37,089 bases of DNA, taken from the NCBI GenBank assembly GCA_017446685.1, contig JAFSQI010000030.1, forward strand, positions 1 to 37,089, in the 5' to 3' direction. Every line of letters begins with the position of its first letter. The first letter of the stretch is position 1. Positions 1 to 37,089 of the stretch are shown one piece after another. A program made the translations under genes and the position numbers. Source of the DNA: Butyrivibrio sp. Its GTDB lineage: Bacteria > Bacillota > Clostridia > Lachnospirales > Lachnospiraceae. Below the pieces are notes generated by a model that worked only from the letters and a program-made list of their open reading frames with translations, was not told where the DNA came from and ran no database searches.

Positions 1-575
1 ATAAATGCTGAGAACTTCTTCTGCTTTCTGCCCTTCTTATCTTCTACAACATCTGTATACGCAATAATGATATAGATGTCTGCTTCCTTACCGTTTGTGA
101 TGAAGCACTTTGAACCATTAAGGATCCACTCTTTTCCATCTTCTGTAAGAACAGCCTTAGTCTGAACGCCCTGAGCATCTGTACCGGCCATAGGCTCTGT
201 AAGACCAAATGCACCGAGCTTCTCGCCCTTTGCAAGAGGTACAAGGTACTTCTGCTTCTGCTCTTCTGTACCATATGTAAGAATAGGATCGCAGCAAAGT
301 GAAGTATGAGCTGATACGATAACTGCTGTTGTACCGCATACCTTCGCAAGCTCCTCTACGCACATTACATATGTAAGAGGGTCACAACCCTGTCCACCAT
401 ACTCCTTAGGAATCGGAATACCCATGAAACCATATTTCTGCATCTTGGAAACAGTCTCTCTTGGGAATACCTCTGTCTCGTCAACGTCTATAGCATGTGG
501 CTTTACTTCTTTTTCTGCAAAATCTTTGAAAAGAGATCTAGCCATTTCATGTTGCTGATCAAGCTGAAAATCCAT
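1..575 (-). CDS. bcd: Butyryl-CoA dehydrogenase, N-terminal part (runs off the left edge)
   Basis: Reading the minus strand from ATG at 573-575 gives 191 residues of an acyl-CoA dehydrogenase before the window ends, about half of the usual ~380. The protein begins MDFQLDQQHEMARSLFKDFA and has the flavin-contacting signature LTEPMAGTDA near residues 125-134. The enzyme reduces crotonyl-CoA to butyryl-CoA, normally with electron-transferring flavoproteins EtfB and EtfA. It is the fourth gene after thl, crt and hbd on the same strand, which is the standard clostridial butyrate order and makes the short-chain (Bcd) assignment firm; etfB and etfA would be expected just outside the window. Start chosen because a GGAGG box lies about 9 bases upstream. 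Confidence 0.95.
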   Translation of the reverse strand, partial: MDFQLDQQHEMARSLFKDFAEKEVKPHAIDVDETEVFPRETVSKMQKYGFMGIPIPKEYGGQGCDPLTYVMCVEELAKVCGTTAVIVSAHTSLCCDPILTYGTEEQKQKYLVPLAKGEKLGAFGLTEPMAGTDAQGVQTKAVLTEDGKEWILNGSKCFITNGKEADIYIIIAYTDVVEDKKGRKQKKFSAF

Positions 576-626
576 TATTATTTCCTCCGTAAATTTTATC
601 TATTTTATTATTTTGTTTAATACTTA

Positions 627-1502
627 TTAAGCGCGATCTGTAGGAACTTTGTTTCCATCAGCATAGTTATAGAAACCGATTCCTGTCTTAACACCAAGCT
701 TCTTACCACGAACCATCTTACGAAGAAGAGGGCAAGCACGATACTTGGAGTCGCCTGTCTCAGAATAAAGAACATCCATAATAGCAAGAACAATATCAAG
801 ACCAATGTAATCACCGAGTTCAAGAGGTCCCATAGGATGGTTACATCCAAGCTTCATAGCTGTATCGATACCCTGGATATCTGAAACGCCTTCTGAATAT
901 ACGAAAATACCTTCGTTGATCATAGGAACAAGGATTCTGTTTACTACGAAACCGGCAGCTTCGTTAACCTGTACAGGAGTCTTTCCAAGATCCTCAGAAA
1001 TCTTCTTGATCTTCTCAACCATGTCATCAGGAGTGTTAGCACCCTGAATAACTTCTACAAGCTTCATAACAGGAGCAGGATTGAAGAAATGCATACCGAT
1101 GATAGGCTTAGCAAGTCCTGATCCGATCTCTGTGATTGAAAGAGATGATGTATTTGATGCAAAAATGCAGTCAGGATTCTTAACAATGTTGTCCTGGAGC
1201 TCTTTGAAAAGGTTCTTCTTGATGTCCATAACTTCAAGAGCAGCCTCTACTACAAGATCAGCATCAGCACAGATGTCATTAAGACCTGTCTGAATCTTGC
1301 CAAGGATCTTATCAGCATCTTCCTGTGTCTTCTTTCCCTTAGCAACCTGCTTGTCAAGTCCCTTCTTTATCTTAGCAAATCCGCCTTCTGCGAACTCAAT
1401 CTTGATATCGCAGAGATAAACCTTCTCTACTGACTCAGCCTGTGCAAAAGTCTGAGCAATTCCTGATCCCATTGTACCTGCGCCAATAACAGCTACCTTC
1501 AT
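627..1502 (-). CDS. hbd: 3-hydroxybutyryl-CoA dehydrogenase
   Basis: A 291-residue NAD(P)-dependent dehydrogenase that interconverts acetoacetyl-CoA and 3-hydroxybutyryl-CoA in the cytosol, the second step of butyrate synthesis. The Rossmann motif [11 protein letters not shown] is at residues 7-17. [11 protein letters not shown] and GMHFFNPAP, the family substrate and catalytic segments, are both present, with the catalytic His in HFFNP. Length matches the short stand-alone (non-fused) bacterial form of about 282-290 residues. The start is preceded by AGGAGG at a good distance. It lies 51 bases before bcd and 45 bases after crt, so the three genes are almost certainly cotranscribed. Confidence 0.96.
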
Positions 1503-1547
1503 TTTATTATCCTCCTAAAATTTATTATTATTTGTCAAAAAAGAAAT

Positions 1548-2342
1548 TTAAGCGTTTTTAAAATCTACAACCTTAACCTTTGCAGGGTCATCTTTCTTTC
1601 TAAGGAAATTAGCCATTCCCTCTTTCTGATCCTCTGTCTCGAAACAAGAACCAAAAAGCTTCTCTTCAACAACGATTGCTTCATCAATGTTAACCTGAAG
1701 ACCGTCATTGATTGCCTTTTTGCAAGCACGAACAGCTATCGGAGCGTTTGCTGCGATCTGAGATGCCATCTTTTCAGCTGCTGCAAGGAGCTCTTCCTGT
1801 GGATATACTGCATTAACAAGACCGATTCTAAGAGCCTCGTCAGCCTTAATATTACGTGCTGTATAAATAAGCTGCTTAGCCATTCCTGCACCGATCAAAC
1901 GTGCAAGTCTCTGTGTTCCGCCAAATCCTGGTGTGATGCCAAGACCAACCTCAGGCTGACCAAACATAGCATTCTCTGAACAGATACGAATATCACAGCT
2001 CATTGAAATCTCGCAGCCACCACCAAGTGCAAAACCATTAACAGCTGCAATTACAGGTACAGGGAACTCTTCTATCTTGCGGAAGATATCATTTCCCTTT
2101 TTACCAAAAGCTTCTCCCTCAGCCTTTGTAAGTGTAGACATTTCTCCGATATCAGCACCTGCAACAAATGACTTCTCGCCGGCACCTGTAAGAACAACAG
2201 CTCTTACAGAATTAGTATCAATGCTGTCAAATGCAGCCTCAAGGTCATCGAGTACCTGTGAGTTAAGTGCATTCAAAGCCTCTGGGCGATTGATTGTAAC
2301 AACTGCAATCTTGTCTTTTACTTCACAATTAACAAAACCCAT
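1548..2342 (-). CDS. crt: Short-chain enoyl-CoA hydratase (crotonase)
   Basis: A 264-residue crotonase-fold enzyme that dehydrates 3-hydroxybutyryl-CoA to crotonyl-CoA. The oxyanion-hole segments are present: SFVAGADIGEM around residues 67-77 and the GFALGGGCE segment with its catalytic Glu; the second Glu lies in FGQPEVGLGITPGFGG. I start the protein at the Met of MGFVNCEVKDK (2340-2342), because AGGAGG is 8 bases upstream; a longer reading would begin 10 residues earlier with no binding site and an odd Arg/Phe-rich extension. It lies between thl and hbd. The 144-base gap towards thl holds one copy of a dispersed palindromic repeat (2372-2407). Confidence 0.95.
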   Translation of the reverse strand: MGFVNCEVKDKIAVVTINRPEALNALNSQVLDDLEAAFDSIDTNSVRAVVLTGAGEKSFVAGADIGEMSTLTKAEGEAFGKKGNDIFRKIEEFPVPVIAAVNGFALGGGCEISMSCDIRICSENAMFGQPEVGLGITPGFGGTQRLARLIGAGMAKQLIYTARNIKADEALRIGLVNAVYPQEELLAAAEKMASQIAANAPIAVRACKKAINDGLQVNIDEAIVVEEKLFGSCFETEDQKEGMANFLRKKDDPAKVKVVDFKNA

Positions 2343-2371
2343 TTTAAAAAACCTCCTAAATCTTTTTCTCA

Positions 2372-2407
2372 TAAAATGCTCAGTTTAGTGCACATTTCTG
2401 CCTGAAC
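2372..2407. repeat. Degenerate copy of a dispersed palindromic intergenic repeat
   Basis: The stretch AAATGCTCA, six bases, TGCACATTT, then CTGCCTGAACA resembles the element at 37051-37089 (AAATGCGCA, six bases, TGCGCATTT, CTGTCTGAACA) in arms, six-base loop and tail. Two mismatches weaken the stem in this copy. It lies between thl and crt in the butyrate operon, so it is transcribed. It is not followed by a T-run, so it is not a plain terminator. Confidence 0.45.
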
Positions 2408-2486
2408 AATATTTTCTTTTATTCACCAAATTGAATTAGTCTGCTCAGTACAAGCAAAGCAGACCAATTCAGTTTAAAACCATATA

Positions 2487-3677
2487 TTATTCATACTTTT
2501 CTACGATAGTAGCGCAGCCCATTCCACCGCCGATGCAAAGAGTAGCAAGACCCTTCTTGGCATCAGGTCTCTTAGCCATCTCATGAAGAAGTGTAACAAG
2601 AATACGGCAGCCTGATGCTCCAACAGGATGTCCAAGCGCGATAGCTCCACCATTTACGTTTACCTTGCTCATATCAAAGCCAAGATCTCTTGCAACTGCA
2701 ACTGACTGAGCTGCAAATGCTTCGTTTGCTTCGATAAGATCAATGTTGTCAAGAGAAAGGCCTGTCTTATTAAGGACCTTCTTTGTAGCAGCTACAGGAC
2801 CGATACCCATAACCTCAGGCTCAACACCTGCAAGTGCTCCGCCTACCCATGTAGCCATAGGCTTAATTCCGAGTTCCTTAGCCTTTTCTTCACTCATAAC
2901 TACAACTGCTGCAGCACCGTCATTGATACCGGAAGCGTTACCTGCTGTTACAAGTCCGCCTTCCTTACCTGAGCAGCACTTAAGCTTTGCAAGAGTCTCA
3001 ACAGTTGTACCTGCACGAGGACCCTCATCTGTCTTGAACTCTACAATTTCCTTCTTAACCTTTACAGGAACAGGAACGATTTCGTCATTGAATCTGCCTG
3101 AAGCCATAGCCTTTTCACACTTCTGCTGTGAATTAGCTGAGAACTCATCAAGCTCCTGTCTTGTAAGGCCCCATCTGTCGCAGATATTTTCTGCTGTGAT
3201 CATCATATGATAATGATTGAATGCATCTGTAAGTGCATCGTTAACCATAGTATCTACTACTGTACCATTGTTCATACGATATCCAAAACGTGCATTTGGA
3301 AGTGCATAAGGAGCCATTGACATGTTCTCCATACCACCTGCAACTACTATATCAGCTTCACCGGCCTTAATAAGGTCAGCAGCCATATTGACACAGTTAA
3401 GACCTGATCCACATACTACGTTAATTGTAACTGCGGGAGTCTCGATTGGAAGACCAGCTTTGATAGATGCCTGTCTTGCAACGTTCTGTCCAAGACCAGC
3501 CTGAATAACACATCCCATGAGTACTTCATCTACCATTTCAGGCTTAACACCTGCGCGATTAAGTGCTTCCTTGATTACGATAGAGCCAAGCTCTGCTGCA
3601 GGAGTATTGCTGAGAGCTCCACCCATCTTACCAATAGCTGTTCTACAAGCGCCTGCTATAACTACCTTCTGTGCCAT
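2487..3677 (-). CDS. thl: Acetyl-CoA acetyltransferase (thiolase)
   Basis: A 396-residue thiolase II that condenses two acetyl-CoA into acetoacetyl-CoA, the entry step of butyrate synthesis. The nucleophilic Cys89 is in [10 protein letters not shown]; the NEAFAAQ segment, the [14 protein letters not shown] segment with the catalytic His, and the C-terminal CIGGGMGCA with the second catalytic Cys are all present, so the enzyme should be active. Start taken at [10 protein letters not shown] (3675-3677), with TGGAGG about 9 bases upstream; a reading 25 residues longer lacks homology and a binding site. It is the first gene of the operon: a promoter (3743-3771) and a palindrome (3716-3733) precede it. 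Confidence 0.96.
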
Positions 3678-3715
3678 AAATATTTTCCTCCATTGATGAT
3701 TGTTGTTGTTGAACA

Positions 3716-3733
3716 TTGATAAATTTTTATCAG
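3716..3733 (-). promoter_or_regulatory. Rex-like palindrome in the thl leader
   Basis: TTGATAA, four bases, TTATCAG forms a near-perfect inverted repeat. Its shape (7-4-7) matches the clostridial Rex operator TTGTTAA-N4-TTAACAA with T-to-A changes. It lies just downstream of the predicted transcription start of thl, where a redox repressor would block transcription. Rex control of butyrate genes is known in Clostridium; its action here is inference. Confidence 0.4.
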
Positions 3734-3742
3734 AACAGAAAT

Positions 3743-3771
3743 ATTGTAGCACATCACATAGTCAAATGCAA
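3743..3771 (-). promoter_or_regulatory. Predicted sigma-A promoter of the thl-crt-hbd-bcd operon
   Basis: On the minus strand, TTGCAT (3766-3771) and TACAAT (3743-3748) are separated by 17 bases, with TG one base before the -10 box (extended -10). Transcription would start near 3737, about 60 bases before thl. Confidence 0.6.
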
Positions 3772-3880
3772 CAAAAACAAACGATTGAACGATGCAATTT
3801 TATTAAAAATCTATAAAATTGATATTTCTTTAACATGATATTGATAAAATAATAACATTATGAATTATTTTTGCCATATG

Positions 3881-3927
3881 AAAAAGGGGCTGTGAAATAA
3901 TCAGTCCATGAAAAAAAGGGGCTGTGA
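3881..3927. repeat. Direct repeat of a terminator half-arm
   Basis: The 15-base string AAAAAGGGGCTGTGA occurs at 3881-3895 and again at 3913-3927, 32 bases apart. The second copy forms the left arm of the hpf terminator; the first has no partner arm. It looks like a partial duplication of a terminator. Confidence 0.6.
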
Positions 3928-3942
3928 ATAAAATCACAGCCC
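3911..3942 (-). terminator. Rho-independent terminator of hpf
   Basis: GGGCTGTGA (3919-3927) and TCACAGCCC (3934-3942) form a perfect 9-bp stem with a six-base loop, followed on the minus strand by a run of seven T (3911-3917). It lies 16 bases beyond the hpf stop codon. Confidence 0.85.
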
Positions 3943-3958
3943 TATAATAATCAATTAT

Positions 3959-4489
3959 TTAGTTTTCAGGTTCGATAATGCCGTAGGTATTTCCCTTTCT
4001 CTTATAGACAACATTAACCTCATCAGTCTCAGCATTTACGAATACAAAGAAATTGTGTCCCAAAAGTTCCATCTGAACACACGCATCCTCAGCATACATA
4101 GGCTTAGGATCAAATTTTTTCATACGTTCAATACGGATTTCTTCATCATCCATATAGTCTGATTCAATGTATTCTTTCTTAAAATTGCTGGCTTCAGCCT
4201 GCTGTTTATCAACAAGCTTACTCTTATACTTCTTAAGCTGTCTCTCAATAACTTCTTCAACCAGATCAATTGATACATACATATCATTACTGACCTGCTC
4301 TGCACGGATAATTTTTCCTTTGACGGGAATGGTAACCTCGATCTTATGTCTCTCTTTGTCCACATTAAGTGTAACATTTACGTTTGTGTCAGGTGTAAAA
4401 TACTTTTCCAGCTTGCCTATCTTTTCCTCTACTGCTGAATGAAGACCAGGTGTTACATTAATGTTTTTTCCTACGATTGTAAATTTCAT
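3959..4489 (-). CDS. hpf: Ribosome hibernation-promoting factor, long form
   Basis: A 176-residue long HPF. The N-terminal S30AE/YfiA domain starts MKFTIVGKNINVTPGLHSAV and covers roughly residues 1-100, and the C-terminal dimerisation domain (FDPKPMYAEDACVQMELLGH to the end) covers about 115-176. Long HPF binds the 30S subunit and pairs two 70S ribosomes into inactive 100S dimers in stationary phase or stress. I start at the second Met (4487-4489) because AAAGGGGAT is correctly spaced before it and the family begins there; the seven-residue upstream extension has no support. The gene stands alone with its own promoter and terminator. Confidence 0.95.
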   Translation of the reverse strand: MKFTIVGKNINVTPGLHSAVEEKIGKLEKYFTPDTNVNVTLNVDKERHKIEVTIPVKGKIIRAEQVSNDMYVSIDLVEEVIERQLKKYKSKLVDKQQAEASNFKKEYIESDYMDDEEIRIERMKKFDPKPMYAEDACVQMELLGHNFFVFVNAETDEVNVVYKRKGNTYGIIEPEN

Positions 4490-4591
4490 GCAATCATCCC
4501 CTTTACTCACGCCGGGTAAATTCAGATAAAGTAATCTACTTTAGCGTTTATTTGCGACAATTTAGTTTTTACGCTTTTTTGTCTATGCATT

Positions 4592-4621
4592 ATTATAACA
4601 TTGAATATATGCCATATGCAA
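4592..4621 (-). promoter_or_regulatory. Predicted promoter of hpf
   Basis: On the minus strand TTGCAT (4616-4621), 18 bases, TATAAT (4592-4597). The start would be near 4585, giving a leader of roughly 95 bases. Confidence 0.6.
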
Positions 4622-5025
4622 TTTATAAAAATATTTGAAAAATAATCTTTTTATAAAATTATTACCAACCACTTGAAATGGTTACTCCTAAAAATGCTCA
4701 TTTCTGTTTTAACCATAAAACCAACTTGGCCTATTTGTATAAAATGCACAAAAAAATTTCTGTATTTTTCATTGTATAAAATCCACTTTTATTTAATTGT
4801 AAATGTGGACACTGTGGATAACTTCGTGTATAAGTGACAAAATAGGCATTTTCTGAAAGTTTATTGTGGATAACTTTTTAAAAAAGTATAAAATTTTTAT
4901 ATTAATTTTATATTGACTTTTATTTTTATGTGCAAAACATTAAAAAGTGAAATAAATTAAACAAAACTGAAATTTAAAAACAGAAAAAAACCATTTATTG
5001 ACATATTTTTTATGTAAACTTGCAC
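4622..5025. other. AT-rich gene-free stretch between hpf and the NlpC/P60 gene
   Basis: No credible gene is visible on either strand: the reading frames are short, lack ribosome binding sites and are very AT-rich. Apart from the hpf promoter (4592-4621) and the terminator at 5026-5064, the recognisable content is a pair of DnaA boxes (4813-4873) followed by about 100 bases of nearly pure A/T (4874-4980). A segment near 4691-4715 (AAATGCTCATTTCTG) faintly resembles the dispersed repeat seen elsewhere in the window. Confidence 0.6.
4813..4873. promoter_or_regulatory. Two perfect DnaA boxes
   Basis: TGTGGATAA, the complement of the consensus DnaA box TTATCCACA, occurs at 4813-4821 and at 4865-4873, same orientation, 52 bases apart; both continue as TGTGGATAACTT. 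Adjacent TGTGGACAC (4804-4812) is a degenerate match. Strongly A/T DNA follows, as in a DNA-unwinding element. Genes on both sides run in the same direction, which argues against the main chromosomal origin. Confidence 0.6.
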
Positions 5026-5064
5026 AAAAAAAGCCACAGATTACTAGTTTATCAGTAATCTGTG
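5026..5064 (-). terminator. Rho-independent terminator of the NlpC/P60 gene
   Basis: CACAGATTACT (5035-5045) pairs perfectly with AGTAATCTGTG (5054-5064) around an eight-base loop; a seven-base T-run follows on the minus strand (5026-5032). Confidence 0.88.
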
Positions 5065-5091
5065 ACGATTTTATTCTTTTAAATTTTTTAA

Positions 5092-6450
5092 TTAGAAAAT
5101 TCTTCTTACTGCAAGTACAGTACGATAATCTGCATTTGAGACCTTTATACCGGTCTTTGCTGTTGAAGCATGTACAATCTGACCATTACCAATGTAGATA
5201 GCAACATGACCTGAATAGCAGATAATATCACCTGCCTGAGCATTGGAAAGTCCGTCAACTGCAGCTCCAACTGATCTGTCAGCACCTGAACTGTGAGGTA
5301 AACTTACACCAAAATTAGAATATACACTCATTACAAATCCGGAACAATCAGCTCCGTTTGTAAGACTGGTTCCACCATATACATAAGGATTGCCAACAAA
5401 CTGAAGGGCAAACTGTGCAACAGCTGAACCGATTGAGCTTGTTGCTGTAGTATATGAGCTTGCTGAATTGTAGCTTGAGCCTGAAGATGACTTGCCAGAG
5501 CTTGATGTACTTGCCTTAGCAGCCTTCGTAGCAGCTTCTCTTTCAGCAGCCTCTTTTGCAAGACGTGCTTCCTCTTCTGCCTTGGACTCAGCAGTAACAA
5601 ATTCTGTGGAAAGTGTTACATAATCAGTTGATACGTAACCATCGCCTTCCTCGATACTAACCTTAACCCATCCATCGAGTTCTTCCTCAACAACGAGTTC
5701 ATCCTCGATAGGAACAAGGCCTATAACCTCGGCATCCAGTCCTGCGCCGTTTCTAACCTTAAGAGTTGTTGTTGTAACAGTTGCGATTCTGGTTCCAACC
5801 TCTTTGGCAAGCTCTACGGCATCTTCTCCTGTAACACAGAACTCTGCCTTGACATAACCTTCTACTGAACCGGACTTGATCTTATACCATCCGTTTTCTT
5901 CCTCTATGTAAGTTCCTACTGACTTATCATAGAGCTTACCAACAATCTCGCCATCCTCACTGGGAAGGCTTCTTACGTTGACATAATTAGTAACCTTAGC
6001 GATTACAAGTGACTTGAAAAGTTCTTCTTCAGATTGCTCTTCAGATTCTTCTGTCTGTTCTTCTCCAGATGCTGCCTGTGTAGCATTGTCTGCTGATTTC
6101 TGGATGATTGCACCTGTTGCTGCCTGAATATCTGATAAAATATTATCTGTTACAGTTGATGCAAGCGGTGTTACATCTGTTATTGTATCTGATAAATCTA
6201 ATTCATCTGCTGAAGATGTATTACTAGATCCTGTGCTTTCTGTTCCCGAGTTTGATTTTTCAAGTTCTACAGACTGCTGCAAATTTGAAAGGGACACCTG
6301 GCTGTTACCAAGCGCATAGGTAATACCTGCCTGAGGCATTACGCTTGTAACTTTATTAGATGATGCAGCAAAGGCGTCGACATTGAAGCCCCCAAAAGTC
6401 ATTGCAGTTGCTAATGTTAAAACAGCTAACTGCTTAGTAGCTTTTTTCAA
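5092..6450 (-). CDS. Secreted SH3b-SH3b-NlpC/P60 peptidoglycan hydrolase
   Basis: A 452-residue exported cell-wall endopeptidase. Residues 1-29 form a signal peptide (two Lys, a hydrophobic core, cleavage after AFA). A Ser/Glu-rich spacer leads to two bacterial SH3 domains (about 150-206 and 216-280), a charged Ala/Glu helix and a Ser-rich linker (about 285-340), then the NlpC/P60 domain (about 342-452). The catalytic residues are visible: Cys369 in DCSGF, His415 in SGHVAIY and His427 in VHAS. Such enzymes cut D-Glu-diaminopimelate cross-peptides during growth or cell separation. The start codon is TTG (6448-6450), seven bases after a perfect AGGAGG; no ATG fits. It is monocistronic, with a consensus promoter and a terminator. 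Confidence 0.92.
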   Translation of the reverse strand: MKKATKQLAVLTLATAMTFGGFNVDAFAASSNKVTSVMPQAGITYALGNSQVSLSNLQQSVELEKSNSGTESTGSSNTSSADELDLSDTITDVTPLASTVTDNILSDIQAATGAIIQKSADNATQAASGEEQTEESEEQSEEELFKSLVIAKVTNYVNVRSLPSEDGEIVGKLYDKSVGTYIEEENGWYKIKSGSVEGYVKAEFCVTGEDAVELAKEVGTRIATVTTTTLKVRNGAGLDAEVIGLVPIEDELVVEEELDGWVKVSIEEGDGYVSTDYVTLSTEFVTAESKAEEEARLAKEAAEREAATKAAKASTSSSGKSSSGSSYNSASSYTTATSSIGSAVAQFALQFVGNPYVYGGTSLTNGADCSGFVMSVYSNFGVSLPHSSGADRSVGAAVDGLSNAQAGDIICYSGHVAIYIGNGQIVHASTAKTGIKVSNADYRTVLAVRRIF

Positions 6451-6466
6451 AATGAACCTCCTAAAT

Positions 6467-6484
6467 TGTTACGAAATTTGTTAC
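6467..6484. promoter_or_regulatory. Direct repeat resembling a WalR (YycF) site in the hydrolase leader
   Basis: TGTTAC at 6467-6472 and 6479-6484, six bases apart, read on the plus strand. The WalR consensus in Bacillus is two TGTWAH half-sites five bases apart, and WalR controls cell-wall hydrolases of this class. The spacing differs by one base, and the site lies downstream of the predicted transcription start. Confidence 0.3.
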
Positions 6485-6494
6485 ATCTTTTAAA

Positions 6495-6523
6495 AATATA
6501 AACTACTTATTAACTTTTGTCAA
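6495..6523 (-). promoter_or_regulatory. Strong sigma-A promoter of the NlpC/P60 gene
   Basis: On the minus strand a perfect TTGACA (6518-6523), 17 bases, then TATATT (6495-6500). Start near 6488, about 40 bases before the TTG start codon. Confidence 0.75.
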
Positions 6524-6537
6524 GACTAAAATAATTT

Positions 6538-6574
6538 AAGAAGTGACGAAAAACCGATATTTCCGCCACTTCTT
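6538..6574 (-). terminator. Probable terminator of thioredoxin reductase
   Basis: AAGAAGTG (6538-6545) pairs with CACTTCTT (6567-6574), leaving a 21-base loop. The following T-run on the minus strand is poor, so termination may be weak. It lies 40 bases past the trxB stop. Confidence 0.45.
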
Positions 6575-6614
6575 CGATACCAAATGCACTTTATTTAGTT
6601 TCCGTATACATATA

Positions 6615-7553
6615 TTATTTCTCTTTTCCAACCAGGAAGTCCTGCACGGAAGTTACAGCATTTGCGCCATCTGCAACGGCTGTAACGATCTGGCGAAGTC
6701 TCTTCTTTCTTGAATCGCCTGCAACAAAAATACCAGGTGCAGAAGTTGCTCCATCTTCATTTGCAATTACGTAACCTTTTTCATCGCAATCTACCAAATC
6801 TGCAAATAAATCTGTTGAAGGATGTATTCCAATTGCAACAAAAATTCCATCAACATTCACATCCTGTATTTCTTTTGACTTAACATTTTCAACCTTGAGA
6901 TGAGTAACCTTATCTTCACCTTTTATCTCTTTTACAACGCTATCCCAAATAACTTCAACGTTCTCAAGTCCAAAAAGCTCATCTTGTAAAATCTTTGTTG
7001 CTCTGAGCTCGTCCCTTCTGTGGATAAGATATACCTTGCTACAGAATCTGGATAAGAAAATAGCATCCTCTACAGCAACATCTCCACCACCGTTTACGGC
7101 CGTAACCTTACCTCTGTAGAAAGCGCCATCACATGTAGCACAATAGGATACACCCTTTCCTATATACTCTTCTTCCCCGGGTACACCAAGCTTTGAATGA
7201 TGAGCACCTGTTGCAAGAATAACTGTATGAGTCTCATATTCTCCCTCATCTGTAACCACCTTATATACCGGAGCCTTTGTGTCAGATCCTTCAGAAACAC
7301 ACTCTATGCCGGTAACAGTTGCACTTACAAACTCTGCTCCCTGTTTATCTGCATGTTCTCTGAATTTCATTCCAAGATCAAAACCATTCACTCCCGGAAT
7401 TCCAAGGTAATTGTCTACCTCGTATGTATCAATTATCTGACCTCCGCTCACAGGATTTTTTTCTATTACAATTACATTTAATCCGGCTCTCTTTGCGTAT
7501 ACAGCAGCTGAAAGTCCTGCAGGGCCTGAACCAACAATTATAAGATCGTACAT
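6615..7553 (-). CDS. trxB: Thioredoxin-disulfide reductase
   Basis: A 312-residue low-molecular-weight flavoprotein reductase. The FAD dinucleotide fold GSGPAGLSAAVYA is at residues 8-20, the redox-active CATC at 138-141, the NADPH fold GGGDVAVEDA at about 155-164 with HRRDELRA after it, and the C-terminal FAD motif in FVAGDSRKKRLRQI. It transfers electrons from NADPH to thioredoxin in the cytosol. No thioredoxin gene is next to it here. Upstream AGGAGG is well placed. Length and all motifs are typical, so I expect a working TrxB; a ferredoxin- or flavin-dependent variant cannot be excluded without alignment. Confidence 0.94.
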   Translation of the reverse strand: MYDLIIVGSGPAGLSAAVYAKRAGLNVIVIEKNPVSGGQIIDTYEVDNYLGIPGVNGFDLGMKFREHADKQGAEFVSATVTGIECVSEGSDTKAPVYKVVTDEGEYETHTVILATGAHHSKLGVPGEEEYIGKGVSYCATCDGAFYRGKVTAVNGGGDVAVEDAIFLSRFCSKVYLIHRRDELRATKILQDELFGLENVEVIWDSVVKEIKGEDKVTHLKVENVKSKEIQDVNVDGIFVAIGIHPSTDLFADLVDCDEKGYVIANEDGATSAPGIFVAGDSRKKRLRQIVTAVADGANAVTSVQDFLVGKEK

Positions 7554-7700
7554 ATTAATAGCCTCCTTCTTAAAACTATTTATTAAACAACAGTATTCAT
7601 AATACCATTTAGATTGTGTACAATTTAATTATATGTTATCACATTTTTTTATATTGTAAATACCCAAATTATAAAAACAGAATAAAACTATTTTACTGTA

Positions 7701-8423
7701 TTAAATCCATCCACCATCAATTGTTATTATTTGTCCTGTCATATAATCCGGTGCATCTGCCACATTTAATATAAGCTTAGCAACTTCATCAGTTGTTCCA
7801 AGTCTGTCCATTGGTATTTCACTTTGCAGCTGCTCCATATCATCCTCTGTCAGATGCAATCTGTTCATGTCAGTATCAATTACTCCACAGGCAACGGCGT
7901 TTACCTGTATCCCGCTTGGCGCAAGTTCTTTTGCAAGTGCTTTGGTAAAAGAATTAACTCCGCCTTTTGATGCAGAATACGCCACTTCACATGACGCACC
8001 AACATTTCCCCATACAGAAGAAACATTTATAATCTTTCCCGAATGTTTTTTTAGCATAAGAGGAATTGCGCATTTTGAAGTGTAAAAAAGTGCATTAAGA
8101 TTTGTGCCTATTATTCTATCCCAATCCTCCTTTTCCATATCTGTCAAAAGACCTATAAATGCTACACCTGCGTTATTTACAACTATGTCAATATCAGTTA
8201 TTTCAGAAAACAAATTTTTAACCGCTTCATAGTCAGATGCATCACACTGAAAGCATCTGCATTTTATACCATATTCATTCTCAAGCTCTTTTCCAACCCC
8301 TATAAGACTGTCAATATTTTTATTACAGGTTAAAAAAAGATCATCTTTATCTATAGCAAATGCTTGCGCTATGCTTTTTCCTATTCCTCTCGATGCACCT
8401 GTAACCAACACTTTCCTATTCAT
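7701..8423 (-). CDS. Short-chain dehydrogenase/reductase, FabG-like
   Basis: A 240-residue classical SDR. The cofactor motif TGASRGIGKS lies near residues 8-17, NNAGVAF near 86-92, the catalytic Tyr and Lys in YSASKGG with Ser upstream in INVSSVWG, and the C-terminal TGQIITIDGGW typical of FabG (3-oxoacyl-ACP reductase). It would reduce a keto group with NAD(P)H; the substrate cannot be read from sequence, and no fatty-acid genes are next to it, so a FabG paralogue is as likely as the housekeeping enzyme. Start placed at MNRKVLVTGAS (8421-8423) because GGAGG precedes it; the 21-residue longer reading lacks a site. It stands alone, after the cheY terminator. Confidence 0.88.
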   Translation of the reverse strand: MNRKVLVTGASRGIGKSIAQAFAIDKDDLFLTCNKNIDSLIGVGKELENEYGIKCRCFQCDASDYEAVKNLFSEITDIDIVVNNAGVAFIGLLTDMEKEDWDRIIGTNLNALFYTSKCAIPLMLKKHSGKIINVSSVWGNVGASCEVAYSASKGGVNSFTKALAKELAPSGIQVNAVACGVIDTDMNRLHLTEDDMEQLQSEIPMDRLGTTDEVAKLILNVADAPDYMTGQIITIDGGWI

Positions 8424-8532
8424 GTAAAAGCCTCCTGCCAAAAACTGTCTATGTTTTTTTGAACGCAAATAGGAAAATGCGCTCAAGAATCCGATTATTG
8501 AAATTCTATATTAATTCTTTCTCATTATAATG

Positions 8533-8565
8533 CAAAAAAAGCCCCAAAAGCCACAGCCTTTGGGG
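8533..8565 (-). terminator. Rho-independent terminator of the cheX-like/cheY unit
   Basis: CCCCAAA (8542-8548) pairs with TTTGGGG (8559-8565), with extra pairing GC/GGC in the loop, and a seven-base T-run follows on the minus strand. It lies 14 bases beyond the cheY stop. Confidence 0.85.
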
Positions 8566-8579
8566 TGAAAATACAAAAA

Positions 8580-8933
8580 TCAGCATCTTCTTAGTGCACT
8601 AAGAACGCTTTCTTCCATAAATGGTTTTGTTATAAACTCAATTGCACCAAATTTCACAGCTTCCATCATCTTTTCCTTTTGACCTGCAGCAGTTATCATA
8701 ACTACTTTGGCATTAGGATTATTTTTCCTGATAAGTTTGAGCGATTCTATTCCGTCAACTCCGGGCATCGTAATGTCCATCGTAACTATATCCGGAACTA
8801 ATTTCACGTACTGATCAAATCCCTCTTGGCCATTTATTGCCTCTCCGACAACATTATAACCGGCTCTTTCCAGTATATCCCTTAAAAATCTGCGCGAAGT
8901 TCTTGAATCATCTACAATAAGTACACTCTTCAT
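8580..8933 (-). CDS. cheY: Stand-alone CheY-type response regulator
   Basis: A 117-residue single receiver domain. The acidic pocket Asp8-Asp9, the phospho-acceptor Asp53 in TMDITMPG, Thr81 in MITAAG and Lys103 in ITKPF are all in place, so it should be phosphorylated. There is no output domain, as in CheY, which carries the signal from CheA to the flagellar switch. It follows the CheX-like gene by 18 bases with a GGAGG box. No CheA, MCP or flagellar gene lies in the window, so it may belong to chemotaxis or to another two-component pathway; the pairing with a phosphatase favours a CheY role. Confidence 0.88.
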   Translation of the reverse strand: MKSVLIVDDSRTSRRFLRDILERAGYNVVGEAINGQEGFDQYVKLVPDIVTMDITMPGVDGIESLKLIRKNNPNAKVVMITAAGQKEKMMEAVKFGAIEFITKPFMEESVLSALRRC

Positions 8934-8951
8934 AATATGCCTCCAACCTAC

Positions 8952-9839
8952 TTAGTTGACTTCCATAGAATTGTCTAACGAAATAATATATTTAACCTCA
9001 CCACCGCTAACAAAAACGGGCATTACCACCACTTCATCAGCCTTAACCTCGCTGTAGCCAACAAAAAATTCCGGCGGTTCAAGTTCAATCTTTACACCGT
9101 TTTTACTCATCTCCGAAGCATATAAACCGTTCATACAGTTAATAAGTTCACACACGGCGTCAAGTGCATCTTCCCTGGTTTCTATAAATTCTTCCTTGGT
9201 ATATGCAATAGCCATTTTCTGAACGTCTTCATATTTTCCCGATATCGCAGTTTTCGCGCTCTCATCACCCTTATATCCCTGATAAGCCAGCACTTCTCCT
9301 CTTACAGAACTTGTTTTGTACGCTTTTCCAACATATATATGATTATCCACAAGCCTGTACAGATTTTTGATTCCCATGGTAAAGACACGTTTACATCTCT
9401 CATCCTCTGTACCAAGAAAAATAGGAATGATCCTATCTACGTCCCCTTCCTTTAAATCATTCATATCAGTTTCTGTAAGACCATAAATCTGCTGATATTC
9501 TGACTCGGCTGAATCAATCTGTTCATAAGTAAGATATCCTTCATCTATAAGGGATTGAGCAAAAGCAAGATATGAATTCTTTTGAAGTTCCAAAAGCCTT
9601 CCCAGTTGTGCCTCAGTAAGATATCCTTTTTCAATTGCTATATCACCAAATTTTCTGTCCATAGAAGCCTGCAAGGCATTTACCTGCTCAGCCTGGGCAA
9701 TTGTCATTAGTTTCTCTGAAACGGCAATTACGCCAAGTTTGGCTCTATTCGCATCCTGATCACGATATGCCTGCTGTAGTTGTGCTTTATTAAGCATCCC
9801 CTTCTCAAGCATATAGTTTCCAAGTAATCTATCAAGCAT
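8952..9839 (-). CDS. CheX-like phosphatase with N-terminal GspE-N-type repeats
   Basis: A 295-residue cytosolic protein in two parts. The first ~115 residues hold four copies of a repeat of about 29 residues, each a variant of 'LG-x-hydrophobic-x-EKG-x-L-T-x-x-Q' (near 5-24, 35-54, 64-83 and 93-112), like the helical N-terminal domain of type II/IV secretion ATPases. Residues ~135-295 resemble CheX, a CheY-P phosphatase, with the catalytic ExxN motif as Glu231 and Asn234 in CELINCMNG. The cheY gene follows 18 bases later, which fits an enzyme-substrate pair. I start at MLDRLLGN (9837-9839) because GAGGT lies seven bases upstream; the longer ATG at 9861-9863 has no site and abuts a hairpin. 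Confidence 0.75.
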   Translation of the reverse strand: MLDRLLGNYMLEKGMLNKAQLQQAYRDQDANRAKLGVIAVSEKLMTIAQAEQVNALQASMDRKFGDIAIEKGYLTEAQLGRLLELQKNSYLAFAQSLIDEGYLTYEQIDSAESEYQQIYGLTETDMNDLKEGDVDRIIPIFLGTEDERCKRVFTMGIKNLYRLVDNHIYVGKAYKTSSVRGEVLAYQGYKGDESAKTAISGKYEDVQKMAIAYTKEEFIETREDALDAVCELINCMNGLYASEMSKNGVKIELEPPEFFVGYSEVKADEVVVMPVFVSGGEVKYIISLDNSMEVN

Positions 9840-9867
9840 AATAGCTACCTCGGTAATTTTCATTACA

Positions 9868-9913
9868 AAACGGATATTAGTCTACATTATATATTTTAGA
9901 CTAATATCCGTTT
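9868..9913. terminator. Perfect 17-bp inverted repeat between sseB-like and cheX-like genes
   Basis: Bases 9868-9884 (AAACGGATATTAGTCTA) pair perfectly with 9897-9913 around a 12-base A/T loop. On the minus strand the stem is followed only by TTTTG, a weak T-run, so it may be a terminator for the sseB-like gene, an attenuator, or a protein binding site in front of the cheX-like gene. Confidence 0.55.
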
Positions 9914-9948
9914 ATAAACAAGCTAATTATCAATTGTAACTATTACTA

Positions 9949-11247
9949 TTACTGTTCAGATTCCTTATTTTCATTCATTCTTGCCATTGCCTGATTAAGA
10001 GCCTTCTGAACAACAGCCTCTTCAGAATCATTTACAGAAGATGCAGCTGTTTTAGCAGCCCCTTTCATCCTATCAGCCTGCTGTCCGGCAACTTCCAGCA
10101 TAAACATTCTCTCTTTTGGCAAAATAACTCTCTGTCCATCCGGGTTTATTATAATTCCAGCCTTATCATTGACGAATTTAAGAATGTCCTGATATTTAAA
10201 TACAGCAGCATTCCACTCTGTTCCTCTTAACTTCTTGCCAAATTCAATAGCATCTGTAAATGCAGGAATAAACTGCTTTTCATCTTTTGTATTCATTACA
10301 AGAAACTTAAACTTTGTTTCCTTGCTAAACTTCATTTTACCGTCTTCAAGAACCTCTACCGGGCCTTCATGCTGCATAGGAACAATAAAGCTTCCAGATC
10401 TGATAAGAGATAACATTCTCATCTCTTTAGCTCTTACCACTTCATCTCTCTTTTCATATTTAACAGGCCACTTGAGTTCTTCCAGGAAATCCAGCATGGC
10501 AAAATTAAGAGATGGATTGACCGGATTCTTGCCATCGTCCTGATTGTTCCAATCACCGGGGGCTGCTACAATCTCATTTCTCTTAAATCTTGATCTGTAA
10601 GCGCCATTATCCACCATGATGTTCTCTATACCAATATAGTACAGATAGTCAAAAAATCCTCTTTTAACTGCTGCCGTATCATCAGGGTTCTCAACCTTGA
10701 CCTCTCTTGCAGCAAGTCTCCTAAACTGCTTGGAAAAGAGCTCTACAGCCTTCTCAGCAATTTCTTTTTCAAAATATACATTTGCAAATCCATGGTCAAT
10801 AAATGGATAACCTGTCGTTGCATCGTAAAGTACAAAAAGAGTCTGTGCATCCCTTACTCTTCCTAAAAGCTCATTGTAAATCTTTCTGTGATTCTGTTCA
10901 AATCCCGGAAGAGGTGCAGCCTTATGAAATACCTCAAGAGCTGTCAAAAGAAATAAAAGCTCCTGATTGGAAAGAAACTTAAGTGATTCAGCAGGCATCT
11001 CTGAATCATATATCATCTCACCTATTTCATTTTTGCGCTCGTCTGAAACAGTTGTAATCATATCAACATTTTCAGTTCCATTTACATTAACAGGATTAAG
11101 CCTTGGAAAATCCGGCCATTTCATTTCAGCGTGGGCGTCCATGGCTGCCTGCATCTCTTTTTCACGCTTCTGGGCAAGGCTCTGTTCTTTTTGCGCCTCC
11201 GCATCCTCTGAAGCTTTTTTCCCTCCAAACAAATCAAAAATACCCAT
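9949..11247 (-). CDS. SseB-family protein of unknown role
   Basis: A 432-residue protein with no signal peptide or membrane segment. The N-terminus (MGIFDLFGGKKASEDAEAQK) is followed by a charged helix. The region around residues 280-390 fits the SseB N-terminal domain: a GSFIVPM strand, then FIPAFTDAIEFGKKL, then GIIINPDGQRVILP, the family pattern 'lpaFTd...f...GivlNP'. The central part (about 50-270) matches nothing I recognise. SseB of E. coli is linked to serine sensitivity, but its biochemical function is unknown. The gene starts 15 bases after the M18 aminopeptidase stop, with GGAGG upstream, so the two are probably one operon. Confidence 0.7.
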   Translation of the reverse strand: MGIFDLFGGKKASEDAEAQKEQSLAQKREKEMQAAMDAHAEMKWPDFPRLNPVNVNGTENVDMITTVSDERKNEIGEMIYDSEMPAESLKFLSNQELLFLLTALEVFHKAAPLPGFEQNHRKIYNELLGRVRDAQTLFVLYDATTGYPFIDHGFANVYFEKEIAEKAVELFSKQFRRLAAREVKVENPDDTAAVKRGFFDYLYYIGIENIMVDNGAYRSRFKRNEIVAAPGDWNNQDDGKNPVNPSLNFAMLDFLEELKWPVKYEKRDEVVRAKEMRMLSLIRSGSFIVPMQHEGPVEVLEDGKMKFSKETKFKFLVMNTKDEKQFIPAFTDAIEFGKKLRGTEWNAAVFKYQDILKFVNDKAGIIINPDGQRVILPKERMFMLEVAGQQADRMKGAAKTAASSVNDSEEAVVQKALNQAMARMNENKESEQ

Positions 11248-11262
11248 ATAACCTCCAATAAA

Positions 11263-12555
11263 TCAAATATATTCGTAAAAAACTTTAGAAACCGCAGCAA
11301 GATACTCCGGATCTTTGCTGCCGGCAGATTCATAAGGTGAATGCATTGCAAGCTGAGCAAGTCCTATATCAACTGTGTTAACTGCAACCTGCGTAGTAGA
11401 AATGTTACCAAGTGTAGATCCACCTGCCATATCCGATCTGTTTGTAAAGGTCTGATATGGTACTCCTGCCTTCTCACACATAAGTTTGAAAGCTCCTGCA
11501 GATACAGCATCAGTAGTATATTTCTGATTTGCATTATACTTAATGACTATTCCCTTATTCATAACAGGTCTGTTGACAGGATCAGCCTTATCAAGATAAT
11601 TAGGATGAATAGCATGAGCATTATCCGCTGAAATCATAAAGCTCTGCGCTACTGCAGTATAATACTGCTGCTGTGTTCTTCCCAGACTATCATTTATTCT
11701 TGTAAGTGTATCCTTTAAGAAAGTGGATGCCGCTCCCTGCTTGGTTCCGCTTCCGACCTCTTCATTATCAAATACGCAGTGTACAGCTACATTATCTGAT
11801 GGCTGTGCTGCCAAAAATCCCTCAAATGTAGTATAAACACACTCCTGATCATCAAGTCTTGAACTTGCGATATACTCCTCTTTTGCGCCCCATAAGGTTG
11901 GCTTTACTCTGTTATATAAAAAGAGATCATGGCTCAGAATATCCTCTTTTTTTACTCCTGCAGCTTCTGCAACTATATCAAAAAAGCTGTCTTTGGAATC
12001 ATTGTCTCCAAAAATCGGAAGCATATCATTCTGAGCATTATAGCTGTATCCCTGATTGGCATCGCGATTCATATGGATGGCAAGAGCCGGAAGCATCAAA
12101 AGATTTCTGTCAACATTTACAAGTTTTGACTCTACTGCGCCATCTTTACCTCTTACAACCAATCTTCCGGCAACGGATAATGGTCTGTCAAACCATTCTG
12201 CACATAACATCCCACCGTATTTTTCAACATTTAACTTAATATATGCTCCACCTGCCTCCATCTCGGGATTTTCTTTTATCTTAAAAGAAGGCGAATCACT
12301 GTGGCTGGCAATCATATAAAAGCCTTTGAAATCTTTTTTGGGAATTTTAAATGAAATAATTGAAGAATCATTTCTTGTAACAAAATAGTTACCGGGCTTT
12401 AATTTCCACTCAAAGCACTCAAAAAGTTCGGTAAATCCCTCATCTTGCAATCTCTTTTTTAAATTTTCAATAACATGAAAGCAGGTAGGATTCTCATCAA
12501 TAAACTTAAGCATCTTACCTGTTACATAAGAAAAATCATTCTTTGATTTTGACAT
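11263..12555 (-). CDS. M18 family zinc aminopeptidase
   Basis: A 430-residue cytosolic metallo-aminopeptidase of family M18 (aspartyl aminopeptidase / ApeB type). Metal-ligand and catalytic segments are visible: the His-Asp pair in IASHSDSPSFKIK near residue 88, SSRLDDQE, DNEEVGSGTKQG with the catalytic Glu pair, SADNAHAIHPNY, and a C-terminal segment ending HSPYESAGSKDPEY. The enzyme removes N-terminal residues, often acidic or neutral, from peptides. Start MSKSKNDF is preceded by GAGGT. It is the first gene of the aminopeptidase-sseB unit and is transcribed away from the GH105 gene across a 229-base divergent region. I leave the gene symbol open because apeB and ypdE-like usage differs. Confidence 0.92.
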   Translation of the reverse strand: MSKSKNDFSYVTGKMLKFIDENPTCFHVIENLKKRLQDEGFTELFECFEWKLKPGNYFVTRNDSSIISFKIPKKDFKGFYMIASHSDSPSFKIKENPEMEAGGAYIKLNVEKYGGMLCAEWFDRPLSVAGRLVVRGKDGAVESKLVNVDRNLLMLPALAIHMNRDANQGYSYNAQNDMLPIFGDNDSKDSFFDIVAEAAGVKKEDILSHDLFLYNRVKPTLWGAKEEYIASSRLDDQECVYTTFEGFLAAQPSDNVAVHCVFDNEEVGSGTKQGAASTFLKDTLTRINDSLGRTQQQYYTAVAQSFMISADNAHAIHPNYLDKADPVNRPVMNKGIVIKYNANQKYTTDAVSAGAFKLMCEKAGVPYQTFTNRSDMAGGSTLGNISTTQVAVNTVDIGLAQLAMHSPYESAGSKDPEYLAAVSKVFYEYI

Positions 12556-12630
12556 GACATACCTCTTTGTATCTATATTAAAACTTTCATTTTATTTCGA
12601 AGTAGTACGCTGACACGTTAATAATTTATT

Positions 12631-12671
12631 ACGTAATGCACTGCATATATGCGCATTCTTAGTCTGAAACG
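12631..12671. repeat. Copy of the dispersed palindromic intergenic repeat
   Basis: ACGTAATGCACTGCA ... TGCGCATT ... AGTCTGAAACG aligns with ACGAAATGCGCAGCA ... TGCGCATTTC ... TGTCTGAACAG at 37051-37089. It lies in the divergent region between the M18 and GH105 genes. The core AATGC-GCAT arms pair with one mismatch. Confidence 0.45.
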
Positions 12672-12722
12672 CAGCCATGCTCATACTATCATTCATTGAC
12701 ATATAAATCAAGGAAAAAAATG

Positions 12723-12751
12723 TTGGTAAAGCCCCTTAAGTATGTTAAAAT
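12723..12751 (+). promoter_or_regulatory. Predicted extended -10 promoter of the GH105 gene
   Basis: TTGGTA (12723-12728), 17 bases, TAAAAT (12746-12751), with TG one base before the -10 box. Start expected near 12758, inside the palindrome at 12751-12764. Confidence 0.6.
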
Positions 12752-12764
12752 GTAAGCACTTACA
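12751..12764. promoter_or_regulatory. LacI/CcpA-type operator over the GH105 start site
   Basis: TGTAAG-CA-CTTACA is a perfect 6-bp inverted repeat. It matches the general LacI-family/CcpA cre pattern TGWAAnCGnTnnCA except that the centre is CA instead of CG. Its position over the predicted transcription start implies repression. Confidence 0.5.
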
Positions 12765-12784
12765 AAATAGAATGGAGGTTCCAA

Positions 12785-13933
12785 ATGACACGAGAAGAGA
12801 CCTTTAAAATGCTTAGCGAATATGTAGATTATCTGCTTGATAAATCCGATGCCGAGCATCCTATGTGGAACATCGAAATGGTTCTTGGTGGCAAGCCAAA
12901 CAAGTGGAATTATATAGACGGCTGCATGATTACCGCTGTCCTTTCATTATACGAGATGACAGGCGATAAGAAGTACCTTGATTTTGCAGATAAATTTGTG
13001 GGCTGGTTTGTTCAGGACGACGGTTCTATCAAAACATACAGTACTGATGAGTACAATCTTGACAATATCAATCCATCCAAAAATCTGTTCAAGCTCTATG
13101 ACCTTACCGGAAAAGAAAAGTACAGAAAAGCCATGGACACAGTCAGAGCGCAGCTTGATACCATGCCCCGTACAAAGGCAGGCAATTTCTGGCACAAGAA
13201 TATCTATCCATATCAGGTCTGGCTTGACGGAATGTATATGGCACAGCCTTTCTACATGGAATATGAACGTCGCTATAATAAAATGCAGGGCTGCCTTGAT
13301 TCCTTTAAGCAGTTCAAAAATGTAGAAGCGCTTATGAAGGATGAAAAGACAGGACTTTACTATCACGGATATGATGAAAGCCGCGAAATGTACTGGGCTG
13401 ATAAAGAAACCGGATGCAGCCCTAACTTCTGGCTCAGAGCTCTTGGATGGTTCACTGTAGCCTTGGTTGATACAGCAGAGGCAATGGATGAGTCAATGTA
13501 CTATGAATACAGATATCTTCAGACAATGCTTGAGAACCTTGCCAATTCTCTTATTCCTTTCCAGGATGAAAGCGGAATGTTCTATCAGGTCGTAGACAAA
13601 AAGGATGATGAAAGAAACTACCTTGAGACCTCAGGGACTGCACTTATCGCCTATGGTCTTTTAAAGGGTGTTCGTCTCGGATATCTTCCAAAGCGCTTTA
13701 GGGAAATTGCCATTAAGGCATTTGACGGTATTACAGAAAAGTATCTTTCAAGAAATGAAGACGGTTCTCCAAAGCTTGGTGGAATCTGTCTTGTGGCAGG
13801 TCTTGGTGGTGCGCAGCATCGCGATGGTTCTTTGGAATATTACTTCTCAGAGCCTGTTGTAGAAAATGAAGCAAAGGGTGTAGCTCCGCTTATTCTTGCT
13901 TACACAGAGCTTCTCAGAATAGAAAATTTATAA
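12785..13933 (+). CDS. GH105 unsaturated rhamnogalacturonyl (or galacturonyl) hydrolase
   Basis: A 382-residue (alpha/alpha)6-barrel glycosidase of the GH88/GH105 group. The catalytic Asp148 is in YQVWLDGMYMAQP, equivalent to the general acid of Bacillus YteR; PNFWLRALGWF, the conserved substrate-binding segment, and LETSGTALIAYGLLKG near the end are family hallmarks. These enzymes remove the 4,5-unsaturated uronic acid that lyases leave on pectin fragments. There is no signal peptide, so it works on imported oligosaccharides. GGAGG sits six bases before the ATG. It is the only plus-strand gene in the pectin region, has its own promoter, operator and terminator, and stands convergent to the minus-strand S66 peptidase. 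Confidence 0.9.
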   Translation: MTREETFKMLSEYVDYLLDKSDAEHPMWNIEMVLGGKPNKWNYIDGCMITAVLSLYEMTGDKKYLDFADKFVGWFVQDDGSIKTYSTDEYNLDNINPSKNLFKLYDLTGKEKYRKAMDTVRAQLDTMPRTKAGNFWHKNIYPYQVWLDGMYMAQPFYMEYERRYNKMQGCLDSFKQFKNVEALMKDEKTGLYYHGYDESREMYWADKETGCSPNFWLRALGWFTVALVDTAEAMDESMYYEYRYLQTMLENLANSLIPFQDESGMFYQVVDKKDDERNYLETSGTALIAYGLLKGVRLGYLPKRFREIAIKAFDGITEKYLSRNEDGSPKLGGICLVAGLGGAQHRDGSLEYYFSEPVVENEAKGVAPLILAYTELLRIENL

Positions 13934-13958
13934 AATCTAAAATATGTAACTGAATGAA

Positions 13959-14002
13959 AAAACAGATCGCTGCAACATTTGAGCTATCAGCGGTCTGTTT
14001 TT
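13959..14002 (+). terminator. Rho-independent terminator of the GH105 gene
   Basis: AACAGATCGCTG (13961-13972) pairs with CAGCGGTCTGTT (one G-T pair) ending near 13999, followed by TTTT. The mirrored A-run on the left (13956-13960) lets it serve the convergent S66 gene too. Confidence 0.8.
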
Positions 14003-14078
14003 CGTTAAAATTTAGTTGTCAGCCATTTATTAATGAACATAAATGCTTGTTTTCGTCTACGTCGTAATTCATATAGAT

Positions 14079-15122
14079 TCAATTATTAAGCACATATTCA
14101 ATCTCTAATTTGTTATCTGCAAAATCAATTTTTGCATAGCTTCCACATATGATTGGTATCATTGGAGGATGGTGTCCTATATCAAGATCCATAAGAACAG
14201 GAACACCATATTCACCAAGGATATCCGTCACAGCATTATACTGGTTAAGTCCCATTATATCCTGACCAAACGCAGCTCCGGGTCTGCCGATAAGAAAACC
14301 TTTAAGATTATCAAACCAGCCTGCTTCTTTTAGGTTCCAAAGACTTCTCCTTATACTAAAAACATTAAGGTCACAAGCTTCTATAAACCAAATAATACCG
14401 TCATTCTTGTATTTTTCATTAAACTCTTTTACCTTGTCAAACTTTGTTCCAACCAGATTGGCCAGGCAGTCGAGACATCCACCAACAATCCGCCCTTCAA
14501 ATGATATATGGCTTTCACTTTGTTCCTCACTTCCAACAAATGCTTTCATGACATTTGCTTCAGTAAGATAATACGGTGCAGTTTCAGGCAAATCCTCCGG
14601 ACTGTCCATCTCCCACTTATCATAGCTTGAAAACTTTAGTTTTTTTCCGGTAATCAACTTCCATGCATCATCAATAGACAAGTGCCATGGCTCCATACCA
14701 AAATCTCCGGCACAAGGTGCATAAATAGCTGCAGTGTCCGAAAGTATAGCTGATGTAAACACAAAATTGGTGTTATCGGAATAACCCATATACCATTTTG
14801 GAGTAGCTTCTTTAACAGCTTCAAAATCAATATATGGAACGACCTCACACATCAGCTCTCCGCCGCCACATGACATCACCGCATCCACGCTGTCATCCAG
14901 ATAAAATGAATTAAGCTCCTCACCGCACTTCTTTGGTGTGTTGCTGATTCCTATTCCCTCTGAAAGATATGCATTAGGTCCAATCTTGCATTTGTAGCCC
15001 ATTTCATCAAATTTCTTTAAAGCACTGTCAAATCTCGAAATATATGGTTCTGTAGCACATCCGAAGGATGGTGCAACAAATCCGATTGTACCTTTTTCTT
15101 TTAAAAAATCAGGATATCGCAT
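14079..15122 (-). CDS. S66 family serine peptidase (LD-carboxypeptidase / MccF-like)
   Basis: A 347-residue peptidase of family S66. The nucleophile Ser115 is in YMGYSDNTNF, the catalytic Glu248 in WFIEACDLN, and the His in DIGHHPPM (317-318), giving the Ser-Glu-His triad. Family members are either LD-carboxypeptidases that trim cell-wall tetrapeptides or MccF, which destroys peptidyl-nucleotide antibiotics; the length near 345 and the GYSDNT segment fit the MccF-like branch slightly better, but sequence reading alone cannot decide. No signal peptide, so it is cytosolic. CGGAGG precedes the start. It lies 18 bases after barstar, probably last in the GH28-CE8-barnase-barstar transcript. Confidence 0.88.
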   Translation of the reverse strand: MRYPDFLKEKGTIGFVAPSFGCATEPYISRFDSALKKFDEMGYKCKIGPNAYLSEGIGISNTPKKCGEELNSFYLDDSVDAVMSCGGGELMCEVVPYIDFEAVKEATPKWYMGYSDNTNFVFTSAILSDTAAIYAPCAGDFGMEPWHLSIDDAWKLITGKKLKFSSYDKWEMDSPEDLPETAPYYLTEANVMKAFVGSEEQSESHISFEGRIVGGCLDCLANLVGTKFDKVKEFNEKYKNDGIIWFIEACDLNVFSIRRSLWNLKEAGWFDNLKGFLIGRPGAAFGQDIMGLNQYNAVTDILGEYGVPVLMDLDIGHHPPMIPIICGSYAKIDFADNKLEIEYVLNN

Positions 15123-15140
15123 ATTTCCTCCGAAAAAAAA

Positions 15141-15416
15141 TCAATTATAAAATCTTATCTTTAATCCCTGAACTTCTTCACATGCCTCCAGGCAGAGCCT
15201 TTTAAGTGCCTCAAAATACCTGCCAAGCCTGTATACGGCAAATCCGGAATTGTAAAAAATAATATTCCATTCACTTCCGTATTCCGACAGCACATCATAA
15301 AATGCATCAAGATTCCTGCCGTAATATTCAGGGAGCGGAAGCTCTTTTACCAAAGCTTCCTGAAGCTCTTCCTTGCTGTGTACTTCCATAAGATCAATAT
15401 AAAAAACCTTTTCCAT
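15141..15416 (-). CDS. Barstar, ribonuclease inhibitor
   Basis: A 91-residue cytosolic protein of the barstar family. The inhibitor helix is preserved as PEYYGRNLDAFYDVL, in which Asp37 and Asp41 correspond to Asp35 and Asp39 of Bacillus barstar and Tyr31/Tyr32 to the contact Tyr29 region; these residues plug the barnase active site. Length is the family norm of about 90. The gene begins seven bases after the barnase stop, and its GGGGAGGAC ribosome binding site lies inside the last codons of the barnase gene, so inhibitor is made whenever the nuclease is. It should protect the producer from misrouted nuclease. Confidence 0.93.
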   Translation of the reverse strand: MEKVFYIDLMEVHSKEELQEALVKELPLPEYYGRNLDAFYDVLSEYGSEWNIIFYNSGFAVYRLGRYFEALKRLCLEACEEVQGLKIRFYN

Positions 15417-15422
15417 ATTTTG

Positions 15423-16094
15423 TCAGTCCTCCCCATATAATAGTTCAAAGGACTCATAATGGTCTTCAGTATAATAAATATACCCGTCATTGGAGTAAAT
15501 GATTCGCTTGGCACCTCTTTTGCTTTTTCCAAGAGTATCTATGTCGCATTCATGATACTCTCTTCCCTCTTCCTCAGGTAAATTACCTTCATAATTTCCA
15601 AAATAATCTCCACCTATGCACTTCCCCGGAGCTATATTCTCAAGTCCTCCGCCCTGCCATCCCAGTGCCTTTGCCTCTTTTTTGGTAATATAATTGGAGG
15701 GCAGCTTATCATAGATATGTATATAAAGTGCAACTTCATCTTTGGAATCATAGACCCCATCTTCGGAAACAACATATTTTTCCGCAAAATCAGCAGCCTC
15801 TGCCTCAGCTTCTTCATAGTCCTCATCACTAAAATATATGCTTTCGGATGAGGATGACGCTTCATCAGAATGAGAAACCTCATAGTCTGCGGTATCTATA
15901 CTTAAATTTCTGTCTTCTTCGTCGGCATCAATAACAGAATCAGAAGCAACAAGGCTTTTTGATAAATCCGCCGTATTTTCTATAGCACCGTAATCACCGC
16001 TGCTTTCATTTACAGTTTTATCGCATGCTGTAAGGATTCCTGCAAAAAGAATAACAGCAAGCAAAAAAGAATATGCCGCATTTATTTTTTTCAT
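15423..16094 (-). CDS. Lipoprotein-anchored barnase-type ribonuclease
   Basis: A 223-residue exported ribonuclease. Residues 1-23 are a lipoprotein signal peptide ending LTA-Cys24. A long acidic, Ser-rich spacer (about 25-110) leads to a barnase domain (about 118-220). All five barnase active-site residues align: Lys138 in NYITKKEA, Glu182 in YHECDID, Arg193 and Arg197 in KRGAKRIIYS, His212 in DHYESF. Ordinary barnase is freely secreted and about 110 residues in its mature form; tethering through a lipid and a spacer is unusual. Its ATG overlaps the pectinesterase stop (ATGA) without a separate ribosome binding site, so translation is coupled. Barstar follows at once. Likely use: attack on neighbouring cells or degradation of external RNA for nutrients. 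Confidence 0.92.
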   Translation of the reverse strand: MKKINAAYSFLLAVILFAGILTACDKTVNESSGDYGAIENTADLSKSLVASDSVIDADEEDRNLSIDTADYEVSHSDEASSSSESIYFSDEDYEEAEAEAADFAEKYVVSEDGVYDSKDEVALYIHIYDKLPSNYITKKEAKALGWQGGGLENIAPGKCIGGDYFGNYEGNLPEEEGREYHECDIDTLGKSKRGAKRIIYSNDGYIYYTEDHYESFELLYGED

Positions 16095-17134
16095 CTGATA
16101 ATCCCTGTCGCCTTTTCAACTATTAAATCAGCTTCATGATTTATGTTTTTGGCCATGTTTTCATCTATATCTTTTACAAAGCTGTTTTTACCGGAAAGCT
16201 CAATCTCTTCGCCGTCAGCGGATATAGTGCCGTATTCTCCGTAAAAAGTGTCCGGATGCTTTTTATCAACTGCTCCCCATCCAGAAAAACGCTCTGTAGC
16301 AATAGTGTCATCCATAATACAATTAAGAAAAACTGCCTTAGCCTCATCTCTCCATGGTCTGCCAAGGAAAACAGAATTTTTATCACAGCCTTCTTCACCC
16401 TTTACGGTGCAGTTTCTAAAAATCATACCTGTGTCACTTTTAAGGCCACATCCAGCAGCTATATATCCGTTAATAAAACGGTCATCAGTTTCTTTCTCAG
16501 TCACTGCTTTTCTGTTATTACAGATAATCGTGCAGTTATCAAATACCGCATCAGCACCGCCAAAAATGAAATCTACATCACCTGTGATAATGCAGTTTTT
16601 GTAATACTGGCTTGTAAGCTTTCTCTCTGTCATGACCCTTGGACCCATGAAGCCGTTTTTCTGCCTTTCACTTACAGGAAGCGGTGACATGAAAAGAGTG
16701 TCCTGATGGCCGAAAAGTTCAACATTTTCAAAATAGCACTTCTTAGCATCTGCATATACTGCAAGTGCCTGTCCTGCCAGACTTCCGTCTCCGGAATTAT
16801 TGCGGATTGACAGATTCTTTACTGTGACTTTTTCTCCTGCAAAAAAAGCTGTATAGCTTCTAAAAGTTCCTCTTTTGCTGCCGTCCTCACAGATATCATT
16901 TGCACAGTCACTGTATTCAATAACAGTTTTCCCAATTCCTTCTCCAACGAAAGTAATATCCTTTTTGTCGGAAAAGATCTTTTCATGATATATGCCGCTC
17001 TCAATGTAGATTACTGCCTTTTCCTCATATGGAACAGCCAATATCGCCTCCGAAACAGATGTAAAATCCACAGGAGCAATCTCTCCTTCTGCTTCGCTGT
17101 TATAATTTCTTTTTCCTACCCTTATCTCTAACAT
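16091..17134 (-). CDS. Pectinesterase (CE8), no signal peptide
   Basis: A 347-residue right-handed beta-helix esterase that removes methyl groups from homogalacturonan. The catalytic pair is visible as Asp145 in FGHQDTLFM and Asp188 in GDVDFIFGGADA, with the oxyanion Gln144 and the LGRPWR segment (Arg259, Trp261). The protein starts directly at MLEIRVGKRNYNSEAEG with no signal peptide or membrane segment, so it should act inside the cell on imported methylated oligogalacturonides. It begins 26 bases after the GH28 stop and overlaps the barnase start by four bases. Confidence 0.93.
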   Translation of the reverse strand: MLEIRVGKRNYNSEAEGEIAPVDFTSVSEAILAVPYEEKAVIYIESGIYHEKIFSDKKDITFVGEGIGKTVIEYSDCANDICEDGSKRGTFRSYTAFFAGEKVTVKNLSIRNNSGDGSLAGQALAVYADAKKCYFENVELFGHQDTLFMSPLPVSERQKNGFMGPRVMTERKLTSQYYKNCIITGDVDFIFGGADAVFDNCTIICNNRKAVTEKETDDRFINGYIAAGCGLKSDTGMIFRNCTVKGEEGCDKNSVFLGRPWRDEAKAVFLNCIMDDTIATERFSGWGAVDKKHPDTFYGEYGTISADGEEIELSGKNSFVKDIDENMAKNINHEADLIVEKATGIIR

Positions 17135-17160
17135 TCAGCGCCTCACAAATAACCTACTTT

Positions 17161-18735
17161 TTATAAATACTTCACTTCTTCAATCACACTGTTTTCAACA
17201 TTAGAAAGCTCCGGCTCCCTATCAGCGCAGCCTTTTATGTCAATATTTTTAAGTACAAGCTCTTTGACATTTTTGGCAAATACGCTTCTTCCGCTCATCT
17301 CATCAAAATTATCCATCATGACAGGTCTCTCGGGAACTCTCTTACTTTCAGGCAAAAACTCTGCCTTGATATTTTCAAAAGTAAGTTTTCCGATAGGTCT
17401 TTCGGGAAGTCCAAAAGCACAAAGCATGCACGCACTAACGCCCTTACATTCGATATTTTTTCCTGTGATAGAGCCGATTACAGGTGTCATCTCATCCACC
17501 GGCGCTGGTGCCTGATTCTGCACATAGTCACTATGTCCGTCCGGATCACAGAAATAGAACATATTTACAGTAAATGGCATATGAACACCATCCATTTTTA
17601 TGTTTTCAAAAAGTATGTCATCAAGCACAGACCTCTCTCCGCGCCCTCTTCTTGTCTTTATTCTAAGTCCTCTGTCAGTACCGTCAAAAATACACTGACT
17701 TACTCTGATGCCCTTAACACCGCCGGCAGCTTCACTTCCAACTGTCACACTGCCATGTCCTCTCTCAAATTTACAGTTCCTGATAATAATATTTTCTGTG
17801 ACTTTATGGTGCATAAGACTCATGTAATACTTTCCGCTCTTGATTGCCATGCAGTCATCACCTACAGATATTGTAATTCCAAGAACAAGGACATTCTTGC
17901 AGCTCTCAGGATCAAGACCATCTGTATTAGGTGAATCAGAAGGATTGTGTATATATAAATTTAAAAATGAAAGATTCTCGCTGTAATATGGATGAATTGT
18001 CCAACATGGAGAATTTTTTACTGTAACGCTCTGCATACGTACTCTGTTGCATCTTGCAAAGAAAACAGTATTGGGTCTCCAGGCTCCTCTTTTAACCTTA
18101 GGATTAACCCACCAGTCACCATTTTGCGCATTTCCGTCAAGAGTTCCCTCTCCTATGATATCAACATCCTCACAGTCAATTGCTGTTATAAGAGATGCAA
18201 AGCTGTCCAAAGGATTTCCCTCCCAGCTTGCAATATTGTACTCATCTTTTTCATCTGTAGTACGAATCATACCGGGCAGTACAGGATAGTGACTTCTGTC
18301 GGTATCTCCTAGAAGAACTGCATCCTTATCAAGCCACAATGTCATATGACTCTTTAAAAAGACAGGTGTTGTATAATATGTTCCCTTTGGAAGATATACT
18401 GTTCCGTCTTTGGGACATGCACAGATTGCAGCCTGAATAGCAGCAGTATCAGAAGTCTTTCCATCCTTCTTTGCACCAAAAGCTGTGACATCTAAAAGCA
18501 CTGATTCATGCCTTGTTGTAAATTCTTTTTCACAGATATTACCCTCTGTCCCTACTCCTATCACGTACTTAGTATCCGGCAAAAGACCTGAAACTGAGAC
18601 TACATTTTTGTCATCTTCCAATACTTTTTTACCATTTATATATACAGAATAATTCTGAGACTGTCTGAAAATCTCCTCAGAATCAAGTTCAATAGTTACG
18701 CTTCTGTTAAAAACTTCAACTACAGTAAAATTCAT
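17161..18735 (-). CDS. GH28 polygalacturonase with N-terminal Fn3-like domain, intracellular
   Basis: A 524-residue enzyme. Residues ~1-75 look like a fibronectin type III-like domain, and ~80-524 form the GH28 beta-helix. The four GH28 signatures are intact: NTD at 270-272, the Asp pair 293-294 in VGDDCMAIKS, GHG at 326-328 and RIK at 358-360. The Fn3-like front and the lack of a signal peptide are typical of cytosolic exo-polygalacturonases that take galacturonate from the ends of short fragments. Start at MNFTVVEVFN (18733-18735), with GGAGG five bases upstream; an in-frame ATG four codons earlier would overlap that site. First pectin gene of the GH28-CE8-barnase-barstar-S66 row. Confidence 0.92.
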   Translation of the reverse strand: MNFTVVEVFNRSVTIELDSEEIFRQSQNYSVYINGKKVLEDDKNVVSVSGLLPDTKYVIGVGTEGNICEKEFTTRHESVLLDVTAFGAKKDGKTSDTAAIQAAICACPKDGTVYLPKGTYYTTPVFLKSHMTLWLDKDAVLLGDTDRSHYPVLPGMIRTTDEKDEYNIASWEGNPLDSFASLITAIDCEDVDIIGEGTLDGNAQNGDWWVNPKVKRGAWRPNTVFFARCNRVRMQSVTVKNSPCWTIHPYYSENLSFLNLYIHNPSDSPNTDGLDPESCKNVLVLGITISVGDDCMAIKSGKYYMSLMHHKVTENIIIRNCKFERGHGSVTVGSEAAGGVKGIRVSQCIFDGTDRGLRIKTRRGRGERSVLDDILFENIKMDGVHMPFTVNMFYFCDPDGHSDYVQNQAPAPVDEMTPVIGSITGKNIECKGVSACMLCAFGLPERPIGKLTFENIKAEFLPESKRVPERPVMMDNFDEMSGRSVFAKNVKELVLKNIDIKGCADREPELSNVENSVIEEVKYL

Positions 18736-18873
18736 ATGCACCTCCAAAAATCAACAAAAAAACCAGTAACCACATAATAGCACATCGTCATCAAAGAAAA
18801 CTGTGAAATACTGAACAGAATACCTTTTAAGCCACCCATTGAATCTTCTTGCCAAAAGATGCGCTTCCATGCC

Positions 18874-19650
18874 TTAACCAATACACCATTCATCAATAAC
18901 TTCAGTTGCTTCCTCAAGCTGCTCATAAACTGTTATTTTTGGTTCTCCATCTCCGTCCTGAATGCCGTAATTTCCAAAATATGAATGAATACCACCCTCA
19001 ATTATGTACTCTGTAGCTTCCTTTGGCCAAAAGCTCTTACTCTCTTCATAGGCATCCATTTTCAGGACCTTATCTTCTGAACCATAAATAGATAAAAGTC
19101 TCAGGTCAGTATCAGAAAAATCAACTGTAGTATAGGACGCACATAAAATTATTCCCTTATACTCATCTTCATCAAGATGTTCTCCAAGATACTGGCATGC
19201 TGCCACACCTCCAAGAGAATGCCCTGCAAGATACCAGTCAAGATTTTCATACTGCTGCACCCTGTCAGGATATCTTTCTTTTATTAAATCCACAGCATTC
19301 ACTCGTAAAAATGCTATATTTTCCGGCATCCTTGGCAAAAGACACAGATAACCTTTTTCAGCAAGTTCATACATTAGTCCGCTATATGCATTAAACTCCA
19401 CCTTGCCACCGGGATAAAAAACTATAACTGCTTTTACTCCTTCCTCAAGTGGAACAAATACAGACATATCGTCGTCATAATAATATCCTACATCATCCGC
19501 TTCATCTGCGATATCACTTATAGTCTCGGTATCAGCCTTATAATAATTATTTGAATATATTTTAAAGGCAATTGCGCCTACAATTATCATCAACACAATT
19601 GCCCCAAAAATACTAAATACAACTTTTTTTGCTTTATTCTGCTTTTTCAT
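18874..19650 (-). CDS. Membrane-anchored alpha/beta hydrolase
   Basis: A 258-residue hydrolase. One N-terminal transmembrane segment (about 10-30) follows a Lys-rich start, so the enzyme domain is probably outside the cell membrane. The catalytic triad can be read as Ser145 in LAGHSLGGVA, Asp193 in YGSEDKVLK and His222 in EGGIHSYFGNYG, the pattern of the 'alpha/beta hydrolase fold-5' group. The substrate is unknown; in this setting a role in removing acetyl or methyl esters from plant polysaccharide is a guess. The gene start overlaps the end of the upstream repeat-domain protein by 17 bases, so the two are cotranscribed. Confidence 0.8.
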   Translation of the reverse strand: MKKQNKAKKVVFSIFGAIVLMIIVGAIAFKIYSNNYYKADTETISDIADEADDVGYYYDDDMSVFVPLEEGVKAVIVFYPGGKVEFNAYSGLMYELAEKGYLCLLPRMPENIAFLRVNAVDLIKERYPDRVQQYENLDWYLAGHSLGGVAACQYLGEHLDEDEYKGIILCASYTTVDFSDTDLRLLSIYGSEDKVLKMDAYEESKSFWPKEATEYIIEGGIHSYFGNYGIQDGDGEPKITVYEQLEEATEVIDEWCIG

Positions 19651-20113
19651 CTACATTACCCAAATCCTGTTCTATTATTTTTATAAGTTCCATCGCACTG
19701 GTAAAATCTTTTTTTTCATTACAGTTCACACAGACAACATGCCCCTGCCAAGTGGCATTCTGTCTGAAAGAAACCTGTACAATATAAGTTCCAAGCTTTC
19801 CTTTTTTATTCTGAATATTTCTCGTTCCATTTGTTTTCTGCACTTTGTCTATAGACATCTCATCATTTTTCTGACGATTGTGCCGTTTTTTACCACGCCC
19901 TATTAAGGATCTCTGCTCCAACCCTTTCTGCGGAAATCCCCACTCATCCATAAGTTCATCCATCATCACAAGAAGCTTGACACCGCTTTCAAAACATACG
20001 GGTTCATCTGAGTATTGATGCCATATTTTCCCCTGATAGTCAACATTTTCAACACTATCAATACATATGTTTATAAGATTTCTTGCAAAAAGCATCTGTT
20101 TAGCAGCACCCAT
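19634..20113 (-). CDS. Protein with two copies of an unnamed Trp/Tyr-Gln-Gly domain
   Basis: A 159-residue soluble protein that I do not recognise as a named family. It holds the same ~45-residue unit twice. Unit 1 (about 14-57) contains YQG at 26-28 and F41-x-S43 followed by KLLVMMDEL; unit 2 (about 110-152) contains WQG at 122-124 and F137-x-S139 followed by MELIKIIEQ. The G-to-F distance is 13 in both, and the helices align without gaps. A basic linker rich in Lys, Arg and Asn (about 70-107) joins them. The neighbouring 76-residue protein (20300-20530) is a third copy. AAGGA lies seven bases before the ATG. It overlaps the alpha/beta hydrolase start, but its function is unknown. Confidence 0.75.
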   Translation of the reverse strand: MGAAKQMLFARNLINICIDSVENVDYQGKIWHQYSDEPVCFESGVKLLVMMDELMDEWGFPQKGLEQRSLIGRGKKRHNRQKNDEMSIDKVQKTNGTRNIQNKKGKLGTYIVQVSFRQNATWQGHVVCVNCNEKKDFTSAMELIKIIEQDLGNVDEKAE

Positions 20114-20238
20114 TTTTTTTATCCTTTTTTAAGTTATTCTATGCATAAGTCCATCGACGACTGATGACAACAAAGTAGCTTCAAATTATAGCAAGCATAT
20201 AGTCTAATATAAAACAACTACACTAGGAATTATAACAT

Positions 20239-20276
20239 AAAAAAGATCTCCACATCTAAAGACATAGAGATCTTTT
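20239..20276 (-). terminator. Rho-independent terminator of the 76-residue protein
   Basis: AAAAGATCTC (20241-20250) pairs perfectly with GAGATCTTTT (20267-20276); a T-run follows on the minus strand. It lies 24 bases beyond the stop. Confidence 0.8.
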
Positions 20277-20299
20277 AAGCTATATCCAAACCATAATAT

Positions 20300-20530
20300 T
20301 CATGCACTACCCACTTCTTCATTATCGCCTATGCTTCTGCTTTCAAGAGATTCATCAATCAGCTTGATAAGTTCAAGCGTACTTCTGAAGTGCTTAGTTA
20401 TATTCTCATCTGCCCACACAACATTTCCCCGCCAGGTCGCGTTAGAACAATCATCAACTTTCACAATGAATGTTCCCCTTTTCTTGACATCATATGGATT
20501 TTTACTCTTATAATCATCCATCATAGCCAT
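20300..20530 (-). CDS. Small single-copy Trp-Arg-Gly domain protein
   Basis: A 76-residue soluble protein of no named family. After a charged start (MAMMDDYKSKNPYDVKKRG) it carries one unit of the domain also found twice in the protein encoded at 19634-20113: strand TFIVKVDD, then NATWRG (31-35 region, WRG at 33-35), 13 residues on Phe48 and Ser50, and the helix LELIKLIDESL. The tail is acidic. The distances are identical to both units of the neighbour, so this is real homology rather than chance. A GAGG box lies about 11 bases upstream, with two closely spaced Met codons possible as start. It is followed by a terminator, so it is separately transcribed. Confidence 0.75.
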   Translation of the reverse strand: MAMMDDYKSKNPYDVKKRGTFIVKVDDCSNATWRGNVVWADENITKHFRSTLELIKLIDESLESRSIGDNEEVGSA

Positions 20531-20687
20531 AAATTTCTCTGCCTCGTTTTCTCTAGTCTAAAATAATTGTGTTTATGATGTACTGAATATTTGTTCTTCA
20601 TACACATATTCTAAAATATGAGCAATCATAACATCTATCATATATCATGATTTTTTTTGAATAAAAAAATAAATTAATAATTTACTG

Positions 20688-22547
20688 TCAAATATACATG
20701 TTTTCTTCCAGTTCTTCTCTTGGCAAAAAAGGAGCCAAATCTTCAAGCGGAGGGCTTGATAAAGTACCATCAGGGTTACGTCTTGTAGAGCTTTTTGGCT
20801 CCCACACCTGCACAGTATCAGTGAACACTTCACAAATAATCGGTTCCGTAGCTATAAGTACTTCATCAATTTTTTCAACAAGCTCGCTTCCTTTTCTTAT
20901 TGGAATATATTTATAGCCAAAAGCATAAGAAATCTTTTCAAAGGATGGAAAAGCAAGATCACCGCTCTCAGGTCCAATTCCAACTTTAGAATACTCTGGA
21001 AAAATATTATTCTGTGTCAGTCTTATTGAATGATATCCCGCATTATTTATAATAAAAATCTTTATAGGAAGCCTGTTTGTTATAACCGTCTGAAGTTCCT
21101 GAAGATTCATCATGATACTTCCATCACCTTCAAGACAGATAGTTTCCTTTTTTCCGGAAGCAATGCAAAGCCCTATTGCAGCAGGAAGACCATATCCCAT
21201 GCTGGCAACTGCGTTGTTTATTATAAATCTCGTGTTATCCTTTATTACCCAGCTCTGATGCCCGGCCACACAGCAGGCTCCATTGCTGACTGCAGTTAGA
21301 GAGCCATCCGGAAGTCTTCCTGATAACGCATCCAAAAAACCATAAACATTAACAAGGTTTTCTCCTGTATTTTTTTGTTTCTGTGATACTACAGGATATT
21401 TTTCTTTCCACTTAACACATTGAACACGCCAATCAGCAGAAGGACTCACATATTGATTCACATCATCAGATACTTTACCTTCCAAAATATTATTCATTTT
21501 ATCGCAAAAATCGCGTGCATCTGCCACTATAGGCACATCTACATGAATAGTATGCTTGGACATCTCTGCTTCATCGATGTCAACCATGATAACTTTAGCT
21601 TTTCTTGCCCAACTGTCCCAAGTATAACCGACCTGTCGTATAGAAAGTCTTGAACCAATTACAATGCATAGGTCAGAATTCTGTATAGCAAAATTCCCGG
21701 CTCTGTCCCCCATGTTCCCGCCTCTTCCACAGTACAACGGATCAGAGGTTTCCATAAGATCAATGCTGTTCCAATATGTACATACCGGAACACCAAGTTT
21801 TCTGACCATTTTCTTAAAGCTTTCGTATGCTCCTGCTATCCGAACTCCTCCACCTGCGTAGATTACCGGACGTTTTGCTTTTCTAATCTCATCAAGAACC
21901 TTAGACACGGTCTCTGCAGTAACCTTATGAATTGTACCGCTTACATTCTGTGCTTCTTCTAAGTCTTCATAGCCTCTTAAGCTGTTTTCATCAACATCGG
22001 CATTTTGAAAATTAACAGGAACATCAATCCATACTGGTCCAGGCCTTCCTTCTTTCATTAACTTCCAGGCTTTTTCAAGAATATATCTAATATCATTGGG
22101 ATTTTCCAGCATAACCGCATACTTACACATATGCTCTGTCATCCTTGTGATATCATATTCCTGATCTCCCAAAGAACGAAGGGAGCCTTCGACACCGGAA
22201 ATATCTTTTTTATTCTTTTCCCAATATCTCACAGTAGTGTCATATCTTACCTGTCCGCTTACAACAAACATCGGCAATGAATCAAGCCATCCACCCAGAA
22301 CTCCGGTAATGGCATTTGTTCCTCCGGGACCCGAAGTAACACATAATGCAGCCACTTTATTTTCATATCTGGAGTAACTCTCTGCAGCAATCGCCGCTCC
22401 CTGTTCGTGATGAAAATGAGTACACTTAATACTCTTTGCATGACCGAATGAATTATCCAAATACATAGCGCCACCGCCTACTACCATGAAGCAGTCGGTG
22501 ACGCCTTTTTTTTGCAAAAAATCTACTATATAATCTGAAACTTTCAT
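20688..22547 (-). CDS. Thiamine-diphosphate-dependent acetolactate-synthase-like enzyme of a sugar cluster
   Basis: A 619-residue enzyme of the acetohydroxyacid synthase fold. The TPP-activating Glu is in HHEQGAAIAAESY (about 45-57), a central Rossmann-like domain spans about 200-340, and the TPP/metal motif GDGSIMMNLQELQTV lies in the C-terminal third. Five bases separate it from the glucose-1-phosphate cytidylyltransferase gene, so it belongs to that nucleotide-sugar operon rather than to valine synthesis. A known parallel is YerE, which adds a two-carbon branch to a CDP-deoxysugar in yersiniose synthesis; a similar branch-forming or decarboxylating role here is inference. It is clearly not a housekeeping IlvB. 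Confidence 0.8.
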   Translation of the reverse strand: MKVSDYIVDFLQKKGVTDCFMVVGGGAMYLDNSFGHAKSIKCTHFHHEQGAAIAAESYSRYENKVAALCVTSGPGGTNAITGVLGGWLDSLPMFVVSGQVRYDTTVRYWEKNKKDISGVEGSLRSLGDQEYDITRMTEHMCKYAVMLENPNDIRYILEKAWKLMKEGRPGPVWIDVPVNFQNADVDENSLRGYEDLEEAQNVSGTIHKVTAETVSKVLDEIRKAKRPVIYAGGGVRIAGAYESFKKMVRKLGVPVCTYWNSIDLMETSDPLYCGRGGNMGDRAGNFAIQNSDLCIVIGSRLSIRQVGYTWDSWARKAKVIMVDIDEAEMSKHTIHVDVPIVADARDFCDKMNNILEGKVSDDVNQYVSPSADWRVQCVKWKEKYPVVSQKQKNTGENLVNVYGFLDALSGRLPDGSLTAVSNGACCVAGHQSWVIKDNTRFIINNAVASMGYGLPAAIGLCIASGKKETICLEGDGSIMMNLQELQTVITNRLPIKIFIINNAGYHSIRLTQNNIFPEYSKVGIGPESGDLAFPSFEKISYAFGYKYIPIRKGSELVEKIDEVLIATEPIICEVFTDTVQVWEPKSSTRRNPDGTLSSPPLEDLAPFLPREELEENMYI

Positions 22548-22552
22548 TTATC

Positions 22553-23332
22553 TTACCACTTTATCCAAGGTGCTCTACCCGTATCTATAAGTTCCGAGAG
22601 TTCGTCTCTTTCTCTTGCAGTATCCATGCATTTCCAAAAGCCATCATATTTATATGCCGCCATCTGACCATCTTTTACAAGATTATGCATGGGCTCTTTT
22701 TCAAAAAAGGTTGCATCACCTTCAATGTAATCAAAGACTCCTGGTTCAAGAACCATGTAGCCTCCGTTGATACGTGCTCCGTCAATACTTGCTTTTTCTC
22801 TGAAGTCTCTGACTATTGAAGAATCTTCCTTATCGATATCAAAGACACCAAAACGCTGTCCGGCAAGAATCGCTGTAACAGTAGCAATCTTTCCATGTGA
22901 CCTGTGGAACTTAAGCAACTCATTCATGTCAATATCACATACACCATCACCATAGGTCATGAAAAATGTCTCATTTCCTACATGTTCTCTTATTCTCTTT
23001 ATACGTCCACCTGTCATGGTACTATATCCGGTATCGACAACAGTTACCTTCCAGGGTTCCGCCTTCTGAGAATGGAAGGTAGTCTTTCCACTATCAGAAA
23101 AATCAAAGGTTACATCACAGTTATGAAGGTAATAGTTTGCAAAATATTCCTTTATAACTTCCTGCTTGTAACCTGCACATATAATAAATTCATTAAATCC
23201 ATGATAAGAATACTCTTTCATGATGTGCCATAGAATTGGTTTTCCACCAATTTCTATCATAGGCTTTGGTCGAAGATGACTTTCTTCACTGATACGTGTA
23301 CCAAAACCACCGGCTAAAATTACAACTTTCAT
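22553..23332 (-). CDS. rfbF: Glucose-1-phosphate cytidylyltransferase
   Basis: A 259-residue nucleotidyltransferase that makes CDP-glucose from CTP and glucose-1-phosphate. The N-terminal signature LAGGFGTRISEESHLRPKPM is complete, YGDGVCDIDMNELL supplies the metal-binding Asp, and GFWKCMDTARERDEL near the end is typical of RfbF rather than of dTDP- or UDP-glucose enzymes. In known pathways RfbF is followed by CDP-glucose 4,6-dehydratase (RfbG); no rfbG is in the window, and the next gene is the TPP enzyme. It follows pseB by 53 bases. Confidence 0.93.
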   Translation of the reverse strand: MKVVILAGGFGTRISEESHLRPKPMIEIGGKPILWHIMKEYSYHGFNEFIICAGYKQEVIKEYFANYYLHNCDVTFDFSDSGKTTFHSQKAEPWKVTVVDTGYSTMTGGRIKRIREHVGNETFFMTYGDGVCDIDMNELLKFHRSHGKIATVTAILAGQRFGVFDIDKEDSSIVRDFREKASIDGARINGGYMVLEPGVFDYIEGDATFFEKEPMHNLVKDGQMAAYKYDGFWKCMDTARERDELSELIDTGRAPWIKW

Positions 23333-23385
23333 TTGAATCCTTTCAAATCATAAAACCAAACATTACTATCTATAATCCAACCAAA

Positions 23386-24396
23386 TCAGTGATCAACAGC
23401 TTCACTTAATCTGTTTCGAATATCTTCTACAGACATCCACTCTGTATTATTTCCTGAACTGTAGTAGAATCCTTCCGGTACTTTCTTTCCGCCCGGAGCA
23501 GGTACTATCTCATGCGCAAAAGAGACCTGTGGATATACAATAAAATGCTTCTCATATTCATAAGTATTAGGAGCATCTTCTCTGGTAACCATAACTTCAT
23601 CAAGTTTCTCACCAGGTCTGATGCCAACCTCTACAGTCTTAACGTCAGGATACATTGCTTCAGCAAGGTCCTTGATGTTAAAAGATGGAATCTTGCTGAT
23701 AAAAGTCTCTCCGCCCTTTGCCTCAGAAAGTGCCTTGAGCACAAGCTCAACACCTTCAGGAAGACTTATCCAGAAACGTGTCATTCTGTAATCTGTTATC
23801 GGAAGCTCTTTTTCTCCCTTTTCAACAAGAGTTTTGAAAAGCGGAATAATAGAACCTCTTGAACCAGCAACATTTCCGTAACGAACAATTGAGAAATTGA
23901 TATCCTTAGTTCCTGCATAAGCATTAGCAGCAATAAAAAGCTTATCAGATACCATTTTTGTTGCGCCGTAAAGGTTTACAGGGTCAACTGCCTTATCTGT
24001 AGAAAGAGCTACTACACGCTTAACACCTGTCTTAAGCGCTGCATTTATTACATTCTGTGCACCGTTAATATTCGTCTTTATAGCTTCATCAGGATTGTAT
24101 TCACATGCAGGAACCTGCTTAAGTGCAGCAGCATGTATAATATAATCAACATTCTCGCAGGCTCTTTCAAGTCTTGCCTGATCCCTTACATCGCCAATAA
24201 AGAAACGCATCTGGCTGGCATGCTCTTTGTAAACCTTCTCATTGGACATTGTAAACTGCTTGAATTCATCTCTTGAATAAATGATGATCTTCTTTGGGTT
24301 ATAATGTGTAAGTACATATTCTGTAAAGCAGTGTCCAAAAGAACCGGTACCACCTGTTACAAGAATTGTTTTGTTATCTATAATAGAACTATTCAT
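23386..24396 (-). CDS. pseB: UDP-N-acetylglucosamine 4,6-dehydratase (inverting)
   Basis: A 336-residue short-chain dehydrogenase-type dehydratase. The NAD(P) motif is TGGTGSFGHCF near residues 14-24, followed by IIIYSRDEFKQF, a signature of the PseB/FlaA1 group, then HAAALKQVPACEYNP with the modified catalytic region and YGATKMVSDK carrying the catalytic Tyr and Lys. PseB starts CMP-pseudaminic acid synthesis, which decorates flagellin in many motile bacteria. Directly upstream in the transcript is pseC (86-base gap), which uses its product. The later genes pseH, pseG, pseI and pseF are not in the window. Confidence 0.92.
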   Translation of the reverse strand: MNSSIIDNKTILVTGGTGSFGHCFTEYVLTHYNPKKIIIYSRDEFKQFTMSNEKVYKEHASQMRFFIGDVRDQARLERACENVDYIIHAAALKQVPACEYNPDEAIKTNINGAQNVINAALKTGVKRVVALSTDKAVDPVNLYGATKMVSDKLFIAANAYAGTKDINFSIVRYGNVAGSRGSIIPLFKTLVEKGEKELPITDYRMTRFWISLPEGVELVLKALSEAKGGETFISKIPSFNIKDLAEAMYPDVKTVEVGIRPGEKLDEVMVTREDAPNTYEYEKHFIVYPQVSFAHEIVPAPGGKKVPEGFYYSSGNNTEWMSVEDIRNRLSEAVDH

Positions 24397-24481
24397 TTTG
24401 TCACCTCATTAAATCACTTAAATCATTATCAAAATATACACGGGATATCTATGACTTCTTGCGGGCTAAAGCGGAAACCTA

Positions 24482-25681
24482 TTACTTTTTATACCAACTC
24501 GCTACTTTTTTAACTGCAGCTATCACTGAGTCAACGTCTTCATCTGTAAGAAGAGGATAAAGAGGAATACTCATAATTCCACTATACAACTTCTCTGCAT
24601 TAGGACACAATCCCTTCGCATAGCCACGTTCACGATAAAACGGAAAATAATATACCGGCACATAATGAACCTGACACTGAATATTTTCAGCTGCCATAGC
24701 ATCAAAAAATTCTCTTCTTGTACATGACAATTTTTCAAAATCCAGCTGAATAATATAAAGATGCCTTGTAGTCTCAGATTCCGGTATCTCTTCCTGGATA
24801 ATTATCCCCTCAACATCTTTGAAAGCTTCGTTGTACTTGTTTACTATTTCACGTCTTCTCTCTGAAAACTTAGTCAGTTTATTAAGCTGACTCATTAAAA
24901 GAGCTGACTGAATATCAGTAAGTCTGTAATTATATCCGAGAGTCTGCATCTCGTAATACCATGGCCCCTCAGGTTTTTCAACAAATTCAGCCTCCTCATG
25001 CACTATACCATGCTGTGAAGCAAGCCTTAACTTTTTATATAACTCAGGGTCATTAGTGGTGACAGCGCCGCCCTCTCCGGAAGTAACAGTCTTGACCGGA
25101 TGGAAGCTAAAGCAAGTCATATCCTCTATGGAGCCTTCAGGCTTACCTTTATATTTGGTTCCTATTGCATGAGCCGCATCTATAATAAGAGTAAGTCCGT
25201 GTCTGTCGCAGATTTCTCTTATTCTGTCGTGCTCAACTGCCTGTCCTGTATAATCAACAGCTATAACTGCTTTGGTTTTTTCAGTAATATGAGCCTCAAT
25301 ACTGTCAGGATCTATATTGTAAGTTTTAGGATTTATATCTGCAAAGACCGGCGTCGCACCTACGTAAACCGCACAATTTGCACTCGCCGCAAAGGTAATC
25401 GGAGTTGTGATAACTTCATCGCCCTCTTTTAATCCTGCTGCAATACATGCAACGTGAAGTGCAGCTGTTCCATTACTGACTGCAACTGCATACTTTGCTC
25501 CAGTCACTTCACATAATCTTTTTTCCAGTGCAGTAACATTTGGACCACAGGTAAGATAATCACCCTTTAACACCTCAGTAACTGCCTTGATATCATCATC
25601 GTCAATCCACTGGTGTCCGTAAAAGAGCTTCTTATCTCTTACAGGCTTACCCCCATGGATTGCCAGTTTTTCTTTTTCCAT
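24482..25681 (-). CDS. pseC: UDP-4-keto-6-deoxy-N-acetylhexosamine aminotransferase
   Basis: A 399-residue PLP-dependent DegT/DnrJ/EryC1-type transaminase. The cofactor Lys is in CFSFHPVKTVTSGEGG, and the Asp-Ala-Ala-His segment IIDAAHAIG and the N-terminal LTCGPNVTALEKRL segment are characteristic. Next to pseB the best assignment is PseC, which converts the PseB product to UDP-4-amino-4,6-dideoxy-N-acetyl-beta-L-altrosamine. First gene of the pseC-pseB-rfbF-TPP-enzyme row; a GGAAAGG box precedes the start. Without the rest of the Pse pathway the final sugar is uncertain; Bac- or Leg-type sugars use related enzymes. Confidence 0.9.
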   Translation of the reverse strand: MEKEKLAIHGGKPVRDKKLFYGHQWIDDDDIKAVTEVLKGDYLTCGPNVTALEKRLCEVTGAKYAVAVSNGTAALHVACIAAGLKEGDEVITTPITFAASANCAVYVGATPVFADINPKTYNIDPDSIEAHITEKTKAVIAVDYTGQAVEHDRIREICDRHGLTLIIDAAHAIGTKYKGKPEGSIEDMTCFSFHPVKTVTSGEGGAVTTNDPELYKKLRLASQHGIVHEEAEFVEKPEGPWYYEMQTLGYNYRLTDIQSALLMSQLNKLTKFSERRREIVNKYNEAFKDVEGIIIQEEIPESETTRHLYIIQLDFEKLSCTRREFFDAMAAENIQCQVHYVPVYYFPFYRERGYAKGLCPNAEKLYSGIMSIPLYPLLTDEDVDSVIAAVKKVASWYKK

Positions 25682-25766
25682 CGTATTTGCCTTTCCGATA
25701 AATATAAAAACCTATAATACAACGCATTATTATAACATGGAATTACAGAATTGAAACAGTAATCTG

Positions 25767-25793
25767 TTAACAAATTAAAAAATAACGTATAAT
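25767..25793 (+). promoter_or_regulatory. Possible promoter of the small membrane protein
   Basis: TTAACA (25767-25772), 15 bases, perfect TATAAT (25788-25793). The spacing is short, but the -10 box and the AGGAGG further on support a promoter. Confidence 0.4.
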
Positions 25794-25846
25794 AGAATAT
25801 AAGACTATGACTTGTGTTTTTATTATAAGTCAGCTTAGGAGGAATA

Positions 25847-26038
25847 ATGGGCAATTTACTTTTGATATATTCTGCTGTTATCTTTATAATTGCAGTCATT
25901 TTATTCACATATTCGGAATTAAAAAAGAGTTTTGATGAAGAAATAGAAATATACAGATGGATTAAAATTTTTTCTATTGTATTGCTTGTCATTGCAGTTA
26001 TGTGCTTTGTTGTAAGCAGATCCGTCGCAATTGATTAA
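25847..26038 (+). CDS. Small two-helix membrane protein
   Basis: A 63-residue protein with two hydrophobic segments, about 3-21 (LLLIYSAVIFIIAVILF) and 43-58 (IFSIVLLVIAVMCFVV), joined by a charged stretch ELKKSFDEEIEIYRWIK. It has no family that I recognise. A perfect AGGAGG (25837-25842) lies four bases before the ATG and a TATAAT box 54 bases upstream, which makes it a likely gene even though it is short and isolated. It is divergent from pseC and convergent with the 55-residue peptide gene. Small proteins of this form often tune a membrane partner, but nothing here shows which. Confidence 0.65.
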   Translation: MGNLLLIYSAVIFIIAVILFTYSELKKSFDEEIEIYRWIKIFSIVLLVIAVMCFVVSRSVAID

Positions 26039-26095
26039 ACTGACTCCTACTCGATTCTGTATGCAGACATTCAATTCTTCGTGCTCCATGTCCTT

Positions 26096-26182
26096 AGGGC
26101 CGGCAAATGAATTTGTATAAAGGCATACATGCCGGTCCCTCGCAACATATAATCGCCCTGGAATATATGATTCCAAGGCGAT
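26096..26182. other. Two hairpins between two convergent small genes
   Basis: Hairpin 1: AGGGCCGGCA (26096-26105) with TGCCGGTCCCT (26130-26140), one bulged T, 24-base loop. Hairpin 2: ATCGCC-C-TGGAAT (26152-26164) with ATTCCA-A-GGCGAT (26170-26182), one mismatch, five-base loop. Neither has a long T-run on either strand, so they are not classic terminators, though hairpin 2 lies 31 bases past the stop of the 55-residue peptide gene. Confidence 0.5.
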
Positions 26183-26213
26183 AGCTGAATTCGAATATTA
26201 AATTGTTAAATAA

Positions 26214-26381
26214 TCACTTCCAATTTTTTAGCCCTGCATATGCATATCCTGATAAATCAATGCCACAATCCAGACTACTTAGTGTCTGAAGGCTCGGCTT
26301 AAATTCGCCTACTCGAATTGCATGCAGCTCCGGAAGCTTCTTAGACTTTTCAGGGGAATTACCACTCTTTTTGTTTAACAT
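26214..26381 (-). CDS. 55-residue peptide of unknown function
   Basis: Starting at ATG 26379-26381, with GAGGAGGTGG ideally placed, the minus strand encodes 55 residues. The first ~20 are Lys- and Ser-rich (MLNKKSGNSPEKSKKLPELH); the C-terminal half holds one Cys (39), several Ser/Thr, two Tyr and a final Gly-Leu-Lys-Asn-Trp-Lys. There is no hydrophobic signal sequence. It resembles a leader-plus-core layout of a modified peptide precursor, but no modifying enzyme, protease or exporter gene is near, so this is only an impression. An upstream promoter (26421-26447) with an inverted repeat supports expression. I know of no family for it. A longer in-frame reading (from 26447) crosses the promoter and is unlikely. 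Confidence 0.6.
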   Translation of the reverse strand: MLNKKSGNSPEKSKKLPELHAIRVGEFKPSLQTLSSLDCGIDLSGYAYAGLKNWK

Positions 26382-26420
26382 ATGGCCACCTCCTCTGCCG
26401 CTACATGGGCCAGTCCAACC

Positions 26421-26448
26421 ATTATAAAATATTGAAGGGAGATTCAAT
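26421..26448 (-). promoter_or_regulatory. Promoter with inverted repeat for the 55-residue peptide
   Basis: On the minus strand TTGAAT (26442-26447), 15 bases, perfect TATAAT (26421-26426). ATTGAA (26431-26436) and TTCAAT (26443-26448) form a perfect inverted repeat over the -35 and spacer, suggesting a bound regulator. Confidence 0.45.
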
Positions 26449-26534
26449 ATCTTTTTCTTAACTATATTATAAATGACAGATAATTCTTTGAGAAGTTAGA
26501 AAATTCAACTTTTTACAAGTTTTTGAAATAAACA

Positions 26535-26564
26535 TTCACACTTTTTTTAAAAAAGAGTTATAAT
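26535..26564 (+). promoter_or_regulatory. Promoter of the DUF6465 gene
   Basis: TTCACA (26535-26540), 18 bases, perfect TATAAT (26559-26564). Start near 26571, 44 bases before the ATG. Confidence 0.6.
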
Positions 26565-26614
26565 ATATCCTAAATTACCATATTACATATTTTTCTAAGA
26601 GGGAGGGATATAAC

Positions 26615-26812
26615 ATGGCAACAGGAAAGGTTAATGCCAAGATTGAGCTTCAGTTTGGTGATAAAGCAATCGGTGAAGATCAGCTCGTCGCTAAAGCAAA
26701 AGAATCTTATGGCAAAAAAGATATAAAGAACCTTGATATCTATGTTAAGCCTGAAGAGGGCAAAGCATATTACGTTGTTAACAACGATGTTACAGGAAAC
26801 TTTGATCTTTAA
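26615..26812 (+). CDS. DUF6465 family small protein
   Basis: A 65-residue soluble protein. The segment KIELQFGDKAIGEDQLVAKA, then IKNLDIYVKPEEGKAYYVVN, matches the family of small Lachnospiraceae proteins annotated as DUF6465; many relatives carry a Lys/Ala-rich N-terminal tail that is missing here. The fold appears to be strand-helix-strand-strand. Function is unknown. GGGAGGG lies about eight bases before the ATG. The gene has its own promoter and a strong terminator, so it is a single-gene unit. Confidence 0.88.
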   Translation: MATGKVNAKIELQFGDKAIGEDQLVAKAKESYGKKDIKNLDIYVKPEEGKAYYVVNNDVTGNFDL

Positions 26813-26818
26813 TTCAAA

Positions 26819-26854
26819 CCACTTACTGACAGGCTCAGTAAGTGGATTTTTTTT
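26819..26854 (+). terminator. Rho-independent terminator of the DUF6465 gene
   Basis: CCACTTACTGA (26819-26829) pairs perfectly with TCAGTAAGTGG (26835-26845), followed by eight T (26847-26854). Confidence 0.92.
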
Positions 26855-26937
26855 GTGCAAAATCCGCAGCAATCTGCATTTTCCATAGGTTATATGTTTG
26901 TATTTTAATAAATTTATGAATTTTTTCAAAAAAACTC

Positions 26938-26966
26938 TTGCATATTTTGTTAGCCGGTGCTAATAT
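26938..26966 (+). promoter_or_regulatory. Predicted promoter of the putative small RNA
   Basis: TTGCAT (26938-26943), 17 bases, TAATAT (26961-26966), with TG one base upstream of the -10 (extended -10). Two inverted repeats overlap it (26950-26963 and 26971-26990). Start expected near 26973. Confidence 0.45.
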
Positions 26967-26990
26967 GATTTTGTTAGCAAATGCTAACAA
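26950..26990. promoter_or_regulatory. Pair of matching operators over one promoter
   Basis: Site 1: TTAGC-CGGT-GCTAA (26950-26963), between the -35 and -10 boxes. Site 2: TTGTTAGC-AAAT-GCTAACAA (26971-26990), at the predicted start. Both share the TTAGC-N4-GCTAA core; their centres are 24 bases apart. The shape recalls DtxR/IdeR-type metal-repressor boxes (TTAG...CTAA), but the regulator cannot be named from sequence. Confidence 0.6.
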
Positions 26991-27094
26991 TAGTAAAAAC
27001 GTCAATGCCAAGGCGTTATTTACACGTGACATACAATAGTCATAAGAAATCTCCTACCTTAAACAGGTGCATCTTGCCAATGCACCTGTTTTTT
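26973..27094 (+). ncRNA. Putative ~120-nt regulated small RNA or leader RNA
   Basis: Between a promoter-like element with two operators and a strong terminator (27061-27094) lie about 90 bases without a convincing reading frame: the one ATG frame (near 27007) has no ribosome binding site and runs through the terminator. AACGTC (26999-27004) can pair with GGCGTT (27014-27019) as a small 5' stem. It could be a free sRNA or a transcription-attenuated leader of the exonuclease gene at 27136. The remainder of the 323-base gene-free stretch 26813-27135 is the DUF6465 terminator and about 80 bases of A/T-rich DNA. Confidence 0.35.
27061..27094 (+). terminator. Strong terminator upstream of the exonuclease gene
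   Basis: AAACAGGTGCAT (27061-27072) pairs perfectly with ATGCACCTGTTT (27080-27091) around a seven-base loop, then TTT. No protein gene ends before it; the preceding gene already has its own terminator. Confidence 0.88.
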
Positions 27095-27135
27095 CTTTAT
27101 AATAAAATTTGAGTGTTTACACTTCGGAGGATAAT

Positions 27136-28176
27136 ATGGCAAACAATAAGTTTATTTTAATAGACGGCAGCTCGATGCTTGTAACCAACTACTACGGCAA
27201 TCTGCCAAAGGCACTTCTTTTTGAAAAGGATCCTGAAAAAAAAGAAAAACTTTTTTCCCAGATACTTCACAATGACAAGGGCGAATATACCAATGCTATG
27301 TATGGCATGATGCGAACCATTCTGAAAATAATCGCTGAGCAAAAGCCAACTCACATGATGTTCGCTTTTGATATGACAAGGGATACCTTCAGGCGTGAAA
27401 AATACGCTGACTACAAAGGAAATCGCACAGATACTCCTTTGCCCCTCAAAGAGCAGTTTGAAAATATGGAAAAAATGCTTGAGGAAATAGGCTTTCAGGT
27501 CATGTACGATATGAAATATGAAGCCGACGATATAGTAGGAAGTGTGGTTTCAAAATTTGAAAAAGAGATCCCTTCATATATTATTACAAAGGATCACGAC
27601 TATCTGCAGCTCGTAACAGACTACTCCAGAGTTTGGCTCATCCAGACCAAGCAGGAGACAGCTGACGAGCTTCAGAATAAATACGGCTCAGAATATGGCT
27701 GGAATTCCAAACTGGTAAGTATCCCGGACAAAGCATTTGAAGTCACACCACCTCTTTGCCTAAAAGAGTATGGTGTAAGGCCAGAGCAAATCCCGGATCT
27801 TAAGGGTATTCAGGGAGACTCCAGCGACAATATTCCCGGAGTTAAAGGTGTAAGCAGTGCTGCTATTCCACTTCTTGCGCACTACGGCACGCTTGAGGAA
27901 ATATATAAGGCAATTGACGCATGCTCTACCGACAAAGAATTAAAGGCTCTTTCTACAACCTGGAAAGAGGAGCTTGGCATTTCCAGAAGCCCTATGAAGG
28001 CACTTATAGAATACCGCGACCTTGCCTTTTTATCCAAGGACCTTGCACAGATCAGAAAAGACTATCCATTTACCCAGTCTTTAGACGACTTTAAAATTAA
28101 TATCAATAAGGAAAAAGCCGCTGAACTGTTTAAGCACTACGGCTTTAAAACTTTGACAGACAAGCTTTTTATCTGA
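27136..28176 (+). CDS. 5'-3' exonuclease / flap endonuclease (PolI N-terminal-domain type)
   Basis: A 346-residue nuclease like the 5'-nuclease domain of DNA polymerase I, without any polymerase domain. The metal-binding Asp residues are found in FILIDGSS at the start, in AFDMTRDTFRREKY, in YEADDIVGS and in ITKDHDYLQL, followed by the helix-hairpin-helix segment GDSSDNIPGVKGV. It would remove RNA primers or flaps during replication and repair. I start at MANNKFILIDG (27136) because CGGAGG lies five bases upstream; the reading nine residues earlier begins with TTG and has no site. PlsC follows 27 bases later, so the two share a transcript, and a terminator just upstream isolates them from the region before. 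Confidence 0.9.
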   Translation: MANNKFILIDGSSMLVTNYYGNLPKALLFEKDPEKKEKLFSQILHNDKGEYTNAMYGMMRTILKIIAEQKPTHMMFAFDMTRDTFRREKYADYKGNRTDTPLPLKEQFENMEKMLEEIGFQVMYDMKYEADDIVGSVVSKFEKEIPSYIITKDHDYLQLVTDYSRVWLIQTKQETADELQNKYGSEYGWNSKLVSIPDKAFEVTPPLCLKEYGVRPEQIPDLKGIQGDSSDNIPGVKGVSSAAIPLLAHYGTLEEIYKAIDACSTDKELKALSTTWKEELGISRSPMKALIEYRDLAFLSKDLAQIRKDYPFTQSLDDFKININKEKAAELFKHYGFKTLTDKLFI

Positions 28177-28203
28177 TATCAGGTTTTTGAAAAGAGATTA
28201 TAA

Positions 28204-28926
28204 ATGCGAAATTACTACAGAACCATTTTAATAAATATACACAGAATAATTTTTTACATACTAAAAGCCAGATTCTGGATAAGGCACAAAAATCGCCATT
28301 CGGAAAGCGATAGGTACGCTCTGGCCAACGAAATGATCTACTACATGAACAAGTCATCCGGATATAACACTATAGCCTTTGGACAAGAGAATCTTCCCAA
28401 AGAAGGCGGATATATGCTATATCCAAATCATCAAGGTAAGTATGATGTACTTGGAATCTTCTGTACTCACAAGGAACCTTTATCATTTGTAATGGATGAA
28501 AAACGCTCTCACATTATTTTAGTAAATGAGTTTCTTGAACTTGTTGACGGAAAAAGACTTGTATTAAATGATCCAAGACAAACTATTACTGTTTTCAAGC
28601 AAATTGCCGAAGAGTTAAAAACGGGAAGGAAATACATTCTTTTCCCTGAGGGCGGTTATAAAGAAAACAATCATAATGTAGTCGAAAGCTTCAAACCCGG
28701 AAGCTTTAAACTCGCTCAGATGTCAAAAGCGCCTATAGTTCCGGTTGCACTAATAGATTCCTACAAGGTATACAACAGCGATATCTGTGGTCCTGTAACA
28801 ACCTATGTCTACTACCTTAAGCCTTTGTACTATGAAGATTACAAAGCCTTAAAGACAAGAGAGATTGCATCAATAGTTGAAAATATGATCAAAGAAAAAA
28901 TAAAAGAACATCTCGCTACTTACTGA
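28204..28926 (+). CDS. plsC: 1-acyl-sn-glycerol-3-phosphate acyltransferase (PlsC family)
   Basis: A 240-residue membrane-associated acyltransferase. The HX4D catalytic motif is NHQGKYD, preceded by YMLYP; FPEGG with a following hydrophobic helix provides the phosphate-binding motif; AQMSKAPIVPVALIDSY is the last conserved block. An N-terminal hydrophobic helix (about 5-20) should attach it to the membrane. It adds the second acyl chain to lysophosphatidic acid in phospholipid synthesis, although paralogues with other acceptors are common in Firmicutes. It lies 27 bases downstream of the exonuclease with a modest AGAGAT site. Confidence 0.88.
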   Translation: MRNYYRTILINIHRIIFYILKARFWIRHKNRHSESDRYALANEMIYYMNKSSGYNTIAFGQENLPKEGGYMLYPNHQGKYDVLGIFCTHKEPLSFVMDEKRSHIILVNEFLELVDGKRLVLNDPRQTITVFKQIAEELKTGRKYILFPEGGYKENNHNVVESFKPGSFKLAQMSKAPIVPVALIDSYKVYNSDICGPVTTYVYYLKPLYYEDYKALKTREIASIVENMIKEKIKEHLATY

Positions 28927-28947
28927 GTATGCGTGATGCTCTTTTTT
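28925..28947 (+). terminator. Short terminator after plsC
   Basis: GAGTAT (28925-28930) pairs with ATGCTC (28936-28941), including one G-T pair, followed by six T. The stem is short, so efficiency may be moderate. Confidence 0.5.
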
Positions 28948-28954
28948 CAAGACT

Positions 28955-30205
28955 TCACATGCAGGTCATGACGGCTTTTAGAATAAACATACCTTTTTCA
29001 TAGGAAAAGCTTGCTGCACCGCCGTACTTTTTGGCTATCTCACTTATCTGAGAAGTGCCGATTCCGCTTCGCACCGGCTTTTTACTTACAGGAAGTCCAT
29101 TCTCGTTAAATTCAGGCTTTGCTTCACAGGAATTTTTGGAAAGAATCTTTAACCTGCGGTCATCATACGTTATTTCAAACTGAATAAACCTTTTCTCTTT
29201 TGGAAGCTTTTCCTGCGCCTCCAATGCATTTTCAAGGGCATTGGCTACAAGTGATGTAAGCTCTACCTCCTGTATCGGAAAACGCTCCGGAACTACAGCC
29301 TTTGCTCTAAGTTTAAATCCGGCCTTTTGACACTTTGAGGCATATATTGTAAGAATCTCATTGACAATCCTGTTCTCACAAAATGACACGGCAGTCACTT
29401 TTTCAAGCATTGAATCAAATTCTGTCAAATACTCTAAAGCTTTTGTATACTCTTCATCTTTAATAAAGCCTGCGAGAACACGATTAAAATGTCTTATGTC
29501 ATGCTTATATTTTCTTATAGTAATTTCATTGCTCTCATAAATAGTCAGTTCTTCCTGAAGCCTTTTGGTTCGCTCTTTCTGATAAAAAGCTATCTTCTCA
29601 TCAGATTCTTTTTTTGCTATCTGATATGCCGTGAGCTCATACTCCATAACAGCAGCCACCATCATTACCACAATATAGATTATCGGAAACCATTCAACCA
29701 TGTTCTTACCATAAGGCTGAAGATAGTTTATAAGCGAGGTATCAAACAGTAAAACTGATAAAAGATGTCCACTAAGAGCACTAACTGTGCCATACACAAC
29801 TCCGGCCAGATAATTTGTGATAAATGGCATAACAAGAACAAAAAGCCAGAATGCATCCATACCAATAGTCCAATCAACCTCTGTTATGAGATGAAAAAAC
29901 AGTATCGTACTGGTTCCGTATGCTCCAAGTACAGTCAAATAAGTATGCCTCTTAAAAATCCTTATAAGAAATATCAACACTAAAAAGAAAAGCGCCAAGC
30001 TTATATTGGTAACTTTTCCGTGGTAATAATTTGTTTCAGGAAAAAAAGTAGCTACAATACTGTACAAAATGAATCCCGTCAACAGAATTATGCTGGTTTT
30101 GCACTTTTGCGCTCTAACCGATTCACTGTTTTCAAATTCCACTAGTTGTTTTAAATTATAATGAAACTTTGTATTTATTTCGAATAAAGAAAATTTTATG
30201 TGCAT
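28955..30205 (-). CDS. AgrC-type GHKL sensor histidine kinase at the end of the liv operon
   Basis: A 416-residue integral membrane kinase. Hydrophobic segments at about 38-54, 66-83, 90-107, 117-157 and 173-187 give five or six membrane helices; a coiled region leads to the phospho-acceptor His235 in KYKHDIRHFNRVLAG, then the dimer region, the N box LVANALENALEAQEK (about 314-328) and the G box SGIGTSQISEIAKKYGG. This is the layout of AgrC/ComD-like receptors. Its ATG overlaps the stop of the cytidylate-kinase-like gene (TGATG), so it is translated with it. No response regulator or signal-peptide gene adjoins it. The liv operon setting suggests that it reports on amino acids or peptides. Confidence 0.85.
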   Translation of the reverse strand: MHIKFSLFEINTKFHYNLKQLVEFENSESVRAQKCKTSIILLTGFILYSIVATFFPETNYYHGKVTNISLALFFLVLIFLIRIFKRHTYLTVLGAYGTSTILFFHLITEVDWTIGMDAFWLFVLVMPFITNYLAGVVYGTVSALSGHLLSVLLFDTSLINYLQPYGKNMVEWFPIIYIVVMMVAAVMEYELTAYQIAKKESDEKIAFYQKERTKRLQEELTIYESNEITIRKYKHDIRHFNRVLAGFIKDEEYTKALEYLTEFDSMLEKVTAVSFCENRIVNEILTIYASKCQKAGFKLRAKAVVPERFPIQEVELTSLVANALENALEAQEKLPKEKRFIQFEITYDDRRLKILSKNSCEAKPEFNENGLPVSKKPVRSGIGTSQISEIAKKYGGAASFSYEKGMFILKAVMTCM

Positions 30206-30843
30206 CAGTCAAATACATCTTCCCCAAATCTGACCTTCGCCTGAGCTTTTATCGCTTCAACACATTTTTCAAAGCCAAGCTTGCCACTGTTAAGGCAAAG
30301 ATCGTAATTAGTTGCATTTGTCCAGATCTGCCCTGTGTGATATCTGTAATACTCAGCGCGGTATCTGTCTTCCCTAGCGCAGAAATGCTCCAGTCTTTTT
30401 CCTGTAAGAGGCTGAACTTTTCCCGCTTCCTGCATCAAAAAATCATGCGGAGCATGGACAAAAACACTCAAAACATTGTCATAATCCTTCAAAATAAAAT
30501 CAGCACATCTTCCAACGATAACACATGGCTCAGTCTCAGCAAGATTTTTTATTGCCTTTGCCTGAAAACTGAAAAGATTATCAGGAGAGGTGAAATTACT
30601 GCTGTCAGGACCTATGATCGTGCCATCATATACATTAGTCTTTTTTCTGTTAAAAAAACCTTTCTTTCGGGACTTTTCATCCGTCTCAAGAAAAAGACCT
30701 TCATTTATACCGCTCAGCTCAGAAGCCAGCTTAATAAGCTCCTTATCGTAGTAATGGATTCCAAGCTCCTTAGATAACATTTCTCCGACAGTTCTTCCGC
30801 CACTGCCATACTGTCTTGCAATTGTAATCACTATTTTTTTCAT
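30205..30843 (-). CDS. Cytidylate kinase-like P-loop protein
   Basis: A 212-residue P-loop kinase of the 'cytidylate kinase-like' family. The nucleotide-binding loop is ARQYGSGGRTVGEML, just after the N-terminal strand KIVITI; HYYDKELIKLASELSG and PCVIVGRCADFILKD are family blocks. It differs from true Cmk, which is a separate housekeeping gene, and its substrate is unknown. I start at MKKIVITIARQ (30841-30843), one base past the livF stop; a GTG three codons earlier, inside the end of livF, is possible. Ends overlapping the sensor kinase start. Members of this family often sit near transporter genes. Confidence 0.82.
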   Translation of the reverse strand: MKKIVITIARQYGSGGRTVGEMLSKELGIHYYDKELIKLASELSGINEGLFLETDEKSRKKGFFNRKKTNVYDGTIIGPDSSNFTSPDNLFSFQAKAIKNLAETEPCVIVGRCADFILKDYDNVLSVFVHAPHDFLMQEAGKVQPLTGKRLEHFCAREDRYRAEYYRYHTGQIWTNATNYDLCLNSGKLGFEKCVEAIKAQAKVRFGEDVFD

Positions 30844-30844
30844 T

Positions 30845-31558
30845 TTATTCACCCAGATATGCTTTCCTAATTGATTCGTCGTTCAAAAGACTGCTCGCTG
30901 CCCCTTCTTTTATGATCGATCCTGTCTCAAGTACATAGGCGCGATTTGCTATCGTAAGAGCTTTTTTAGCATTCTGTTCTACCAAAAGAACAGTAACACC
31001 ATCCTTGTTGACATCCTGTATGATTTGAAAAATCTCATTTACAAAAATTGGTGATAGTCCCATTGAAGGTTCATCCATAAGAATGATGTCAGGATGAGAC
31101 ATAAGCGCTCTTCCCATGGCAAGCATCTGCTGCTCACCTCCGCTGAGTGTCCCCGCCATCTGGCTTTTTCTTTCTTCAAGCCTTGGAAATCTCTTATATA
31201 TCATCTTAAGAGTATCCTCTATCTCAACTTTATCAGTTCTTGTATATGCACCAAGCTTTAGATTCTGAAGTACACTCATCTCGGCAAAAACTCGCCTTCC
31301 CTCCGGAACCTGAGCCATTCCGAGGGAAACAATTTTGTGACTTGCAGTTTTTGTCAGTTCTTTCCCCTTATACAGTATCTCGCCGCCATCTGCCTTTATA
31401 AGTCCTGAAAGCGAATGAAGCGTTGTGGTTTTGCCCGCTCCGTTTGCGCCTATAAGCGCTACAACCTCACCTTTATCAACATGAAAAGATATTCCTTTAA
31501 GAGCCTGTATTACTCCATAATAGACACTTAAATTTTTTACATCCAAAAGTGTTTCCAT
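30845..31558 (-). CDS. livF: Branched-chain amino acid ABC transporter ATPase LivF
   Basis: A 237-residue ABC ATPase. Walker A is IGANGAGKTT, the signature motif LSGGEQQMLAMGRALM, Walker B IILMDEPSMGLSP, and VLLVEQNAKKAL holds the switch His-equivalent region typical of LivF. It begins four bases after livG and ends one or two bases before the cytidylate-kinase-like start. With LivG it powers uptake of leucine, isoleucine and valine (or related amino acids or amides) through LivH and LivM. Confidence 0.95.
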   Translation of the reverse strand: METLLDVKNLSVYYGVIQALKGISFHVDKGEVVALIGANGAGKTTTLHSLSGLIKADGGEILYKGKELTKTASHKIVSLGMAQVPEGRRVFAEMSVLQNLKLGAYTRTDKVEIEDTLKMIYKRFPRLEERKSQMAGTLSGGEQQMLAMGRALMSHPDIILMDEPSMGLSPIFVNEIFQIIQDVNKDGVTVLLVEQNAKKALTIANRAYVLETGSIIKEGAASSLLNDESIRKAYLGE

Positions 31559-31562
31559 CTAT

Positions 31563-32321
31563 TTACTCTCCCAAATATGCCTTTATAACTTCAGGGTCCG
31601 AAAGAACCGTTTTTGTCTCCCCCTGACACAACACTCTTCCGAAATTAAGCACTGTAAGCTTTTCGCATATACCTGACACCAGCTTCATGTCATGTTCAAT
31701 AAGAAGTATCGTCATACCAAACTCTTTTCGTACAAGAGCTATCGTATCCATGAGCTCACCTGTCTCATTCGGATTCATTCCGGCTGCAGGCTCATCCAAA
31801 AGAAGAAGTTTTGGATTTGTTGCCATAGCTCTCGCAATTTCCAGCTTACGCTGTTTTCCGTATGGAAGATTTGCTGCAAGAGTATCTCTTTCTTTGTCCA
31901 GATCAAATACAGAAAGAAGCTTCATTGCTTCTTCATCCATTTCTTTTTCTACCTTCTTGTAGTTTCCGATATGAAGAATGCCTTCAATCATGCTGTACTT
32001 AAAGCGCTCGGATAGTCCGACCTTTACATTATCAATAACGGACATATCCTTAAAAAGCCTGATATTTTGGAAGGTTCGTGCTATTCCCTCATGATTTATT
32101 TCAGTGGTTGATTTCCTTGTTATATCTTTTCCATCAAGCCTGATGATTCCTTCATTAGGCTTGTATACTCCTGTAAGCAGGTTAAATACTGTGGTTTTTC
32201 CTGCACCGTTTGGCCCGATAAGACCATATAACTCGCCTTTTTCTATAGTAATATTAAAATCATCAACAGCTCTTAAGCCGCCGAAGGATATACATAAATT
32301 GTTGACTTCAAGAAGTGCCAC
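31563..32321 (-). CDS. livG: Branched-chain amino acid ABC transporter ATPase LivG
   Basis: A 252-residue ABC ATPase. Walker A is IGPNGAGKTT, the signature region is NLPYGKQRKLEIARAMA (the Leu-Pro-Tyr-Gly variant that marks LivG), Walker B is LLLLDEPAAGMNP, and ILLIEHDMKLV carries the switch His. It begins five bases after the livM stop. The long helical insert before the signature motif is normal for LivG. Confidence 0.95.
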   Translation of the reverse strand: MALLEVNNLCISFGGLRAVDDFNITIEKGELYGLIGPNGAGKTTVFNLLTGVYKPNEGIIRLDGKDITRKSTTEINHEGIARTFQNIRLFKDMSVIDNVKVGLSERFKYSMIEGILHIGNYKKVEKEMDEEAMKLLSVFDLDKERDTLAANLPYGKQRKLEIARAMATNPKLLLLDEPAAGMNPNETGELMDTIALVRKEFGMTILLIEHDMKLVSGICEKLTVLNFGRVLCQGETKTVLSDPEVIKAYLGE

Positions 32322-32326
32322 GTCAT

Positions 32327-33391
32327 TTACCTCGCTATCTTTTTCCTGCTTCCAAATCCTATTTTGGCAGCTAATTTTTCTCTCTTCTCTATTACCCTTG
32401 GTGACCAGTTGACTATCATCATAACAATCAGCACAATTGAATATATGAGCATACGATATGTGCTAAAGCCTCTTAACAGCTCCGGTAAAAGATATAAAAC
32501 ACATGCCGCAATCACACTTCCACGGATATTTCCAATTCCACCAAGTACTACGTACACCAGTATCATGATTGACGCGTTATATCCAAAATATTGTGAAGAA
32601 GCAGTAAGTGTTGTGATATTGTGTGAAAAAAGAACTCCAGCTGCCCCTGCAATCGCTGCCGAGAGCACAAATGCCATCATCTTATATCTTGTGACATTAA
32701 TTCCCGTAGCTTCTGCTGCAATATAATTGTCACGAACAGCCATGATAGCTCTTCCATCCCTTGAATTTATCAGATTCTGAACCACAAAAAGAGATAACAA
32801 AAGAACTATTATTCCTATAGTAAAATTTGAATTGTGAGGTGTTCCTGTGATTCCCATTGCTCCGTTTATAATCAGATTTCCGTCAGGCTCCATATTTAAC
32901 TCCATGGAATTTTTCATTGAAAAATGAACACCATTTCCATCTACTCCAATATAAAAAGCATTTATAACATTCTTTATGATCTCACCAAATGCCAATGTAA
33001 CTATGGCAAGGTAGTCACCCTTTAATCTCAAAACCGGAATTCCGATCAAAAATCCAAAAAGAGCTGCAAACGCTATTCCTATCACAAATGCAAGAAAAAA
33101 TCTGATTGGCCATGCAAGAACATTTTCAGTGAGTTTTGAAAAGAAAGCGCTGCTAAACGCACCGATGCACATAAAACCACAGTGTCCGATACTGAGTTCT
33201 CCAAGAATGCCGACGCATAGGTTAAGAGCAACTGCAATTACTGCATAATACGTCATAGGCACTAAAAGCCCTGTCATATGACTTGAAAGATTTCCTGTAG
33301 CTGAAAGAATTTGAAATATTAAATATGCGACCATTACAATCGCGTAGGTTATGTAATTATCCTTACTCTTTTTATTAAGCTTCATGTTCAA
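32327..33391 (-). CDS. livM: Branched-chain amino acid ABC transporter permease LivM
   Basis: A 354-residue permease with about nine or ten hydrophobic helices. The family block SIGHCGFMCIGAFSSAF follows helix three, the cytoplasmic coupling segment NSRDGRAIMAVRDNYIAAEATG is intact, and GGIGNIRGSVIAACVLY near the end is characteristic. It pairs with LivH to form the membrane channel. It begins 12 bases after livH. A basic C-terminal tail follows the last helix. Confidence 0.94.
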   Translation of the reverse strand: MNMKLNKKSKDNYITYAIVMVAYLIFQILSATGNLSSHMTGLLVPMTYYAVIAVALNLCVGILGELSIGHCGFMCIGAFSSAFFSKLTENVLAWPIRFFLAFVIGIAFAALFGFLIGIPVLRLKGDYLAIVTLAFGEIIKNVINAFYIGVDGNGVHFSMKNSMELNMEPDGNLIINGAMGITGTPHNSNFTIGIIVLLLSLFVVQNLINSRDGRAIMAVRDNYIAAEATGINVTRYKMMAFVLSAAIAGAAGVLFSHNITTLTASSQYFGYNASIMILVYVVLGGIGNIRGSVIAACVLYLLPELLRGFSTYRMLIYSIVLIVMMIVNWSPRVIEKREKLAAKIGFGSRKKIAR

Positions 33392-33403
33392 GTTCCCCTC
33401 TTA

Positions 33404-34288
33404 TCAAACCTTTTCCTGAATAACTTTACCCAAAATTCCGGTTGGTTTAACCAAAAGCACAATTACCAGAATTCCAAATACTATAGCATCAGATAGCTGT
33501 GAAGAAATATAGGTCTTACTCAATATTTCAATAATTCCAAGCATCAATCCACCTATCATCGCTCCGGGAATTGAACCTATGCCTCCGAGAACCGCCGCAA
33601 CAAACGCCTTGATTCCGGGCATTGCCCCTGTATAAGGAGAAAGTGAAGGATAAGCCGAGCAAAGAAGTGCTCCGGCTATGGCTGCAAGAGCTGAACCAAT
33701 TGCAAATGTCAGCATGATTGTTCTGTTGACATTTATTCCCATAAGCGCCGCCGCTCCCTTATCTTCAGAAGCAGCCAGCATAGCCTGTCCCTGCTTTGTT
33801 TTCTTTATAAAGAGCTGAAGTACAACAAGTACTACAACACTTACCAGGATTGTAACTATAGTTACGCCCTGAATTCTCAATTGTCCGTCAGCAAGAGTAA
33901 ATCCTTCCCACTTTATCACAGATGAAAAAGACTTAATGTCTGCACCAAATATCAAAAGAGCCACATTTTCCAAAAAGTAGCTTACTCCAATAGCTGTTAT
34001 GAGTACAGCCAGAGGAGATGCAGCACCTCTAAGAGGCCTGTAGGCAACAAATTCAGTTGTAATTCCAAGGAGTGTGCAAAGAACGATTGCTGCTATAATA
34101 CCGATTGCAGAATTGCCGGAAAGAGCACCTGTGACAGAAAAAATAATATAGCAGCCCACCATGATAAAGTCTCCGTGAGCAAAATTAAGCATCTTAGCAA
34201 TGCCGTATACCATTGTGTATCCAAGTGCTATTATCGCATAGATACTCCCCAAACTAAGTCCGCTGATGAGATATGTCAAAAAACTCAT
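33404..34288 (-). CDS. livH: Branched-chain amino acid ABC transporter permease LivH
   Basis: A 294-residue permease with about eight hydrophobic helices. YGIAKMLNFAHGDFIMVG near the N-terminus and GIKAFVAAVLGGIGSIPGAM in the C-terminal third are the LivH signatures; the coupling loop MLAASEDKGAAALMGINVN contacts the ATPases. It starts the HMGF gene block, 159 bases downstream of livK with a terminator hairpin between them. Confidence 0.94.
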   Translation of the reverse strand: MSFLTYLISGLSLGSIYAIIALGYTMVYGIAKMLNFAHGDFIMVGCYIIFSVTGALSGNSAIGIIAAIVLCTLLGITTEFVAYRPLRGAASPLAVLITAIGVSYFLENVALLIFGADIKSFSSVIKWEGFTLADGQLRIQGVTIVTILVSVVVLVVLQLFIKKTKQGQAMLAASEDKGAAALMGINVNRTIMLTFAIGSALAAIAGALLCSAYPSLSPYTGAMPGIKAFVAAVLGGIGSIPGAMIGGLMLGIIEILSKTYISSQLSDAIVFGILVIVLLVKPTGILGKVIQEKV

Positions 34289-34377
34289 TCTCTGCCTCCC
34301 AAATACAAATACTTTTTTATATTACTAATTTTACCAAATATTAAAACATTCTTGAACTTCTTTATGTGGGTAAAAAT

Positions 34378-34421
34378 CAAAAAACAAGCGTAAAGCCAAA
34401 AGCTTCCTCGCTTGTTTTTTG
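34378..34421 (-). terminator. Terminator between livK and livH
   Basis: A 13-bp perfect stem, CAAAAAACAAGCG (34378-34390) with its complement at 34409-34421, includes the flanking A/T runs. It lies 26 bases past the livK stop. Since livHMGF follow on the same strand with no clear promoter, partial read-through would make more binding protein than transporter. Confidence 0.8.
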
Positions 34422-34447
34422 ATCATTGTTATGTCTTATAACAGTTA

Positions 34448-35656
34448 TTACTGAGCTGAAACATAAGCACCATTCTGGATAACTACTGCTTTAGGCTCCT
34501 TGTTAGGTTCGCCGCTTGCTTCCCATGTCATCTTTGAAGAAGTAAGTCCTGTTGCCTCAATCTCAGTCATTGCTGTCTTCATAGACTCGCAGAGGTCTGA
34601 AACGCTCATGTCAGGTGTAAGATTTTTGGCTTCAATTGCCTGCTTAATAATATAAACCGCATCATAAGCATCTGCAGCAAACTGATTTGGAACTTCACCG
34701 TACTTAGCCTGATACTGTGATACAAAGTTAACTGTGAGGTCATCAGTAGCATCTGCTGCGAAAGGTGTAAGAAGCATTACGCCCTCAGCAAGTGCAGTAT
34801 CAAAATTATCAACAGTAAGGATTCCGTCCATACCATCTACACCAAAGAATACAGGTGAATATCCCATAGTATTTGCCTGTGTAAGAATCAAAGAAGCATC
34901 CTTATAGTAGATTGGAAGAAATACAAGATCTGCTCCTGCATCTTTTGCCTTCTGAAGCTGAACTGAGAAATCTGTGTTATTATCCTGGGTAAAAGCCTCT
35001 GCTGATACTATCTCATAATTTTTTCCGGCTGATTCCTCTGTAAACTTCTGATAAATACCATTTGAGTAAACATCAGAGCTATCATAAATAATACCAACCT
35101 TGGTTGCGAGGTTGTGATCTGAAATATACTGAGCTGAAGCAATACCCTGGTTAGGATCTGAGAAGCATACTCTGAACACATTGTCATATTTTACACAATC
35201 AACAGCTGATCCGGATGGAGTAAGCTGGAACATATTGTCGTTCTTGGTATATTCAGAAACTGCAATCGAACATGCACTTGTAGTTGAGCCTACAAGAAAC
35301 TGCATTCCCCAGTCCTTTAAAGTATTATATGCATTTACTGATTTCTCAGCATTTAGCTCATCATCCTCTTTGCTGTACTCAACCTGATATCCGTTGATAC
35401 CACCGTTTGCATTGATCTCTGAAACTGCAAGCTCGGCTGCATTACAAACTGCATTACCATAAGCTGCAGCGCCACCTGTAAGCGGTCCAATTGCTCCAAT
35501 CTTGAAAGTAAGTGTGTCTGCCGCAGCCTGTTCTCCTTCAGCCTGCTCAGTTGTTGCTGTCTGTGAATTATCTGCTGAGCTTCCACATCCTGCAAGCATA
35601 GAAGCTGTCATTACACCTGCTACAAGAGCACTGATTACTTTTCTGTACTTCTTCAT
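34448..35656 (-). CDS. livK: Branched-chain amino acid binding lipoprotein LivK
   Basis: A 402-residue substrate-binding protein. A lipoprotein signal peptide ends at LAG-Cys (about residue 24), followed by a Ser/Gln/Ala-rich spacer. The mature part has the type I periplasmic-binding fold of LivJ/LivK: FKIGAIGPLTGGAAAYGN, EINANGGINGYQVEY, LVGSTTSACSIAVSEY and VFFGVDGMDGIL. It captures the amino acid at the outer membrane face and hands it to LivHM. Strong GAGGAGGG site; the leader has a palindrome at 35677-35696. A terminator follows the gene. Confidence 0.95.
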   Translation of the reverse strand: MKKYRKVISALVAGVMTASMLAGCGSSADNSQTATTEQAEGEQAAADTLTFKIGAIGPLTGGAAAYGNAVCNAAELAVSEINANGGINGYQVEYSKEDDELNAEKSVNAYNTLKDWGMQFLVGSTTSACSIAVSEYTKNDNMFQLTPSGSAVDCVKYDNVFRVCFSDPNQGIASAQYISDHNLATKVGIIYDSSDVYSNGIYQKFTEESAGKNYEIVSAEAFTQDNNTDFSVQLQKAKDAGADLVFLPIYYKDASLILTQANTMGYSPVFFGVDGMDGILTVDNFDTALAEGVMLLTPFAADATDDLTVNFVSQYQAKYGEVPNQFAADAYDAVYIIKQAIEAKNLTPDMSVSDLCESMKTAMTEIEATGLTSSKMTWEASGEPNKEPKAVVIQNGAYVSAQ

Positions 35657-35676
35657 AAATTATCCCTCCTCATCCT

Positions 35677-35696
35677 ATTGTATATTTGTATACAAT
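35677..35696. promoter_or_regulatory. GntR-like palindrome in the livK leader
   Basis: ATTGTATA (35677-35684), TTTG, TATACAAT (35689-35696) is a perfect 8-bp inverted repeat with a four-base centre; within it TTGTATACAA (35686-35695) is a perfect 10-base palindrome of the type bound by many FadR-subfamily GntR regulators. It lies between the predicted promoter and the ribosome binding site. Confidence 0.5.
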
Positions 35697-35703
35697 CCTA
35701 TAT

Positions 35704-35737
35704 ATTTTAGAGTAATTTATTATTTTGCAATTGTCAA
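35704..35737 (-). promoter_or_regulatory. Predicted promoter of the liv operon
   Basis: On the minus strand a perfect TTGACA (35732-35737), then at 17 bases the poor -10 TACTCT (35709-35714); the better-looking TAAAAT (35704-35709) is five bases further on. The weak -10 spacing suggests an activated or moderate promoter. Confidence 0.45.
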
Positions 35738-35740
35738 TTA

Positions 35741-35783
35741 AAAAGAACAGTGGTTATTATTCTTTCATGAAACACACTGTTCT
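35741..35783 (-). terminator. Terminator of the 92-residue protein gene
   Basis: AGAACAGTG (35744-35752) pairs with CACTGTTCT (35775-35783); TTTT follows on the minus strand. Eight bases past the stop codon. Confidence 0.75.
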
Positions 35784-35791
35784 AATTACTT

Positions 35792-36070
35792 TTATCTGAT
35801 TGAATTAATTCGCCTGAACTCATCAAACTGCGGATCTTCAACAAATCCTTTAATGAGATTCAGCGGTGTAAGGCCTATTGCCTCATGATGAATCTGCTGC
35901 CTGATCACCATCTTCTCGTATGTCGAAAGCGCATTATATTCAGGATGGCTTTTGGCATATTTTTCATTAAGCTGATCAAACAAATTATACTCCGGATCTC
36001 CCCAGGCAAATACTTCGGCTGTCTTCAAATTAGGTTTGAACGGAGAATATTGCAACTGACTGTTACCCAT
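35792..36070 (-). CDS. Conserved-looking 92-residue protein, function unknown
   Basis: A soluble 92-residue protein with no signal peptide or membrane segment. The sequence has a Trp-Gly-Asp-Pro-Glu-Tyr block (AEVFAWGDPEYNLFDQLNEK), then a helical part (STYEKMVIRQQIHHEAIGLT) and a tail with DPQFDEFRRINSIR. I do not recognise the family. AAAGGAG precedes the ATG at about nine bases, and a terminator follows, so it is a single-gene unit. The composition is like that of its neighbours, so there is no sign of transfer. Confidence 0.7.
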   Translation of the reverse strand: MGNSQLQYSPFKPNLKTAEVFAWGDPEYNLFDQLNEKYAKSHPEYNALSTYEKMVIRQQIHHEAIGLTPLNLIKGFVEDPQFDEFRRINSIR

Positions 36071-36284
36071 TACAGGTGCTCCTTTCTCTATAAATCAAAA
36101 ATGAAGTTTTTTATTAGTCCGAAGGTCAGAAATAACCCCCTCTATAATATATTAACATACTTTTTAACGTTTTTTTATAAAATATAATACAAATTTAACA
36201 CTTTGTTTTATCTTTCCACTTGAAAGCTTTGATTCAAAAATGTAATATAAGCGTATTCAAGGTAGGAATTAAAGATATAACGGC

Positions 36285-36334
36285 AAAAAAGAACGGCTTT
36301 CGCTATCTGGCAACGCGAAAAGCCGTTCTTTTTA
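36285..36334. terminator. Bidirectional-type terminator after the 171-residue membrane protein
   Basis: GAACGGCTTTCGC (36291-36303) pairs with GCGAAAAGCCGTTC (36315-36328) with one unpaired A; six A precede it and a T-run follows, so it works on the minus strand for the gene ending at 36341 and could act in both directions. The neighbouring 36071-36284 holds no gene that I can support. Confidence 0.85.
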
Positions 36335-36340
36335 TTTTTA

Positions 36341-36856
36341 TTATTGTTCAGATACACGCCCCAACAACTGAGCCTCATGTATCTTGGCATTTACATCTGC
36401 AAGAAACTGATGATTCTGTGGATCACTTATAAAATCCAGAAAATCGAGAGCCTCTTTTTTTGTAAGTTTCTGAATCTCAACAAGATATGAAAGAATCTCA
36501 TCTCTTGTCTTTCCCTCTTCAATAAACCTGTCAACTACATCAAAGAGAACCATAAATCTGCGCATTCTGACCTTGGTGGTAACGTGATGAACCTCTATCA
36601 GAATAGCAATCAGAATAAAAAACATAATCGCTGAAACCGACATAAACACGATTCCAAAAAACAGTTTATTGTCATTAAAATTTAAAAGTGAAGCGAATAA
36701 TGAAGAAATTGCTGCTACGGAAAATGATATAATCAGAATTCGTAACCTGGCCCTGTTCCTTGCTGCATCACTAAGTTCCATAAGACGAACCGCGATGCCA
36801 AAAACAAAATAGAACACTACAGCAAATACGATCCCCAGATAAGATAATTGAAGCAT
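36341..36856 (-). CDS. Three-helix membrane protein, function unknown
   Basis: A 171-residue protein. Hydrophobic segments at about 5-22 (LGIVFAVVFYFVFG), 41-58 and 64-88 form three membrane helices. The remaining ~80 residues are charged and helical (VRMRRFMVLFDVVDRFIEEG, then TRDEILSYLVEIQKLTKKEA and FLDFISDPQNHQFLADVNAK) and probably lie in the cytoplasm. No family recognised. I start at MLQLSYLG (36854-36856) because AAAGGGGG is well placed before it; a reading 11 residues longer would span that site. It has its own terminator. Confidence 0.7.
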   Translation of the reverse strand: MLQLSYLGIVFAVVFYFVFGIAVRLMELSDAARNRARLRILIISFSVAAISSLFASLLNFNDNKLFFGIVFMSVSAIMFFILIAILIEVHHVTTKVRMRRFMVLFDVVDRFIEEGKTRDEILSYLVEIQKLTKKEALDFLDFISDPQNHQFLADVNAKIHEAQLLGRVSEQ

Positions 36857-36984
36857 AATGTTCTTTCCCCCTTTAATTAATTCTACCAATCATAAATGAT
36901 TAATGCAATAAAGCCGCATAGGGGGTAATTCTTAATTTTTTCTTAAATGTTACTGTTCACTCGCTTGCAGCTCCCTCCAGTAAC

Positions 36985-37043
36985 TGATTCGCGCATTCAT
37001 TCCAATTCGACTTCGTCGAAGGAATGCGCTCACTCCTGAATCA
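36985..37043. repeat. Large imperfect palindrome (hairpin)
   Basis: Nested arms TGATTC / GAATCA, GCGCATTC / GAATGCGC and TTCGAC / GTCGAA around the loop TTC (37012-37014). The left arm has six extra bases. There is no T-run. It lies in the intergenic end of the window, next to the element at 37051-37089. Confidence 0.65.
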
Positions 37044-37050
37044 CTTTCTC

Positions 37051-37089
37051 ACGAAATGCGCAGCACAGTGCGCATTTCTGTCTGAACAG
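37051..37089. repeat. Best copy of the dispersed palindromic repeat
   Basis: GAAATGCGCA (37053-37062), six bases, TGCGCATTTC (37069-37078) is a perfect 10-bp stem, followed by TGTCTGAACAG up to the window edge. Related copies lie at 2372-2407 and 12631-12671. The element may continue beyond the window. Confidence 0.6.

Follow-up and report, generated by a model that had tools for sequence, protein, structure and literature searches.

A barnase-type ribonuclease with a predicted lipid anchor and an adjacent barstar inhibitor are encoded in a 37,089-nucleotide stretch of DNA (referred to here as the window) from Butyrivibrio sp., a gut bacterium that digests plant material. The explanation of this pair that we favor, and to which we give about an even chance of being correct, is that the RNase is tethered to the cell envelope and digests RNA at the cell surface, that barstar guards the cytosol and that, in one Butyrivibrio clade, the enzyme is made on plant tissue. 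Coupling of the pair to pectin-related genes was real but lineage-bound.

The ribonuclease, its inhibitor and the surrounding genes

Assignment of the 223-residue ribonuclease (15423..16094, minus strand) to the RNase N1-T1 family was evident from its profile match, its predicted fold and its five catalytic residues. The Ribonuclease profile PF00545 scored 74.2 bits (cut-off 24) on residues 125-218, within a catalytic domain that was placed at residues 111-223 (15426..15764, minus strand) by Pfam, alignment, AlphaFold and Foldseek. All five active-site residues listed in an earlier note on this DNA (Lys138, Glu182, Arg193, Arg197 and His212) were present and aligned with K27, E73, R83, R87 and H102 of solved barnase, which we take to be the catalytic set in barnase numbering, and the complete set was found in 204 of 206 barnase sequences, identical ones counted. 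The best Foldseek match of the model, in which pLDDT of the domain ranged from 78 to 95 by blocks of ten residues, was to barnase 1bnj_C (E 4.6e-13, TM 0.93 by target length) with 50% identity across 107 columns. Profile, fold and conservation ruled out an artefact or chance reading frame.

The neighboring gene (15141..15416, minus strand) encodes a 91-residue barstar with no export signal, its N-terminus not being hydrophobic. Membership in the barstar family was indicated by a PF01337 score of 66.6 bits together with Asp37 and Asp41 in the sequence YYGRNLDAFYD; these residues, presumably the two key aspartates of barstar, were each retained in 188 of 189 barstars. The pair therefore resembles barnase and barstar of Bacillus amyloliquefaciens in fold, in the five catalytic residues and in the two key aspartates, but the present sequences differ from barnase at the Ala74 position (window residue 183), which was Cys in 204 of 206, and at the Arg59 position (window residue 168), which was Tyr in 172 of 206.

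The order of genes on the minus strand was a small protein of unknown family designated c2, encoded first in the presumed operon (19634..20113; 34 cluster members), an alpha/beta hydrolase with a hydrophobic N-terminus (18874..19650; PF12695, 144.4 bits), GH28 (17161..18747, first ATG at 18735; PF00295, 137.5 bits), CE8 pectinesterase (16091..17134; PF01095, 149.3 bits), barnase, barstar and peptidase S66, which begins 18 bases past barstar (14079..15122; PF02016 and PF17676). A further pectin-type gene, GH88 (12785..13933; PF07470, 326.6 bits), lies nearby on the plus strand. Intergenic gaps from GH28 to S66 were 26, -4, 6 and 18 bases and thus fit a single message. Promoter-like sites numbered 21, compared with 22.4 expected by chance, and the 5 terminator-like sites did not clearly exceed the 3.4 expected. 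The negative gap is the sequence ATGA (16091..16094, minus strand), in which the CE8 stop overlaps the barnase start as the earlier note had described, and the presumed ribosome-binding site of barstar, GGGGAGG (15428..15434, minus strand), was likewise found where the note had placed it, inside the 3' end of the barnase gene. The barstar start had been put seven bases after the nuclease; the spacing is indeed close, but six bases separate the barnase TGA from the barstar ATG and the seventh is the first base of that ATG.

No export signal was seen in either CE8 or GH28, which agrees with the small intracellular Butyrivibrio pectin methylesterases reported in PMC12109409 and PMC10530356. PMC5217386 deals with the cytosolic proteome of B. 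proteoclasticus, and its main text contains none of the terms ribonuclease, GH28, CE8 and GH88. Since the two pectin enzymes appear to lack export signals, the cluster would act on imported oligogalacturonides, except for the exported RNase and, as judged from its hydrophobic N-terminus, the alpha/beta hydrolase. The window genome (88.75% complete) contained a single barnase match and a single barstar match, as well as one 5_nucleotid_C match and two Bmp matches.

Besides the copy at 20113-19634, a second copy of c2 was noted in the window at 20530-20300. Its predicted structure consists of two strand-strand-strand-helix halves with a conserved W-Q-G. Neither window copy matched Pfam or PADLOC, the longer copy did not match NCBIfam and a fold search of the PDB with the c2 model gave nothing at E <= 0.001. 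Members of the c2 cluster were also found in slots that lack barnase.

Lipobox, spacer and other putative tethers

The N-terminus of the window barnase consists of a predicted signal peptide (residues 1-23, 16026..16094, minus strand; helix at 5-23 in the model) that ends in the lipobox L-T-A-Cys24 (16023..16034, minus strand). Two lipobox patterns (PS51257-like and G+LPP) matched and both ended at Cys24, as expected for the class II-type signal claimed in the earlier note. By pattern match, the sequence has a positive n-region, a hydrophobic core and a lipobox Cys, the features that we take, along with these patterns, to mark a lipoprotein. The Cys24 column was kept in 11 of 12 aligned sequences, window included. 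Between this cysteine and the catalytic domain lies an acidic spacer (residues 25-110, 15765..16022, minus strand), recognized by composition, which at 86 residues with 26 D/E against 4 K/R corresponds closely to the length of about 85 given previously and for which pLDDT was mostly below 50 (residues 25-100 and 102-104).

Lipoboxes were not restricted to the window gene. A strict lipobox test was passed by 99 of 140 barnases (40 of 60 in the genus and 59 of 80 elsewhere in the family); for comparison, other called genes passed in 140 of 1495 cases and barstars in 1 of 124. When a lax pattern was added to the strict one, the numbers rose to 43 of 60 genus loci and 65 of 80 other-genus loci. 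Of the remaining barnases, 16 of 60 in the genus and 14 of 80 in other genera had a hydrophobic N-terminus of non-lipobox form, and one in each set had neither, both at contig ends. A lipid anchor is thus predicted to be a common trait of these barnases rather than a peculiarity of the window gene; as a distinguishing mark it holds against the classical enzyme, which in Bacillus amyloliquefaciens is freely secreted rather than provided with a predicted lipobox and acidic stalk, but not among relatives. Spacers of the lipobox form were about one-fifth acidic, and their median length was 86 residues for the genus as compared with 57 for other genera. Long fusions aside, they spanned 20 to 147 residues, a range that counts against assuming reach through the wall.

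Other arrangements ahead of the same domain were also noted. In two species (loci L063 and L108), barnase was fused behind a membrane-type alpha/beta hydrolase, and the separate hydrolase of the window was 56% identical to the hydrolase part of L063; neither GH28 nor CE8 was called within the stretch fetched for these two loci. Five loci (L086, L100, L101, L102 and L105) encoded long lipobox barnase proteins of approximately 570-610 residues, of which that of L105 was transglutaminase-like by Pfam and the other four were alike in length and neighbors. From these sequences, the carrier appears to vary while the barnase domain stays, the forms being lipobox plus spacer, membrane-type N-terminus, hydrolase fusion and long lipobox protein. 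Four further barnases of 323-346 residues (L080, L085, L094 and L112) had a hydrophobic N-terminus and about 200 extra residues ahead of the domain, and no further Pfam domain was found in L085.

Within the genus, lipobox form was associated with pectin linkage, the lipobox being present in 30 of 30 linked loci and 10 of 24 unlinked loci (Fisher P 6e-7). This comparison comprised 54 of the 60 loci, as L090, L118 and L119 were outside the tree and L074, L091 and L098 were unscored for linkage. On the tree, the same association came down to three independent contrasts on well-supported branches (sign test 0.5 to 1, a test in which fewer than six contrasts cannot attain 0.05), so that kinship alone may explain it.

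Distribution of the pair and its genomic neighborhood

Of 79 genus genomes, 58 had a barnase match, in a single copy in 56 of them; in a family sample, 93 of 397 genomes had one. Barstar was present in 57 of the 58 barnase-positive genus genomes, the exception being G043, whose barnase contig is 3.3 kb long. The 21 genus genomes that lack barnase had no barstar. In the family sample, hand comparison placed both genes in 88 genomes, barstar only in 18 (18 of 304 barnase-less genomes) and barnase only in 5. The loci read comprised all 60 places in the genus, 80 of 92 other places in the family (the 12 weakest left out) and the best 80 of 578 candidates from named records; 14 Butyrivibrio loci among the last repeated barnase sequences of genus loci and were excluded, and among the 66 kept L280 repeats L122. 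Genes were called by a simple script, and the neighbor lists may therefore miss or misplace short genes. Barstar was found in 57 of 60 genus loci and was the next gene in 131 of 144 non-genus loci read, part of which come from the best 80 of 578 candidates. Adjacency was thus the rule among these loci, whereas in PMC5021464 the operon of balifase and its inhibitor YrdF in Bacillus licheniformis is called unique. That operon resembles the window pair in joining an RNase and a barstar-type inhibitor; balifase is described there as extracellular, as opposed to the membrane-tethered form predicted here.

In three loci (L061, L062 and L117), barnase was located beside SbcC/SbcD-type genes and the barstar match fell inside longer frames of 311-350 residues. 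In another (L113), a called frame of 707 residues separated barnase from barstar.

The gene directly upstream of barnase varied among the 60 genus loci, being CE8 in 16, a TPP enzyme in 10, GH28 in 8, a permease in 5, a PMT-type gene in 4, SbcC in 3 and other genes in 5; the rest were divergent (3), hydrolase fusions (2), loci with CE8 downstream (2) or loci at a contig edge (2). CE8 as a fixed partner was accordingly rejected. Within the fetched stretch, GH28 was found in 29 loci, CE8 in 18 and either in 30. Thirty loci had CE8, GH28 or a PMT-type gene upstream or else CE8 downstream, and all but L104 fell in a single, weakly supported group of 37 rows. In the five loci with long lipobox proteins, the upstream gene was of Xan_ur_permease type (by Pfam on L105) and CarB was near (by Pfam on L101), with a 4-base overlap in three. 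Barnase presence did not track CE8 presence over the genus, CE8 being found in 44 of 58 genomes with barnase and 14 of 21 without it (Fisher P 0.41).

For the coupling of nuclease to pectin enzyme proposed in the earlier note, these results were mixed. The order CE8, barnase, barstar does recur in relatives, with CE8 directly upstream in 16 of the 60 loci, and a row containing GH28 was noted in two other genera. Cultured strains with CE8 upstream include Butyrivibrio sp. MC2021 and AE3009. Against this, the linkage is bound to lineages, CE8 presence is not tracked, CE8 and GH28 of the window show no export signal and the exact ATGA overlap was found in just 2 of the 16 CE8 loci, to which L082 would be added if translation began at its second Met, as in its relatives.

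Outside the genus, two of the 80 family loci had GH28 near barnase and the 66 others (from the best 80 of 578) had none, for a total of 2 of 146; a weak CE8 match (24 bits) was noted in L234, one of the 66. Both GH28 loci, from two genera, had GH28, a TIM-barrel gene, barnase, barstar and a HerA-type gene in a row (assigned partly by cluster), and one of them, L187, also contained UxaC, altronate dehydratase and mannitol-dehydrogenase-type genes, making it a galacturonate locus. GH28 was present in 109 of 394 family genomes. For 1-5 copies in a positive genome of roughly 3 Mb, the chance of a same-strand GH28 less than 1 kb upstream was estimated by hand at near 0.0001 per locus; two of 146 is more than chance, although the two loci, which have the same gene order, amount to a single event and the estimate is post hoc. 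Otherwise, operon neighbors outside the pectin lineages were mixed. Among the 25 families listed, none accounted for more than 2 of 53 upstream neighbors; downstream neighbors included YgjP-like genes in 8 of 59 and DHHA1/RecJ-type genes in 7 of 59 (53 of 54 upstream and 59 of 60 downstream, L196 being omitted as a near copy of L195). The downstream recurrence of YgjP-like and RecJ-type genes does not suggest a nutritional role. Barstar followed by YgjP-like and RecJ-type genes was seen in several genera (for example, L127, L128, L135, L149, L161 and L181).

Such variety is what would be expected if the pair were an ordinary envelope RNase cassette and the pectin genes merely shared a variable chromosomal slot with it, with no link to plant feeding. 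The slot before M18-SseB-CheX carries different genes by species, barnase stands directly behind the TPP enzyme in ten loci, its presence over the genus is uncorrelated with that of CE8 and neighbors elsewhere are mixed. In genus genomes without barnase, none was found in the 19 slots fetched from the 21 genomes (G032 and G047, with no close M18 match, were left out), and the slot of G071 contained, by eye, CE8 followed by a hydrolase-like gene. Against a merely shared slot, the abhydrolase-GH28-(CE8)-barnase block is retained in two settings, ahead of M18-SseB-CheX or, depending on the species, ahead of DUF1858 genes; CE8 remains beside the pair after rearrangement in L076 and L106; and another lineage has GH28 in the same row. 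We regard this explanation as unlikely, though worth keeping in mind.

Possible roles of the putatively tethered ribonuclease

The pair may alternatively serve contact-dependent antagonism, in which the tethered RNase would harm neighboring cells and barstar would confer immunity. This possibility is suggested by the toxin-then-immunity gene order, by varied carriers ahead of a common C-terminal domain, which recall polymorphic toxins, by the family genomes with barstar and no barnase and by the greater divergence of barstar than of barnase in the genus (median identity 0.50 compared with 0.70 over 1431 pairs). It also finds support in two papers: PMC3482391, where the same domain and immunity pair (Tox-Barnase and Imm-Barstar) occurs behind varied N-terminal carriers, where simple barnase-barstar pairs are considered a possible incipient toxin-immunity order and where lipobox-anchored effectors of Amoebophilus are described, and PMC4725963, where a barstar-domain immunity protein belongs to a Pseudomonas CDI system. 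Unlike those polymorphic toxins, the window protein contained the RNase domain alone by Pfam, and a Pfam scan of ten window genes gave no delivery domain. The single copy in nearly all positive genus genomes, the lack of barstar in genus genomes without barnase and the conserved catalytic set also argue against antagonism, which we consider improbable. An intracellular toxin-antitoxin module, although in keeping with the adjacency of RNase and inhibitor genes, is very hard to credit given the predicted export signal of the window RNase and its relatives and the lack of any match of either protein to PADLOC at E 0.001 and of any match in a phage collection at E 1e-5. Neither protein matched NCBIfam, and of five plasmid records found none had a single place spanning 80% of the query.

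Under the favored explanation, barnase would be exported, lipid-modified at Cys24 and held on the outer face of the membrane by its flexible acidic stalk, while barstar from the adjacent gene would block enzyme still in the cytosol. At the cell surface, the catalytic domain would cut RNA released by broken plant cells and lysed microbes, and the cell would import the products as sources of phosphate and nucleosides. The pair would be a cassette that moves between operons; in one Butyrivibrio clade it lies behind abhydrolase-GH28-(CE8), so that its production would coincide with feeding on soft plant tissue. That the enzyme is exported and anchored and that a cytosolic inhibitor protects the cell are predictions from sequence by established rules; lipid modification, co-transcription, activity and nutritional use we infer.

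Digestion of surface RNA appears the likeliest use because the pair is conserved and catalytically intact, because of the five permease-type loci and because the Bacillus relative balifase is induced by phosphate starvation (PMC5021464). Galacturonan-type neighbors in two lineages count for the tethered, RNA-digesting enzyme made on plant tissue. Genes for permeases, nucleotidases and Bmp proteins are common, and their presence is weak evidence. The mismatch with CE8 presence, the mixed neighbors and the non-nutritional downstream partners count against this reading.

Barnase is a textbook secreted enzyme, but to our knowledge its natural role is not agreed. In the literature searched, which included papers on barnase with Butyrivibrio or Lachnospiraceae, no description of a lipid-anchored barnase was found, although one may exist elsewhere. 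On a broader scale, we suggest tentatively, and with some doubt, that Clostridia maintain an RNase devoted to the cell surface, which does not diffuse away and whose means of attachment has been exchanged repeatedly (a lipobox, a membrane segment, a membrane-bound alpha/beta hydrolase or a transglutaminase-like lipoprotein) while the domain and its barstar stayed constant. In galacturonan users, this enzyme may have been wired into a pectin operon, with pectin genes and lipobox lost together, and may act on RNA or on cells at the plant surface. The hydrolase fusions name a surface hydrolase as its likely partner. A predicted membrane-tethered barnase in many rumen and gut Clostridia, with pectin wiring in some, would provide a testable setting for the role of barnase, the two candidates being RNA feeding at the surface and contact antagonism.
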